Origin: Thermoproteota archaeon
GTDB taxonomy: Archaea; Thermoproteota; Methanomethylicia; Methanomethylicales; Methanomethylicaceae
Direction of reading: 5' to 3'
DNA: 64,000 nucleotides
Assembly (NCBI GenBank): GCA_016882195.1
Contig: VGLU01000003.1
Span: forward strand, 62,001-126,000
The notes under the pieces were generated by a model. That model saw only the letters and a program-made list of their open reading frames with translations. It ran no database searches and had not been told where the DNA came from. Below, piece by piece: positions 1-64,000 of this stretch. Positions within the stretch are counted from its first letter, which is position 1. Each line of letters opens with the position of its first letter. The position numbers and the translations under genes are program-made.

Positions 1-32
1 GGGTAGGTGGTGGCTTAAATGGGGCGTCTGCC

Positions 33-1424
33 TTGAAGGAGCTCTTCTTCCCGCAGTCCATCTGCATTGCTGGCGCCTCAAGGGATCCCGCGGCTCTGGG
101 GCACATCATCCTGAAGAACTTGGTCGGCGGCGGCTATGCTGGAAGGATCTTCCCCGTGAATCCTCATGTGGATTCCCTGCTGGGATTGAGGTGTTATAGA
201 TCGGTCAAAGAGATACCAGAAAAGTTGGATTTGGCAATAATAGCGGTTCCGGCAGCGATAGTCTCCGCGGTACTGACGGAATGCGGGGAGAAGAAGACCC
301 CGTATGCAGTGATCATAACTTCTGGATTCAGAGAGACCGGCGAGAAGGGACGCGCCCTGGAGAACGAGGCCCTTAGGGTGGCAAGAGACTACGGCATTCG
401 GATAGTTGGGCCAAACTGCATGGGTGTATACAACTCCTACAACAACCTGAGTGCTACCTTCACCTCCCTAGTGCCGAAACAGGGAGGTGTCTCCTTCATA
501 TCCCAGAGCGGCGCGGTGGGCACAACGATGCTCGCCTGGGCAAAGAAAGAGGGGATCGGCTTCAGCAAGTTCGTGAGCATTGGCAACGAGGCCGACCTCT
601 CGCTCCCAGAGCTCCTGAAGTACCTTGCCACCGACGAGCCTACGAAGGTCATCACCATTTACATGGAATCCGTTAGGGACGGGCGGCTACTGATAGACGC
701 CTTCCGCTCTGCGTCCTTAAACAAGCCAGTGATAGTCATGAAGGTTGGGACTACCCCAGTTGGTGCAAGTGCCGCCGCATCGCATACAGGCGCCATGGCA
801 GTCGAGGACGCCGTTCTGGACGGGGTTCTCAGGCAGTTCTGTATAATACGCGCAAGGGACTCGGCGGAGCTCTTCGAGTTGGCAACCTCCTTTGCGTCCC
901 TCCCCCTGCCACGGGGTCGATCCGTGGGGGTGGTTTCATCCGGAGGGGGGTGGGCCGTGGAGTGTGCAGACCTTCTGGAGGCGAAAAGTCTAAACCTCCA
1001 GCCCTTGCCAAAGGATGTGCTCGAGCTGATAGATGGCATACTGCCCGCCTATTGGTCGCGGAAGAATCCAATTGATATGGTGGCCGTGTCCGATGCAGAG
1101 GCGTACTTCCTCACCGTAAAGACCCTGCTCGAGCGGGACTACGACATGGTCTTCCTTATCGGGTACGGTGTTCTGGGGTCCATAGCCCTGCCGACGCTGA
1201 TCGAAAGGGATGTGGAGTTTGCGGTCAGGATATCCGAGCTTGTGAGGAGGTACAAGAAGCCAGTGTACGTCGTGGACGTTCTCGGTCCGAGCCAGAGCGA
1301 CAGCGCAAGGGCCTTCGAGAGGTCCGGGCTGCCCATCTTCACGACCGTTAAATCCGCTGTCGACGTAGCGGCAGAGATGGCCCGGTACGGCGAATACCGT
1401 GGACGCGAAAAATCTAGATCCTGA
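33..1424 (+). CDS. Acyl/acetyl-CoA synthetase (NDP-forming) alpha-subunit-like, CoA-binding domain protein
   Basis: ORF translation: N-terminal CoA-binding fold (FFPQSICIAGASRDPAALGHIILKNL), ligase motifs SQSGAVGTTML and SHTGAMA. Confidence 0.85.
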   Translation: MKELFFPQSICIAGASRDPAALGHIILKNLVGGGYAGRIFPVNPHVDSLLGLRCYRSVKEIPEKLDLAIIAVPAAIVSAVLTECGEKKTPYAVIITSGFRETGEKGRALENEALRVARDYGIRIVGPNCMGVYNSYNNLSATFTSLVPKQGGVSFISQSGAVGTTMLAWAKKEGIGFSKFVSIGNEADLSLPELLKYLATDEPTKVITIYMESVRDGRLLIDAFRSASLNKPVIVMKVGTTPVGASAAASHTGAMAVEDAVLDGVLRQFCIIRARDSAELFELATSFASLPLPRGRSVGVVSSGGGWAVECADLLEAKSLNLQPLPKDVLELIDGILPAYWSRKNPIDMVAVSDAEAYFLTVKTLLERDYDMVFLIGYGVLGSIALPTLIERDVEFAVRISELVRRYKKPVYVVDVLGPSQSDSARAFERSGLPIFTTVKSAVDVAAEMARYGEYRGREKSRS

Positions 1425-1435
1425 TCTCCGCGCGA

Positions 1436-1882
1436 TTAAAGGTTGAGCTTTACGTCCTCTTTTACGACGTTCAGCGCTATGCTTGTTACAGACCTCTTCA
1501 CATAGGGCATCTTCAAGGTCTCCTTTATGAAGGCGTTCAGCTCCTCCCGGGACCTGAACTTGGCTATGACTATTATATCGAAATCCCCCGTCACGTCGTA
1601 CACGGCGATCACCGACCTAGACTTGGATATGGTCTTCTCAACATCCACGATATGCCCCCCCTCGACCTGCATCAGGATTATCGCCGTGAGCTCGAAGCCC
1701 AGCTTCTCCGGATCAAGCACCGCGGCGAAGCTCTTTACCACACCAAGGTCCGTCATCTTCTTTACCCTATTATGAACGGTCCCGACAGAAAGTCCGAGCC
1801 TCTTGGCTATATCCCTGTAACTGGTCCTAGAGTCCTCTTGGATCTCCTTGAGGATCGTAATATCTATCTCATCGATATCCAT
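1436..1882 (-). CDS. Lrp/AsnC family transcriptional regulator
   Basis: HTH IDEIDITILKEIQEDSRTSYRDIAKRLGLSVGTVHNRVKKM followed by a RAM-like domain. Confidence 0.9.
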   Translation of the reverse strand: MDIDEIDITILKEIQEDSRTSYRDIAKRLGLSVGTVHNRVKKMTDLGVVKSFAAVLDPEKLGFELTAIILMQVEGGHIVDVEKTISKSRSVIAVYDVTGDFDIIVIAKFRSREELNAFIKETLKMPYVKRSVTSIALNVVKEDVKLNL

Positions 1883-2042
1883 CGAAACGTCCCCCAGAAC
1901 GGCAGGTCGTCTTCCTCACTAACAACAGTTAATATATGATTGGGTGTCCTCTGCATTTAAATTTTGGGCGAACCACTGACGCTGGAGGCCTTCGCGAAAA
2001 TAATAAATGGCAAAACATAGCACAGGTATAGACTGATGTTCT

Positions 2043-3773
2043 ATGAAGAAGTTGGTAGTAATAGAGATCGCGGCTCTAATTCTGGTGGCAATGTCATTCT
2101 TCGCATATTTGTCTTACGGAAGCTGGAACACCACGCCTCCGCCTCTCGTCACGGAATTTAATACCAGCTTCTGGAACCTTGATAGTATTAATTATCCTCC
2201 CATGGATACCGCCCTCAGTTATATCGGGAACAGGACCATCGGAGGAACTATACTCGAAACATACGATGTCTCCTTCAACAGCCACGTCTTCAACGGATCC
2301 ACGATCAGGATCCACGCCGTGCTTCTTAGACCGCCAGGAACCGACCTCCCAGCTATCCTTCTGCTCCACGGGACGGGCGGTTCGGCGGAGGACATGTTGC
2401 CCTTTGGCCTCGAACTGGCGTCGAGGGGTTACACGGTTATTGCCATGGACTCGCCGGGTTGCGGGAACTCCACAGGGCCCACCTCAAGCCCCGCAAATAT
2501 CGTGAACTTCCAAGACGGTCCCTACAGCGCGTACTACTACCAGAACGTCGTAGCCGCCTCTAGAGCAATAACTGTGCTGACGACGCTGCCCTACGTCAAC
2601 GGAGGAGCGATAGGGGTCTTCGGCGCCTCGATGGGCGGTGTAACAACCTTCATCGTCTCGGCGGTTGACAACCGCGTGAAGGTGGCCGTACCCGTTGTGG
2701 CCAGCGGCTACTTCGACGATATAGTGCAAAGGGGCAGCTTCGCTGGTTTTATAGTACCGTCAAGCATGAAGATTACTGATCCTGGTGGACTGGCACTCAT
2801 CAAGTACTTCGACTGCAGGGCCTACGCCGCAAGGCTCAACATCCCGACCCTCATGCTGATTGGTACCCATGACGAGTACTTCTTCTTAGATGCCATCAAT
2901 AAGACCTACGCGATGATCCAGTCAGATAAGGCCATAAACTTGGCCCCGAACCATGGTCACTCCTATGCCGTTGGATGGCTTGACTCTACGACCATCTGGC
3001 TCGACCACTACCTCGAGGGCCAGCCCCAGAGCCTGCCCGTACCGCCCGTCCCGACGGCGGAGCCGATAAACTTCTTCACGTCGGTTAAGGTCAATGTTCC
3101 ACCCTCGTCCGGGAACTACACAACCTCAGTCTTCTACCGTTACGGCCTGCCTGGGTCACTCTGGGCCGAGATCAACCTCGACAAAGGCGAGATTATCCCG
3201 TTGCCCCCGCTGCCCACTACTGTACAGTACTTCTTGACGGTGAAGGCGAATGGCACGAGCCTCTCCACGTCGCCAGTGTACCAAATCCAGACCACATCAT
3301 CCTACTTCTTTGTGAGCTTCCTCTTCCTGCTCGCCTTGGGCATCGTCTTGACCTTAAACTGGAGGGTAGAGCTATGGGCGCACATCCATGGCGACAGTCG
3401 TAGATCCGCGTTCTTCGCGCTGAGCATGATCCTGTGGATCGTTGCAGCCGTCTCATTGGCGCTCCCGTGGATCGATATACCAGGCAAGGCCTCTGTGAGC
3501 CTGATCCAGATGTGGGACAACTACGCGATACACCTGCCCACTATATACATCCTCTTCATAGCCCTCCTGGCATCGCTCGCTGGATACGCCATAAGGATGT
3601 GGATAGGCGGCGCCATACTCTTGGTGCCCGCCGTTGTCGTCTACTACTACCTGCTGATCTTCATCGTTGTGTTAGGGAAGGCTTTCACCTTCACGTGGGG
3701 TGCATACATCTTCGGGATCAGCGCTGGGGTATCACTTCTGATCCCGGCAATAATGAAGATCGTACGCGGCTGA
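2043..3773 (+). CDS. Secreted/membrane-anchored alpha/beta hydrolase with C-terminal transmembrane segments
   Basis: N-terminal signal/TM; LLLHGTGGSAEDM; nucleophile elbow GASMGG; multiple hydrophobic helices at the C terminus. Confidence 0.75.
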   Translation: MKKLVVIEIAALILVAMSFFAYLSYGSWNTTPPPLVTEFNTSFWNLDSINYPPMDTALSYIGNRTIGGTILETYDVSFNSHVFNGSTIRIHAVLLRPPGTDLPAILLLHGTGGSAEDMLPFGLELASRGYTVIAMDSPGCGNSTGPTSSPANIVNFQDGPYSAYYYQNVVAASRAITVLTTLPYVNGGAIGVFGASMGGVTTFIVSAVDNRVKVAVPVVASGYFDDIVQRGSFAGFIVPSSMKITDPGGLALIKYFDCRAYAARLNIPTLMLIGTHDEYFFLDAINKTYAMIQSDKAINLAPNHGHSYAVGWLDSTTIWLDHYLEGQPQSLPVPPVPTAEPINFFTSVKVNVPPSSGNYTTSVFYRYGLPGSLWAEINLDKGEIIPLPPLPTTVQYFLTVKANGTSLSTSPVYQIQTTSSYFFVSFLFLLALGIVLTLNWRVELWAHIHGDSRRSAFFALSMILWIVAAVSLALPWIDIPGKASVSLIQMWDNYAIHLPTIYILFIALLASLAGYAIRMWIGGAILLVPAVVVYYYLLIFIVVLGKAFTFTWGAYIFGISAGVSLLIPAIMKIVRG

Positions 3774-3800
3774 GATCAGAACCCTTTCCGCCTCTTCCTA

Positions 3801-4709
3801 CTAAAGATGGTCCTTGAAGGAGACCCACCGCGCCCCCCTCTTCGTAATGTGCCCCTCATCCTCAAGATATCTGAGGTAGGATACCACCTGCCTTATGGGG
3901 ATGACCTTCTTCATGAAGTTCGTCTCCACCATGGTCACACCGTAGACCCCGCTCACGATCTCCTTCAACGTCCTACCCTGCTTCGTAATCCTCAGCACCT
4001 GCTCGAGCCGGCTGGCGATGTGTGCCTCCAGCGCCTCGAGGTCTTTTGCGTTTATGGGCGACCTCCTGTGGCCGGTATAGACGTGCTTGAAAGTTTTCAG
4101 CCTCTGTATGGAGGCGAGTTCCTGCCTCAGCTCTCCCACGTTCGTGGGGCCGTCGAGGGCAACGTCCCCAGAGAAAATAGAGTCGCCGAGGATGTATCCC
4201 ACGCTCCCGGGCGTGTGACCCGGCAGATGCATCGACCTCAGCGCCCCGCCGCCCATCTTCAGGTCCAGCTCGCTGAAGGTGCCGTAGTTGTCAGGCTTAC
4301 TCATCATGTCTATTACCATCGATAACTGCATCTTGACCGCCCTGAGATCTTGCTCGTCGAAACCCCCCTCAACCGCCAGCTCGTAGACCTCATCGAACCA
4401 TGACATAACGTTCCTGTAGTCCTTTAGGGCAGGTGCGTCCTCCTCGTGAATCATGATCTTCGCACCGGTCTCCCTCTGTAAGTACGCTCCCAGACCAAAG
4501 TGATCAAGGTGGCCGTGGGTCAGCAGTATCGCGTCAACCCTCCATGCGTCCAGCCTCCTCAGTGTCCTCTTAATGTACTCCCTGTTGTCCGGGCCGTCCA
4601 GACCAGAGTCTATCAGGATCGTCTTATCGCCCTTAATGATGTAGGCGTTGGTCCCATCGCCATGCCCCCAGTCTTTCGGGAAGGGAACGGTAATTGGCAT
4701 GACTATCAT
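3801..4709 (-). CDS. MBL-fold metallo-hydrolase
   Basis: HGHLDHFG metal-binding motif, LPGHTPGSVGY, C-terminal winged-helix-like tail. Confidence 0.88.
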   Translation of the reverse strand: MIVMPITVPFPKDWGHGDGTNAYIIKGDKTILIDSGLDGPDNREYIKRTLRRLDAWRVDAILLTHGHLDHFGLGAYLQRETGAKIMIHEEDAPALKDYRNVMSWFDEVYELAVEGGFDEQDLRAVKMQLSMVIDMMSKPDNYGTFSELDLKMGGGALRSMHLPGHTPGSVGYILGDSIFSGDVALDGPTNVGELRQELASIQRLKTFKHVYTGHRRSPINAKDLEALEAHIASRLEQVLRITKQGRTLKEIVSGVYGVTMVETNFMKKVIPIRQVVSYLRYLEDEGHITKRGARWVSFKDHL

Positions 4710-4843
4710 CGAGCGATCCCCTGAAGAATAGGGTTAAAAAGGGATATATTAATGCCCACTATTCTGTCCCTACCGCGCCGGCGCAAAGGCTATATATTAC
4801 GCTCTCAATTATATCGCAATGGTATATATTGGAGGATGATTAG

Positions 4844-5404
4844 GTGGCTTCTGACATTTACCAGAACTTTGGGGAGGTGGACTGCAAGGTGATGCAGCTA
4901 CTCGCCTCGAGCGCCGACACGAACTTCAGCTTCCAGGGCATGAAGAGGAGCCTCAAGGTTCATCAGGAGAAGTTATCCCGTAGCCTTAACAGGCTTTCGT
5001 CTCTTGGTCTCGTGGACAAAAAAGACGAGGGTTACTCAATAACAAAGAAGGGGATCAAGGCGGCCGGTCGTCACTCCTCGACCCCTAACCCGCGCCTCGT
5101 TGTGGGCTCGTCATACCTGCCAAATGATATGGATTTCATAAATGCCGCTGGCATACTGAAGGGTAAGTGGTTCAGCGGGATGAGGTGGCTCGGAAGCTCC
5201 CCCACGGAGCAGGGTATGGACCTCAAGTGGGTCACGGACGACGGAGAGATACAGGTGCAGGCATCATTCAAGGACCGACTCTTCGAGGTCTCCCTTGGAT
5301 CGTTCCCTCCGGCAGAGGAGCCAAGGGCAAGGGAGGTTGCGATGAGGCTCTACGCGAAGATCATCAACGCCCTCTACCAGAGCAGATGCCACCCGGACAA
5401 CTGA
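4844..5404 (+). CDS. Winged-helix DNA-binding protein
   Basis: MarR/ArsR-like wHTH (SFQGMKRSLKVHQEKLSRSLNRLSSLGLVDKKDEGYSITKKG). Confidence 0.65.
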   Translation: MASDIYQNFGEVDCKVMQLLASSADTNFSFQGMKRSLKVHQEKLSRSLNRLSSLGLVDKKDEGYSITKKGIKAAGRHSSTPNPRLVVGSSYLPNDMDFINAAGILKGKWFSGMRWLGSSPTEQGMDLKWVTDDGEIQVQASFKDRLFEVSLGSFPPAEEPRAREVAMRLYAKIINALYQSRCHPDN

Positions 5405-5483
5405 TGCAGATTGGTGTGACTAGGTAGGGCGTTTCTTCGTCAATAATACCGACTTTAATAGAAATTATAGCGGTGATGCTACT

Positions 5484-6074
5484 TTGACTACCATCGTTGG
5501 TTTGAGGTGTTCGGACGGCGTAGTCCTCGCCTCTGACAGAAGGGCGAGCAAGGGCGGAATGATCGGCTCTAAGGCGGTCAAGAAGATCTACCCACTCGAC
5601 GGGAACAAGGCTGTGGCAATAGCCGGGCAGCTCTCGGACGCCAACTACCTGATCAACTTGGTGAAGGCTGAGGCAAAGCTGATGGAGTTCAACAGGGGCT
5701 TCCCGCTGACCGTGAAGGAGGCGGCCAAGCTGCTCGCGAACATACTCTACTCGGGCATGCGGAGCTACGCTCCTTTCATTACCGAGATGCTCGTTGCCGG
5801 CGTCGACGAGACCGGTGCCCAGCTCTTTGAGGCAGACATAAGCGGCGCGGTGACGGACGAGGGCTTCACGTCCTCAGGCTCCGGCTCGCCGATGGCCTAT
5901 GGTGTGCTAGAGGCCAGCTATAAGAGCGGCATGCCAACAGCCGAGGGCGCGAACATCGCAACGAAGGCGGTTAAGGCTGCCATGGAGAGGGACCCTGGCT
6001 CCGGCAACGGCGTGGAAGTATTGACAATAACGAAGAAGGGTATGGAGTGGCTCAATCTTGGAGGTGCGCAGTGA
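5484..6074 (+). CDS. psmB: 20S proteasome beta subunit (TTG start; essentially no propeptide)
   Basis: M-TTIVGLRCSDGVVLASDRRASKGG with N-terminal Thr nucleophile; GSGSPMAYGVLE. Confidence 0.93.
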   Translation: MTTIVGLRCSDGVVLASDRRASKGGMIGSKAVKKIYPLDGNKAVAIAGQLSDANYLINLVKAEAKLMEFNRGFPLTVKEAAKLLANILYSGMRSYAPFITEMLVAGVDETGAQLFEADISGAVTDEGFTSSGSGSPMAYGVLEASYKSGMPTAEGANIATKAVKAAMERDPGSGNGVEVLTITKKGMEWLNLGGAQ

Positions 6075-6760
6075 TGATGTCGCCTAGCGGTTACGATAGA
6101 CCATTCGTCATGTACACTCCAGACGGCAGGCTCCTGCAGGTGGAGTACGCGGCAGAGGCGGTCAAGTACGGCTCGCCGGTTGTTGCCATCCGCGGCAAGG
6201 ACTTTGCCGTTACGGTCACGCGGACCAAGGACCCTGACCCGCTCATCGACCCCATCGAGAAGATACACATGATCGACGATAACGTTGGGGCAGCCGGCGC
6301 CGGCTTCACAGGCGACATACATGTGCTGATCGATCAGGCAAGGATCGAGGCGCAGAGGCACAGGATCGTCTTTGAAGATCCCATAGACGTGAAATCGATC
6401 GTCGACCACCTCGGACAGTTCATGTACCAGTTCACGCGCTACGGCGGAGTCCGCCCTCTTGGTGCGGCGCTGATCGTGGTTGGATCGGACAGGGCCGGTC
6501 AACACCTATACCAGCTGGATCCGCGGGGTCTGATGGTGAGCGGCAAGGCTCTGGCCATCGGAAAGAACAGCGAGGAGGCCACGGACGTGCTAAGGGCCGG
6601 CTACAGGAGCGACCTCACGATAAGGGAGGCCCTCGACCTCGCAATGAAGGCCCTCTCAAAGGCCGAGGATAGCGACAGCCCAGTGGAGGTCGGCATAGCC
6701 GCAGGAACGACCTTCAAGAAGATGGGTCTCGAAGATGCCCTCCGAATCTACGTGAAATGA
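6074..6760 (+). CDS. psmA: 20S proteasome alpha subunit
   Basis: GYDRPFVMYTPDGRLLQVEYAAEAVKYG signature; start placed at 6074 inside the longer ORF 6047..6760. Confidence 0.93.
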   Translation: MMSPSGYDRPFVMYTPDGRLLQVEYAAEAVKYGSPVVAIRGKDFAVTVTRTKDPDPLIDPIEKIHMIDDNVGAAGAGFTGDIHVLIDQARIEAQRHRIVFEDPIDVKSIVDHLGQFMYQFTRYGGVRPLGAALIVVGSDRAGQHLYQLDPRGLMVSGKALAIGKNSEEATDVLRAGYRSDLTIREALDLAMKALSKAEDSDSPVEVGIAAGTTFKKMGLEDALRIYVK

Positions 6761-6918
6761 GCTAATGCATTGAGACTGGCGATTTCCCTAACTTTTATTT
6801 TTTATATTCATCATAATTCATCCATGTCAACTGTCATGTCATCTTGGAGACCATGAAACTCGAATGAGTAGGAACTAATTATATATGGCTTTGGTAATAT
6901 TATGATGTAGGTGAAATT

Positions 6919-7338
6919 ATGCCCATACCTAAAGAAGTTCAGGATCTGTATAACGACCCTGCTACTCTGAAGGTCCTCGCCACGAGATCAGGCGAGAACC
7001 TGCACGTGATACCCTTGGGCTCGCTTAGGGCTCCAGACGCCAATACCATAGTCTGCGCCACAATACACATGCGGGAGGCCCATGAGAACCTGCAAACCGC
7101 AGCCGAGACCGGAACGATAGTCTCCACCCTGGCGGTAAAGGTCGTCCCAGGAGCACCGCCGCAGGCGTATCAGGTGAGGTGCCGGGTGAGATCCTTCGTG
7201 ACCTCTGGTCCCCTCTTCGAGGGGATGAGGGAGGTCATTAAGAAGATGGGTCTCGACATACGCGGGGTGTGGGTTCTTGAGCCCACGGAAGTCCTGAACC
7301 AGTTCCCCGGCCCGCAAGCAGGAAAGAAGATCGCATAA
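6919..7338 (+). CDS. Pyridoxamine 5'-phosphate oxidase-like / FMN-binding split-barrel protein (tentative)
   Basis: Length and pattern similar to the PNPOx-like fold; complete ORF behind a TATA-like sequence. Confidence 0.45.
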   Translation: MPIPKEVQDLYNDPATLKVLATRSGENLHVIPLGSLRAPDANTIVCATIHMREAHENLQTAAETGTIVSTLAVKVVPGAPPQAYQVRCRVRSFVTSGPLFEGMREVIKKMGLDIRGVWVLEPTEVLNQFPGPQAGKKIA

Positions 7339-7450
7339 TCCAGTTTTATGGGAATGCTTGCCCGACTCTTCTTCCTTTTTTGCCCTGACTCTGAATCCAT
7401 TTACTCTGTATCATAAATTCTGCGGAAAAACAATCGTCTAAGGAGAGGTG

Positions 7451-9016
7451 CTAAACGTCGCACTTCTCCTCGGTCTCGGACTCAATCTTGATCCCCTCGG
7501 GCGGCGTTATCCCCTTCTTCTTCATGTAGTCGAGTATCGCCGCCTTCAGACCGTCCGAAGCTAGGTTGGAGCAGTGCATCTTTATCGGGGGCAATCCGTC
7601 GAGCGCGTCCGCCACATCCTGCCTCGAGATCTTAAGGGCCTCCTCTATCGTCCTCCCCTTGGCCATCTCCGTCACCATGCTGCTGGTGGCTATCGCCGCG
7701 CCGCACCCGAAGGTCTTGAACTTGACGTCCTCAAGCCTGTTGTCCTTCACCTTGATGTAGATCCACATCAGGTCTCCGCAGTTATGCACGGTCAGAGAGG
7801 GCGTGACATACGAGTGCGCCACATTGACTTCCAGATTGCTGACGAATCCGCCGTATTCCGTGCTTTCAATCCCTGTTATTGGGACGAACAGCATGCCGTT
7901 CTCTATCCATGCCTTGCCTCTTGGGTTTTTCTTGAAATTGAAGCCGACGTCCAATATGGATGAAAGTTTTCTAATAGACGGTGTTTCGAGAACGAATACC
8001 CTGTATGTTTTTCTATGATGCACCCCCTTCGAGACCCTGGTTTTCTCCTCATAAACGGACGGAATTATTCCCTGTCTCAACAACAGCATCTTTATCTGCT
8101 GGGCAAGAACCTTCGAGACGGTGGAATACGACGCTCTCGGTTTGTTCACGTCGATATACCCGTCACCGTGCCACAGTCCTCTGATCAACTCTGCCTGTTT
8201 ATCCAGGGGAAGGAACATCATGAACTCTGGCACGCTCCTCTCATCGTCCTTTCCGCCAAACAATTTTCTTAAAAATCTGGCGGCATGCGCATTATAGATG
8301 ACAATATTCACGGTTTTCCTCTCCTCGCGCCTTTCTATCTTAGCGTCCACTCCGAAAACGTTTCTGACGAGGCGACAGGCATCCATTACGTTGTCTTCCT
8401 CGTTGGTGTTGAAAGTCAATGTGGCATACGTTTTACATCTTTCAATCCTGGTGTTGCCCTCGGCTAGGAAGTATCCGGCGAAGCGCATAAAGTCGCCATC
8501 CACCTTGATCCTCGGCGGTATTTCAATGCTCTTGAAATCGTGCTCAGATTTTTCCACATTCGTTTCTATTTCGCTAACGTCGCTGCTCTCGTTCGGGACT
8601 GGATATGCGACCATGTCCCCCTTGTCCAGTTCGCACGCATGCCACCACGCGAGGTCTCCGACCAACCTCTTTTTGCCTCTTGTATACCGGTATTTGTCTC
8701 CTCTCGGAACCTTAAAACCGAACACCATATGATCTGGTGTGAGCGCTGTGTTTCCAAGGCGGTTTTTAATATCCAAAATGGTACCCGCGTATGCTCGGCT
8801 GAACCTCTTGTTTATTCTGTGAAATGCTCCGTCGTGGGACAAAACTGTGTCCGACTTGTTGATTGCCCGGATTGGAACAGCGGAGCCCTTGACAACTACA
8901 TCTGTGTCTGGAGGCACGCAGATGGGGTTCCCCACCTTCCCGATCCCGTCGGCGTCCGGTATCTCGCCCACGTTCCTGGGATTCCTGAAGTGCTCCATGA
9001 CCTTCTGGCTGTACAT
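7451..9016 (-). CDS. iscU: Fe-S cluster scaffold IscU/NifU-like precursor interrupted by an intein
   Basis: Exteins join as ...GKVGNPI + CGDLMWIYIKVKDNRLEDVKFKTFGCGAAIATSSM...IKMHCSNLA: all three scaffold Cys present. Confidence 0.93.
   Translation of the reverse strand: MYSQKVMEHFRNPRNVGEIPDADGIGKVGNPICVPPDTDVVVKGSAVPIRAINKSDTVLSHDGAFHRINKRFSRAYAGTILDIKNRLGNTALTPDHMVFGFKVPRGDKYRYTRGKKRLVGDLAWWHACELDKGDMVAYPVPNESSDVSEIETNVEKSEHDFKSIEIPPRIKVDGDFMRFAGYFLAEGNTRIERCKTYATLTFNTNEEDNVMDACRLVRNVFGVDAKIERREERKTVNIVIYNAHAARFLRKLFGGKDDERSVPEFMMFLPLDKQAELIRGLWHGDGYIDVNKPRASYSTVSKVLAQQIKMLLLRQGIIPSVYEEKTRVSKGVHHRKTYRVFVLETPSIRKLSSILDVGFNFKKNPRGKAWIENGMLFVPITGIESTEYGGFVSNLEVNVAHSYVTPSLTVHNCGDLMWIYIKVKDNRLEDVKFKTFGCGAAIATSSMVTEMAKGRTIEEALKISRQDVADALDGLPPIKMHCSNLASDGLKAAILDYMKKKGITPPEGIKIESETEEKCDV
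7781..8920 (-). mobile_element. Intein (380 aa) with LAGLIDADG homing endonuclease inside iscU
   Basis: Starts CVPPDTDVVVKG, TPDH block B, endonuclease motifs FAGYFLAEGNT and LIRGLWHGDGYID, ends NVAHSYVTPSLTVHN|C. Confidence 0.95.
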
Positions 9017-10195
9017 CTACCTCACCTCCTCGGGCGCAATCGGGGACATCTGCCTCAGCCCCTTTATTATCCTCGGCAGGACGTCGGCGATCCTATCGGC
9101 GTCCTCCGGGACGTTGAACCTCCCGAGGCTTATGAGCAGAGAGCCCTGCGCCTCAACGTGCGGGATCCCCATGGCTATCAGGACGTGCGACGGCTCCAGC
9201 GTCTTTGAGGAGCAGGCAGAACCGCTGGAGAGCATTATCCCCTCCATGTCGAGGGAGAGGACAAGCGACTCTCCCTCCACAAAGCTGAACCTTATATTCG
9301 CGTTGTGCGGAAGCCGCCTCGTGGGATGCCCATTCAGGAAGGAGTAGGGCACCTCCTTTAGGACCCTCTCCACTATCCTGTCCCTTATCTTGGAGAGCCT
9401 CTCGGCATCGCCTGCCATCTCTGCCATCGCAAGCTCCGCGGCTTTGCCCATCCCCACCGCTCCTGCGACGTTCTCCGTGCCGGATCTGAGCCCTCCCTCC
9501 TGCCCCCCGCCTAGGATCAGGGGCTCCACCCTTGTCCCCCTCTTGACGTAGATTCCTCCTATGCCGTAAGGTCCGTACATGTCCCAGGAGGAGATGGTCA
9601 TCAGATCTATCCCGTCCTTTACCACATCCACAGGTATCTTCCCGACGGCTGGCACGGCGTCGGTATGGAGGTACGCCTTCTTTGAATGGGCGATCTCCGC
9701 CATCTCCCTTATGGGCTGTATGGTGCCGACCTCGTTGTTCGCGTAGCCGACGGTAACAAGAGTAGTCTTGTCCGTAATGGTAGACTTGAGCGCCTCGACG
9801 TCCACCGTCCCGTACCTGTCCACCGGCAGGTACGTTACCTCGAAGCCGTTCTTTGCGAGGTACTTCAGCGTGTTCAGAACCGATATGTGCTCTATCTTGG
9901 ACGCTATTATGTGGTTGCCCCTGTCCCTGTTCCTTAATGCCACCCCCCTCAGCGCCACGTTGGTGCCCTCGGTCGCTCCGGATGTGAGGACAACCTCCGA
10001 GGGCTTCTCTGCGTTTATTAACGCAGCGACCTTTGCCCTCGCCTCCTCCAGTGCACCCTTCATCTTTGAGCCAACTGAGTGCTGCGACGAGGGGTTGCCG
10101 TATAGTTCCCTAAGATAGGGGAGCATGGCCTCCACCACCCTCGGATCGACCCTTGAGGATGATGCATAATCCATATACACAATTTTCTCAGACAT
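9017..10195 (-). CDS. iscS: Cysteine desulfurase (NifS/IscS family)
   Basis: MDYASSSRVDPRVVEAM, HTDAVPAVGKIPVDV, SSGSACSS active-site Cys loop. Confidence 0.93.
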   Translation of the reverse strand: MSEKIVYMDYASSSRVDPRVVEAMLPYLRELYGNPSSQHSVGSKMKGALEEARAKVAALINAEKPSEVVLTSGATEGTNVALRGVALRNRDRGNHIIASKIEHISVLNTLKYLAKNGFEVTYLPVDRYGTVDVEALKSTITDKTTLVTVGYANNEVGTIQPIREMAEIAHSKKAYLHTDAVPAVGKIPVDVVKDGIDLMTISSWDMYGPYGIGGIYVKRGTRVEPLILGGGQEGGLRSGTENVAGAVGMGKAAELAMAEMAGDAERLSKIRDRIVERVLKEVPYSFLNGHPTRRLPHNANIRFSFVEGESLVLSLDMEGIMLSSGSACSSKTLEPSHVLIAMGIPHVEAQGSLLISLGRFNVPEDADRIADVLPRIIKGLRQMSPIAPEEVR

Positions 10196-10210
10196 GCCGT
10201 TTCGCCCTTC

Positions 10211-10597
10211 CTAGAAGTACAGTACCCCGTCTGCCTCTAAAACCAGATCGTTAACGGTCGCCGCCCCCGCGACCTTGACCCCCGCAATTAGGTCCCCCTT
10301 GGGCATGTTTAGCAGATCACAGCTCTGGGCGCACGCGTACATTTTCACACCCGCCTTTATCGCCTGGTCCATGATCTCCTTAAGCGTCGGGAAGTTGCTT
10401 ATCTTTATCTTCTCTGCTGCGCCCTTCTTTAGGACAGTTATGCCCTTTATCAAGAAGTATATGGACGCGTCTAGGTCCATCGCCTGGGCTGTCATGGCCA
10501 GTATGAATGGCGCGTACAGCCTCTCCGGTGTATCGATGCCCGAAGTTTGTACGTACAATATCTTCTTCTTTTCTTTCCCCTCACTCTTTTCTGGCAT
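10211..10597 (-). CDS. DsrE-family sulfur relay protein
   Basis: DsrE/F-like fold pattern with KMYACAQSCDLLNM cysteines; in operon with TusA/IscS. Confidence 0.75.
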   Translation of the reverse strand: MPEKSEGKEKKKILYVQTSGIDTPERLYAPFILAMTAQAMDLDASIYFLIKGITVLKKGAAEKIKISNFPTLKEIMDQAIKAGVKMYACAQSCDLLNMPKGDLIAGVKVAGAATVNDLVLEADGVLYF

Positions 10598-10821
10598 TAT
10601 TTAATCCTCCTTATTGTCACAATAACATCCTCACCCTCTTTCTTCACATCCACGACCTCCTGTCCGGCCCTCTTGGCCCACCTCTTGAGGTCCTCCTCGG
10701 CCGCTGGATCGTCTGCCATTACTTTCAGGAGATCGCCTACTTTTACCTTCTCTATCCCCTCCCTCGTCCTCAGTACGGGTATGGGGCAGTACAGCCCCCT
10801 CAGATCCAGCTCCGTCTCCAC
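10597..10821 (-). CDS. tusA: TusA/SirA-like sulfurtransferase
   Basis: LDLRGLYCPIPVLRTREGI (CPxP motif). Confidence 0.9.
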   Translation of the reverse strand: METELDLRGLYCPIPVLRTREGIEKVKVGDLLKVMADDPAAEEDLKRWAKRAGQEVVDVKKEGEDVIVTIRRIK

Positions 10822-10898
10822 AACCCTCCCCGCTCCTTATTATAACTGTATTATATATTAACTTATTTATTGGTGCCCAACCTTTATCATGCGCCTTT

Positions 10899-11663
10899 AT
10901 GAGAAAAGATACGGTGGCACCCTTGATAGACGTCCACGCCCACCTCACCGATCCCTCCTTCAAGGACCTTCCAGAGGTCCTAAGAAGGGCAAGAGCCGCC
11001 GGAGTAAAGAAGATCATAATGTCGATAACCGACCCTGCTGAATTCGTTAGGGCCCGAGAGGTCCTTTCGATGGACCCCGGCTACCTGTACCTCACGGCGG
11101 GCTTTGACCCCACAGTTCTATTGGAGGAGAAGTACAACCAGTTCAAGGAGCTTCTCAGGCTGGGTGACATCGTGGGTATTGGGGAGGTCGGGCTTGACCA
11201 CTTCTACGTGAGGGATCACTCCCAGCGGGTGCTCCAGGAGGCGTTCTTCAGGTCGAGTATAAGGCTTGCAATCGAGAGGGACCTCCCCCTTGTGGTGCAT
11301 TCTAGGAGCGCCGGTCACGACGCGCTCGAGGTTCTCTACTCCGAGGGCGCCGAGAGGGTGCTGATGCACGCCTTTGACGGCAAGTCCGGCGACGCTCTGT
11401 CCGCTACCAAGAGAGGCTTCTTCTTCTCGATACCGACCTCAGTGGTTCACTCTGAGCAGAAGCAGAAGCTTGCCCGTCTGCTCCCGCTGGGATCGCTGAT
11501 GCTTGAGACCGACTCGCCGGTGCTCACACCCGTGCGTGGTGAGCGGAACGAGCCTGCGAATCTAATACTGGGGGCGAGAAAGATCGCAGAGATAAAGCAT
11601 GTGAAAGTGGAAGAGGTTGTGAGGGTCACGGTCGCAAACGCCGAGCGTTTTTTTCGCCTCTGA
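10899..11663 (+). CDS. tatD: TatD family metal-dependent hydrolase/DNase
   Basis: LIDVHAHLTDPSF, GIGEVGLDHFYV, LVVHSRSAG, METDSP-type motif LETDSPVLTP. Confidence 0.88.
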   Translation: MRKDTVAPLIDVHAHLTDPSFKDLPEVLRRARAAGVKKIIMSITDPAEFVRAREVLSMDPGYLYLTAGFDPTVLLEEKYNQFKELLRLGDIVGIGEVGLDHFYVRDHSQRVLQEAFFRSSIRLAIERDLPLVVHSRSAGHDALEVLYSEGAERVLMHAFDGKSGDALSATKRGFFFSIPTSVVHSEQKQKLARLLPLGSLMLETDSPVLTPVRGERNEPANLILGARKIAEIKHVKVEEVVRVTVANAERFFRL

Positions 11664-11749
11664 TAATTTAAATGTTAATGGCAATCAACAATAAATGGAA
11701 AAGCAAATTTTTATATATTTAGTAAAAAAGATACCAGATCACTGTCTGG

Positions 11750-12823
11750 GTGAAACCCCCTATGAAAACTTCTGTAATTGTTGGGATAGTGATAGTTGCC
11801 GTCATCGTGGTCGGGGCAGCCTACGCCTACACGACAATGACCGCGCCGGCGGCGCCGGCGTTCAAGGTCGCCGCCATCTACGTCACTCCGCTTGAAGAGA
11901 CGTGGAACCAAGTACTGCACCAGGCGCTCCTCGAGGCAAGGGACGAGCTGGGGATTACTTACAACTACTCCGAGAGGGTGTCCGAGTCACAGGTCGAGAG
12001 CATCATGCTCCAGTACATCAACAGCGGATTCAACATGATTATCACCCACAGCTGGGGATTCTGGGAGACCGCTGACAGGATCGCACCGCAGTTCCCCAAT
12101 GTCTACTTCGCCCAGGGCTCCGGGCTATGCACGAACTTCGGCAATAACCTCGCCCTCTTCGACTACTACATCCAGGAGGCTGCGTACGAGGCAGGAGCAA
12201 TCGCCGCAAAGATGACCAACACCAGCAAGGTGGGCATCGTGACCGCATTCTCAGGGGTCGGAGACGTGAACAACCTGCTGAACGGTTTCGTCGCCGGCGC
12301 AAAACACGTGAATCCAAATCTCAACGTCACAATCTCATACATCAATTCCTGGTATGATCCCCCGGCTGCAAGGACCGCTGCAAGTGCACTGATCGCCTCG
12401 GGAGTTGACGTGATCTACTCTGAGAGGTACGGTATCTTCGAGGCCTGCAAGGATACAAGCGGAAAGGTACTCGCCCTCGCCTTTGGCAACATCGTGGACC
12501 AGAACAACCTCGCCCCGGATGTCGTCGTCGGCAGTGTTGTATGGGACCTCTATCCGATGGTAAGGTCGATGATCCAGGGCGCCCTGTCTGACAATTTCGC
12601 CTCTGGTCACTACTATACTACGATGGATACCGGCGGATCGAAGTTTGTTTGGAACACCGCATTCCAGAACAATTACCCCCTAGTCTATTCATATAGCCAG
12701 ACCCTGCAACAGCAGATAATCAACGGAACCATCTACTGGAATACCAGCGTGACGCTGATCAACGGAACGGTTGTTGATGGGAGCAATGTACCGATCTCGG
12801 TGCCAAACTTCAGAAACCCGTAG
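11750..12823 (+). CDS. BMP-family ABC transporter substrate-binding protein
   Basis: Signal/TM N terminus, BMP-type pattern (EAAYEAGAIAAKMTNTSKVGIV); followed by matching ATPase and permeases. Confidence 0.88.
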   Translation: MKPPMKTSVIVGIVIVAVIVVGAAYAYTTMTAPAAPAFKVAAIYVTPLEETWNQVLHQALLEARDELGITYNYSERVSESQVESIMLQYINSGFNMIITHSWGFWETADRIAPQFPNVYFAQGSGLCTNFGNNLALFDYYIQEAAYEAGAIAAKMTNTSKVGIVTAFSGVGDVNNLLNGFVAGAKHVNPNLNVTISYINSWYDPPAARTAASALIASGVDVIYSERYGIFEACKDTSGKVLALAFGNIVDQNNLAPDVVVGSVVWDLYPMVRSMIQGALSDNFASGHYYTTMDTGGSKFVWNTAFQNNYPLVYSYSQTLQQQIINGTIYWNTSVTLINGTVVDGSNVPISVPNFRNP

Positions 12824-12833
12824 AGGTGGCTCT

Positions 12834-14423
12834 ATGCCCCTCTCTCCTATTTTTTTTAAAAAAACTAAGTTTGAGGTTGAAAAGGTATCTAATGCGTCCA
12901 CCGAGAGCGACTCGGTAACGCGTTCGGATCATTCCATATTTGTTAGGGGTATCCGCAAGACTTACCCCAACGGAGTTGTGGCCAACCAGGACGTCACGTT
13001 TAGCATCCTGAGGGGCGAGGTGCATGCCCTGCTGGGGGAGAATGGTGCGGGCAAGACGACCCTCGTGAAGATCCTCTCTGGTTGCCTCACCCCAGATTCG
13101 GGCGAGATCCTCGTTAACGGTAGGAGTGTCCGCATAGAGGACCCCATAAAGGCTGTTAAGCTTGGCATTGGCATGGTTCACCAGCACTTCACCTTGATCC
13201 CTACGTTCACAGTCGCCGAGAACATTGCGCTCAGCCTCTCCCTCTCTGGAAGGCTGAACCTTGATGCGGTCAAGGGGAAGATAAAGGAGGTCTCAAAGAA
13301 CCTAACACTCGAGATAGACCCGGATGCGAGGATAGAGCAGCTGCCTGTGGGTCTCAGGCAGAGGGTAGAGATACTCCGCCTGCTCTGTCAGGATGTGGAT
13401 ATTCTCATCCTAGATGAGCCCACCTCTGTGCTTACTCCTCTCGAGGTGGAGGAGCTCTTCAAGACGATAAGGCGGCTCAAGTCCAAGGGGAGATCCGTCA
13501 TAATTATCACTCACAAGGTAAAGGAGGCCCTGGCGATAAGCGATAGAATCACCATTATGAGGGGAGGCAGGGTGGTCAAGACCCTGCCCACCATCTCCAC
13601 AAACGAGGCGGAACTGGCTGCGCTCGTGGTGGAGGGCTTCGCATCATCGCTCCGGGTCGACAGGGGCAAGCCTGGCGAACCCGTCCTCATGGTAAAGAAC
13701 CTTTCAGTTAAGGGCAAAAGGGGAGAGATGGCGGTAAAGGGCGTGGATCTGGTCCTCCACGCCGGGGAGATATTAGGCATAGCTGGAGTGGCTGGGAACG
13801 GGCAGAAGGAGCTCGTTGAAGCTCTCACAGGACTCCGCAGGATCGAGTCCGGAACCTCCCTCCTGAAGACCTGTGACCTAACCAACAGGCCACCGAAGTT
13901 CATAATCCGGAAGGGCGTCTCCTACATCCCTGAAGACAGGATCAGGAGGGGGGTCGTGCTCAGCATGAGCGTCTCCGAGAACCTCGCCCTCAAGAACTTC
14001 GAGGAGCAGCCCTTCAGCAAGAACATGGTCATCAACAGAGAGTCTATTGACAGATACGCATCGGATCTTATCTCCAAGTTTGGGATAAGGGCTTCCGATC
14101 CATGTGCCACGGTGAGCAGTCTGTCCGGTGGAAACATCGGAAAACTTGTCGTGGCGAGGGAGCTCTCCAACGGTGCCAACATAGTGGTAGCAGAGCAGCC
14201 AACAGCAGGTTTGGATGTCAAAGCATCCGAAGCCGTTCACCAGAAGCTAATGGAGCTGAGATCAAAGGGCGTCGCCGCGCTGTTGATCTCCGCGGATCTG
14301 GACGAGATAATAAAGCTCAGCGACAGGATTGTGGTGATGTATGGCGGTAAGTTTGTCGGAGAGTTCACCCATGACTCTCTCGACATTCAGAAGTTGGCGA
14401 GACTGATGCTGGGGTCGGCATAA
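12834..14423 (+). CDS. ABC transporter ATP-binding protein, double ABC (BMP/nucleoside type)
   Basis: Walker A GENGAGKTT, Walker B DILILDEPTSVL, second degenerate ABC half (GVAGNGQKEL); start chosen at 12834. Confidence 0.9.
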   Translation: MPLSPIFFKKTKFEVEKVSNASTESDSVTRSDHSIFVRGIRKTYPNGVVANQDVTFSILRGEVHALLGENGAGKTTLVKILSGCLTPDSGEILVNGRSVRIEDPIKAVKLGIGMVHQHFTLIPTFTVAENIALSLSLSGRLNLDAVKGKIKEVSKNLTLEIDPDARIEQLPVGLRQRVEILRLLCQDVDILILDEPTSVLTPLEVEELFKTIRRLKSKGRSVIIITHKVKEALAISDRITIMRGGRVVKTLPTISTNEAELAALVVEGFASSLRVDRGKPGEPVLMVKNLSVKGKRGEMAVKGVDLVLHAGEILGIAGVAGNGQKELVEALTGLRRIESGTSLLKTCDLTNRPPKFIIRKGVSYIPEDRIRRGVVLSMSVSENLALKNFEEQPFSKNMVINRESIDRYASDLISKFGIRASDPCATVSSLSGGNIGKLVVARELSNGANIVVAEQPTAGLDVKASEAVHQKLMELRSKGVAALLISADLDEIIKLSDRIVVMYGGKFVGEFTHDSLDIQKLARLMLGSA

Positions 14424-14450
14424 CGAGATTGGACTGGGGACAGTAGTGTT

Positions 14451-15500
14451 ATGGAGCTAAAGCTGACGAAGTCAACGGTTCGTTCGATATACAAGGCAGT
14501 GATATCCATCGCTCTTGCGCTGGTCGTCACCTCGGTACTATTCATAGCCACCGGGGCAAATCCGATCCTGGCCTATTACTACATCTTCGTTGGGGCCTTC
14601 GGCAATCTCAACCTTACGGTGGAGACCCTCGTCAGGACGACCCCCATACTGCTCGTCTCGCTCGGGCTTGCCATCGCCTTCAAGTGCAAGGTCTGGAACA
14701 TCGGTGCAGAGGGGCAGCTCTACATGGGCGCCATGGCGGGCACTATAACCGCGGTCTCATTAGGCAACAGTCCACTCACGCTTCCTGCCTCAATACTTGT
14801 TGCGATCTTGGGCGGAATGGCTTGGGCAGCTGTACCAGCTCTAATGAAGACGAAGCTGGGGATAAATGAGGTCATCACCACGTTCCTCATGAATTACGTT
14901 GCCATCTACTTCGTGCAGTGGCTACTTTCATTTCCGTTCAGGAGCCCAGACACCCTATTTCCAGAGTCCGCGCAGGTACCGCAGGCGGCCGTACTCCCTA
15001 TCCTGCTACCGACTACCCGCCTCCACCTGGGAGTGGTGCTCGCCATCGCGGTTGCCCTGCCACTCGTATACTTCCTCATGATCAAGACGACCTTTGGCTA
15101 CAAGCTGAGGGCCGTGGGCGAGAACCCTGAGGCGGCGAGGTTTGGTGGGATCAATGTCAGTAGAACCATATTCTTGGCCCTAGTACTCAGCGGGGCACTC
15201 GCTGGCATCGCCGGTCTCTTCGAGGTCTCCGGAATACAGTTTAGGATGAGGGGCTCGCTCTCGCCCGGGTACGGATACACCGGCATAGTAGTTGCGCTGC
15301 TGGGTCAGAACAACCCCATTGGCGTCTTTCTGTCCTCGATCTTCTTGGCGGCAATATTCAACGGCTCGTCGACCATGTCCAGAGTCCTCAACCAGCCGCA
15401 GGGCGTGGTTGACTTCATCCAAGGGGTTCTTGTGATCTTTGTTCTGGGATCGGAGTACATCATGCGTTACCTTGAGAAGAAGGGGGTCTTTAAGGCATGA
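14451..15500 (+). CDS. ABC transporter permease (BMP/nucleoside type)
   Basis: NIGAEGQLYMGAM, RAVGENPEAARFGGINVSRT. Confidence 0.9.
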   Translation: MELKLTKSTVRSIYKAVISIALALVVTSVLFIATGANPILAYYYIFVGAFGNLNLTVETLVRTTPILLVSLGLAIAFKCKVWNIGAEGQLYMGAMAGTITAVSLGNSPLTLPASILVAILGGMAWAAVPALMKTKLGINEVITTFLMNYVAIYFVQWLLSFPFRSPDTLFPESAQVPQAAVLPILLPTTRLHLGVVLAIAVALPLVYFLMIKTTFGYKLRAVGENPEAARFGGINVSRTIFLALVLSGALAGIAGLFEVSGIQFRMRGSLSPGYGYTGIVVALLGQNNPIGVFLSSIFLAAIFNGSSTMSRVLNQPQGVVDFIQGVLVIFVLGSEYIMRYLEKKGVFKA

Positions 15501-16435
15501 TGGAATGGGCGCTAATCCTTGGGTTTATTGCCGCTGGGATAAGAACCGCCTCCCCGCTTCTTCTGGCATCTCTAGGCGAGACCGTTGTTCAGAGGGGAGG
15601 AATACTCAATCTGGGGATAGAGGGGGCAATGCTGATGGGCGCCTTCTCCGGCTTCATGGGCGCCTATCTGACTGGGAACCTGTGGGTTGGGCTGCTGACA
15701 TCCATCATTGCCGGTGTACTGACCGTTCTCATATTCGGCTTTCTCGTCATCAGGATCAACCTCGATCAGGTGGTATCCGGGCTTGCCATTAACCTCCTCG
15801 CAATGGGGCTGTGCCTCTACTTCTTCAGGATTGCGTTCTCGCAGGGGGCCTTCCCATATTTGGGAGATCTCATAGGCCCCTATGCGATACCAGGGCTGAG
15901 CCAGATCCCGGTTCTGGGCGAGGTGCTCTTCAACCAGACGGTGTTCGTCTACATCGGTCTGATCGCGGTCCCTCTGATCTACTTCCTTATCTTCAAGACC
16001 TCCTTCGGTCTGAGGCTGAGATCCATAGGCGAGGACCCCGTGGTGGCCTCCTATCTGGGCATAAATGTCAGCAGAATAAGGTACCTATCGCTCATAATCG
16101 AGGGAGCTCTAGTGGGAATGGCTGGGGGTCTGCTTACGATATCCATGTTCAACGTCTTCGACAGCCGCATAGTGGCGGCCAGGGGCTTTGTGGCGGTATC
16201 CATAGTGATCCTCGGCAGGTGGAACCCTTGGGGAGCACTTGGAGGCTCGCTACTGTTTGGGTTCACCGAGGCCCTGTCGCTCTGGATAGGCACCTTTTTG
16301 GTGGGCCCCGCGGCGCCTTCTGTAAGTCTGCTATTGAGAATGCTACCCTACGTGGTAACGATACTGGCGCTCCTCGTCGGAGGTAGAAAGGTTAGAGGGC
16401 CCGCTGCATTGGGTTCTCCCTTTTCCAAAGAATAG
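15497..16435 (+). CDS. ABC transporter permease (BMP/nucleoside type)
   Basis: LNLGIEGAMLMGAFSG, RSIGEDPVVASYLGINVSRIRY; overlaps upstream permease by 4 nt. Confidence 0.9.
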   Translation: MMEWALILGFIAAGIRTASPLLLASLGETVVQRGGILNLGIEGAMLMGAFSGFMGAYLTGNLWVGLLTSIIAGVLTVLIFGFLVIRINLDQVVSGLAINLLAMGLCLYFFRIAFSQGAFPYLGDLIGPYAIPGLSQIPVLGEVLFNQTVFVYIGLIAVPLIYFLIFKTSFGLRLRSIGEDPVVASYLGINVSRIRYLSLIIEGALVGMAGGLLTISMFNVFDSRIVAARGFVAVSIVILGRWNPWGALGGSLLFGFTEALSLWIGTFLVGPAAPSVSLLLRMLPYVVTILALLVGGRKVRGPAALGSPFSKE

Positions 16436-16556
16436 AAAGTTATAATAACGCCCTCTTCCTTCATGGGCATCATGACCCCGAAAGGGACTGCCGTGCTGGA
16501 AAAACTACGAGCAATCGCCGGTAATACACCCCCTCAAAAAGGGTCGGCGTTGAAAA

Positions 16557-18728
16557 ATGAAGCTACAGATAAAGACTCTGGTTATTCTTAGCATTATTGG
16601 AATATGTATGGTTGGTATGGTTTACGTCTCCACAAGAATCATAATTATGAATGGTTTCTTGGAACTTGAAAAACAGGAGACACTTCATGGCGTAGAGATC
16701 GTCGTTGGAGCCATCTCAGAGAGATTTTCGCGTCTGTCCTCGATCTGCTCAGATTACAGCTTGTGGGATGACACATACGCCTTTATTAACGATAGAAACA
16801 TCAATTTCATCGACACAAATCTCGTGGATCAAACGTTTATCGGCTTGAATCTCAACGTTATGCTATTCTTCAATTCATCCGGCTTTTTGGTCTACGGAAA
16901 GGCCTTCGACCTTCAGACGTTGCAGGAGGTTCCGATACCGTCTGATCTGGTAGCCAGCGTGTCCTCACAAGGCATTTGTTCGTATGATTGAGGAGAAAAA
17001 GACGATTCTGTAACAGGTATCATAATGCTTAGTGAAGGACCAATGATGATCTCCTCGCAACCCATAATGAGGAGTGAGGGAGAAGGGCCCGTTCGGGGTT
17101 CGCTGATTTTTGGCAGCCACTTTGATACGGGGGCGGTCAGCTCTATTGCTAGGACTACCAACCTGTCGTTAAGCCTGCTGAACATGGCATCTGCCGAGCT
17201 TCCTTCTGAATGGATTGGAGCTGAGGTCATGCCTATAAATCCAATTGTAGTTCGACCAGCAAACGAAGATATCGTATCAGGATACATCCTGCTGAGCGAT
17301 ATCTTCGGAAAACCTGGGCCAGTCATTAAGATGGATTTGCCTCGGGCAACATACAAGCAAGGCCTATCAAGCACTACCTATTTTACTGCAGTCTCCTCGA
17401 TCCTGCTCCTGTTGTTTGGACTATGTGTTTATCTTCTACTGCAAAAATTTATTCTTGCTAGGGTTGATAGGCTGAGCAAAGATGTTACAGAGATAGGTGT
17501 CCGTGGGAGACACTCTGCTCATGTCAGGACCTCTGGAAATGACGAAATATCGAGTCTTGGGGCTGCCATAAATGAGATGCTTGCCGCACTCAACCAATCC
17601 CAAGAGGATCTCAAAAAAACTGCGAATGAGTATAGAACAATATTCGAAACGACGGGGGCCGCCACCGTGGTATTCGGTGAGGATATGGTGGTCATTCATG
17701 CAAACCACATGGTCGAGACGCTCTCGGGGTATACCAAAGCAGAGATAGAGGGAAGGATGAAGTGGACCGCCTTCGTTTCTGAAGATGATCTCCCCCGGAT
17801 GCTCTCCTACCATAAACAGCGCCCCTCTGGCAACGTTCCAAACAAGTACGAGTTCAAGTTCGTCAGAAGAGATGGCGAGGTTGGATATGGCATAGCCCAT
17901 ATTGCGATCGTGCCAGGCACGACGATACGGGTAGCCTCCATCACCGACGTGACGGCGATGAAGAAGGCAGAGGGCATTCTGAAGGCGTACTCTGCACACT
18001 TGGAGGAGTTGGTGAAGGAGAAGACGCGGCAAAAGGAAAAGCTGATGATAAACATTACACATGAGCTACGTACGCCGCTCGTATCAATCGTGGGTTACCT
18101 GAACCACGTCCTGAAAGATAATGTGGAATCGCTTCCGGAAGCGGTCAAGTGCAGCTTGGAGGTCGTGAAGCGCAACGCACAGAGGCTTGTTGCCCTTACA
18201 GACGACCTCCTCGATCTGAGGAGCATCGATTCAGGTATGTTGAAGCTCGACATGCGCAAGCTTGACTTGGTGGAGGTAATTACACTGTGCATAACTGAGA
18301 TCAAGCCGTTCTTCGAGACCAGGCTGCAGAAAGTCAACGTAGAGCTGCCTCCGCACCCCCTGATGATCTTGGGAGACAACATTCGGCTATGCCAAGCATT
18401 CACAAACATTCTGAGCAACGCCTCTAAGTTCACACCTGAAAGTGGAGTTATTACTGTAAAAGCAATCGAGGACGGTGATAGCATTAGGACGGAGATCACC
18501 GACACTGGCATAGGCATCAGGAGAGAGGATCTCGAACGGGTATTCGAGCCGTTGGCCATGATTGAAAAGCCCACTTATGTCAGAGGGACAGGCCTTGGCC
18601 TCAGCGTAACCAAGGGACTCGTGGAGGCGCACGGTGGGAGGATATGGGCCGAGTCCGCAGGCGAGGGGAAGGGTGCAAAATTTGTAGTAAAGCTTCCAAT
18701 GCTGAAGCTTGATGGAAAAGAGACGTAG
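16557..18728 (+). pseudogene. CHASE4-PAS-histidine kinase interrupted by one in-frame TGA (16989..16991)
   Basis: ORFs 16557..16991 and 17025..18728 are in the same frame; bridging codons read SYD*GEKDDSVTGIIMLSEGPMM; H-box ITHELRTPLVS and HATPase present. Confidence 0.8.
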
Positions 18729-18773
18729 CGGAATGACAACAAAAAGAAGAAGGGGGCGAAGGGCTCCGGACGC

Positions 18774-20150
18774 TTACCTGATCTCTATCCCTAGCTCCGT
18801 CAGCTCTCCCACAATTTCGTCGTACTTCTTCTGCCACTCCTTCTTAGGTTTGGCCGAACCGAGGTCGTAGAGCTCCTGGAAGGTCTTGCCCTTGGGCGCC
18901 TTCGTTACGTCCAACCACTTCTCGTACTGCGGCACCCACGTGTTGAGGAACTCGTTCGCGTCCTCGCGTCTCATTCCGGTAGCCGCCAGCGCCATCTCCT
19001 TGAGCAGCCGCGCCTCCAGTCCGGTGGAGTGGTCAAGAAGCTTCCCTCCGCAGGAGCCGCATCCCATCAGGTGTAGCCCACTCACCGAAGAAGCAACGCC
19101 GCCCGCCGCGGCCTCCCTTAACAAAACATCCGTTCCAGGTCCGGCTGCGCAGTAACAGTCGTAGATGCTCATCATGTCTGAGTTGCGCGCGAACGCCTGG
19201 CCCTCGATGCTTATCGTCCAGAGCCCTGCCCTGTCCGTGCCGTTCAGGTTCCTCACGTTCGTCAGGCTGAGATAGTGGTAATTCGCATTGTAGCAGACCG
19301 CGCCGGCGATGTGCTCCGCTATGTTCACGATGGCAGTGCCCTCCGGCCCCCCAGAGTATCCTCCCAAAATGGGGGTCATCAGGTTCCCGACGAAGCAGCC
19401 GTAGCTCAGCATGTGTTCTATGAGCGCCAGGTGCGCAAAGCTGGTCTTCAGCTCGATCATCTGGGAGACGAGCAGACCGTCCGTGGGCCTTATCCCGTTT
19501 ACCGGATCTAGGGCGCAGATCTTCGCCTCGGGGCTGACTATCGCTATGTCGTTGATGTGCATTCCCGGCCTTCCCGCCTCAGAAATCGCCTGTCGGGCCC
19601 ACCTCCCCAGCATCCTCGCCGCCCTGAACTCCTGCGGTGTCCCCTTCCTTATCTTGAACCCATCTATGGTCGCGAGGGTCCCGGCGCCGACGGAGTCTAT
19701 TACAGCCTCCTGTGCGTAGCTCCTCAGCGTCTTGACGTAAACGTCTCCTTCGGTGCAGAGTGTCCCGGTCGGTCCAGCATGTATAACCGGTGACGTAGGG
19801 TCCTCTATCCTCCTCATCTCCATCTTGACAGCGTCCTTCCCGGCTCCCAGCGTCAGGCTTGTGGAGAGCGAGTTCAGTACCTTTTTAACCTCCCACTCCT
19901 CGAACTTGATGCACCGCTTGGTGGTCTGGCAGTAGAACCCCAGCTCCAAGAACAGCTTCATCCCCGCCTCCCAAGCGTCGTCCGCCATGGAGTCGTCCAG
20001 CGTCACAAGCTCTTCGGGGTTGAACCTTAGGTCGTGCTCCTTCACAAGCTCCCTCGTCCGCTTCATCAACTTCATATCGAAGTCCCTCTCCTCCATGTAA
20101 GGACCCTCGAAGGCCCTCTTTGTGACCTCGTCCAACCTGTAGCTTCTCAT
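18774..20150 (-). CDS. Monomethylamine methyltransferase (MtmB)-like protein, non-pyrrolysine (paralogue 2)
   Basis: 458 aa; MtmB-like architecture (FYCQTTKRCIKF, GPTGTLCTEGDVY, AGRPGMHIN, GGYSGGPEGTAIVNIAEHI, STGLEARLLKEMA, GKTFQELYD); no in-frame TAG. Confidence 0.85.
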   Translation of the reverse strand: MRSYRLDEVTKRAFEGPYMEERDFDMKLMKRTRELVKEHDLRFNPEELVTLDDSMADDAWEAGMKLFLELGFYCQTTKRCIKFEEWEVKKVLNSLSTSLTLGAGKDAVKMEMRRIEDPTSPVIHAGPTGTLCTEGDVYVKTLRSYAQEAVIDSVGAGTLATIDGFKIRKGTPQEFRAARMLGRWARQAISEAGRPGMHINDIAIVSPEAKICALDPVNGIRPTDGLLVSQMIELKTSFAHLALIEHMLSYGCFVGNLMTPILGGYSGGPEGTAIVNIAEHIAGAVCYNANYHYLSLTNVRNLNGTDRAGLWTISIEGQAFARNSDMMSIYDCYCAAGPGTDVLLREAAAGGVASSVSGLHLMGCGSCGGKLLDHSTGLEARLLKEMALAATGMRREDANEFLNTWVPQYEKWLDVTKAPKGKTFQELYDLGSAKPKKEWQKKYDEIVGELTELGIEIR

Positions 20151-20161
20151 TTAGATCACCC

Positions 20162-21529
20162 TTAGAGATCCAGTCCCGTCATGTCCGCAATCTTCTTCTT
20201 CATCTTCAGATAAATCGCATTCCACTCCGGCTTCGGGATGACCTTGCTCACGTCGTAGAGCTCCGGGAACGGCTTACCGATGTCGGGCCTGTCCATCCCG
20301 TCCTTGTACTCCTTCGCCAGCTTGACGACTATCTCATTTGCGTTCCTTCGGTTTAGACCTGAGCAGACCGTCTCCAGCGCCACCTCCGCCATGAACCTCG
20401 TCTCCAGCCCTGAGGCGTGCGGGTACTTGCCGTTCGTCGCCGAGACGCCCAGCGGGTGCGATCCAGTCACCACGTTGGTAATGGTATTGGCAGCCGTCTC
20501 GTAGAAGATCATCTCCGTCCCAGCCCCGGCTGATGTCCACACATCCCCCATCAGTATGAACGGGGCGTTCCTCGCCATGGACTGCCCCACAATGTTCAGG
20601 TTCCACATGCACTCCACGGCGCTGGTGCTCATGTACCTGAAGTGTATGGGGTGGATCACGTGGTATTCGGATCTGTACATCGTCCTGCCCAGGAGGAAGG
20701 AGGCTATGAAGCAAACGGCAACCCCCTCAGGGCCGCCGGCGTAACCGCCTATTATGGGATCCACCAGCGTCACGTTGAGGGCGCCGTACTCGGTGAAGTT
20801 CACGACCTTGGATATCCTGTCGTAGTCCGTCTTGAGCTCGTTCAGTAGTGCCACCAAGTGGGCATCGCTCGTCCTCATATACCTGTCCGAGGCTATTGCC
20901 AGGTCTCCTAGAGCTGAGACGCTGCTCTCCGCTGCCAATAAGTGAATTCCCGGCCTGCCTGCCCTGGCAGCCGCCTCCCTAAGCATTGAGAGCTCCCTTC
21001 TTGTGGCCTGAATCTCCAGCGGGGTGTTGGTCCTGACCTTCCTCCCCTCCACGACCGCCAGACCGCCATTATTGATCATGTCTATGAGCGGCTCCTTCAT
21101 GTAGGAGAGGGACATGGGCAGGTACCACTCCTCCGGTATGGGGGCGCCCGCCTGCCCGCCGCATATGATAGCCGCCCTCTTGTCCTCTATCCCACGCGCG
21201 TAGAGTATCCTGGCGTCCTTCCTCGTACCGATGTGGAGCTTGTTGGGGGCGGAGACTATGGCCTCCTGAACCTCGCTCTCCTCGAACTTTATTATCCTCT
21301 TCGTGCTTCTGCAGAAGATCCCTGCCTCGAGGGCCAGCCTCATCCCAGCCTCAAAGATGTCATCAGCAAGCGAGTCGTCTGTGGTGATGATCTCGGTGGG
21401 GTCGAACTTTATCTCGTACTCCTTCACAAGCTCCCTGCATCTCTTCGCCACGACCTTCAGGTCGAAGTCCCTCTCCTCTATGTACGGGCCGGTCTCTGTC
21501 TTGTCTATGACCTCCCAGATGGAGTTCAT
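20162..21529 (-). CDS. Monomethylamine methyltransferase (MtmB)-like protein, non-pyrrolysine (paralogue 1)
   Basis: 455 aa; GIFCRSTKRIIKFEE, AGRPGIHLLAAESSVSALGDLAIAS, GGYAGGPEGVAV, ASGLETRFMAEVALE, GKPFPELYDV; no in-frame TAG. Confidence 0.85.
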   Translation of the reverse strand: MNSIWEVIDKTETGPYIEERDFDLKVVAKRCRELVKEYEIKFDPTEIITTDDSLADDIFEAGMRLALEAGIFCRSTKRIIKFEESEVQEAIVSAPNKLHIGTRKDARILYARGIEDKRAAIICGGQAGAPIPEEWYLPMSLSYMKEPLIDMINNGGLAVVEGRKVRTNTPLEIQATRRELSMLREAAARAGRPGIHLLAAESSVSALGDLAIASDRYMRTSDAHLVALLNELKTDYDRISKVVNFTEYGALNVTLVDPIIGGYAGGPEGVAVCFIASFLLGRTMYRSEYHVIHPIHFRYMSTSAVECMWNLNIVGQSMARNAPFILMGDVWTSAGAGTEMIFYETAANTITNVVTGSHPLGVSATNGKYPHASGLETRFMAEVALETVCSGLNRRNANEIVVKLAKEYKDGMDRPDIGKPFPELYDVSKVIPKPEWNAIYLKMKKKIADMTGLDL

Positions 21530-22188
21530 CTGGCCTTCACCTTTCGGAGGAGCTCCTGTGCTGCCTTCACCGCCTCGTCGCCATCGTCACCGTAGCCGTC
21601 CGCACCGATCTGAGCTGCCCACTCCCTGGTGACAGGTCCCCCTCCAACCATCACGATGTACTTCTTCCTTACCCCCTTCTCCTTAAGCAGCGCGAGCAGG
21701 TCCTCCATGTACGGCATGGACGTGGAGAGGAGGGTCGAGGCCGCGATTATGTCTGACTTGGTCTCCTCAGCCTTGTTTATCAGAGCGTCCACAGGTACCT
21801 CCCTTCCCAGGTCGTGGACCTCGAAGCCGTTTGCCCTGAGCAGCATAGCCACTATGTTCTTCCCGATGTCGTGTATATCCCCGTATATTGTCCCTATCAC
21901 GACCTTGCCCTTCTTGACACTCTTGCCGCCCTTCTTCAGGGCCGCCGGTTCGAGGATGGCGAGGGCCGCATTCATCGCCTCGGCAGCCATCATGACCTCC
22001 GGGAGGTAGACCTTCAGCTTGCTGAAGTCCTCCCCCACCTTGGCCATGCCCTTCATAAGGCCCTCACTGATGGCCTTGAAGGGGTCCACTCCGGTCCTCA
22101 AAGCCTTCCTTGAGGTCCCTGCCGCCTTCTCCGCGTCTCCATTGATAACAGAATCTGCCAAATCATCAAGGATCTGCACCTTGCTCAT
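21526..22188 (-). CDS. Corrinoid (B12-binding) methyltransferase protein, MtmC/MtbC-like
   Basis: GDIHDIGKN corrinoid His motif, VGGGPVTREWAAQIGADGYGDDGDEAV; N-terminal cap domain. Confidence 0.93.
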   Translation of the reverse strand: MSKVQILDDLADSVINGDAEKAAGTSRKALRTGVDPFKAISEGLMKGMAKVGEDFSKLKVYLPEVMMAAEAMNAALAILEPAALKKGGKSVKKGKVVIGTIYGDIHDIGKNIVAMLLRANGFEVHDLGREVPVDALINKAEETKSDIIAASTLLSTSMPYMEDLLALLKEKGVRKKYIVMVGGGPVTREWAAQIGADGYGDDGDEAVKAAQELLRKVKAR

Positions 22189-22376
22189 CTTAAAATAACC
22201 CCAGGAAAAGGTTCTCAGCAGGCTATTTTAATAGTTTGCTATATCCCCCACGCCCACGTTATCCCTCCCTCGACAATCAAAAAATGCAATAAAGCCATCC
22301 AAAGTTCGACTAAAAGTTTATATTGTCTAACTGTTTAACATAAATACACCTTCAGATAGCTCTGGGAGCATCAAAG

Positions 22377-25300
22377 ATGGGCAAACCCAAAACGAAATCA
22401 CTACCTAGTGACCTAATCGAGAGTCTCAAAAAGGGCGAAGTGAATTACCTTCAATTAATCGAACACGCACATGAGGGCGTATGGATCATCGATGCCAACT
22501 CAACAACGACCTTCGTTAATCGCCGCATGGCGGAGATGTTGGGCTACACCGTTGAGGAGATGATTGGCAGACATTTATTTGACCTCATGGAAAAGCGCGG
22601 CGTGGAGAAGGCAAAAAAGCTCTTGGAGCGCCGCAGGAGCGGGGTCAGCGAACAACACGACTTCGCCTTTCTCCGGAAGGATGGGTCGAGGATTCACACA
22701 ATTTTAGAAACGGCACCGATCACAGACGCCGATGGCAAATACATCGGCGCAGCAGCTTTCGTGACCGATGTTACTGAACGCAGGAAGATCGAGGAGGCGC
22801 TACGGAAGAGTGAGGAGCGGTACCGCAGTATAGCCGAGAACGTTACCGCTGGCTTAACGTTCGTTGAAGATGGGAAGGTCGTATATGTCAACGACCGTGC
22901 CTGCGAGATCCTCGGTTACCCTAGAGAAGAACTTCTAACACTGAAAGGTGTTGATCTCGCTGCGCCTGAGGATAGGAAAAGAGTCCAGCGATTGTGGAAA
23001 GATGCCCTTGGCAAAGATCCTGAACAAAAAGAAACGGAGTTTTGGGTTATCCGCAAGGATGGCACTAAACGCTACATCCATAACCGTTACTCATCGGTCC
23101 ACATGGGCGGCAGGTCATCTGGTTTGCTTGTGACAACTGTCGATATTACGGAGCGCAAGGAAGCTGAGCGCGAACTTCAGGAGAAGGAGGCAAAGTATAG
23201 GGAGCTCGCCGACAGCATCACAGAGGTCTTCTTTGCCCTTGACGATGAGCTTAGAATTACCTATTGGAATAGAGCGTCTGAAATACTTACGGGCACACCG
23301 GCAAAAGAGGCCATCGGCAGATCACACCACGCGCTATTCCCCACCGCAAGAGAGGCCAAAGTTGAAGCGCTGTATATGGATGTATTAAGAACACAGCAGC
23401 CCAAGTTTCTGGTGGCCCAATTCGACGTCAGAGGTAGAGACTGCTCCTTTGAGATCAGTGCTTACCCTTCCAAGAGTGGTCTATCCGTCTTCGTTAGAGA
23501 CATAACCGACAGGAAGCGGATGGAAGAGGCACTGAGGAAGAGCGAGGAGAAGTACCGCGAGCTCGTTGAGAATGCGAACAGCATCATACTCAAGTTCGAC
23601 AGGAAGGGCACCATACTCTCCATGAACGAGTTCGGGCAGAAGTTCTTCGGCTTCACCGAGGAGGAGCTCTTGGGCAAGAACCTGATAGGGACCATAGTCC
23701 CGGAGTATGAGTCCACGGGAAGGGGCCTCCGCACGATGATCGAGGACATGTGCACAAACGAGGAGAAGTACCGAATCAACGTCAACGAGAACATCAGGAA
23801 GAACGGCGAGAGGGTGTGGATATACTGGACGAATAGACCGACAAGGGATGAGAAGGGAGATGCCATCGCTATACTCTCGGTTGGAACGGATATTACGGAA
23901 CGTATGAGGAACGACGAAAAACTGCGCGCCGCCCATCAGCAGCTTCAAGACATTATAGATTTTCTTCCCGATGCCACCTTCGTCATCGATAAGGATGGGA
24001 AGGTGATAGCCTGGAACAGGGCAATCGAGGAGCTGAGCGGCGTATCCAAGGCTGAGATTATCGGTAAAGGGGATCATGAGTATGCCCACAAATTCTACGG
24101 AGAGCAGAGACTCGGGCTGATCGATCTTGTAACCACCTCAAATCCTGAGGTTGAGGCTAAATACGATCTTATCGAGAGGCGGGGGAACATACTCTATGCG
24201 GAGTCCTTTCTCCCCAAGGTCCGCAACGGTAAGGGGGCATACGTGTCGGCAATAGCATCGCCGCGCTTTGACAGTAAAGGGAATATTATAGGTGCCATTC
24301 AATCTATCAGGGACATCACCGAGCGGAAGCAGATGGAGAGGGAGCTCAGGAAATACTCTGAGCGCTTGGAGGGCATGGTTGAGGAGAGGGCTAAGGAGTT
24401 GCATGCGAGCGAGGAGAAGCTCAGGATGATAATCGACTCATTCCCGGATACCATCGTGGTCGTCGCGCCGGACGGGAAGATAACCGAATGCAACCAGACA
24501 GCCTTGGGTCTTTTAAAAGCCTCCACGAAGGAGGAGCTGATCGGAAGGGCCTTCCTTGATTTTGTCGCCCAGAAGGACCGCAAGCTGGCATTGGAGAGCA
24601 TGGCGGTTCTCCAGAGCCAGGGTCACGCAAGGGACTTTGAGCTCAACTTCCTATCAAAGGACGGCCTCGAGGTTCCGGTGGTAATCTCTGTGGCTCCTCT
24701 TCAAGCGAAGTCTGACGGTCCGGGATCCGCCGTCGCCATCGTAAAGGACATAACTCAACGTAAAATGGCGGAGGCTGAGCTGAGGAAGGCCATGGCGATC
24801 AGGGACCAGTTCATATCAAATATAACCCACGAGCTCCGAACGCCCCTCGTCTCCATGGCGGGCTACTTGAACTATATCGCATCAGGGTATATGGGGCCGG
24901 TGCCCGAGGCGATGAAGGGGGGTCTGGAGGTGGTGAGGCGGAACACCAACAGGCTGGTAAACCTCACCAACGATCTGCTGGACGTCCAGCGCATTCAGGC
25001 CGGGAAGATCCAGCTGGAGCTGGAGCCTCTGGACTTTAGGGAGATTTTAGACCAGTGCATCAAGGAGATCGCGCCGTTCGTCTATGAGAAGAAACAGACC
25101 CTAAAGATGAAGGTTCAGGCGACCCCCCTGAGGATGCATGGTGACCGAACCAAGCTCAGTCAGGTTGTTACGAATATCCTCAGCAACGCCTCAAAATTCA
25201 CTTCAGATGAAGGAACGATAACGATCCGGGCCGAGGAGGACGCAAAGGCCATCAAGGTTCAGATATCGGATACTGGCATCGGTATCAGAGAGGAGGATCT

Positions 25301-25574
25301 CAAGCGGGTCTTCGAACCCTTTGCGGTCATTAACAAGCCCTTTTACGCAAAGGGCACGGGTCTGGGCCTCAGTGTCACAAAGGGCCTTGTGGAGGCGCAT
25401 GGAGGCAGGGTATGGGCAGAATCTCCGGGTGAGGGAAAGGGTGCTACATTCACTTTTATATTGCCTAAAGAAGTAGGGGGGGCGGTGGTAGGGGGGGGTC
25501 GTGGTGGTGGTGGGGGGTCCCGAGGACGGAGGGGCGGGGGAGGGGGGCGTGAGCGAGAGGGAGGAAGAGAATAG
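22377..25574 (+). CDS. Multi-PAS (about six) sensor histidine kinase
   Basis: Repeated PAS linkers (VTERRKIEEAL, ITERKEAEREL, ITDRKRMEEAL, ITERMRNDEKL, ITERKQMEREL, ITQRKMAEAEL), H-box NITHELRTPLVSM; extreme Gly/Arg tail after LPKEVG. Confidence 0.88.
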   Translation: MGKPKTKSLPSDLIESLKKGEVNYLQLIEHAHEGVWIIDANSTTTFVNRRMAEMLGYTVEEMIGRHLFDLMEKRGVEKAKKLLERRRSGVSEQHDFAFLRKDGSRIHTILETAPITDADGKYIGAAAFVTDVTERRKIEEALRKSEERYRSIAENVTAGLTFVEDGKVVYVNDRACEILGYPREELLTLKGVDLAAPEDRKRVQRLWKDALGKDPEQKETEFWVIRKDGTKRYIHNRYSSVHMGGRSSGLLVTTVDITERKEAERELQEKEAKYRELADSITEVFFALDDELRITYWNRASEILTGTPAKEAIGRSHHALFPTAREAKVEALYMDVLRTQQPKFLVAQFDVRGRDCSFEISAYPSKSGLSVFVRDITDRKRMEEALRKSEEKYRELVENANSIILKFDRKGTILSMNEFGQKFFGFTEEELLGKNLIGTIVPEYESTGRGLRTMIEDMCTNEEKYRINVNENIRKNGERVWIYWTNRPTRDEKGDAIAILSVGTDITERMRNDEKLRAAHQQLQDIIDFLPDATFVIDKDGKVIAWNRAIEELSGVSKAEIIGKGDHEYAHKFYGEQRLGLIDLVTTSNPEVEAKYDLIERRGNILYAESFLPKVRNGKGAYVSAIASPRFDSKGNIIGAIQSIRDITERKQMERELRKYSERLEGMVEERAKELHASEEKLRMIIDSFPDTIVVVAPDGKITECNQTALGLLKASTKEELIGRAFLDFVAQKDRKLALESMAVLQSQGHARDFELNFLSKDGLEVPVVISVAPLQAKSDGPGSAVAIVKDITQRKMAEAELRKAMAIRDQFISNITHELRTPLVSMAGYLNYIASGYMGPVPEAMKGGLEVVRRNTNRLVNLTNDLLDVQRIQAGKIQLELEPLDFREILDQCIKEIAPFVYEKKQTLKMKVQATPLRMHGDRTKLSQVVTNILSNASKFTSDEGTITIRAEEDAKAIKVQISDTGIGIREEDLKRVFEPFAVINKPFYAKGTGLGLSVTKGLVEAHGGRVWAESPGEGKGATFTFILPKEVGGAVVGGGRGGGGGSRGRRGGGGGREREGGRE

Positions 25575-25586
25575 GTAGGGGGGTCC
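25473..25586 (+). repeat. G-rich low-complexity tract at the 3' end of the kinase gene
   Basis: Many runs of 4-8 G; recurring ggggggtcc. Confidence 0.9.
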
Positions 25587-25592
25587 CAAGTA

Positions 25593-25994
25593 ATGCCAAA
25601 TAAAATTCTTGTCGTGGACGACGAACCAGACGTCCTGAACCTGGCCAAGCTTGTCCTGGAAGGGGCAAAACTCAGCGTGATCACTGCCTCCAACGGAAAG
25701 GAGGCCCTTATGAAGGCGGAGGATGAGATGCCAGACCTCATCCTCTTGGACATAGTGATGCCGGGCAAGAGCGGCCTCGAGGTCTGCAAGATCCTCAAAT
25801 CCCAACCGCAGACCAGGCACATCCCTGTGGCCATATTCACGGTCCTCGACCGCGACGTGGACAGGATGCTGAGCGTCGAGGCGGGGGCCGACGACTTCCT
25901 CCCCAAACCCCTCAAGCCAGAAGATCTACTGCTGTTTGTAAAGAGGGTCAAAGCTCACCTTGCCAAGGCCCAGTCATCGCAGCAGTTAAAGTAG
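25593..25994 (+). CDS. CheY-like response regulator receiver protein
   Basis: KILVVDDEPDVLNLAKLVLEGA, PDLILLDIVMPGKSG. Confidence 0.93.
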   Translation: MPNKILVVDDEPDVLNLAKLVLEGAKLSVITASNGKEALMKAEDEMPDLILLDIVMPGKSGLEVCKILKSQPQTRHIPVAIFTVLDRDVDRMLSVEAGADDFLPKPLKPEDLLLFVKRVKAHLAKAQSSQQLK

Positions 25995-26005
25995 TTGGCA
26001 TTGAA

Positions 26006-26042
26006 AATAAAACAATAAACAATAAAACAATAAACAATAAAA
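26006..26042. repeat. 15-bp A-rich tandem repeat (aataaaacaataaac x about 2.5) in a convergent intergenic region
   Basis: Direct reading of the sequence. Confidence 0.85.
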
Positions 26043-26063
26043 AAAGAAGAGGAGCGTCCTCGC

Positions 26064-27923
26064 TTAGAGGCTCTCCAGAACCGTGGCTACATCCTCCAGT
26101 CCCATGCGGACGAGCTTCTCCCTTGTCGGGATGCCAGTCCTCTTGTCCCATCCCTTGATACCATAGAACTCGTCCAGCATCCTGTTCAGGGTGGGCTCGT
26201 CGGTGTGCATACCCTTGGACGGTCCCTCAGGGATGGGCTCCTCAAGGAACCTCCTCGGCAGGGTGTCGTCCTTCCTCCTGATCCCAGTCATTACGTTGAA
26301 GGCCCTCTCTAGGTCGAGTATCCTCTCTGCAATGTCCACCAGCTCGTTGAAGGTGTAGCCAAATCCCGTGACTGGATTTATCATATCAACATACTTCTGT
26401 GTCAGGGTGAAGCCGAGCAACCTCTCGAGGAAGTGGCACTGGACTAGGGAATCACCTATGGTCGTCATCTGCTGTGTCCCTATCACCCAGGCTGCCTTGC
26501 CGTCGATCGCCTTTCTGTCCGAGGCTCCCGCGTACTCTCCGGTGGGTCTCGGGTCGTGGTGGCTACCGCCCCTCGTGGCAGTGGAGTAGCCCAATGCCAT
26601 GCCCCTCAGCGCCCTCGCGGAGTGGCCCGGCACCTCCAGACCCTTCACCTGTATGGCAAACCGCTCGGAGTCCCCGCCGATCACTCTGGCGGCGCGGAGC
26701 GAGCCCTCTGCCATCAGGTCTCCAATACCGATCCTCTTTGCCGTCCTCTCCACGTAGTTCACCAGGACGTCGTCGTTTCCGAAGTTGAACTCAACGCCCT
26801 CGGTGTTCTCCTTGGTGATGAGCCCCCTCTGGTAGCACTCCGTCATGAACGCGACCATGACGCCGTAACTTATGGTGTCCAGACCCCACTCGTCGCAGAG
26901 GCTGTCCGTCTTTATCAGCGCCCCGGAGTCGCTTATGCCACACATGGAACCAAATGCGTATACGGTCTCATACTCCGGCCCCTCCGATACCGCACCCTTC
27001 CACTTCCCCTCCTTCACCGTGAATACCTTGCTGCAGGCGATGGGGCAGGCTGGGCAGGCTGTATCCTTGGTCCAGTAAGACTTCTTCAGGGTCTCGCCAG
27101 AGATGCCCTCCCAGCCCTCGAAGAACTCCCCTTGGTGGTTCCTCGTCCCCATTGCGCCGAACATGTTGTTTATGCTCGCCACCAGCACCGGGGTCCCGTA
27201 GGTCGGCAACCCCGTCGCGATCGCGGGGATCTTCTTCGCCTCTGCGTTGTACCAGTTAATCCACTCCTCGAACTTCGCAGGGTCGGCCACCTGGTTTGAG
27301 CCGGACCCCCTGACCGCCACCGCCTTTAGGTTCTTGGAGCCCATCACCGCCCCCACTCCTCCCCTTCCGGCTGCGCGGTACTCAGTTATGACACAGGCGT
27401 ACCTGACACAGTTCTCGCCGGCTGGACCGATGGCAGAGATGCAGAGGCTGGGGTCTCCTGCCTCCTCCTTGATCGCCTCCTGGGTCTCGCCCGTGAGCTT
27501 GCCCCACAGCCTCTCGGCGGACCTGAACTCGACCTTGCCGTCCTCCACGAAGAGGTACGTGGGTTTATCGGCCCTTCCTGCGATCAAGATCCCGTCGTAG
27601 CCGGCGTACTTTATCTGGGCACCTATGTGCCCTCCGCTGACGCTGTCGAAGTAGCCGTTGGTGAGCGGGGACTTCGTCGCCATGTAGTACTTGCCCGCCG
27701 TGGGTATGTTTATCCCCTGGAAGGGACCCGTCATCATCGCAACGACGTTTGTTGGGTCGAACGCGTCCATCCTCGGGTTTACCATGTCGAAGACGTATCT
27801 TGCGGCGAAGCCGTTGCCGCCGAGGTACCTCCTCGCGAACTCGTCCGTGACCTCCAGCGTGGAGCTCTTCTTATTGGTGAGGTTGACCCTCAGTATCTTG
27901 CCCTTATAACCACTATACCTCAT
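26064..27923 (-). CDS. aor: Aldehyde:ferredoxin oxidoreductase (tungsten enzyme) family
   Basis: MRYSGYKGKILRVNLTNKKSS, FQGINIPTAGKYYMATKSPLT, CPACPIACSK Fe-S motif; start placed at 27923 because the upstream extension overlaps the ferredoxin gene. Confidence 0.92.
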   Translation of the reverse strand: MRYSGYKGKILRVNLTNKKSSTLEVTDEFARRYLGGNGFAARYVFDMVNPRMDAFDPTNVVAMMTGPFQGINIPTAGKYYMATKSPLTNGYFDSVSGGHIGAQIKYAGYDGILIAGRADKPTYLFVEDGKVEFRSAERLWGKLTGETQEAIKEEAGDPSLCISAIGPAGENCVRYACVITEYRAAGRGGVGAVMGSKNLKAVAVRGSGSNQVADPAKFEEWINWYNAEAKKIPAIATGLPTYGTPVLVASINNMFGAMGTRNHQGEFFEGWEGISGETLKKSYWTKDTACPACPIACSKVFTVKEGKWKGAVSEGPEYETVYAFGSMCGISDSGALIKTDSLCDEWGLDTISYGVMVAFMTECYQRGLITKENTEGVEFNFGNDDVLVNYVERTAKRIGIGDLMAEGSLRAARVIGGDSERFAIQVKGLEVPGHSARALRGMALGYSTATRGGSHHDPRPTGEYAGASDRKAIDGKAAWVIGTQQMTTIGDSLVQCHFLERLLGFTLTQKYVDMINPVTGFGYTFNELVDIAERILDLERAFNVMTGIRRKDDTLPRRFLEEPIPEGPSKGMHTDEPTLNRMLDEFYGIKGWDKRTGIPTREKLVRMGLEDVATVLESL

Positions 27924-27928
27924 ATTGA

Positions 27929-28372
27929 TCACTTCCCGCCCTCCGGCAGCCAAACGAGCGTTAGAGCGCTCTTCGGGCATGCCTTGACACAGCTCGGATC
28001 CCCGTCGCATAGGTCGCATATCAGCGGCATCTTCGTCTCGGGGTGGAGCCTTATCCCGTGGAAGGGGCACGCCTTTACGCAGTCACCGCAGGAGTTGCAG
28101 AGCTTCTCATCCACCACTATGTTGCCCCCCTTGTAGGAGAGGGCCTTGGTGGGGCATGCAGGTATGCAGAAGCGCTTGTCGCACCTCGTGCATATCAGGC
28201 TCCTGAGCATCAGCGGGCTCTTCCTTACGATGGTTATCCTGGACAGGGCGTCGCCGTATTTGCCGTAGTGGTACTTGGAGCAACTCAGCTCGCAGATCTT
28301 ACAGAAGGCGCACTTCTGGACGTCAAACCTTATGAGCGGCTTCTTTTCCTGCGTCAAAACAACACTCATCAT
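27929..28372 (-). CDS. 4Fe-4S ferredoxin-type electron-transfer protein (AOR partner)
   Basis: CAFCKICELSCSKYH, CTRCDKRFCIPACPTKAL, CNSCGDCVKACPFHGI, CDLCDGDPSCVKACP. Confidence 0.92.
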   Translation of the reverse strand: MMSVVLTQEKKPLIRFDVQKCAFCKICELSCSKYHYGKYGDALSRITIVRKSPLMLRSLICTRCDKRFCIPACPTKALSYKGGNIVVDEKLCNSCGDCVKACPFHGIRLHPETKMPLICDLCDGDPSCVKACPKSALTLVWLPEGGK

Positions 28373-28510
28373 TCATCACTTTACTAAACCTAAGACCCAA
28401 GATTTACTTATTTGTTTTGTGAGCCGATCGATCTTCCCCTCAACAAATCTGATGGAGATGGAAGAATTTTTAATTTGGCTTTGCTATAGTAGACACGGTG
28501 ACTTGTTTCA

Positions 28511-29749
28511 ATGATTAAGCCATGGCAGACCAGTAAATGGTTTGTCAGCCCCTTTAACTTCGACAAAGAGATGGTCGAGGGGACAAGCCCACCCAAGAGA
28601 CTGATGTTCCACGACGTGACGCTGAGGGACGGCGAGCAGCAGGCAGGCGTGATCTTCAGCAAGTACGACAAGGTTATAATAGGGAGGGCCCTGGACAGGG
28701 CCGGCGTGGACAGGATAGAGGTCGGCACACCCGGGACGTCCCTCGAGGATCGGGAGGCCGTCAGGGCCCTCATCGCCGCCACGCTGGAGGCAAAGCTCTT
28801 CTCATGGTGCAGGAACAACAAGCTCGACATTGCAGCCGCAAAGGGGTGCGGCAGCTGGGGGATAACCATAGAGGTGCCCACCAGCGCGCTGATGATCAGG
28901 GAGGCGTACTCCACCAGTCTGGAGGAGATGCTGATGATGGTGGCCGAGAACACCCAATACGCAAAGTCTGAAGGGCTCAAAGTCAACCTCCTGCTGGTGG
29001 ACGCGACGAGGTCAGACCTTGCGACCGTAAAGCGGGTGATAAAGGAGACAGAGGAGTACTGCGAGAGCTTTGCCGTTTCTGATACCTTTGGAGTTGCGCT
29101 ACCGAGGGCCATCTTCAACATCATTAAGAGGGTAAGGGCGATGACCAAGAAGCCGATAGAGATCCACTGCCACAACGACTTCGGTCTGGCCACTGCAAAT
29201 ACGCTCGCCGCCGTTAGAGCTGGAGCCTCGGTCGCCCACGTGACGGTGAACGGCATAGGCGAGAGGGCTGGCAACACGTCGCTGGGTGAGGTGGCGCTCG
29301 GCACAAGATTGCTGATGGGGGTGGACTCGGGCATAAAGCTCGGCGAGCTCTACCGGCTATCCAACACCGTGGCAGAGGTATCGGGCTTTGCGGTGCCACC
29401 GAACAAGCCTATAGTGGGGGCGAACGTCTTCAACGTGGAGTCGGCTCAGGCCGCCCAGTGGCTCGCCAAGGGTGCGGAGGGGGCTGCTGCCTACCCATTC
29501 TCAAGGGACCTGATAGGCAACCCTGAGTTCAAGCTGATGCTGAGCAAGAAGAGCGGGCCCTACAACGTCAAGCTGAAACTGGAGGAGCTCGGCCTGAAGG
29601 TGTCCGAGTCGAAGTACCCCGAGATACTCGGGAGGATATATGAGAGGTCCCTGCAGAAGAAGGGCTCGCTGACCGACGACGAGTTCCTCGAGATTCTGCA
29701 GGACATGGGCCTCTACAAGTTTAAGCAGGAGGACCTGATGCGGGCATAG
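28511..29749 (+). CDS. 2-isopropylmalate/homocitrate synthase family protein (no LeuA regulatory domain)
   Basis: HDVTLRDGEQQAGVIF, IHCHNDFGLATANTLAAVRAGA, NGIGERAGN. Confidence 0.85.
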   Translation: MIKPWQTSKWFVSPFNFDKEMVEGTSPPKRLMFHDVTLRDGEQQAGVIFSKYDKVIIGRALDRAGVDRIEVGTPGTSLEDREAVRALIAATLEAKLFSWCRNNKLDIAAAKGCGSWGITIEVPTSALMIREAYSTSLEEMLMMVAENTQYAKSEGLKVNLLLVDATRSDLATVKRVIKETEEYCESFAVSDTFGVALPRAIFNIIKRVRAMTKKPIEIHCHNDFGLATANTLAAVRAGASVAHVTVNGIGERAGNTSLGEVALGTRLLMGVDSGIKLGELYRLSNTVAEVSGFAVPPNKPIVGANVFNVESAQAAQWLAKGAEGAAAYPFSRDLIGNPEFKLMLSKKSGPYNVKLKLEELGLKVSESKYPEILGRIYERSLQKKGSLTDDEFLEILQDMGLYKFKQEDLMRA

Positions 29750-29786
29750 CGAAGGCGCAAATTTAAAGAACAACACCTCCACATCT

Positions 29787-30548
29787 TTGTTGGTCTCTAT
29801 GAACATCATGAAGGGCGGCGTGGTACCTGACTCCTACCCTGCCCTCTACCTAAAGGACTACCGTACCCTCGTCCTGGCAGACCTGCACATAGGTTACGAG
29901 AGCGCGCTCAAGGAGAAGGGCGTCTTCCTCCCCCAGGCATCCTACCCGTACATGAAGTCTGCCATCGAGGGGATGCTGAAGATGACGCGCGCGGAGTACG
30001 TCGTCTTTGTGGGCGACGTGAAGCACGAGTTCGGCAAGCCAACCGCGCAGGAGTGGGTCGAGGTTCAGGACCTTCTAGCATTCCTGATCAACGGAGGTAT
30101 AGGTGTCCACGTCGTAAGGGGCAACCACGACAACTACATCCTGGCGATCCTGAAGAGGCTCGGCGTCCAGTTGCACGATCCGCTGATGCAGCTCGACGGC
30201 ACGGTCCTCATCCATGGCCACAAGGACGTCAAGCTCCCCCCAGAGACGAAGGTCGTGATAATGGGGCACGAGCACCCGGCGGTCTCCTCGAGGGACCTCT
30301 CAGGCTCGAGGTACAAGTTCAAGTGTTTTTTGGTGGGGAGGTGCCGTAGCTTCAAGCTGGTGGTCATGCCCGCCCTCTCACCCCTCTCCTCAGGGGTGGG
30401 AATAAACGAGACGCTTCCGGAGAAGTTATTATCTCCGCTACTCCGCGCCTCGAACATAGAGACCTTCGCCCCGATAGTTGTGGAGGAGAACGTGGGCGTA
30501 TTTCGCTTCCCGCAGATAGGTCTAATGCGTTCCATCAATAGACGGTGA
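29787..30548 (+). CDS. Archaeal metallophosphoesterase
   Basis: LADLHIGYES, FVGDVKHEFG, VRGNHDN, GHEHPAV. Confidence 0.88.
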   Translation: MLVSMNIMKGGVVPDSYPALYLKDYRTLVLADLHIGYESALKEKGVFLPQASYPYMKSAIEGMLKMTRAEYVVFVGDVKHEFGKPTAQEWVEVQDLLAFLINGGIGVHVVRGNHDNYILAILKRLGVQLHDPLMQLDGTVLIHGHKDVKLPPETKVVIMGHEHPAVSSRDLSGSRYKFKCFLVGRCRSFKLVVMPALSPLSSGVGINETLPEKLLSPLLRASNIETFAPIVVEENVGVFRFPQIGLMRSINRR

Positions 30549-30787
30549 TGGAATTAGCAGTCATTTTCATGCCGTAGGGAGTTGCTCGTCCACGGTTGAC
30601 ACAATTTCGACTAACGAGTTATCGTTACATTACACCGTCGCTGGGCTTCAGCAGAGGCAAAAACTGAAGGCGCTGAACATTACTCCGCGTCTCTTGAGCA
30701 CAGTTGAATTTTTTAAAAGGGCGGAAGCATAATAACAAAGAAGGATATTAAATTAAAAATAACGGAACAAAAGAGTAACTGAGATTC

Positions 30788-31336
30788 ATGACCCCAAGAC
30801 AGAAAGCTAGGAAATTGGGAATATTGGCTTTTGGCGTATTTCTGATGGCGGCGCTCATTGCGTCACCCGTCTTGGCTGGTTCGTATGATCAATACGGATA
30901 CAACATGAAGGCAAGAATCTTCCATGGAACGATATGGACCAGAGCACTTGCGCAGTTTAATGGCGATGCGAATGCCGCTTTGGCGTTCTTGAATCTCATG
31001 TACCCCCCAGGTCACACTATTGAGTTCTACATGCAGCAGAAGTTAATCATAAACTGGAATGCCGAGTGGGATAGGGGCTTGTCGGAAGGCTGGTCTATTC
31101 CCCCGTATGGCGCTTGGCTGACAAACGAACTAAATGGAGTAAACGAGGACGGCTCAAAGGTAATCTGGCACTCCAAGCTGGTCTGGATCGGACCATTTGA
31201 CATCTCCCTAAATGGAACATATGCACCAGACGGCGGGATGTACCTCTACCCGTGCTTCAAGCTAATAATGGACCAGGGCGTTCTTAACGGGATGCACCTG
31301 TGGGTTGCCAAAGCACTGCCCAACGGCCTAGGCTAA
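30788..31336 (+). CDS. Predicted secreted protein of unknown function
   Basis: Clear signal peptide (LGILAFGVFLMAALIASPVLAGS); no family recognised. Confidence 0.65.
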   Translation: MTPRQKARKLGILAFGVFLMAALIASPVLAGSYDQYGYNMKARIFHGTIWTRALAQFNGDANAALAFLNLMYPPGHTIEFYMQQKLIINWNAEWDRGLSEGWSIPPYGAWLTNELNGVNEDGSKVIWHSKLVWIGPFDISLNGTYAPDGGMYLYPCFKLIMDQGVLNGMHLWVAKALPNGLG

Positions 31337-31530
31337 TAATCCCATCAATCCTTCCCTTTTTCCCTAGTTCAAAAAATGAATGGGGGTACGTGGCTTACAG
31401 TCCCTTACCTAGCCTCTTTGGTTTTCTTTTGCTCTATAGGTGCTTCCTTTGAACTCGCCTATGGTCCCTAATCTACGAAACGTTTATTAAGAAAGTTATA
31501 TGCACATTAACTCTGTCTCGGAGCTGAATA

Positions 31531-31596
31531 GTGATGGTGTGGGATAATTCCTGCCAACTACATGTTTCCGTGCTTTAGACCCGGATACACCATCAC
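31531..31596 (+). promoter_or_regulatory. Leader element upstream of ilvB: 10-bp perfect inverted repeat gtgatggtgt...acaccatcac
   Basis: 31531-31540 and 31587-31596 are exact reverse complements, 46-nt loop. Confidence 0.5.
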
Positions 31597-31621
31597 GTCT
31601 GTCCGATAAGGTGGTCTTTCC

Positions 31622-33307
31622 ATGAAGTTATCTGGCGCTAAGGCGATAGTAGATTCCCTAAAGAAGGAGAAGGTAGAGGTCATATTCGGCATACCCGGCG
31701 GCTCCACGATACCCTTCTACGACGCCATCTACGAGAGCGACCTCAGACACATTCTGACGCGGCACGAGCAGTGCGCAGCACACATGGCTGACGGCTACGC
31801 CCGCGTCAAGGGCGTCCCGGGAGTCTGCACGGCCACCAGCGGTCCCGGAGCCACCAACCTCGTAACCGGTCTGGCGGTCGCCTACATGGACAGCTCCCCA
31901 GTTGTCGCGATAACGGGGCAGGTGCCTAAACCCATGATAGGAAAGGACGCCTTCCAAGAGGCGGACATCGTGGGCATAGCCAACCCCATCACCAAGTACG
32001 CGTTCCAGGTGACCTCAGCCTCCCAGATACCCGACACAATAAAGACCGCCTTCCTGCTCGCCTCCACGAACAGGATGGGCCCTGTGCTCATCGACTTCCC
32101 GAAGGACGTATTCTACGAGGAGGTGGACATAGCCGCCGCGGAGAAGCTGAACATCAAGGGCTACAGTGTTAGGTCGGGGGAGCCTCATCCGTATTCAATA
32201 AAAAAGGCACTTGGGCTGATAATCAGCTCGGAGCGGCCGATAATCCTGGCCGGCGGAGGGGTAATGGCCTCCAACGCCAGCGCGGAGCTGGTGAAGCTGG
32301 CCGAGCTCATAATGGCCCCAGTGGCTACCTCTCTAATGGGCAAGGGATCCATCCCAGAGACGCATCCTCTCTCCTTGGGTATGCTGGGCATGCATGGCAG
32401 GGGGGAGGCTAACAACGCGGCAGAGGAGGCCGACCTGATAATTGCGGTGGGGATGAGGTTCAGCGACAGGTCCACCGGCAGGCTCGAGGAGTTCGGAAGG
32501 AACGCAAAGATAATTCATATAGACATAGATCCGGCTGAGATAGGGAAGAACGTCAAGGTCGACGTCCCGATAGTTGCGGATGCTAGGAAGACCCTCTCAA
32601 CTTTACACCAAAAGCTCTCGGAGGTCGGCTCCAAGAGGGAGGAGAACGAATGGACCAAGAGGGTCCATGAGCTGAAGGATCAATTTAGCTCCAATTACGA
32701 GGAGCAGAGGGAGGGCCTGAGGCCGGGCAGGCTGATGAAACTCCTCAGGGGCATCATTCCGGGGAACGCGATAGTCACCACCGGAGTGGGTCAGAACCAG
32801 ATGTGGGCAGCCCTCCACTTCCAGGTGCTGGAGCCGAGAACCTTCATCACCTCCGGCGGTCTTGGGGCAATGGGCTTTGGTCTGCCCGCCTCCATCGGTG
32901 CCAAGGTCGCCTCCCCCGACAGACCTGTCTTCAACGTAGACGGGGACGGGGGCTTCATAATGACTGAGCAGGACCTCGCCACTGCGGTATCCGAGGGCAT
33001 CCCCACGATCTCGATAATCATGAACAACCGGGTGCTGGGCATGGTGCGCCAGTGGCAGTGCATGTTCTGCAACAAGCGGTACTCCCACACCGACCTGGGC
33101 AAGGTCCCGGACTTCGTAAAGCTGGCAGAGGCCTACGGCGCGGAGGGGGTACGGATAGGGTCATACAGGGAGTTCGAGTCCGCGGTCAAGAGGGGACTGA
33201 AGGCGGAGATTCCGGTGGTCTTGGACGTGCCCATATCGCCCGACGAGAAGGTGTATCCGATGGTTCCCCCGGGCAAGGGGCTCAAAGAGGTGGTATGGTA
33301 TGGCTGA
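31622..33307 (+). CDS. ilvB: Acetolactate synthase large subunit
   Basis: EVIFGIPGGSTIPFYDAI, TSGPGATNLVTG, GDGGFIMTEQDLATA. Confidence 0.95.
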   Translation: MKLSGAKAIVDSLKKEKVEVIFGIPGGSTIPFYDAIYESDLRHILTRHEQCAAHMADGYARVKGVPGVCTATSGPGATNLVTGLAVAYMDSSPVVAITGQVPKPMIGKDAFQEADIVGIANPITKYAFQVTSASQIPDTIKTAFLLASTNRMGPVLIDFPKDVFYEEVDIAAAEKLNIKGYSVRSGEPHPYSIKKALGLIISSERPIILAGGGVMASNASAELVKLAELIMAPVATSLMGKGSIPETHPLSLGMLGMHGRGEANNAAEEADLIIAVGMRFSDRSTGRLEEFGRNAKIIHIDIDPAEIGKNVKVDVPIVADARKTLSTLHQKLSEVGSKREENEWTKRVHELKDQFSSNYEEQREGLRPGRLMKLLRGIIPGNAIVTTGVGQNQMWAALHFQVLEPRTFITSGGLGAMGFGLPASIGAKVASPDRPVFNVDGDGGFIMTEQDLATAVSEGIPTISIIMNNRVLGMVRQWQCMFCNKRYSHTDLGKVPDFVKLAEAYGAEGVRIGSYREFESAVKRGLKAEIPVVLDVPISPDEKVYPMVPPGKGLKEVVWYG

Positions 33308-33803
33308 GGAGATGCACATAATAGCGGCGCTGGTAGAGGATAGACCCGGCGTCCTCTTCAAGGTCGCCTCCCTTATTCGAAGGAGGGGCTTCAACATCGA
33401 TACGATAACGGTTGGCAGCACGGAGAAGGAGGGACTGTCCAGGATAACCATGACAATGAGGGGCGACGAGAGGATAGTGGAGCAGGTGGTAAAACAGCTG
33501 AGCAAGATCCCCGACGTAGTGAAGATAACAGAGCTGAAGCCAACCGAGTCGGTCTACAGGGAGCTCGCTATGGTGAAGGTAGTGGCGCAGGACCCTGAGA
33601 AGAAGTCCGACATCCTCAACTACATATCCATATTCAGGGGCAGGGTCATAGACGCCTCCAAGGACTCGCTGGTCATAGAGATGGTGGGCAACACTAAGAA
33701 GATCAACGCCTTCCTCGACCTGATGAAGGGGTTCGGCATAGTCGAGCTGGCGAGGACTGGCATAGTCGCGCTGGGAAGGGGCTCAAAGTCCACCGCGGAG
33801 TGA
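33300..33803 (+). CDS. ilvN: Acetolactate synthase small subunit
   Basis: ACT domain ALVEDRPGVLFKVASLIRRRGFNIDTITVGSTE. Confidence 0.95.
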   Translation: MAEEMHIIAALVEDRPGVLFKVASLIRRRGFNIDTITVGSTEKEGLSRITMTMRGDERIVEQVVKQLSKIPDVVKITELKPTESVYRELAMVKVVAQDPEKKSDILNYISIFRGRVIDASKDSLVIEMVGNTKKINAFLDLMKGFGIVELARTGIVALGRGSKSTAE

Positions 33804-33956
33804 GCGATGGCACGGCCAACGATCGCTCTTCACAGATCCCGTGCCTGTAGCGTCCCTCCCACCGCATCCCTCCACTACTTCCAGAGCAAAGGCAAATACA
33901 CGATTCATCCACATTAAGGATTTAAGTAAGAAAGTAAGAACATACTCGGTGGCTTT

Positions 33957-34247
33957 ATGGCTAGGTACGAGAAACCCGGCGTTATCGTGGTCAGTAGTAA
34001 GGGTCAAGTAGTAATACCAAAGAACCTACGGAAGAGGCTGGGCATGGGTCCCAAGACGAAACTCTTGGTATACGGTTATCAGGACGCGGTGGTCATGAAG
34101 AAGATGGAAATACCAGATGTGGCGAAGGAACTTGAGGAGATCTTTAGGAGAGTTGATGCGAGGGTAGCCAGGTACGGCGAACTCACTGATGATGAGGTAA
34201 ACAAAATAATCCAGGACTATCGAAGGAAGAGGACGGCCTCCCCATGA
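33957..34247 (+). CDS. AbrB/MazE-type antitoxin-like protein
   Basis: SKGQVVIPKNLRKRLGMGPKTKLLV. Confidence 0.85.
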   Translation: MARYEKPGVIVVSSKGQVVIPKNLRKRLGMGPKTKLLVYGYQDAVVMKKMEIPDVAKELEEIFRRVDARVARYGELTDDEVNKIIQDYRRKRTASP

Positions 34248-34257
34248 AGGTTGCAAA

Positions 34258-34684
34258 ATGAAGGTTGTACTCGACACCAACGTCCTAGTCTCTGCTCTGA
34301 TCAAGGCCGGAAAGCCGAGGGAGCTCCTCTTCAAGATAACTGGTGGAGGAGCAGAGTTGTTCTTGTCCAGAGGCATTCTGAAGGAACTCCTCGAGGTAGC
34401 CGACGACCAAAGAATAAGGAGGTATGTCGACGAGGATGACGTGATCGCCTTTACGAGGACCTTGGGGGGGCATCGCAAGAATAGTTAGGGTGAGGTCCAA
34501 GTTCAGAGCTGTAAAGGATGATCCCAACGACGACATCATACTGAGGACCGCACACGACTGCAGAGCCAAATATGTGGTCTCGGCGGATAGGCACCTACTT
34601 TCACTGGGCGAGTTCAGAGGAATAAAAATAGTAACTGCGAATGAGATGCTGGAGATCTTAAGCAAGAAGATGAATTTAAGGTAG
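34258..34684 (+). pseudogene. PIN-domain (VapC-like) toxin split by +1 in a G7 run (34464..34470)
   Basis: ORF 34258..34488 (VVLDTNVLVSALI) and 34490..34684 (DDIILRTAHDCRAKYVVSADRHLL) form one PIN domain; removing one G restores TLGGIARIVRVRSKFRAVKDDPND. Confidence 0.85.
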
Positions 34685-34911
34685 GGTTCTCCTCCGTGCG
34701 CACAATTGCACCACACTGGCCTGTCTCGAATTCTTTTATGCCTACTTCCTTCTTTACCAAAAGTAGATACAATGTATGAGGTATATCCAAAGCAAAACAT
34801 GGAGTTTCTGTTTGGAGAGTATCTGAATTTCGAATCGATAATAAAGACGGCTTTCGGGCGTCGGTCACCTTTATAAAGCGGTTCAATCCTATTCTGTGGA
34901 AGGTGTTGCGC

Positions 34912-35901
34912 ATGGCAGTCATCTACAAAGATGGTGACGCTGATCTATCTGTCCTCAAGGGCAAGACCATAGCCGTTTTGGGCTACGGTAGCCAAGGCAG
35001 GCACCAAGCTCTGAACCTGAAGGACAGCGGAATGAAGGTGATAATCGGCCTGAAGAGGGGCAGTCCATCGTGGAAGAGGGCGGAGGACGAGGGCCTCAAA
35101 GTGTTTGAGGTTGCTGAGGCATCGAAGAAGGCCGACTTCATAATCCTGCTTGTACCAGACGTCCAGCAGCCGGAGGTCTACAGAAAGGAGATCGCTCCCT
35201 ATCTGACCAAGGGGAAGATGCTGGGCTTCTCCCACGGGTTCAACATCCACTTCGGCCTCATCAAGCCGCCCAAGGATGTGGATGTCATAATGGTAGCACC
35301 GAAGAGCCCGGGCGTGAGGGTGAGGGAGGAATACCTCAAGGGATACGGCGTGCCGGCACTTGTTGCCGTATACCAAGATCACTCCAAGAAAGCGATGAAT
35401 GAGGCCCTCGCCTGGGCTAAGGCGATAGGCTCCACGAGGCCGGGTGTCATCGAGACCACCTTCAAGGAGGAGGCCGAGACCGACATCTTCGGAGAGCAGT
35501 GCGTCCTAGTCGGAGGTCTGATGGAGCTCATAAAGACCGGCTTCGAGGTTCTGACCGAGAGCGGCTACCAGCCCGAGCTCGCCTACTTCGAGGTATGCAA
35601 CGAGGCCAAGCTCATCATGGATCTGATCTTCCAGGGCGGGATGGAGGGGATGCTAAGGGGCGTCAGCGACACGGCAAAGTACGGCGGACTCGTCTACGGT
35701 CCAAAGGTCATCGACGATGAGGTAAAGGCAAAGATGTACCTGGTGCTCGACAACATAGTGAAGGGCAACTTCGCGAAGGAGTGGATGAGCGACCCGGAGG
35801 AGAGCAACAAGCGCCTGAAGGCACTTATGAAAGAGTCCTCAAAGCACCCCATCGAAAAGACCGGGAAGGAGATAAGGCACCTGATGGGACAGGAGAGGTA
35901 A
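34912..35901 (+). CDS. ilvC: Ketol-acid reductoisomerase
   Basis: GYGSQGRHQALNLKDSGMKVIIGL, KEEAETDIFGEQCVLVGG. Confidence 0.95.
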   Translation: MAVIYKDGDADLSVLKGKTIAVLGYGSQGRHQALNLKDSGMKVIIGLKRGSPSWKRAEDEGLKVFEVAEASKKADFIILLVPDVQQPEVYRKEIAPYLTKGKMLGFSHGFNIHFGLIKPPKDVDVIMVAPKSPGVRVREEYLKGYGVPALVAVYQDHSKKAMNEALAWAKAIGSTRPGVIETTFKEEAETDIFGEQCVLVGGLMELIKTGFEVLTESGYQPELAYFEVCNEAKLIMDLIFQGGMEGMLRGVSDTAKYGGLVYGPKVIDDEVKAKMYLVLDNIVKGNFAKEWMSDPEESNKRLKALMKESSKHPIEKTGKEIRHLMGQER

Positions 35902-36111
35902 ACTCCCTTCTCCTTTTTGAGTAGCACCTTCCATCTTTTGGAATCCAAGCGGTCTGTAATTAGGAATGAGCGTATAGTTGTGATTGTATGGCTTTTCGTC
36001 TGAACCTTAAAGGTTTAGAGCAAATTTCAGCTAATCATTAAATAAGCCAACAGATCATATAATAGATGATTTTGTCATGTTGCCCGACAAAACCCTAGAT
36101 GTCTGCAAAGG

Positions 36112-36519
36112 CTAAATAGCTTCGAAGCCCGCCTCCCGGAAGTGGGCGTCAAAAGTAAACGCCCTCTGTATACCCATCCTCTTCATAAGGGCAAACGAGG
36201 TGCAGTCTGTAAAGCTGCACTCCCCCCTCCGCTTGAAGAGGTCCCACGCCTCCCTGAACACCCCTTCATCAACCCACACTATGGTCGTGAAGGGGGACGA
36301 CTGCAGCGCCTCCCCGACGCTGAGGGCGAGTTCATGCTGATGGAGGACGCACCTGATGAAAGTGACGGTCTCGTCGAAGACATAGTCCGATATGTAGAAG
36401 CGAGTGAGGGGTACCTCGCCCTTCTCGATCTTGGCCACCACCTCGCGCGCCTTGGCGTGGTTCCTGTCGTCGATGTTGTAGTAGGCGACGAGGGCGGAGG
36501 TGTCAAGAAAGATCTTCAA
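36112..36519 (-). CDS. PIN-domain toxin (VapC-like), TTG start overlapping the antitoxin stop
   Basis: LKIFLDTSALVAYYNIDDRNH; FTDCTSFALMKRMGI. Confidence 0.85.
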   Translation of the reverse strand: MKIFLDTSALVAYYNIDDRNHAKAREVVAKIEKGEVPLTRFYISDYVFDETVTFIRCVLHQHELALSVGEALQSSPFTTIVWVDEGVFREAWDLFKRRGECSFTDCTSFALMKRMGIQRAFTFDAHFREAGFEAI

Positions 36520-36752
36520 TGCTGGCCCCTCTCGTAAAGAGAGCCGTCGAGGTCGGTGGAGTCTGTCTTTATTCCCGTCTTCACTGGCTTCACGCGGAAG
36601 AGGGGATCCTCCGCTATCGATATCTGGGCGCAGACCCACTGCTGGATGGCCTCCCGAACTCCCTGCTTTACCGTCACCTTCTTCTTCGCTACGGCCTTCT
36701 GAAGGAGGGCATACTCCTGCTCCGGTAGCTCGGTCTGGACCACTCTCGCCAT
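36516..36752 (-). CDS. Antitoxin-like partner (RHH/VapB type)
   Basis: MARVVQTELPEQEYALLQKAVAKKKVTVKQGVREAIQQWV; overlaps the PIN gene. Confidence 0.7.
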   Translation of the reverse strand: MARVVQTELPEQEYALLQKAVAKKKVTVKQGVREAIQQWVCAQISIAEDPLFRVKPVKTGIKTDSTDLDGSLYERGQH

Positions 36753-36769
36753 GACATTCACCAATAACA

Positions 36770-36782
36770 TGTAATAGTTACA
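36770..36782. promoter_or_regulatory. Palindrome tgtaaTAGttaca upstream of the antitoxin gene, possible operator
   Basis: Perfect 5+3+5 dyad 18 nt from the ATG at 36752. Confidence 0.45.
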
Positions 36783-36915
36783 TTTAATATTAACATTTCG
36801 GTTGCATGAAAACATCGGGCGACCTCCGCAATAATGTAACCCTATAAAACTCAATCGCTATGCGCCAAGTATTTCACTATGGCCACCAAAACTGCGGGGG
36901 CTCAGGGTTATTAGG

Positions 36916-37149
36916 TTGCAGGGGAGAATTATCCATGGTGCGCGCTTGACTGATACCATCACTATCCCAAAGGGGCTATTAAGGGATCTTTATTCGGGAC
37001 TGGCTAAAGTAGAAGAGGTTCTAGCAACGATCGAGGAGCTGATGGACAAGGAAGGGATAGAGCGTATCCGGAAGGCTGAAGCAGGATACAAGAAAGGAGA
37101 CTACGTAGCCATACGGGACAGCCAAGACGTTCTGAAGCACATGAAGTAA
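36916..37149 (+). CDS. Antitoxin-like small protein
   Basis: Small ORF immediately before a RelE-like fragment. Confidence 0.45.
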   Translation: MQGRIIHGARLTDTITIPKGLLRDLYSGLAKVEEVLATIEELMDKEGIERIRKAEAGYKKGDYVAIRDSQDVLKHMK

Positions 37150-37174
37150 CGGGTATCCCTGAGGGCAGAGGGTC

Positions 37175-37393
37175 TTGGCATACAAAGCCGCCGTAACAAA
37201 GAACTTTCTCAGGGCGCTCAAAAAGTTATCTGGCGGGCTACGGACTAGGGTTCTAAAGGAGATTGACGAAGTTATAGCTGTTGCTATCCCTTTTATGGAA
37301 ATACGGCCCGTCTACCCTCTTAGCCTTGCTTGGACGAATCGCCTACCGGATCCACATGGATTATGCAGTGCTGGCAGCCCGTCTCGCGACTGA
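37175..37393 (+). pseudogene. Truncated RelE/ParE-type toxin remnant
   Basis: MAYKAAVTKNFLRALKKLSGGLRTRVLKEIDEVIA resembles a RelE N terminus, then homology stops and the ORF runs antisense to the next gene. Confidence 0.5.
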
Positions 37394-37754
37394 CCCTCGC
37401 CTCGACCTCGTGTGCTATTCTGTCAGCCTCCTCAATGGGGGTGCCCCTCGCGATTTCGATATGGAAACCGGTGTGAATAATGTTCGGTCCCACATATTTC
37501 GCCTTCAGATCAAGGACTCCTAGGACACCTTCCACCGACCTTGCCGTTGTCGAATCGATATTGATGGCCTTGTCGAAGCACTCCATGGCCTCCCCATACT
37601 TCCCGAGGTTCACCAAGGCGGTGCCCTTGCCGCCCCATGCGATAGCATTGTTGGGATCCATCTTCAGCGCCAAGTCGAAGTACATTATGGCCTCCTCGTT
37701 CTTGCCGATCTCTAGGCGGATGCTCCCCCTCGTGGTCATCTCTTCAGAGTTCAT
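37320..37754 (-). CDS. TPR repeats fused to a CDF-transporter-like cytoplasmic (ZT_dimer) domain
   Basis: EEAIMYFDLALKMDPNNAIAWGGKGTALVNLGKYGEAMECFDKAINID then SVEGVLGVLDLKAKYVGPNIIHTGFHIEIARGTPIEEADRIAHEVEARV. Confidence 0.65.
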   Translation of the reverse strand: MNSEEMTTRGSIRLEIGKNEEAIMYFDLALKMDPNNAIAWGGKGTALVNLGKYGEAMECFDKAINIDSTTARSVEGVLGVLDLKAKYVGPNIIHTGFHIEIARGTPIEEADRIAHEVEARVSRETGCQHCIIHVDPVGDSSKQG

Positions 37755-37961
37755 GACCGGTCTCCGTTAATAAGAGGGAGCGTCCACACGCAAAGGTTGC
37801 GGACTTCGTTACAAGAACAGACTAGACCGATGCCATAAATGGAAATTAAAGTCCGTAGAAATTGCATGGTAACCGGATGGAACCTCTCGATGGACTGTCG
37901 GCAAAACCAAAAAAGTTATTAGTCTTGGTGGCTACCGATGATATTCGTCGAGGGGTAATTG

Positions 37962-39555
37962 ATGGGGGATTACCAAATCGAGGTCCGTTGAGATATACGA
38001 CACGACACTGCGCGATGGCGCGCAGTCAAAGGATGTGATCTTCTCCCTCCAAGACAAGCTGAGGATAACCGCCAAGCTTGATGAATTCGGCATCTCTTTT
38101 GTAGAGGGCGGGTGGCCCGGCTCGAACCCGAAGGACGAGGAGTACTTCAGGCGGGTTAAGGGCCTCCCCCTGAAGAACACGGAGGTCGTGGCCTTCGGGA
38201 GCACGCGCAGGAGCGGCATAAAGCCCTCGGCAGACCAGAACCTGAACGCGCTGGTGAACAGCGGTGTCCGCACAGTAACCATATTCGGCAAGGCTTGGGA
38301 CCTGCACGTCAAGACCGTATTAAAGACCACCTTAGAGTCAAACATGGATATGGTCTATGACTCGGTTAGGTATCTGAAGGACCATGGCCTGAAGGTGATA
38401 TTTGATGCCGAGCACTTCTACGACGGCTTCAAGAACAATAGGGATTACGCCACGGGCATCGTAAGGACGGCGGCTGATGCAGGTGCAGGGACCGTCGTCC
38501 TCTGCGATACAAATGGAGGTACGCTCCCTCACACATTCTCCGAGGTCACGAAGGAGGTCGTCTCCTTCCTTAAGGTTCCCGTAGGTGTGCACTGCCACAA
38601 CGACTCCAGTGCGGGCGTTACAAACTCTTTAATGGGCGTGCTGGCAGGAGCGAGGCACGTTCAAGGGACCATAAATGGCATAGGCGAGAGGTGCGGAAAC
38701 GCGGACATCTGCCAGATAATACCCGCCCTTGAGCTGAAGATGGGCATCCGGACCTCGCGGTTGCCGAGGAACCGGCTGAAGTCCCTCAAAGCCCTCTCCA
38801 TGTACGTCTATGAGATGCTCCATATGCACCCCAACCCCTACCAGCCGTACGTCGGGGAGAACGCATTCGCCCACAAGGGAGGGGTACACGTGGATGCCGT
38901 CGTAAAGAACCGCGTCGCTTACGAGCACATCGATCCCGATCTGGTGGGCAACCTGCGGCTCTTCTCAGTCTCCGAGCTCTCCGGAAAGGCGAACATACTC
39001 GCCAAGGCGAGGGAGTTCGGTCTGTGCGTTGCCGAGGGGGACCCGGTCGTGACCAGGCTGCTCAGCAGGATAAAGGAGATGGAGTTTCATGGTTACCAGC
39101 TCGAGGGCGCCGACGGCTCCCTCTACCTCCTGATGGCAAAGGAGCTTGGGACGTACCGCAAGCTCTTCTCGGTTCTGCAGTGGAGGACGATAAGCGAGTC
39201 GAGGGATGGCGGCTTTGCGGCCGAGAGCTCGATAAAGATAAGGGTCGGCGATAAGGAGATATACGTCGTCTCTGAGGGCAACGGCCCGGTGAACGCGCAG
39301 GACAGGGCCCTCAGGAAGGCGATGACCGAGTTCTTCCCTGAGATAAACAGGATACAGCTGATAAACTACAAGGTCTCAATAGCCGAGGCGGCGGAGGGCA
39401 CGGCCTCCTCCGTCAGGTCGTTCATTGAGTTCACAGACGGCAGGTCAAACTGGATAACGGTGGGCGTATCAACGAACATTCTAGAGGCCAGCAAGCAAGG
39501 TCTGATAGACGGCTACGACTACTACCTGCAGAGGGCGAAACTACGAGTTAAATGA
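37962..39555 (+). CDS. cimA: (R)-citramalate synthase-like; 5' end disturbed
   Basis: Coding extends upstream of track start 38035 (VEIYDTTLRDGAQSKDV); EGGWPGSNPKDEEYF, VHCHNDSSAG, C-terminal LeuA-type regulatory domain. Confidence 0.85.
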
Positions 39556-39605
39556 TGATAATAGAAAGAAAAAAAATAGAAAAAAGAATAGAAAAAGGAA
39601 TGGGC

Positions 39606-39749
39606 TTACTTCATTGCAGCCCTAAAGAACGTGCCGCAGCCTGAGCACTTGTAAAGACCGATGTTAATCGCTTTCTTCCCCTTTGGGGCGAGCTTCCAGG
39701 TCTTAGTTGGTTTATCGACGTTCTTTCCACATTTCGGGCACTTGGCCAT
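39606..39749 (-). CDS. Small zinc-ribbon protein (47 aa)
   Basis: Translated by eye: MAKCPKCGKNVDKPTKTWKLAPKGKKAINIGLYKCSGCGTFFRAAMK; two CxxC pairs. Confidence 0.8.
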   Translation of the reverse strand: MAKCPKCGKNVDKPTKTWKLAPKGKKAINIGLYKCSGCGTFFRAAMK

Positions 39750-39937
39750 TTAAAATCCTCCAAGATCTTGATTACCGTATGGTGAACTGTCTTTAAAAGA
39801 CTTATGGTGGTGACCCCTTAACGACGTTATACCATGATGCCCTAACATGCCCCTCAAAGCCTTTTCAAAATTTTTAAACCTAAAATTTTTCCCTCCCTCA
39901 CACAAGAGGGGCTGGTGGAGGACCCTATTGTCGGAGG

Positions 39938-40260
39938 TCAAACGTCTGCCGCCCTCTTATCTGACGGGTAGTATTCGAGCCGCTTGAACCTTCCAGCGCC
40001 GTAGGTCATTACGCCTATTCTCCCTTTATCCGCCAGGTGCCTAACCTTTGGTTTAACGAGGAACTTTATCCCCTTGACCCTCGTATAGAGGTCGTATCCC
40101 TTCTCGAGCCATCCTCCCTTACGTCTAGCTCCACCGTCTCCTCGTTCATCATGCAGCCGCAGTCCATTATGAGGACGACCGGGTTCTTTATCCCTGACCT
40201 CTCCGCCTCTTCCCTGACGAACTCTGCGACCCCGTCCTCTACCTTGAGCATGTCCCTCAC
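39938..40260 (-). pseudogene. Conserved hypothetical protein with apparent frameshift near 40118-40123
   Basis: MLKVEDGVAEFVREEAERSGIKNPVVLIMDCGCMMNEETVELDV in one frame continues as KGGWLEKGYDLYTRVKGIKFLVKPKVRHLADKGRIGVMTYGAGRF in another. Confidence 0.55.
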
Positions 40261-40327
40261 CAATAACCTGAAAGCGCTCGCATATATAATTAAGAATGGA
40301 AAATAAGGTATATGGTAGTGAGCTGAT

Positions 40328-41863
40328 TTGGAGCCGATCCTCCCAGAAGATATGAGGGCCTTGGACGAGAACGCCGAGTTCCTTGGAGTCTCGAGGCTGC
40401 AGCTCATGGAGAACGCCGGAAAGGGCGTTGTGGACTGCACGCTCAGGAGGATGAACCTTAGAGGTAAGAAGACTCTCATCCTGGCATACACTGGCAATAA
40501 GGGCGGGGACGGATTTGTTGTTGCCAGGCACCTAGCCTCCATGGGGGTTCCGGTATCCGTGGTACTCCTCGCCAAACCTGAGCAGATCTCAACAGGGGAG
40601 GCAATGGCGAACTTCTGCATCCTGGAAAAGTTGCGCTCATCCGTGGCCCTGAGCATTGCGCCCATGCCCTCAGACGTAGTGCTGCTTGAGGAGGCGATAA
40701 AGTCCGCGGATGTCTTGGTGGATGCCATGATCGGCACCGGGGCAAAGGGGGAGTTGAGGGAGCCGCTGAGTACCGCCGTATCGCTCTCGAACTCTGCCAA
40801 GTCCTTTAAGGTGGCTATAGACGTGCCGACCGGCATAGACCCCGCATCTGGCGAGGTGCGCGGAGCGGCGTTCAAGGCTGACCTGACGGTTACCCACCAC
40901 AGGCCGAAGACCGGGCTCCTGAAGCCAAAGGCCAAAAGGTTCGTGGGCGATCTTGAGGTGGTAAACATCGGCATACCTCCCGAGGCAGAGATCTACGCGG
41001 GACCAGGAGATCTCCGACTGGCCGTTAAGCCGAGGGGGAGGTTCACCCACAAAGGGGAGAACGGGCGCCTCCTCATAATCGGAGGGTCCTCCAGATACGT
41101 GGGTGCGCCCTCGCTGGCCGCCCTCGCCGCCCTCAGGGTCGGCATAGACCTTGCGGTCGTGGCGGTGCCCTCATCTATAGCGCCCACCGTGAGGAGGTAC
41201 TCTCCGAGTCTGATAGCGGTGCCCCTTCCGTCAGAGGGCATACTCGACAGGAGGTGCATCCAGGCCATAAAAGAGGAGATTGCGAGCGCCGATGCCGTGG
41301 TCATGGGGATGGGCCTCGGTCTAGACCAGGAGACGAGGGTTGCCGTGAAGGAGATCACGGAGTGCCTAAGGTCCAGCGGCATACCTGCCGTTATCGACGC
41401 AGACGCGCTGAAGGCGCTGGGGGAGTACCACGGGGCGTTGAGGTCAGCCAATGCCGTTGTCACCCCACACTCCGGGGAATTCTCTGCCCTGACCGGCGAG
41501 AAACTCCCCAAGGAGACGGAGGGCGGGTGGAGGGACCGCCTAGGTGCAGTCATGAGGTGGGCATCCAAGCTGAACGTGACCTTCCTGCTCAAGGGGAGGT
41601 ACGACATAATAACGGACGGCGCAAGGTACAAGATAAAGACGATAGGAAACCCTGGACTGACCGCGGGGGGAACCGGCGATGTGCTCGCCGGGATCGTGGG
41701 CGGCTTCATGAGCAGGGGCGTGAGCCCGTACAGGTCCGCCGTCGCCGCGTCATTCCTGAACTCGCACGCGGGTGATATCCTGGCGGAGAGCATGGGCTAC
41801 CACTATACCGCCAGAGATCTCGTGGACGCAATCCCCTTGGCGCTAAAGGAATTTGACCTGTGA
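40328..41863 (+). CDS. nnr: Bifunctional NAD(P)H-hydrate epimerase / ADP-dependent dehydratase
   Basis: GNKGGDGFVVARHL, DALIGTG-like DAMIGTGAKG, C-terminal NPGLTAGGTGDVLAGIVGG. Confidence 0.92.
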   Translation: MEPILPEDMRALDENAEFLGVSRLQLMENAGKGVVDCTLRRMNLRGKKTLILAYTGNKGGDGFVVARHLASMGVPVSVVLLAKPEQISTGEAMANFCILEKLRSSVALSIAPMPSDVVLLEEAIKSADVLVDAMIGTGAKGELREPLSTAVSLSNSAKSFKVAIDVPTGIDPASGEVRGAAFKADLTVTHHRPKTGLLKPKAKRFVGDLEVVNIGIPPEAEIYAGPGDLRLAVKPRGRFTHKGENGRLLIIGGSSRYVGAPSLAALAALRVGIDLAVVAVPSSIAPTVRRYSPSLIAVPLPSEGILDRRCIQAIKEEIASADAVVMGMGLGLDQETRVAVKEITECLRSSGIPAVIDADALKALGEYHGALRSANAVVTPHSGEFSALTGEKLPKETEGGWRDRLGAVMRWASKLNVTFLLKGRYDIITDGARYKIKTIGNPGLTAGGTGDVLAGIVGGFMSRGVSPYRSAVAASFLNSHAGDILAESMGYHYTARDLVDAIPLALKEFDL

Positions 41864-41927
41864 AAAAGGCTTCGGCAAAGAATATTGTCCAAAAGCTTTA
41901 AATAATGAAGTAACGCTTCTCTGCTCT

Positions 41928-42000
41928 AAAAGGTGGCCAGAGTGAGCCAATTCCAATATCTTTAGAACCAACTACCCAAGGTAGTTGGTTGCGACCTTTT
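41928..42000 (+). promoter_or_regulatory. Structured leader upstream of the aro operon: 11-bp hairpin nested in a 7-bp outer stem
   Basis: aaccaactacc(41966-41976)/ggtagttggtt(41980-41990); outer aaaaggt(41928-41934)/acctttt(41994-42000). Confidence 0.6.
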
Positions 42001-42122
42001 GTGCATTCTGTTACCACCAACATCCATCCCGGCAAAGACGGACGTGACTGCCGACTAATTCCACGCATACAGATTGCACATTTGAATCTCCCCGTCACCC
42101 AGCAGGTGGGGCGCTTGGAGGG

Positions 42123-42974
42123 TTGCCTGTGAGTAGGGCCGTGGAACGTACGGAGCTTCTGCAATTAAATGAAGTTCTGATGCTGAAGGATAAGATCCGG
42201 TCCATCCGCCGGTCCATCCTAGACACTGTAAACTTGGGCGGTGGGCACCTTGGCTCCTCCCTCTCATGCTTAGAGATCATCGCCACCCTCTACTTCTTGA
42301 AGATGCGGCATAACCCATACAGGCCGGACTGGGAGGACCGCGACCGGTTCATCCTGAGCAAGGGGCATGCCGCACCTGCGCTCTATGCGGTGCTTGCCGA
42401 GTTGAAGTACTTCCCAAAGGAGGAGCTAGCGACCCTCAGGAAGTTCAATTCGCGCCTTCAAGGACACCCTGACCTAAGAACTCCAGGTATAGATGCCCCG
42501 TCCGGCTCGCTGGGGCAGGGGCTCTCGATCGGCATAGGCATGGCCCTCGCAGCGAGGATGAGGGGGAAGAGGTACAGGGTCTACGTCCTGATGGGAGACG
42601 GCGAGTGCGACGAGGGGCAGGTCTGGGAGTCGGTCATGATGGCAGCCCATCTTGAGCTTAAAAACTTGGTCCTAATAATCGACAGGAACGGTTGGCAGCT
42701 GGACGGTAGAACTGAAGAGATAAAGAAGAAGGTCCCGTTGATGGGCAGGCTGAGGAGCTTCGGATGGGAGGCTTACACCATAAACGGTCACAGCGTTGAG
42801 AAGATCCTCGAGGCCCTAGACTACGCGGATCACTCCGATCTCCCGACGGCAATAATAGCACACACCACCAAAGGTAAGGGTATCTCCTTCCTTGAGGACA
42901 CAAACCAAGGGCACAAGGTAAGGCTCGATGCCGACCAATACCTTGCGGCTCTGAAGGAGCTTGACAAGGTGTAG
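42123..42974 (+). CDS. Transketolase, N-terminal subunit
   Basis: GGGHLGSSLSCLEIIATLYF, SKGHAAPALYAVLAE, MGDGECDEGQVWES. Confidence 0.93.
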   Translation: MPVSRAVERTELLQLNEVLMLKDKIRSIRRSILDTVNLGGGHLGSSLSCLEIIATLYFLKMRHNPYRPDWEDRDRFILSKGHAAPALYAVLAELKYFPKEELATLRKFNSRLQGHPDLRTPGIDAPSGSLGQGLSIGIGMALAARMRGKRYRVYVLMGDGECDEGQVWESVMMAAHLELKNLVLIIDRNGWQLDGRTEEIKKKVPLMGRLRSFGWEAYTINGHSVEKILEALDYADHSDLPTAIIAHTTKGKGISFLEDTNQGHKVRLDADQYLAALKELDKV

Positions 42975-42977
42975 CCC

Positions 42978-43898
42978 ATGCGCATCATATTCGGGGATAC
43001 GCTGGTCAGGCTGGGCGGCAGAAATAATGACATCGTAGTGCTGACCGCAGATGTGGCCAAGCCCACGAACACCAACAAGTTTGCGGAGACCTACCCAGAT
43101 CGCTTTCTCAACGTCGGGATAAGCGAACAAGACATGGTGGGCATAGCAGCCGGCCTGGCCCTCAGCGGCAAGGTTCCAGTCGTGGCGGTCTTTGCCTCCT
43201 TCCTGATGAGGGCATGGGAGCAGATAAGGAATACAGTTGCTAGGGCTGACCTGAACGTTAAGATGGTCGGCACCCACGCCGGTCTCACCTCCGCTGACGA
43301 CGGCAGCTCTCACCAGGCATTAGAGGACGTCGCCGTGATGCGCGTAATCCCGAGGATGACCGTTGTCGTTCCGGGCGACAGGCAGGAGATCGCGGAGGCC
43401 ACAGAGGCGATCGTGGAGCACCGCGGACCGGCCTACCTGAGGCTTGGCAGGGACGAGGAGCCCAAGCTCTTCGAGGGCGAGAACGTCTTCAAGTTGGGCA
43501 GGGCGGTGACCGTAAGGGACGGCTACGACGTGGCCGTCTTCTCGAATGGGGCCGTCACCTCTGAGGTCCTGGCAGCTGCGAGCAGATCAAAGGTCAGCAC
43601 CAAGGTGGTCCACGTCCCAACGGTCAAGCCTCTCGACAGGGATGCCATAGTCGCGGCTGCCCGAGCGACGGGCGTCGTCGTCTGCGCGGAGGAACACAGC
43701 GTGATTGGCGGTCTCGGTGGGGCCATCGCCGAGGTGCTATCTACGGAGTACCCTGTCTACATCAGGCGCATAGGCACTGAGGACGTGTTCGGAGAGTCCG
43801 GCTCCCATAGCGATCTGTTGAGGAAACACGGTCTCACAGCAGACCATATAGGAGCCGTTCTCGAAGAGGTGCAAAGGAGGAGGGCGCATTGCTCATAA
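42978..43898 (+). CDS. Transketolase, C-terminal subunit
   Basis: LTADVAKPTNTNKFAETYPDRFLNVGISEQDMVGIAAGLA. Confidence 0.93.
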   Translation: MRIIFGDTLVRLGGRNNDIVVLTADVAKPTNTNKFAETYPDRFLNVGISEQDMVGIAAGLALSGKVPVVAVFASFLMRAWEQIRNTVARADLNVKMVGTHAGLTSADDGSSHQALEDVAVMRVIPRMTVVVPGDRQEIAEATEAIVEHRGPAYLRLGRDEEPKLFEGENVFKLGRAVTVRDGYDVAVFSNGAVTSEVLAAASRSKVSTKVVHVPTVKPLDRDAIVAAARATGVVVCAEEHSVIGGLGGAIAEVLSTEYPVYIRRIGTEDVFGESGSHSDLLRKHGLTADHIGAVLEEVQRRRAHCS

Positions 43899-44866
43899 CC
43901 CTCAAGAAGGAATCAAGATCTCTGGAAAAGGCGCTCGCCGGAAGGTTCCGGAAGGTACCGCATGGGGAGAGGATAGTCTACATAGTTGACGGCAAAATCC
44001 CGGAAGATCTGCTGGCCGAGCTCGACATTGAATCATCAAAAGAAACGTCCAGGAGCTTCAAGCTCGCCAGCCGGGAGTACTCGGAGGAGGCGACCCGGGT
44101 CAGAGTGGGCGAGGCCGAGTTCGGGGGACCAAAGATAGTGATCTGCGCGGGACCGTGTGCGGTGGAGGGGCACCAGCTTCTGCTGGATGCGGCAAGGGCG
44201 GTCAAGGATGCCGGTGCAAGCGTGCTACGGGGAGGAGCGTTCAAACCAAGAACCTCTCCATACTCATTTCAGGGGCTCGGCGAGGAGGGGCTGAGGATGC
44301 TCAGGGGCGTCTCAGAGGAGGTGGGCATACCAGTCCTGACGGAGGTGACCGCGCCGGAGCAGGTCTCCCTGGCCTCTCGGTACGCAGACGCCCTGCAGAT
44401 CGGGGCCAGGAACATGCAGAACTTTGAGCTGTTGAAGGCGGTGGGAAGGGCTGGCAGGCCGGCGGTGCTTAAGAGAGGATCCTCTGCCACAATAGAGGAA
44501 TGGCTACTCGCGGCGGAGTACCTTCTTCTGGAGGGCAACTGGGAGGTCATACTCTGCGAAAGGGGGATTAGGACCTTCGAGACCGCCACCAGAAACGTCC
44601 TCGACGTCGCGGGCATAGCCCTAACAAAAACCATGACACACCTCCCCGTCATCGCCGACCCAAGCCACGCAACTGGCAGGAGGGAGCTGATCGCTGCCGC
44701 CTCAAGAGCCGCCGTGGCCGCCGGCGCAGACGGGCTCCTGATAGAGGTTCACCCAAAGCCCGAGATTGCGATGAGCGACGGTCCCCAGTCTCTCACGATC
44801 AGAGAGTTTGAACTCCTGATGAAAGAGGTCAAGGAGATAGCCAGAGCCGTTGGAAGGTGCGTCTAG
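43889..44866 (+). CDS. aroF: 3-deoxy-7-phosphoheptulonate (DAHP) synthase, AroF/type I-beta
   Basis: VICAGPCAVEGHQLLLDAA, RGGAFKPRTSPYSFQGLG, DPSHATGRRELI. Confidence 0.93.
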   Translation: MLITLKKESRSLEKALAGRFRKVPHGERIVYIVDGKIPEDLLAELDIESSKETSRSFKLASREYSEEATRVRVGEAEFGGPKIVICAGPCAVEGHQLLLDAARAVKDAGASVLRGGAFKPRTSPYSFQGLGEEGLRMLRGVSEEVGIPVLTEVTAPEQVSLASRYADALQIGARNMQNFELLKAVGRAGRPAVLKRGSSATIEEWLLAAEYLLLEGNWEVILCERGIRTFETATRNVLDVAGIALTKTMTHLPVIADPSHATGRRELIAAASRAAVAAGADGLLIEVHPKPEIAMSDGPQSLTIREFELLMKEVKEIARAVGRCV

Positions 44867-44869
44867 CAG

Positions 44870-45958
44870 TTGCAGACCGTGGTGGTAAACCTAGGGGTGC
44901 GCAGCTACCCCGTCTACATTGGCCATGAGATCTTGCCTAGGCTCGGCGGGCTGGTCAAGTCTACTGGGGCTGAGGATATTGTAGCCTTGGTTACCGTGCC
45001 CGTCGTCAGGGGGCTGTACGGCAAAGCCGCGGAGGGGACCCTGCTTAAGGAGGGCATTAAACCAGAAGTGCTGGAAGTTCCGGACGGGGAGGCGGCAAAG
45101 ACGCCGGAGGTTTTCATGGAGGTTGTTGGGAGGCTGCTCGGGCTTAACGCCGGTAGAGGTGCTCTGATAATATCTCTGGGGGGAGGGTGCGTGGGGGACC
45201 TGGCAGGCTTTGTGGCTGCGACCTACATGAGGGGCGTGAACCTCATGCATGTGCCCACGACCCTGCTCGCACAGGTTGATAGCAGTGTGGGTGGGAAGGT
45301 TGCCATCAACCATCCCAACGCCAAGAACCTCATAGGAACTGTGTACCAACCGAGACTCGTCCTGGCAGATACGGCCCTGCTCAAGACTCTGCCTCCAAGG
45401 GAGGTTGGTTGCGGTATGGCCGAGCTGATAAAGTGTGGCGCGATGCTGGACTACCGACTCCTTGAGTCCCTTGAGAGCGACAGAGATGACCTGTTGCGCT
45501 TAGACGGGGCTCGGCTGGAGGAGATCGTCAGCACTGCGGTGAGGCTGAAGGCTGGAGTGGTAGCTGGGGATGAGTTGGATTATGGCAGCAGGATGCTCCT
45601 CAACTTCGGACATACCATAGGCCACGCCATAGAGGCCGCCACAGCCTACGAGGGATACAGCCATGGTGAGGCGATCGCCGTCGGTATGGTGGCCGAGGCC
45701 AAAGTATCGCGGGCGCTGGGTTTCATGAGCGAGAAGGAGGTGGAGAGGCTGGAGGGGCTGATCTCTGCCTATGGCCTTCCAGTCCATGTTAGCGGTGTAA
45801 CCCCGGAGTCAATAATGCAACTCATCGCGCATGACAAGAAGGTCAAGTCGGGCAGGTGGAGGATCTCCCTGCCCAAGAGGCTCGGCGAGGGCACGGTCAT
45901 CGAGGACCCATCCAGAGAGGCCGTGCTTTCTGCGATAAGGGAGGTTGTTGGAGATTAG
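44870..45958 (+). CDS. aroB: 3-dehydroquinate synthase
   Basis: LGGGCVGDLAGFVAATYMRGV, PTTLLAQVDSSVGGKVAINHPNAKNLIG, NFGHTIGHAIE. Confidence 0.95.
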   Translation: MQTVVVNLGVRSYPVYIGHEILPRLGGLVKSTGAEDIVALVTVPVVRGLYGKAAEGTLLKEGIKPEVLEVPDGEAAKTPEVFMEVVGRLLGLNAGRGALIISLGGGCVGDLAGFVAATYMRGVNLMHVPTTLLAQVDSSVGGKVAINHPNAKNLIGTVYQPRLVLADTALLKTLPPREVGCGMAELIKCGAMLDYRLLESLESDRDDLLRLDGARLEEIVSTAVRLKAGVVAGDELDYGSRMLLNFGHTIGHAIEAATAYEGYSHGEAIAVGMVAEAKVSRALGFMSEKEVERLEGLISAYGLPVHVSGVTPESIMQLIAHDKKVKSGRWRISLPKRLGEGTVIEDPSREAVLSAIREVVGD

Positions 45959-46637
45959 GCACAAGATATGCGTCTCCATAATCGAGAGCAGCGAGAGGAG
46001 CGTACTCCTCGCCGCGAGGGAGGCCGAGGAGCAGGGCGCGGACCTCATAGAGATACGGTTGGACTGTTTGGAGCAACTCACCCGCGAGTCTGTGGCGCAA
46101 CTCTTCAGGAGCCTCTCAGTTATCCCGCTCCCGAAGGTCGCGACCATTATGCCCAAGACGCTGTTCGGGAGGTTTGAGGGCGGCGACTCTGAGAGGGTCG
46201 AGCTACTTTCAGAGGCTGCAGGTCACGCCGACTACGTGGACGTAGGACTGGAGATGGAGCCGTCCCTGCTGATGGAGTGCATGAGGAAGGTCGAGAAGAG
46301 AGCCGGGGTCATACTCTCGCGGCATAGCGACCGCCCCCTCACCGCCGGTGAGATCTCCTCCATAGTGAGAGAGGGCTACGGAGGGGTGGTTCACAAAGTC
46401 GCTATGCTCGCTAGGGGCTTAGAAGATAACCTAGTTGCCCTAGAGGCCTGCAGATCACTCGAGAGTTTTAGACGCATAATATTCTGCTACGGTAGGGCTG
46501 GAGTAATATCGAGAGTGCTGTCCCCCTTCTTCGGCTCAGAATGGGCCTACGCCTCGCTCCGTAAGGGCAAGGAGGCGGCGCCGGGACAGCTTGATATCGA
46601 GTCCTTGAGGATGGTGCAGGGGGTGCTCGGGGGATGA
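45954..46637 (+). CDS. aroD: 3-dehydroquinate dehydratase type I
   Basis: EEQGADLIEIRLDCLEQL, position between aroB and aroE; start approximate. Confidence 0.88.
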   Translation: MRHKICVSIIESSERSVLLAAREAEEQGADLIEIRLDCLEQLTRESVAQLFRSLSVIPLPKVATIMPKTLFGRFEGGDSERVELLSEAAGHADYVDVGLEMEPSLLMECMRKVEKRAGVILSRHSDRPLTAGEISSIVREGYGGVVHKVAMLARGLEDNLVALEACRSLESFRRIIFCYGRAGVISRVLSPFFGSEWAYASLRKGKEAAPGQLDIESLRMVQGVLGG

Positions 46638-47470
46638 CCACAGGCGGGACACGTCTATGCTGCCTTATCGGCGACCCCGTGGCACACTCCCTGAGCCCAC
46701 GGATGTTCGGCGCGACCTTCTCCAAGCTGAATATGGATTATGTTTACTTGGCCTTCAGGGTGAGGCGAGAGGACCTCGGAAAAGTCTTGGAAGGACTGCG
46801 CGCCATCGGTTTTGTGGGGTGCAACGTCACCATGCCACACAAGATCGAGGTGGTGAAGTACCTCGACAGGTTGGACGAGATGGCACAACTCATCGGTTCG
46901 GTAAACGTCGTTGCCAATAGGGGGGGCGAGCTTGTGGGGTACAACACGGACGGCGCCGGCGCACTTGCCTCCCTAGATGCTGAGGGGGTGGATGTAGACA
47001 ACCGGCGCGTCTTGGTGGTGGGCTACGGCGGGGCTGCTAGGGCGGTTGCCTTCGAGCTTGCGATGAGGAGGAAGCCGGCGGAGCTGCTGATCGCCGGCAG
47101 GAACCAGACCAAGGCGGGGGGGCTTGCTGGGACCTTGGGGAAGAGGGTTCGCGCCAGGGCGATTGCCCTAGGTCAGGCTGAAACAGCGGAGGCCGAGGTG
47201 ATAATCAATGCCACACCCGCAGGGATGTATCCGCGAGTCGAGGAGTCCCCTCTACCGGAGGCGGTCCTTCGGCGCGGGGTCGCTGTCCTTGACCTCGTCT
47301 ACGATCCAGTCGAGACGAAGCTCCTGCGGCTCGCGAGGGGGAAGGGGTGCAAGGTGATCAATGGTCTTGAGACGCTGGTACAGCAGGGTGCCATGACGTT
47401 CACCATCTGGACGGGACTGGAGGCGCCGGTTGAGGAGATGCGGCAGGCTGCAAGGGAGGGTCTTGCATGA
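46634..47470 (+). CDS. aroE: Shikimate dehydrogenase
   Basis: LIGDPVAHSLSPRMF, GCNVTMPHKIEV, GAARAVAFELA, NATPAGMYP. Confidence 0.95.
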   Translation: MTTGGTRLCCLIGDPVAHSLSPRMFGATFSKLNMDYVYLAFRVRREDLGKVLEGLRAIGFVGCNVTMPHKIEVVKYLDRLDEMAQLIGSVNVVANRGGELVGYNTDGAGALASLDAEGVDVDNRRVLVVGYGGAARAVAFELAMRRKPAELLIAGRNQTKAGGLAGTLGKRVRARAIALGQAETAEAEVIINATPAGMYPRVEESPLPEAVLRRGVAVLDLVYDPVETKLLRLARGKGCKVINGLETLVQQGAMTFTIWTGLEAPVEEMRQAAREGLA

Positions 47471-48327
47471 GGGGGAGGGGCGTTGCCTTCGGAGCCACGA
47501 CGGTGGTGAACGCCATGCCCTCAGGATTTGGCGCGGCACTCGGCGTTAGCCTCCGCACCTTTGCAGAGGTCGAGTTAACGGACGACCCGATCATCGAGGT
47601 CGACATCGCAGGCGAGACATCCGAGAGAAAGGCTCTGGCAGAGGAGTCCCTCAAGGTGGTCTTGGAGCGCTTTGCCATCAAATCTGGTGGGCGGATCCGC
47701 ACAAGAAGCGAGATACCCATCGCACGCGGCATGAAGAGCTCGAGCGCGGCCTCGAATGCCACCGTGCTGGCAACCCTAGACGCGCTTGGCGAGCGCCTAG
47801 AGGACCTTGAAGCCATCAACTTGGGCGTGGAGGCCTCCCTGAGAGCCGGAGTGACCCTCACGGGAGCCTTCGACGACGCCTGCGCAAGCTACCTCGGGAT
47901 GCTCCGCGTAACCGACAACTACCGGCGGAGGATACTGCGGAGTTACGACGTGGAGCCCCTCAGCGTCCTCTTCTTGGTCCCTGAGGAGAGGCGTTACTCT
48001 GGAGAGGTGGACGCCAGCAGGGTAAAGGCTGCCAAGAGGCTCACCGGTATCGCCCTCGAGGAGGCGACGCAGGGCAGGTACTGGCAGGCGATGCTGTTGA
48101 ACGGGTTGATGATGGCCAACCTCTTCCACATAGACCCGTCCCCAATCCTTCTAGCGATTCAGAACGGTGCGGTCTCGGCAGGGCTCTGCGGTAAGGGACC
48201 TGCGGTATGTGCCGTCTCAAAGAGGGAGGACGAGGGCGCGATAATCGAGGGTTGGAAGGATCTCGGTCAGACCGTCCTGAGATCCGAGGTTAACCGAGAC
48301 CGTGCCCATTCGGGAGGGTCCGTATGA
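47467..48327 (+). CDS. aroK: Shikimate kinase, archaeal GHMP type
   Basis: IPIARGMKSSSAASNATVLA GHMP motif; operon context. Confidence 0.92.
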   Translation: MRGRGVAFGATTVVNAMPSGFGAALGVSLRTFAEVELTDDPIIEVDIAGETSERKALAEESLKVVLERFAIKSGGRIRTRSEIPIARGMKSSSAASNATVLATLDALGERLEDLEAINLGVEASLRAGVTLTGAFDDACASYLGMLRVTDNYRRRILRSYDVEPLSVLFLVPEERRYSGEVDASRVKAAKRLTGIALEEATQGRYWQAMLLNGLMMANLFHIDPSPILLAIQNGAVSAGLCGKGPAVCAVSKREDEGAIIEGWKDLGQTVLRSEVNRDRAHSGGSV

Positions 48328-49610
48328 GGGTCAGGATAAGAAGCAGCAGCGTTGCCGGCACCGTACAGGCCCCTCCATCGAAGAGCTACACCCAGCGGGC
48401 TATCGTCGGTGCCCTTCTGGCCGACGGCAAGACCGAGATAATCAACCCCTCCAAGTCCGAGGATGGACTGTCGGCCCTTGGAGCCGCGAGGCAGCTGGGC
48501 GCAAAGGTCGTGGAGCAGGAGAGCTCTTGGACACTCTCAGGCGGTCAGATGGAGGCCCCTGAGGACGTGATCAACTGCGGCGGATCCGCGACCGCCCTCA
48601 GGCTCTTTACCGCAGTCTCGGCATTGGCACCCGGTGCGACCGTGCTGACCGGCAACGACTCCCTCAGAAGGAGGCCCATGGCAGAGCTCCTCTCGGCAAT
48701 GAACTCGATAGGCGCCACCTGCTACTCCACGAGGCGAAACGGCCTGCCACCGATAGTGGTCCTCGGGGGAGGCATAGAGGGCGGAGAGGTCGGGATGAGG
48801 GGCGACGTAAGCTCGCAGTTCGTCTCCGCCCTGCTCTTCGCCTGCACCAAGGCGAGGAGGACCACGACACTCCGTCTGACCAGTCCGCTTGAGTCAAGGC
48901 ACTACGTGGAGATGACAGTGGAGGTACTCGACCGTTTCGGCGCTGAGGTCCGCGCCAACTTTGAGGACGGCAGTTTCCGGATACCAGGCGGGCAGGCACT
49001 CCGCCCCTGCAGGTACGTCGTGGAGGGTGACTACTCCTCGGCCTCGTTTATGATAGCCGCGGGGCTCCTAGGCGGGATGGTCGACGTGCGGGCCCTGCCT
49101 CCGTCCTCGAGACAGGGCGATCGAGCGGTGGTAGATCTCTTCATGAAGATGGGCGGCAACCTCCTCCCTTCACCGTATGGCGTCCTCGCAATGAAATCGC
49201 GCCTTCGCGGCATCGAGCTCGACGCACGTCACATACCCGACCTGGTGCCCGTTCTGGCAGTGGTAGCCTCTCAGGCAACAGGGCGGACAACCATCTCAGG
49301 GGTGGGCAGGCTCAGGCTCAAGGAGAGCGACAGGATCAAGACGACCGTGGGCATGCTCGGCGAGATGGGGGCAGGGATCAGGACTCTCGAAGACGCCATA
49401 ATAGTGGAGGGTGGGGCCGCTCTGACGGGCAAAACGATTAATCCAAGCAATGACCATAGGATAGCCATGGCCTGCGCGGTTGCGGCTCTGGTGGCGAGAG
49501 GGGAGTCTGTGATCGAGGACGCGGAGTGTGTCTCCAAGAGCTACCCTTCCTTCTTCGAGGACCTGAAGAGGCTCGGCGCAGATTTGGAGGTGGAGGCGAA
49601 GATGGGATGA
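48324..49610 (+). CDS. aroA: EPSP synthase (3-phosphoshikimate 1-carboxyvinyltransferase)
   Basis: APPSKSYTQRAIVGALLADG, NCGGSATALRLFTAV, LRLKESDRI. Confidence 0.95.
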   Translation: MRVRIRSSSVAGTVQAPPSKSYTQRAIVGALLADGKTEIINPSKSEDGLSALGAARQLGAKVVEQESSWTLSGGQMEAPEDVINCGGSATALRLFTAVSALAPGATVLTGNDSLRRRPMAELLSAMNSIGATCYSTRRNGLPPIVVLGGGIEGGEVGMRGDVSSQFVSALLFACTKARRTTTLRLTSPLESRHYVEMTVEVLDRFGAEVRANFEDGSFRIPGGQALRPCRYVVEGDYSSASFMIAAGLLGGMVDVRALPPSSRQGDRAVVDLFMKMGGNLLPSPYGVLAMKSRLRGIELDARHIPDLVPVLAVVASQATGRTTISGVGRLRLKESDRIKTTVGMLGEMGAGIRTLEDAIIVEGGAALTGKTINPSNDHRIAMACAVAALVARGESVIEDAECVSKSYPSFFEDLKRLGADLEVEAKMG

Positions 49611-50701
49611 GCTTTGGGTTTGGCAGGGATTTCCGGGCGACCCTTTTTGGAGAGTCGCACGGCAAGGCCGTGGGGGCGGTCGTTGAGGGATGCCCTGCGG
49701 GCCTTCAGCTGACCGAGGGTGATATTCAGCAGGAACTGGACAAAAGGAGACCTGGGCAGGTCCTCACCACCGGCCGGAGAGAGCGGGATCTGGTAAGGCT
49801 GCTTAGTGGGGCGGTCAACGGCAGAACCGATGGCGGACCGATCACCATGCTGGTGGCCAACGAGGATGTGGACTCCTCGTGGTACGAAAAGCACCGCTAC
49901 ATACCCCGCCCGGGCCATGCGGATTATACCGCCTTCATAAAGTATCGTGGGTTCAACGACTACCGCGGCGGCGGTTTCTTCTCCGGTAGACTGACGGCCG
50001 GCATCGTCATGGGAGGAGCCATTGCCAAGAAGATACTCTCCACCCAAGGGATCAAGATCCTGACGCATGTTGTGCAGATAGGCGGCATCAAAGTCGGCAC
50101 TCAGATTAAGGACGAACAGGTGGAGGAGTTCGCCTACTCCAGTCCGGTTCGATGTGCCGATAAGGGAAAATCAGGACTAATGGTTGCTGAGCTCGAGAGG
50201 CTCGCAGCAGAACATGATTCGACAGGCGGGGTGATCGAGTGCAGGGTGCTCAACCTCCCTGTTGGGATAGGTGAGCCCATCTTCGACTCGATGGAGAGCC
50301 TCATCTCGCACGGCATCTTCAGCATCCCTGCGGTGAAGGCGATCGAGTTCGGATCAGGCTTTCGGCTCTCTGGCATGAGGGGATCTGGGGCGAACGACGA
50401 GTTCTGCGTGAAGGAGGGGAAGATCCTGACCAAGACCAACAACTCTGGAGGGATACTTGGCGGGCTTACCAATGGGATGCCCCTTGTCTTTCGGGTTGGG
50501 ATCAAACCGACCTCCTCCATTGGCAGGCCGCAGCAGAGCGTCGACCTGAGAACCATGAAAGAGGCAGAGCTGCGCGTGGAGGGAAGGCACGACCCGTGCA
50601 TAGCTGTGAGGGCCGTGCCTGTGGTGGAGGGTATGACCTCCATCTGCATAACCGATTTAATGGTAAGGGCTCAGATGATACCTAGGACTATAGGTGATTA
50701 G
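49607..50701 (+). CDS. aroC: Chorismate synthase
   Basis: [45 protein letters not shown]; start at 49607. Confidence 0.95.
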   Translation: [364 protein letters not shown]

Positions 50702-51767
50702 TTTGGAACAGGAAAGTGGTCGTAAAAAAATCGATGAGATAGACAGAGAGATCGTGAGACTACTGGACGAGAGGGTAGGAATCTGCAAGGAGATCGGCAG
50801 GGCAAAGGCGGAGCAGAAGGCCGCCGTCTTCGACTCTGCCCGGGAGAAGGAGGTCTTGGAAAGGGTCGCCTCAGTTGCTACCCAGGCATCAGGAGAGGGC
50901 GTCAAGTCGGTATACCGCGAGATAATCTCCATGTGCCGAAACGTCCAAAAACCGACAATCGTAGCCTTTCTGGGACCCGAGGGCAGCTTCTCCCACGAGG
51001 CGGCGAGGACCACCTTTGGCTCCTCTTCAGAGTACCTCTCCTGCAGGAAGATCGGTGAGATCTTCAGCAAGGTCGAGCTTGGGGGTGCCGACCTCGGCGT
51101 AGTTCCGCTCGAGAACTCGCTTGAAGGACCCATAAATGAGACACTCGATCGCCTATTGGAGTATCCCCTGTCCATAGTTGGTGAGGCACAGCTGCGCGTG
51201 AGCCAAAACCTCATAGTGCATCCGCAGACAGAGTCCTTGAGCCAAATAGAACGTCTGTACTCCCACCCTCAGGCTCTGGCGCAGTGCGACGCTTATATCT
51301 CAAAATATCTCAGCCATGCGGAGGTGGTCATGACCGACTCCACGGCGAGGGCTGCGGAGCACGTTCTCAGGGACAAGAGTGGCGCGGCGATAGGCAGCAA
51401 GATAGCCGCCGAGCTCAATGAGCTGAAGGTCTTTGCCTCGGGCATCGAGGACCGCCCAAACAACTATACGCGCTTCGTTGTGGTCGGCAAGAATGGCCCC
51501 CCAACGAAGGGCGAGAAGACCTCCCTGCTTTTTTCTGTGGACAATGTTCCGGGCGCGGTCTCTGCCGTCCTAACGGAGTTCGCGAGGTGCGGCATCAACA
51601 TAACGATGATCCTCTCAAGGCCTATGGAGCAGAGGCCGTGGGAGTACTTCTTCTTCCTGGACTTTGAAGGTAACGCAGGTGAGCCCAAATGTTCGACGGC
51701 CTTGAAGGCAGCAAGAGAGAAGACAGGAATCCTGAGGGTTCTGGGCAGCTACTCAAGGTTGCGGTAG
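50694..51767 (+). CDS. pheA: Bifunctional chorismate mutase / prephenate dehydratase with ACT domain
   Basis: IDEIDREIVRLLDERVGICKEIGRAK; FLGPEGSFSHEAA; NNYTRFVVVG; ACT ENVPGAVS-type VDNVPGAVSAVL. Confidence 0.93.
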   Translation: MISLEQESGRKKIDEIDREIVRLLDERVGICKEIGRAKAEQKAAVFDSAREKEVLERVASVATQASGEGVKSVYREIISMCRNVQKPTIVAFLGPEGSFSHEAARTTFGSSSEYLSCRKIGEIFSKVELGGADLGVVPLENSLEGPINETLDRLLEYPLSIVGEAQLRVSQNLIVHPQTESLSQIERLYSHPQALAQCDAYISKYLSHAEVVMTDSTARAAEHVLRDKSGAAIGSKIAAELNELKVFASGIEDRPNNYTRFVVVGKNGPPTKGEKTSLLFSVDNVPGAVSAVLTEFARCGINITMILSRPMEQRPWEYFFFLDFEGNAGEPKCSTALKAAREKTGILRVLGSYSRLR

Positions 51768-52504
51768 TGGGAACCGGAAGGATGGGAAGGTGCCTAACCA
51801 GGCTGCTTAGGAACCACTGCGACATAACCCTCTGCAGCAGGCGACCAGACCGGGCGCTGTCGGTAGCGAGGAGACTCGGCGTCAGCGCATCGGGCATCAA
51901 GGACTGCATTGCCAAAAGCGAGATCGTAATCGCCGCAATTCCAACAGAAGGGCTTCAGTCGTTTGCAGGGCAGGTCTCAGAGACCATGCGGCCCGGTTCG
52001 CTCTTCGTGGACATCTCCTCTGTAAAGTGCGGGGTTGTGGAGGTCCTGTCAAGAACCCTGCCAGCCGACATCGAGTACACCAGTATCCACCCACTGTTTG
52101 CCTCGGCGGCAGTGAGCCAGAAGAACGTCATACTCATTCCGATACGCGGCAGCAGGTGGAACTCGCAGCTCAAGCAGCTCCTCGCCTCATCGGACATGCG
52201 CGTAACGGAGTCTACCGCAGAGGAGCACGACAAGGTAATGGCGACGGTGCAGGTACTCAACCACTTCACATACCTCTCGTTGAGGTGCGCTATGGCACGG
52301 TTAAACCGCGGTCAGGACATGGAACCCTTCAAGACACACGCCTTCAGGAAGAGTTTGGCCGTGTTAAAACTGATCGAGGGAAACTTACAGACAGTAGAGC
52401 TGATTCAGAGAAGGAACAAATACGCACCGTCCGTGAGAGAGTTGTTCATTAAAGAGGCGAAAAGGCTCGACCAGCAGTACCGCTCAAGTCAAGGTACGAC
52501 ATAG
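51689..52504 (+). CDS. tyrA: Prephenate dehydrogenase
   Basis: LKVAVVGTGRMGRCLTRLLRNH, SSVKCGVVEVL, YTSIHPLFA. Confidence 0.88.
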   Translation: MFDGLEGSKREDRNPEGSGQLLKVAVVGTGRMGRCLTRLLRNHCDITLCSRRPDRALSVARRLGVSASGIKDCIAKSEIVIAAIPTEGLQSFAGQVSETMRPGSLFVDISSVKCGVVEVLSRTLPADIEYTSIHPLFASAAVSQKNVILIPIRGSRWNSQLKQLLASSDMRVTESTAEEHDKVMATVQVLNHFTYLSLRCAMARLNRGQDMEPFKTHAFRKSLAVLKLIEGNLQTVELIQRRNKYAPSVRELFIKEAKRLDQQYRSSQGTT

Positions 52505-52568
52505 TTAAAGGGGCTCAACCTCTAGTAAACTTAACAAAAAAGGGAAGGAAAAAAATAAGTTCTTGCGG

Positions 52569-52733
52569 TCACTCCTTGACCTTCTCGAACATTTCCTTGG
52601 GAGCCCCGCAGACTGGGCAAGTCCAGTCCTCTGGCAGGCTCTCAAAGGAGGTGCCCGGCGATATACCTGACGCCTCGTCGCCCTTCTCAGGGTCGTATAT
52701 GTAGCCACAAACGGTGCATATCCACTTGTCCAT
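52569..52733 (-). CDS. Rubredoxin (54 aa)
   Basis: Translated by eye: [54 protein letters not shown]. Confidence 0.95.
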
Positions 52734-53908
52734 CAGCTCACCCCCTTGACCCTCTCTCCGAGTTCCCTACCCGCCTCTCTGCACAGCTGAAGATCCCTCT
52801 CGGTGGGAGTGAACCTCACCTCTATCCCCTCCCTGTACGGCATAGCCTCGATCGCCTTCAGCTCCTCGTCCAACTTCTTCGTGACACCGGGTCCCCAGCC
52901 GTACGCCCCGAAGGAGAGCCCTATCTTCTTTGCCTTCACGAGCCTCAGCAGCATCGTGGCGTACAGCAGTTGCGGGAAGATCCCTCCGAGCACCGTCAAG
53001 GAGCCGAGTGCTATCGCCTTGGACTCCATGGCATCCGCTAGGAGGTCTGCCCAGCCTGACCAGCTGAGGTCGCCCACCTCCCTGATCACGACCTGGGCGC
53101 CGGTGGACTGCACGCCGTCCGCTATCGCCCTCGCCATCTTGTCCACGTCCCCCCATATTGAGGAGTAGATTATGAGGACCTTGTCCCCCTCAGGCTTGGT
53201 GCTCCACTCCCTCCACAACCTCTGTATCCTCGCCACGTCCCTCCAGACCGGGCCGTGGGAGGGGCAGATCATCGCCGGTGCCAGCCCCTCCACCTTGTCC
53301 AGCCCCTTCAAGACCGCGGCAACGAGGGGTCTGAATATGAAGGCGTAGTACCTCTTCGCGTGTGCCTCTATGTCGCCAACCACCTCTGCCCTCATCGTGG
53401 ACTCTACCACCTGAGCGCCGAAGACATCGCATGGGAAGAGTATCCTCTCGCCCTCTAGGAAGGTCCACATTACCTCCGGCCAGTGCAGCATAGGTGCCTC
53501 GATGAACCTCAAGGTCTTGCTACCGACCTTGAGTGTGTCGCCCTCCTTCACTACTATGAACTTACCTTGGACGCCCATCTTCTCCAGGAACTCCTTGCAC
53601 CTCGCGGTGCAGACGATATTGATCTCATTGTTGAGGCTCACGAGGCTCTTTATTGAGGACGAGTGGTCAGGCTCCGCATGGTTCACTATGAGGTAGCGGA
53701 CCTTGGTGGGATCCACCAGCGTTGATAGGTTTCCGATGTATTCGTCGAAGAATGGCTCATAGACTGCATCTATAATGGCCGCCTCGCCATCCTTTATGAG
53801 GTACGAGTTGTAGGTCCCGCCCTTGGGGGTGGCAATGCCGTGGAAGATCCTAAGCTTCCAGTCAAAGATACCAACCCAGTAAACACCCTCGGATAGTTTG
53901 ATGGACAA
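52733..53908 (-). CDS. FprA-family A-type flavoprotein (diiron MBL + flavodoxin)
   Basis: [24 protein letters not shown], flavodoxin [24 protein letters not shown] overlap with rubredoxin. Confidence 0.92.
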
Positions 53909-54043
53909 TGCAACCGCCTGAAATACTACTACAAAATCCTCAATATGTTTCTTTCCTTCAATGGTATCCGTGGTCGATAAATGGTCAAGGATAAATAAAA
54001 ATAAGGACTTGACTGATTCAATAACGTTGACCTAGGGGTTTCT

Positions 54044-55273
54044 TTGATGTCAAGGAACAGGTATGCCATCCTAATCTTCTGCTCCCTCTCTGCGCTCTAC
54101 TTCTTCTCCATCTTCCACAGGGTCGGCGTAGCGGTGATAGCCCTCGATATAATGAACGAATTCAGGACGGACGCCTCGCTGCTTGGTCTCATGTCCTCCA
54201 TGTACTTCTTCCCCTATGCCGTGGCCCAGATACCGGTGGGCGTAATGCTCGACAGGATCGGCATAAGGAAGACGGTCTCCATGCTCAGCCTCATCGCGTG
54301 TGTAGGGAGCATCCTCTTCTCGTTCAGCCCCTCAATAGAGGCTCTGACCCTTGGCAGGGCAATGGTGGGCTTCGGCGTCGGGGGCTTCTATGTCTCATCG
54401 CTAAAGGCGATAGCGGTCTGGTTCAAGCCCGGTCGGTTCGCGACGCTAACGGGGGCGCTCACCGCGATTGGCAACATAGGGGGGCTCCTAGCATCCTCTC
54501 CCCTAGCATTGCTCTCCCTCGCCTTGGGATGGCGGTACTCCTTCCTCCTGATATCCTTCTTCATGCTCTTCTTCACAGGCGTGGCGTGGCTCGTGATCAA
54601 AGAGGAGGACGCCTCCAGCTTCAGGAGCCAGGGGAGCATCACGTGCGACCTCCGGACGGTCTTCTCAAAGGGGGAGTTCCTCAAGCTCACGCTCGTGCCA
54701 CTCTTCGTCTACGGCTTCTTCATAAGCTTCCAGGGTCTATGGGGAGGACCGTTCCTGATGGACGTGTATGGGATGAGCAAGCCGACTGCGGGCAACTTCC
54801 TGCTCTTCATAGCCCTCGGCTTCATGATCTTCCTTCCCATAGCGGGCTTCATATCCGACAAGATGCAGAGGAGGAAGCCCGTACTCATTACGGGGATACT
54901 CCTCAGCCTCCTCTTCTGGGGGATAATGTACGCCGCGGGAAGGTCGATGGGCGCGTACGTGCTCATGTCGATGCTGTTTCTCCTCGGCATATCCTTCGGC
55001 TTCTCGAACATCTACATGACGGTATCAAAGGAGCTCTTCACCACCGACATATGCGGGACGGCCATGGCGTGCTACAACACATTCGCCTTCATCGGCGCCG
55101 GCTTCTTCCAGTACTTCATGGGTTTTCTACTCGACATAACCTACGGCGGAACCCGGATCTTCGCCTCGTACCAGCTGATATTCCTGATAGGCGTGGTATT
55201 AATCGCCCTTTCACTAATCGTCGCCATCCTCAGCAGGGAGACCTTCTCTGCTGCTCCCGTTTGCCCCGCCTGA
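54044..55273 (+). CDS. Major facilitator superfamily transporter
   Basis: About 12 hydrophobic helices; PVGVMLDRIGIRKTV. Confidence 0.9.
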   Translation: MMSRNRYAILIFCSLSALYFFSIFHRVGVAVIALDIMNEFRTDASLLGLMSSMYFFPYAVAQIPVGVMLDRIGIRKTVSMLSLIACVGSILFSFSPSIEALTLGRAMVGFGVGGFYVSSLKAIAVWFKPGRFATLTGALTAIGNIGGLLASSPLALLSLALGWRYSFLLISFFMLFFTGVAWLVIKEEDASSFRSQGSITCDLRTVFSKGEFLKLTLVPLFVYGFFISFQGLWGGPFLMDVYGMSKPTAGNFLLFIALGFMIFLPIAGFISDKMQRRKPVLITGILLSLLFWGIMYAAGRSMGAYVLMSMLFLLGISFGFSNIYMTVSKELFTTDICGTAMACYNTFAFIGAGFFQYFMGFLLDITYGGTRIFASYQLIFLIGVVLIALSLIVAILSRETFSAAPVCPA

Positions 55274-55299
55274 GGGTTACCTCTACTGCTGGTGTGGCA

Positions 55300-55524
55300 C
55301 TACTGCAACTCGAGCCTCCTCTGGTACCTCGGATCAGTCGCTTGGAACTCCTTGATCAACCTCAAGAACTTTTTGGAGAAGGTCCCCTCGCCCCCGTCCT
55401 CGTCCAGCAGCCTCTTACGGAACCCCGCCATTATCTCTCCGAAGTCTCCTGCTCCCAATTCCCTGCTCTTCCTTGCATATTCGAACATCTCCTTAAGCAA
55501 CCTTTCGGCCTCAGAGGCAGGCAT
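55300..55524 (-). CDS. Small hypothetical protein
   Basis: 74-aa ORF, plausible coding strand. Confidence 0.4.
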   Translation of the reverse strand: MPASEAERLLKEMFEYARKSRELGAGDFGEIMAGFRKRLLDEDGGEGTFSKKFLRLIKEFQATDPRYQRRLELQ

Positions 55525-55591
55525 TCTGATCCCTTGAGATAAGGGTGGCTTTTTAACTCCGAAGCCCCAGCTGGGTGCGGCAGTCGTCAGG

Positions 55592-56281
55592 TCAAATGCG
55601 TTTCTCGCACATCTTGTTCAGGATGCACTCGAGGCATTTGGGTCTTTTCGCGTCGCATGTGTACTTTGCCAGCAACCAGAAGAGGCCCGTCAATCTCTCC
55701 TGTTTTTCTTCCGGCAACAATTCTAAAGGAAGGCAGTTCTTCAGAGCCCTCTGGATCTCATGGTAGGGAGCGTTCTCACCGACTAGTCCCAGCCGCTTTG
55801 CTATCCTCATCATGTGCGTATCCACCACGAGGTACTCCCTGTGGCCGTAGAGGCTCGTAAGAAGGACATCGGCGGTCTTGTCTCCGACCCCCGGCAGATC
55901 CTTCAACCTCTCGCGCAGTTTCTCCTTGGGCATGCCAAGTATTTTGCTGAGGTCACCCTCGAACTCCTTTACCACAAACTTGGACAGCTCTATCAGCCTG
56001 CGAGCCTTCACGTTCTGAAGACCTCCGGGCCTGAGGGCATCGCTCAGCCTCTTGGGGTCTGCACGGCTCAGGGTGAATGGGTCGACGGAGAGGGATCTTG
56101 CCAAGGAGAGGTAAGCCCTCCGGGTGTTGTTGCTCGAGGTGTTCTGGGAGAGAACCGTGAAGACGATGTTTGTGAAGGGGTTCTTTGAAATTTTCTGATA
56201 GTTGAGCTCGCTGTCCTCGGGCCACCAGTATTTGCCGTAGCGGCGCTCCATCTCGGGTATCAGCTCGAGTGGAAGTTTCAT
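55592..56281 (-). CDS. nth: Endonuclease III-like HhH-GPD DNA glycosylase with 4Fe-4S loop
   Basis: LKDLPGVGDKTADVLLTSLYGHREYLVVDTHMMRIAKRLGL; CDAKRPKCLECILNKMC. Confidence 0.9.
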   Translation of the reverse strand: MKLPLELIPEMERRYGKYWWPEDSELNYQKISKNPFTNIVFTVLSQNTSSNNTRRAYLSLARSLSVDPFTLSRADPKRLSDALRPGGLQNVKARRLIELSKFVVKEFEGDLSKILGMPKEKLRERLKDLPGVGDKTADVLLTSLYGHREYLVVDTHMMRIAKRLGLVGENAPYHEIQRALKNCLPLELLPEEKQERLTGLFWLLAKYTCDAKRPKCLECILNKMCEKRI

Positions 56282-56340
56282 AGATGAAGTAAGGTGAAAA
56301 GTAGAATTTATAGGTACGCCATTGCCGAGATCTGAAATAA

Positions 56341-56958
56341 CTAGATCTTTCTTGCCTTCGTTTTGATGAAAAGCCTGAAATACCTGTGAAGAGCCGTCTC
56401 CAGCTCAATCAGGCCCAATCCCTCTCTCCTGGCGAACTCCTTCAGGTCGCTTATTCCAAGAGCCGACATCGCCATCTTCACCTTAGGCGTAGGCGACGGA
56501 TCCGCCTTAGACCAAACCCTGCGCATATCCCGGAGGAATACAGACACGGTCACCGGTCCTATCCCCTTGCCGAGATCCATCAGCCTTCTCTCCAGGTCCC
56601 GGCTACCCGAAGACCTTTGGTGCAAAAGATCGAGGCTTGCGTTATAATGAGCGATAAGGTTTCTACAGATCTCCAAGAGCCTGTCCGCCGTGCTGAAGTC
56701 ATACCTTGTATAACCGCCCTCGTCGAGGACTTTTACAAGCCTGTCCCAGCCAGCCTTGACTATGGACCTCGGATCTGTCAACCCGTAACACTCGAATAGC
56801 CTGTAAGTCTTGGTGGCACTCGTCTCCCTTATCGGCTTTGAGTACAGAATTGAGGCCAAGAACCATTTGAAGTAGGCAGGATCGCCATCCCCCAGGTTTA
56901 TTGAAAGCATCTCGGAGTAGGGCTTGCCATTTTCCCTCACAAACTGAAGGATTTCCAC
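56341..56958 (-). CDS. HhH-GPD-like DNA glycosylase-related protein
   Basis: LMDLGKGIGPVTVSVFLRDMRRVWSKADPSPTPKVKMA. Confidence 0.65.
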   Translation of the reverse strand: MEILQFVRENGKPYSEMLSINLGDGDPAYFKWFLASILYSKPIRETSATKTYRLFECYGLTDPRSIVKAGWDRLVKVLDEGGYTRYDFSTADRLLEICRNLIAHYNASLDLLHQRSSGSRDLERRLMDLGKGIGPVTVSVFLRDMRRVWSKADPSPTPKVKMAMSALGISDLKEFARREGLGLIELETALHRYFRLFIKTKARKI

Positions 56959-57043
56959 GGATGGACCCCATTTTGATACTCAGCTACAGGAAATATAAAG
57001 CTTGAAACTGGGGGAAAAATTACAGGCATTTTTACAAGAGGTT

Positions 57044-57490
57044 ATCGACCGACCATTGACCTAACCTTTGTCAGCAGGTCCTCGGCAAATCTCAGGTTAT
57101 TTTCCAGCTCGTCTTTCTCAAAATCGTGCTCTGTTGATATCCTGCCAAATGTAGCTCAGAAGCCAGAGCTAGATACTTGTCGTATACCGCTCTGTCTAAC
57201 CTTCTTGGACGGACGAGATTGTCTCTGACGAGAAACTGCAAGGCAAGTCTTCCTGTGAATTTTTTCCCTGCCCCTGGATACTCTATTGTTCGAGTTCCAT
57301 AATGGTAAAGAAGCGCTTCAAGCGCCGTCTCTAGGGCGCGAAATATCTCTTCCGCAACAGGGAAGAGCCTTCCAGCCTTCAGGTTATCGTGAGCAGACTG
57401 TAGATACTCCTCGGCTTTGCCCAGCGCCCACCTAACCAAACTTGCTCGGCCTCTCTCCATACAACACCTCACCCCTTGAATGTACATCAA
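57044..57490 (-). pseudogene. HEPN-domain protein with apparent -1 frameshift at 57147..57149
   Basis: ASELHL... continues in another frame as FGRISTEHDFEKDELENNLRFAEDLLTKVRSMVGR*. Confidence 0.75.
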
Positions 57491-58046
57491 TGATGAACTG
57501 GTCTTTGCTCAGACCCTTCACATACCCTTCGTAGGACAGCACAACAGGGTAGACCGTGATTCCATACCTCATGCTAATTTCTGAGTTAATGAACTGGAGC
57601 ATGTCATCCTTTATCTTTTGCACATCCCCCTTGTTAGCCACAACCACCAGGTCGATGTCGCTTGGCTCTCTCACTATATCGCTTCTGATCTTACCTTTGA
57701 CCAAGCTTCCGAAGAGAATCACCGCTTTGGGTTCATGCTTGGCGATATGCGAAACGATCTCCTGGGCAATCTCTCGGTATACGCTCTCGAGGCTCCTGAA
57801 CAGCCTTACGAGAGGACGGTAGAGGAAGTGCTTGTTGTTTATACGGTAGACCTTAGTCCTCCCCACTCTCTGAACCGTAACCAAGCCGGAGTTCGTTAGG
57901 TCCTTCATCTGCCTGTTCACCTCAGAGACCGGAGAGCCGCTCTCCTTGGCGAGTTCGATCTCCATAAAGCCCCTCTCGGGATTGGATATCAGCACCGATA
58001 GGGCATTTACCTTGGTCGTGCTCCCTAAGATGCGGTCTAGATACAT
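57432..58046 (-). CDS. Nucleotidyltransferase (MNT) with N-terminal winged helix; partner of HEPN
   Basis: VILFGSLVKGKIRSDIVREPSDIDLVVV (GSx10-DxD); wHTH ERGFMEIELAKESGSPVSEVNRQMKDLTNSGLV. Confidence 0.88.
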   Translation of the reverse strand: MYLDRILGSTTKVNALSVLISNPERGFMEIELAKESGSPVSEVNRQMKDLTNSGLVTVQRVGRTKVYRINNKHFLYRPLVRLFRSLESVYREIAQEIVSHIAKHEPKAVILFGSLVKGKIRSDIVREPSDIDLVVVANKGDVQKIKDDMLQFINSEISMRYGITVYPVVLSYEGYVKGLSKDQFIIDVHSRGEVLYGERPSKFG

Positions 58047-58058
58047 TACTACCTCTCC

Positions 58059-58096
58059 TTTCGGTTTTCAGAAATAGATTTCGGTTTTCAGAAATA
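58059..58096. repeat. Two direct repeats tttcggttttcagaaata with 20-bp period upstream of the MNT gene
   Basis: 58059-58076 and 58079-58096 identical. Confidence 0.92.
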
Positions 58097-58164
58097 AATA
58101 CTTAACTGTTATCATTTGATTTCGATCAGTTCTTATCCTTGAAACGAGGATCTTTTTAAATGAA

Positions 58165-59316
58165 ATGAGTGAACTAATTCACGAGGGGGGTACTACAATG
58201 AAAGCTACCGTGAGGGATCGGATACTCCTCCTGCTCTCAATAAAGGAGCCGGGTGCGAGGATAGACCTTCAGCACATATTCGAGAAGGTCTCCCGTGATG
58301 AGAAGTCTCCATTAGCCGAGCCAGACATACAGCACGAACTCGAGCAGATGGCGAAGGGCGGACTCGTACGAGTCGGCGAAGGAGTTTATTACATTACCGA
58401 TGGTGGCATGAAACTAATCAAGAACTTATTGCCCGAGATCGGTGAGGATCTTAACCTCTCCTACAGAATGGTCCTCATAGCAAAAAATTACTACGAGAAG
58501 GTCGCCGACTACCTTCTGCCCTTCCTCAGGGAAAGGCCCGCCAGCATAATAAAGATCTTCAGCGACGATGCCGACCCCCTAAGGAAGGTAAAGCCATTAT
58601 TCGTGAGGTACGCCAGATACAAGCCAAAACCCGTCTTCATAAAGATAGACTCGAAAGAGTCTCTAATGCGCTACGTCGACGACCATGCCCTTGACTACGT
58701 CCCCTACGTCCACTCCTTCGACATGAAGGAGCCGAGCTGGCTCGTACTGGACCTAGACGCCGGCGAGGACCTGAGGTCTATGGAGGAGGGGTTCCTGGCG
58801 GTGAAGTTCGTGGCGGGCGAGCTGTTGAGGCTGCTTAGGGAGAACGGGGTGCACGCCGCCGTAAAGTTCAGTGGGTCCAGGGGCATGCAGGTCTGGGCGT
58901 CGCTGGATAACGGCAAGATGCCGAAGGGTGACCTCTTTGCTTTTTACAGGCTCCTGATTCAGCGGATTCAGGCGAAGGTTGAGGAGGAGATTAAGAGCGC
59001 GCAGCCTCCGGCGGCTCTCCTACCCCTCGTGGAGAAGGGGCTGACGACCTCAACCGTGGCTAAAAAGGAGGAGCGCTCAGAGAAGGTCTTGGTCGACTGG
59101 AGCTCCATGAAACCATACGGGGACGTGAGGGCGCCGTTCAGCATACACTACAAGACGGGACTTGTGTCGTGTCCAGTGGACCCTGCGCGGATACTTCAGT
59201 TTGAACCCAGCGAAGCCAGACCTGAGGCGGTCGCAAGGGACGCAGAACGGCTCTTCCATCACTTTGAGCTGATAAAGAGCGATCCATCCTCTCTGATGCG
59301 CTCCCTACAAATGTGA
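58165..59316 (+). CDS. Archaeo-eukaryotic primase / LigD-Pol-like primase-polymerase with N-terminal winged helix
   Basis: SWLVLDLDAGED (DxD), AVKFSGSRGMQVW (SGSRG), C-terminal PFSIHYKTGLVSCPVDP. Confidence 0.85.
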   Translation: MSELIHEGGTTMKATVRDRILLLLSIKEPGARIDLQHIFEKVSRDEKSPLAEPDIQHELEQMAKGGLVRVGEGVYYITDGGMKLIKNLLPEIGEDLNLSYRMVLIAKNYYEKVADYLLPFLRERPASIIKIFSDDADPLRKVKPLFVRYARYKPKPVFIKIDSKESLMRYVDDHALDYVPYVHSFDMKEPSWLVLDLDAGEDLRSMEEGFLAVKFVAGELLRLLRENGVHAAVKFSGSRGMQVWASLDNGKMPKGDLFAFYRLLIQRIQAKVEEEIKSAQPPAALLPLVEKGLTTSTVAKKEERSEKVLVDWSSMKPYGDVRAPFSIHYKTGLVSCPVDPARILQFEPSEARPEAVARDAERLFHHFELIKSDPSSLMRSLQM

Positions 59317-59373
59317 GCCTCCCGACACTTGTTTTATAAGTTAAAATAACGAAGTCTTAGACGGTGGTGTTCG

Positions 59374-59886
59374 ATGTCCAAGGTCCTCATAGTTATTGCC
59401 GAGAAGGACTTTAGGGACGAGGAGTTCAAGGTGCCCAACGAACTGATAAGATCGGCGGGCCACAGCGTGACCGTTGCCAGCTCGGGTCCCGGCGTGGCTC
59501 ATGGAAGGCTGGGGATGCGGGTGACTCCTGACGTTGTGATAAGCGCGGTGGATCCGTCGGTTTACGACGCGGTGGTAATCGCCGGCGGCTCGGGCTGCCA
59601 AACCTACCTCTGGTCCAACAAACCCCTGCAGGAGGCGGTGAGGAAGGTGTACGAAAAGGGCGGCGTGGTTGCTGCCATATGCATTGCGCCGGTCGTTCTG
59701 GCAAGGGCAGGAATCATAAAGGGCAAGAAGTGTACGGTCTTCCCATCCGGCGATGCGCTGGCAGAGATGAGGCGTGGGGGTGGGATCCTGCAGGATCAGG
59801 CGGTCGTGGTGGACGGCAAGGTGGTTACCGGTAACGGACCAGACGCCGCCTACAAATTCGGCGAGGCTATAATCCGGCTCCTGTGA
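59374..59886 (+). CDS. DJ-1/PfpI family protein
   Basis: EKDFRDEEFKVPNELI, AAICIAPVVLARAGIIKGKKCTVFPS. Confidence 0.9.
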   Translation: MSKVLIVIAEKDFRDEEFKVPNELIRSAGHSVTVASSGPGVAHGRLGMRVTPDVVISAVDPSVYDAVVIAGGSGCQTYLWSNKPLQEAVRKVYEKGGVVAAICIAPVVLARAGIIKGKKCTVFPSGDALAEMRRGGGILQDQAVVVDGKVVTGNGPDAAYKFGEAIIRLL

Positions 59887-59959
59887 TGCGAAGAGAAGGA
59901 ACTAACAGTATGCGCCTCTAACCCAAGGGTTAACTAGTTTTGTTAACCTTCTCAACTTT

Positions 59960-60772
59960 TCATTCAAGGTGGCCTATTATGCTCATTGGCTTCTTCAATA
60001 AACCCAGAAGATCGTTAACTTTGCTTCTTCGCAACGAGGCTAGTAGAACCGTACTCGGACCTGCGGATTTCTTTACGTCAACCTCCAAGTTTCCAGCAAG
60101 TATCGGCTTAAGTCCAGATTCGAGCGCGAGGACTCCAAACTCATAGCGAACTCCTTTGGACCCCACTGGAATAATGCCGTGAATGAAGTCTGATGAAAGG
60201 AGTTTCAAGAGGTCGTCCGTGTCGGCTATCAACCCCTTTGCCTCGTTTTCAAGCACCTCTTCGCCCACGGAGGGGAGGCCTACGCTCACAACAACATCTC
60301 CACCTCTTGACCTGCCTATAATCATCTCTTTGGATTTGGCGATGCCGACAACAGTCATGCCCACCCCAGTTTGCATTGTTTTGAAGGTCTTCTGGGTACC
60401 AACCACCAACGCCGAGTCAGGTCTTAGTCCAACCTTCCTCATCTCGTATTTTACGCCGTTGATTATTCTATTTCCTGTGGGATCGGGCTCGACCCCCAGC
60501 CCGCACGCAACGCAGAGCGGTTTAGCGCCGACAGCCATAACCTCCATCAAGGCGGTTCTGACAATGAACCTCCCCAACACCCTCCCGTCAACCTTTAAAA
60601 CATCAACCTCCTTGGGACCAATCCCGCCGGAGGCGTCGCAGCCGACGACCAAAAATCTGTTGCCGGGAAGAGGCTGGATTAGCACATCCCTAAAATTGAC
60701 GAGACCGTGTCCGGATGGAGACTTTGGGGGAAGACCTGTGGAAGAGGAATTGGGAAATGGTTCTCTAATCAA
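59960..60772 (-). CDS. AIR synthase (PurM)-related protein; candidate alpha-ribazole kinase (CblS-like)
   Basis: VVGCDASGGIGPKEVDVLKVDGRVLGRF, TGVGMTVVGIAKSKEMI; overlaps an ECF S-component gene next to CobZ-like. Confidence 0.65.
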   Translation of the reverse strand: MIREPFPNSSSTGLPPKSPSGHGLVNFRDVLIQPLPGNRFLVVGCDASGGIGPKEVDVLKVDGRVLGRFIVRTALMEVMAVGAKPLCVACGLGVEPDPTGNRIINGVKYEMRKVGLRPDSALVVGTQKTFKTMQTGVGMTVVGIAKSKEMIIGRSRGGDVVVSVGLPSVGEEVLENEAKGLIADTDDLLKLLSSDFIHGIIPVGSKGVRYEFGVLALESGLKPILAGNLEVDVKKSAGPSTVLLASLRRSKVNDLLGLLKKPMSIIGHLE

Positions 60773-61283
60773 AACGGCGTAACCCTCTCTCCAGCGTCTT
60801 ACAAATTACTCCGGCGGTAGCGGCATTGATTACGGATGCTACCAACAGAAAGGTGGCCACCACGGGGACCATGGACCATCCGAGTACTGGAGCGACCAAG
60901 ACGCTTCCCGCCACGTTTACGGAAACGCCACCGATCAAGCCCGCTATAATGCCAAAGCGCCTCTTGAGCACTGCGGTCACCACGCCGACCGCTGCCATCA
61001 GCAATGCAATGGCAATGTGTAGGGGTCCTAATGGGAAGCCGGCTCTGAAGGATGAGAGAAGGTGCCCAATGGCGCATACAAGGGCTCCGCCCAGGGCCCC
61101 CCTCCAAAGCGCCATAAAGTATCCCGGGAAGGAGTCCAAGGCTATGGAACCGACGGGACTCGGTATGGGTACCAGAGCACCTAGGCCGCTGAGGGCAGAG
61201 AAGAGAGCGACCTCAGACAGCAGACGTGTTTTAGAGACCCGTTTGTTATACATGTCTATCATCCTTAATGATCTTACATCCAC
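60765..61283 (-). CDS. ECF transporter S component (CblT-like candidate)
   Basis: Hydrophobic S-component pattern ALFSALSGLGALVPIPSPVGSIALDSFPGYFMALWRGALGGALV. Confidence 0.7.
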   Translation of the reverse strand: MDVRSLRMIDMYNKRVSKTRLLSEVALFSALSGLGALVPIPSPVGSIALDSFPGYFMALWRGALGGALVCAIGHLLSSFRAGFPLGPLHIAIALLMAAVGVVTAVLKRRFGIIAGLIGGVSVNVAGSVLVAPVLGWSMVPVVATFLLVASVINAATAGVICKTLERGLRRFD

Positions 61284-61285
61284 CT

Positions 61286-61774
61286 TCAGGAACCCTTTGA
61301 GCCCATTCTCTCTCTCAGAGCCCGAGTATACATGTTCGATGAGACACCAGCCACCAGCCCTCCTATGCCATCGTTTGTAAGGGCCCCGAGCCTCTTCAAA
61401 ATGCCCGGCTTGGCCTGATCGAATCTGATGAACTCGAAGATCCCCCTGGCCCCAGCGATGTAGGTGGCTATCGCCATTCCCAAAAGCTCGTCGGCAACCA
61501 GCCCCGGGCGGCCCATGAACCTCTCCTTGGTCAGGCCCGGCACCAGATCAGCCTTCGCATCCTCCTCTGCCCGGAAGCAGGCAACCTCCAGGGTGGAAAC
61601 ATTCACGTCCGAAAGGGCGTCAAGGAACTCCTCCTCAAGGATCTCGGCGGCCCTTTCCTTTGTCTCCACGCCAGGATGAGGGACATACAGCTCCAGAGCA
61701 GTGTCTATGAGGTTCTTCAATGTTATTCCCCTCTCGTTCAGATATTTTAACAACGGCGGAGCTTCAGGCTTCAT
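61286..61774 (-). CDS. cobZ: Phosphatidylglycerophosphatase A/CobZ-like phosphatase
   Basis: PgpA-like pattern LLKYLNERGITLKNLIDTALELYVPHPG, RFDQAKPGILKRLGALTNDGIGGLVAG; B12 gene context. Confidence 0.7.
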   Translation of the reverse strand: MKPEAPPLLKYLNERGITLKNLIDTALELYVPHPGVETKERAAEILEEEFLDALSDVNVSTLEVACFRAEEDAKADLVPGLTKERFMGRPGLVADELLGMAIATYIAGARGIFEFIRFDQAKPGILKRLGALTNDGIGGLVAGVSSNMYTRALRERMGSKGS

Positions 61775-61834
61775 ACTATCACCAACCTTTTTTCAGATCT
61801 GTATAACAATTGTCCACAACGTTTATATATTTTT

Positions 61835-61851
61835 GGATGGATAATCCATCC
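61835..61851. promoter_or_regulatory. Perfect palindrome GGATGGAT-A-ATCCATCC between TATA-like box and btuF ATG
   Basis: 8-bp arms around one central base; TATA-like ttatatat just upstream. Confidence 0.65.
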
Positions 61852-61855
61852 TGAT

Positions 61856-62890
61856 ATGAAACACATCACCTACATAGCTACAATCCTTGCGATCCTCTCA
61901 GTCATTTCTGCAGTGTACACCTATACATACTATCAAGGGGAGAATGCAGGGATGCGTTCCACGATCAGCGACCTACAAAACCAGATCGGCACCCTGCAGG
62001 GCGAACTCTACAAATATCGCAACTTGACCGTGGTGGATGACGGCGGTTACGTACTGAGTCTCACGTCCTATCCCACTAGGATCGTCTCGCTCGCCCCGAG
62101 CAACACGGAGAAGCTCTTCGCGGTGGGGGCGGGCGATAAGGTCGTGGGCGTGACCCAACGATGCAACTACCCGTACAATTTCTCGGCTTGGATCGAGGCC
62201 GGGAACATGACAAGCGTTGGAGATTACTGGACACCAAGCATAGAGGTGATCGTTACACTAAATCCTGACTTGATCTTGGCCGCATTCGACCAAGACGAGG
62301 CCGTCAACACACTGAGGGGGATGGGATACAAGGTTCTGGTGTTGGATCCTAATAGCATAGACGATATTCTTAAGGACATTCTACTCGTGGGTAGGGTAAC
62401 TGACAGAAATATCGAGGCTGCCTTACTTGTAAACTCTCTTGAACAGAGGATCGACGCCGTGGTCGGAAAAGTGGCCAATGCCACCTCTAGGCCGAAGGTC
62501 TACTACGAGGTCTGGTACGATCCGCTGTGGAGCGTGGGGTCAGAGGGCTGGGAAAACAAGCTCATCGAGAAGGCCGGCGGAACCAACATCTTTGCCGACC
62601 AGAGAATAAAATACTTCCAGACGAGCTCTGAGGCCATCATCGAACGCGACCCCGACATAATAATCTTTCCGCTCGGTCCTGGGATGGGGTCCTTCTGGGG
62701 GAGTTTTGATCAGGTCAAGGCTAGAACTGGATGGGGCACGATAGGCGCTGTGCAAAATGACAGGCTATACGTAATGGATGAAGATATTATTAGTCGGCCC
62801 GGTCCGAGAATTATCGACGCATTGGAGACCCTAGCCGAGATTATCCACCCCGAACTATTCCAGCAGACTGGTACAAATGGCGGACGATGA
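61856..62890 (+). CDS. btuF: ABC transporter substrate-binding protein, BtuF-like
   Basis: RIVSLAPSNTEKLFAVGAGDKVVGVTQRCNYP; Fe3+/B12-type periplasmic binding protein. Confidence 0.82.
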   Translation: MKHITYIATILAILSVISAVYTYTYYQGENAGMRSTISDLQNQIGTLQGELYKYRNLTVVDDGGYVLSLTSYPTRIVSLAPSNTEKLFAVGAGDKVVGVTQRCNYPYNFSAWIEAGNMTSVGDYWTPSIEVIVTLNPDLILAAFDQDEAVNTLRGMGYKVLVLDPNSIDDILKDILLVGRVTDRNIEAALLVNSLEQRIDAVVGKVANATSRPKVYYEVWYDPLWSVGSEGWENKLIEKAGGTNIFADQRIKYFQTSSEAIIERDPDIIIFPLGPGMGSFWGSFDQVKARTGWGTIGAVQNDRLYVMDEDIISRPGPRIIDALETLAEIIHPELFQQTGTNGGR

Positions 62891-62895
62891 GTTAG

Positions 62896-63972
62896 ATGAG
62901 CGTAGCCGGAGCCGAGGCCGCCTATTTTAGGCGTGCCTCCCGTTGGAAGCTGACAATAATCGTGTTGACAGCCCTCCTGATACCCACAATCATCCTATCA
63001 TTGAACATCGGCTTCGCGCAGATACCCTTCCCCACCGTTCTTAGAGTACTGGCCAAGCAAACGCCCCTCCTGGGCGGTTTGGTGGACCCCTCGAGCGTAT
63101 CGGGCGTTGAGGAGACGATAATCCTTCAAATTCGGATGCCGCGCGTTCTGGCCGATGCTATGGTCGGCGCCGCCCTTGCCGCTGCAGGGGTCGTGTACCA
63201 GGGCATCTTCAAGAACCCCATGGCTGACCCCTACGTTTTAGGCGTTTCGGCTGGCGCGGCGGTTGGAGCGGCCCTAGCCATAGTCCTCGGGATAGGCTTT
63301 ACGCTCTTTGGCCTGAGCACCGTGCCAATCCTGGCCTTCGCCGTCTCTCTTATAGCCGTATTTGTGGTCTACAACATCTCAAGGGTTGGATCGAGAGTTC
63401 CAGTAACGACGCTGTTGCTATCTGGGCTGGCTGTGAGCATCTTCCTGTCGGCCATCGTAGCCGTCCTGCAGGTTATCTCCGGTGAGAAGCTCCACGCCGT
63501 AGTCTTCTGGCTCATGGGCAGCTTCTCGTACGTGGAGTGGAAGGACGTCTGGGCGACCCTGCCCCTGATCTGCCTCGGCACGGCGGCCATCTACTTTTTT
63601 GCCCGCGATCTCAACGCGCTCGCCCTCGGGGAGGAGACAGCTCAACAGTTGGGCGTCGACACTGAGAGGGTGAAGAAGTTGCTTTTGATCTTCGGCTCCC
63701 TGGTAACGGCAGCAGCGGTCTCAATCAGCGGCCTGATAGCCTTCATAGGCCTAATAATCCCCCACCTAACTAGAATCTTGATAGGACCTGATCATCGCAT
63801 ACTTCTGCCTACCTCAATTATCGTGGGAGCCACCTTCCTAGTCATCTGCGATGCCGTTGCACGGGTTATCGTTTCACCGGTCGAACTGCCCGTAGGCATC
63901 ATCACAGCCTTTTCAGGCGGACCCTTCTTCATCTACCTCCTGTACAAAAAGAAGGGGAGTTATGCCTTCTAA
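62896..63972 (+). CDS. btuC: FecCD/BtuC-type ABC transporter permease
   Basis: RMPRVLADAMVGAALAAAGVVYQGIFKNPMADPYVLGVSAGAAVGAAL, GLIIPHLTRILIGPDHR. Confidence 0.93.
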   Translation: MSVAGAEAAYFRRASRWKLTIIVLTALLIPTIILSLNIGFAQIPFPTVLRVLAKQTPLLGGLVDPSSVSGVEETIILQIRMPRVLADAMVGAALAAAGVVYQGIFKNPMADPYVLGVSAGAAVGAALAIVLGIGFTLFGLSTVPILAFAVSLIAVFVVYNISRVGSRVPVTTLLLSGLAVSIFLSAIVAVLQVISGEKLHAVVFWLMGSFSYVEWKDVWATLPLICLGTAAIYFFARDLNALALGEETAQQLGVDTERVKKLLLIFGSLVTAAAVSISGLIAFIGLIIPHLTRILIGPDHRILLPTSIIVGATFLVICDAVARVIVSPVELPVGIITAFSGGPFFIYLLYKKKGSYAF

Positions 63973-64000
63973 TGGTGACAGAGACATGGCAATACTAAAT

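Follow-up and report, generated by a model that had tools for sequence, protein, structure and literature searches.

The window analysed, a stretch of 64,000 nucleotides from a Methanomethylicia (Verstraetearchaeota) methanogen, carries three adjoining genes on its minus strand. The first encodes a corrinoid protein of 220 residues, here called C (21526..22188), and is followed by the genes for two paralogues of the methyltransferase MtmB that do without pyrrolysine (Pyl), namely A (455 residues; 20162..21529) and B (458 residues; 18774..20150). The stop of C overlaps the start of A by 4 bp (ATGA) and a gap of 11 bp separates A from B, so that it is reasonable to treat C-A-B as an operon. The original prediction had read this region as a minus-strand operon of a corrinoid protein and two MtmB-like genes, and the coordinates, strand and lengths all match. 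C is recognized by TIGR02370 (methyltransferase cognate corrinoid protein) with a score of 215.4 bits, barely above the cut-off of 215.3, as well as by PF02310 and PF02607. It contains the DxHxxG motif of the TIGR02370 proteins in the form GDIHDIGKN, and its best match in the PDB is MttC (7XCN_M).

A and B match PF05369, the Pfam family of MtmB, over its full length (365 bits for A and 330 bits for B, with a curated cut-off of 25). In sequence, the solved structures closest to them are those of Methanosarcina barkeri MtmB (1L2Q and 1TV2; E-values of 3e-70 and 3e-66). The AlphaFold2 models, with pLDDT values of 95.8 for A and 94.0 for B, superpose on MtmB (1NTH, 1L2Q and 1TV2) with TM-scores of 0.95–0.96 and an r.m.s.d. 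of 1.4, the score being 0.96 for A on 1NTH and 0.95 for B on 1TV2. Neither protein has a match to PF06253, the MttB superfamily, and the TM-scores to the MtgB and MttB structures are only about 0.5. A and B are MtmB-family proteins without pyrrolysine; they have the full-length MtmB architecture proposed for them, and the TM-scores to MtmB speak against another family lacking the MtmB barrel.

Alignment to MtmB places Leu198 of A (codon TTG, 20936..20938, minus strand) and Asn200 of B (codon AAC, 19551..19553, minus strand) at the position of Pyl202. Every A orthologue has Leu or Ile here, whereas Asn is invariant among the B orthologues. As had been noticed from the letters of the sequence, a leucine stands here in A and a different residue in B, and neither gene contains an in-frame TAG. 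Readthrough of a hidden TAG is thereby ruled out. Within the window TAG is an ordinary stop, terminating 16 of the 43 open reading frames of at least 200 amino acids. Two further positions have changed. Glu259 of MtmB is replaced by Leu255 in A (20765..20767, minus strand) and Leu257 in B (19380..19382, minus strand), and Gln333 by Asp329 in A (20543..20545, minus strand) and Asp331 in B (19158..19160, minus strand); this second equivalence is taken from the MAFFT multiple alignment, pairwise phmmer alignments allowing a shift of one residue there. The Leu and the Asp are invariant throughout the A and B sets, whereas the Pyl-containing MtmBs have Glu and Gln. In the MtmB structures of Hao et al., these two residues are said to handle the amine adduct, and their disappearance from both A and B runs counter to a reading of the pair as acting on monomethylamine (MMA). 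A and B also differ from each other: 26 columns are invariant inside each set yet different between the sets, including the strand of the Pyl site (Leu/Ile versus Asn). A cysteine-rich loop, MGCGSCGG (19044..19067, minus strand), is confined to B, as originally observed. It is invariant among the B proteins of Methanomethylicia, and as it is missing from those of Desulfurococcales as well as from A, it is not a general requirement.

The gene content of the host genome (G000; 1.45 Mb, 97% complete) was searched over stretches covering nearly all of its length, and 22 genomes were surveyed for the family to which it belongs. McrA is present in all 22 and MtrE in none, which, judged by gene content, is the pattern of methyl-reducing methanogens; methyl groups should therefore enter via corrinoid methyltransferases. 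G000 has an MtaA (an equivalog match at 406 bits, with a cut-off of 400), encoded roughly 15 kb ahead of the window on contig C3, which also carries the window, and a single activase of the RACo/RamA type, which adjoins McrC and scores above the Pfam RACo cut-off and below the NCBIfam RamA and AcsV cut-offs. The earlier remark that no RamA- or MtbA-like partner is seen thus holds for the window and fails for the genome, where both this activase and MtaA occur. MtaB, MttB, MtbB and MtrE were not found in G000. Across the family survey MttB occurs in two genomes, MtbB in one and MtaB in eight; five genomes from three genera, each at least 90% complete (G000, G022, G038, G062 and G076), have A/B and no other methyltransferase family among those searched. 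Two additional clusters of corrinoid and UroD-type genes in G000 are candidates for other routes of methyl entry. They weaken the idea that A/B is the only such route of the host, and the pair cannot be called so. Moreover, one genome (G090) has McrA and none of the searched methyltransferase families, from which it follows that further methyl-entry routes exist in the group.

Relatives of A and B found by protein search come from Candidatus Methanomethylicia, including Methanosuratincola. Both proteins are present in 18 of the 22 family genomes and two more retain a single fragment where a contig ends; in place of the pair, G169 has a Pyl-containing MtmB and a distant homologue, and G090 has no A/B. 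Contig ends excepted, none of the 22 has one paralogue without the other. The unit of two paralogues and a cognate corrinoid protein that had been proposed is therefore not split between genomes, and A and B probably form one complex or divide one task. The C-A-B unit, with a BMP-type ABC importer nearby, recurs across the family and in Desulfurococcales. In the phylogenetic tree, A and B form two separate, well supported clades, in each of which Desulfurococcales and Methanomethylicia appear in the same order; single-copy homologues from Thermofilaceae are sister to the A clade. The distances within A and within B are strongly correlated (Mantel r of 0.99), a value that mostly reflects the species tree: it fits vertical inheritance as a unit, and the species tree alone would give the same.

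The physiology of a cultured relative bears on the substrate. All eight Methanosuratincola species have A/B and seven have MtaB, with no PylS, MttB or MtbB found in any of them. Methanosuratincola petrocarbonis is represented in this survey by the V4 MAG (74% complete, with a gap inside the A/B pair), which stands in for the isolate LWZ-6. This isolate is reported to use methanol and monomethylamine with H2, and to use neither dimethylamine (DMA), trimethylamine (TMA), betaine nor methanethiol (PMC12244365). The simplest reading for Methanosuratincola would pair MtaB with methanol and A/B with MMA. By analogy with MtgB, the original prediction had favoured a different substrate; this is still possible, but the use of methanol and MMA by LWZ-6 points to MMA itself. 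We consider it rather probable that A, B and C constitute one Pyl-free substrate:corrinoid methyltransferase system that feeds MtaA and MCR, with MMA as the likeliest substrate.

How the three proteins would work together can be weighed against other explanations. That a canonical Pyl-dependent MtmB has been overlooked through annotation or assembly is suggested by publications on Methanomethylicia MAGs that list 'mtmB' and leave pyrrolysine unmentioned (PMC10033731), but it is most improbable. Besides the missing in-frame TAG and the common use of TAG as a stop, the search for Pyl machinery that the prediction called for found neither PylS nor tRNA-Pyl in G000, nor a tRNA with a CTA anticodon using ARAGORN, which can miss tRNA-Pyl; for a genome 97% complete, the canonical reading is refuted. 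Two matches to PylS in G000, at 26.5 and 19.5 bits (cut-off 178), were read as other class II synthetases, of a kind present in 13 of 14 control genomes. PylS scores above the cut-off in just two family genomes, G169 and G234, and the same two carry a TAG-containing MtmB. These true Pyl-MtmBs score 530–590 bits and, in the tree of Pyl and non-Pyl sequences, lie on branches distinct from those of A and B. In G234, A/B coexists with a Pyl-MtmB; one of the two would be superfluous if MMA were the substrate of both, and this counts against the MMA assignment. A different possibility, to which we give a little less than an even chance and which is compatible with the single system proposed above, is that A and B form a heteromer in which catalysis is confined to one of them, while the other serves a structural role or docks the corrinoid protein. 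The two always co-occur and mirror each other in the tree, the 26 invariant differences extend to the Pyl-site strand, Thermofilaceae manage with a single A-like gene, and in the MttB–MttC complex MttC contacts a pair of subunits in the dimer (PMC9842639); yet the barrels of A and B are both intact and have undergone the same Leu/Asp replacement. The same 26 columns, together with the restriction of the Cys loop to B, could also mark two separate enzymes that act on different substrates and share C, and the lineage f17 indeed pairs one MtmB-like gene and an MtaB-family gene with one C. However, independent loss would then be expected in some genomes and is seen in none of the 22 outside contig ends, so that we find this explanation rather doubtful.

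The remaining alternative concerns the substrate and involves the importer, whose four genes lie on the plus strand beside C-A-B, with a sensor kinase gene between. They encode a BMP-type solute-binding protein (11750..12823; PF02608, 131 bits), an ABC ATPase with two ABC domains (12834..14423, with an open frame from 12771; two stretches matching PF00005) and two permeases (14451..15500 and 15497..16435; PF02653, 156 and 129 bits). The linkage of the binding protein to a locus of C and MtmB-like genes is found in three lineages. In Desulfurococcales (L089–L092) the importer accompanies C-A-B in another gene order, with a RACo/RamA-type gene adjoining and, in L091 and L092, an MtaA/MtbA-like gene of the UroD family nearby. 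In f17 (L058–L060) it occurs with an activase, C, one MtmB-like protein and the MtaB-family protein. Such persistence despite changes of gene order, from Methanomethylicia to Desulfurococcales and f17, would suit a system that demethylates a larger N-methylated compound delivered by the importer, such as a methylpurine-like heterocycle or a quaternary amine, for example choline, the use of MMA by Methanosuratincola having another cause. The closest solved relatives of the binding protein, AtzT (6PI5) and 3S99, hold guanine and adenine, respectively, and a Trp/Trp/Asp/Glu pocket is conserved in 19 sequences; moreover, the Pyl-free MtmB homologue MtqB acts on QMA and choline (PMC13044021). This kinship with guanine and adenine binders hints at a larger substrate and is a point against the MMA reading in its own right. 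Nevertheless, the guanine-contacting residues Asn218 and Asn220 of AtzT are not kept, so that a role as a nucleoside or guanine transporter is not supported by the sequence comparison, and betaine is not used by LWZ-6. We regard a larger substrate as unlikely.

Returning to the Pyl-free system acting on MMA, its operation can be sketched as follows. A methylated amine, possibly imported by the neighbouring BMP-type ABC importer, would be demethylated in the barrel of A and/or B by C in its Co(I) state. Methylated C would then hand the methyl group to MtaA to form methyl-CoM, which MCR would convert to methane with electrons derived from H2, and C that has become oxidized would be re-reduced by the RACo/RamA-type protein. 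A stronger version, in which A/B is an obligate heteromeric, Pyl-independent MMA:corrinoid methyltransferase, supports by itself the methylamine-driven methanogenesis of Methanomethylicia and makes the 22nd amino acid dispensable, is put forward only tentatively, as we hold it to be possible rather than probable.

The rationale of pyrrolysine is that methylamines must be activated, for which MtmB serves as the textbook example. Since a relative in culture is reported to live on methylamine, A/B may show that Pyl is dispensable for this chemistry. Should non-euryarchaeal methanogens indeed grow on MMA via a Pyl-free MtmB pair, this rationale would change, and the existence of a pure culture makes the proposal testable. 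The pair also affects published MAGs of Methanomethylicia, in which genes of this kind are listed as 'mtmB' and serve as the basis for predicted methylamine use, although the catalytic residue is absent from them (PMC10033731); an earlier publication had noted PylS and MtmB/MtbB in a strain of Methanomethylicus (PMC5424206). In several genera, A/B is the only recognized substrate-specific methyltransferase beside MCR, and its substrate therefore bears on the sources of methane.

Non-Pyl homologues of MtmB are already a recognized class, and it is the apparently obligate form with two paralogues that appears to be new: we found no published description of a tandem A/B pair in a literature search that covered Methanosuratincola incompletely. 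The first member of the class with a demonstrated function is MtqB of Methanococcoides methylutens Q3c, which demethylates tetramethylammonium and choline; QMA and choline serve as methyl donors to cob(I)alamin, and MMA does so weakly (PMC13044021, March 2026). Any claim to a first discovery is weakened by this work, which also lends credence to Pyl-free activity by showing that the MtmB fold can act without Pyl. Like A/B with C, MtqB is a Pyl-free MtmB homologue with a corrinoid protein of its own (MtqC) in a methylotrophic methanogen. It is, however, a single gene from Euryarchaeota, in a host that also has Pyl, and putative MtqB-like proteins of Methanosarcinaceae (L103 and L134, with Cys-Met at the positions of Glu259 and Gln260) fall in a clade apart from A and B in a tree built without the MtqB of Q3c itself.

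Compared with MtmB of M. barkeri, A and B share the family over its full length and the fold, at 32% identity, together with a companion corrinoid protein and a route to methyl-CoM via an enzyme of the MtaA/MtbA type, but they lack Pyl as well as Glu259 and Gln333, and one gene is replaced by two co-inherited paralogues linked to an importer. MtgB and the other non-Pyl homologues of MttB embody an analogous idea, that of a protein akin to a Pyl methyltransferase which itself lacks Pyl and works with a corrinoid partner, although they belong to a different family. The A-like homologues of Thermofilaceae (L061–L072, L094 and L096–L101) have the same Leu at the Pyl site, Leu at the position of Glu259 and Asp at that of Gln333, whereas each is encoded by one gene, with no B partner and no adjoining BMP importer.

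Between the genes of the BMP-type ABC importer (window 11750–16435, plus strand) and the C-A-B operon, which encodes a corrinoid protein (C) and two pyrrolysine-free MtmB paralogues (A and B), lies a CHASE4 sensor histidine kinase (16557–18728, plus strand). It is split over two open reading frames (16557–16991 and 17025–18728) that share the same frame, and the break looks like a TGA codon lying in frame within a single gene; the gene may have become a pseudogene or recently acquired a nonsense mutation, or the assembly may be at fault here. Also near the operon are an aldehyde ferredoxin oxidoreductase and a ferredoxin-like protein (26064–28372, minus strand), which are comparably placed in several genera (loci L035, L040, L041 and L048) and are not so placed in the genera g4 and g5. 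Elsewhere in the window, an IscU-like open reading frame of 521 residues (7451–9016, minus strand) diverges from IscU past ...GNPIC (VPPDTDVVVKG...) and, judged from its sequence, looks like an IscU carrying an intein.

The host genome contains two further clusters of a corrinoid protein with a UroD-type methyltransferase (L185, contig C3, about 43.3–48.0 kb; L181, contig C1, about 201.8–205.5 kb), which are possible extra routes of methyl entry. G090, a 95% complete genome of the same family in which McrA is present, is without homologues of MtmB, MttB, MtbB and MtaB.

A Methanomethylicus-type contig of the family (L045, G169:C34) carries PylS together with pyrrolysine-dependent MtmB and MtbB, and also a divergent, long-branched MtmB homologue that lacks pyrrolysine. 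In the f17 lineage (L058:5682–15760, L059 and L060), one MtmB-like and one MtaB-family protein are found with the same importer, activase (RACo/RamA-type) and corrinoid protein. Finally, at L095:4285–14573, a lone A-like MtmB and a corrinoid protein adjoin genes that, judged by sequence alone, resemble a CooC-type ATPase and corrinoid iron–sulfur protein subunits, a gene neighbourhood that suggests methyl flow towards acetyl-CoA.
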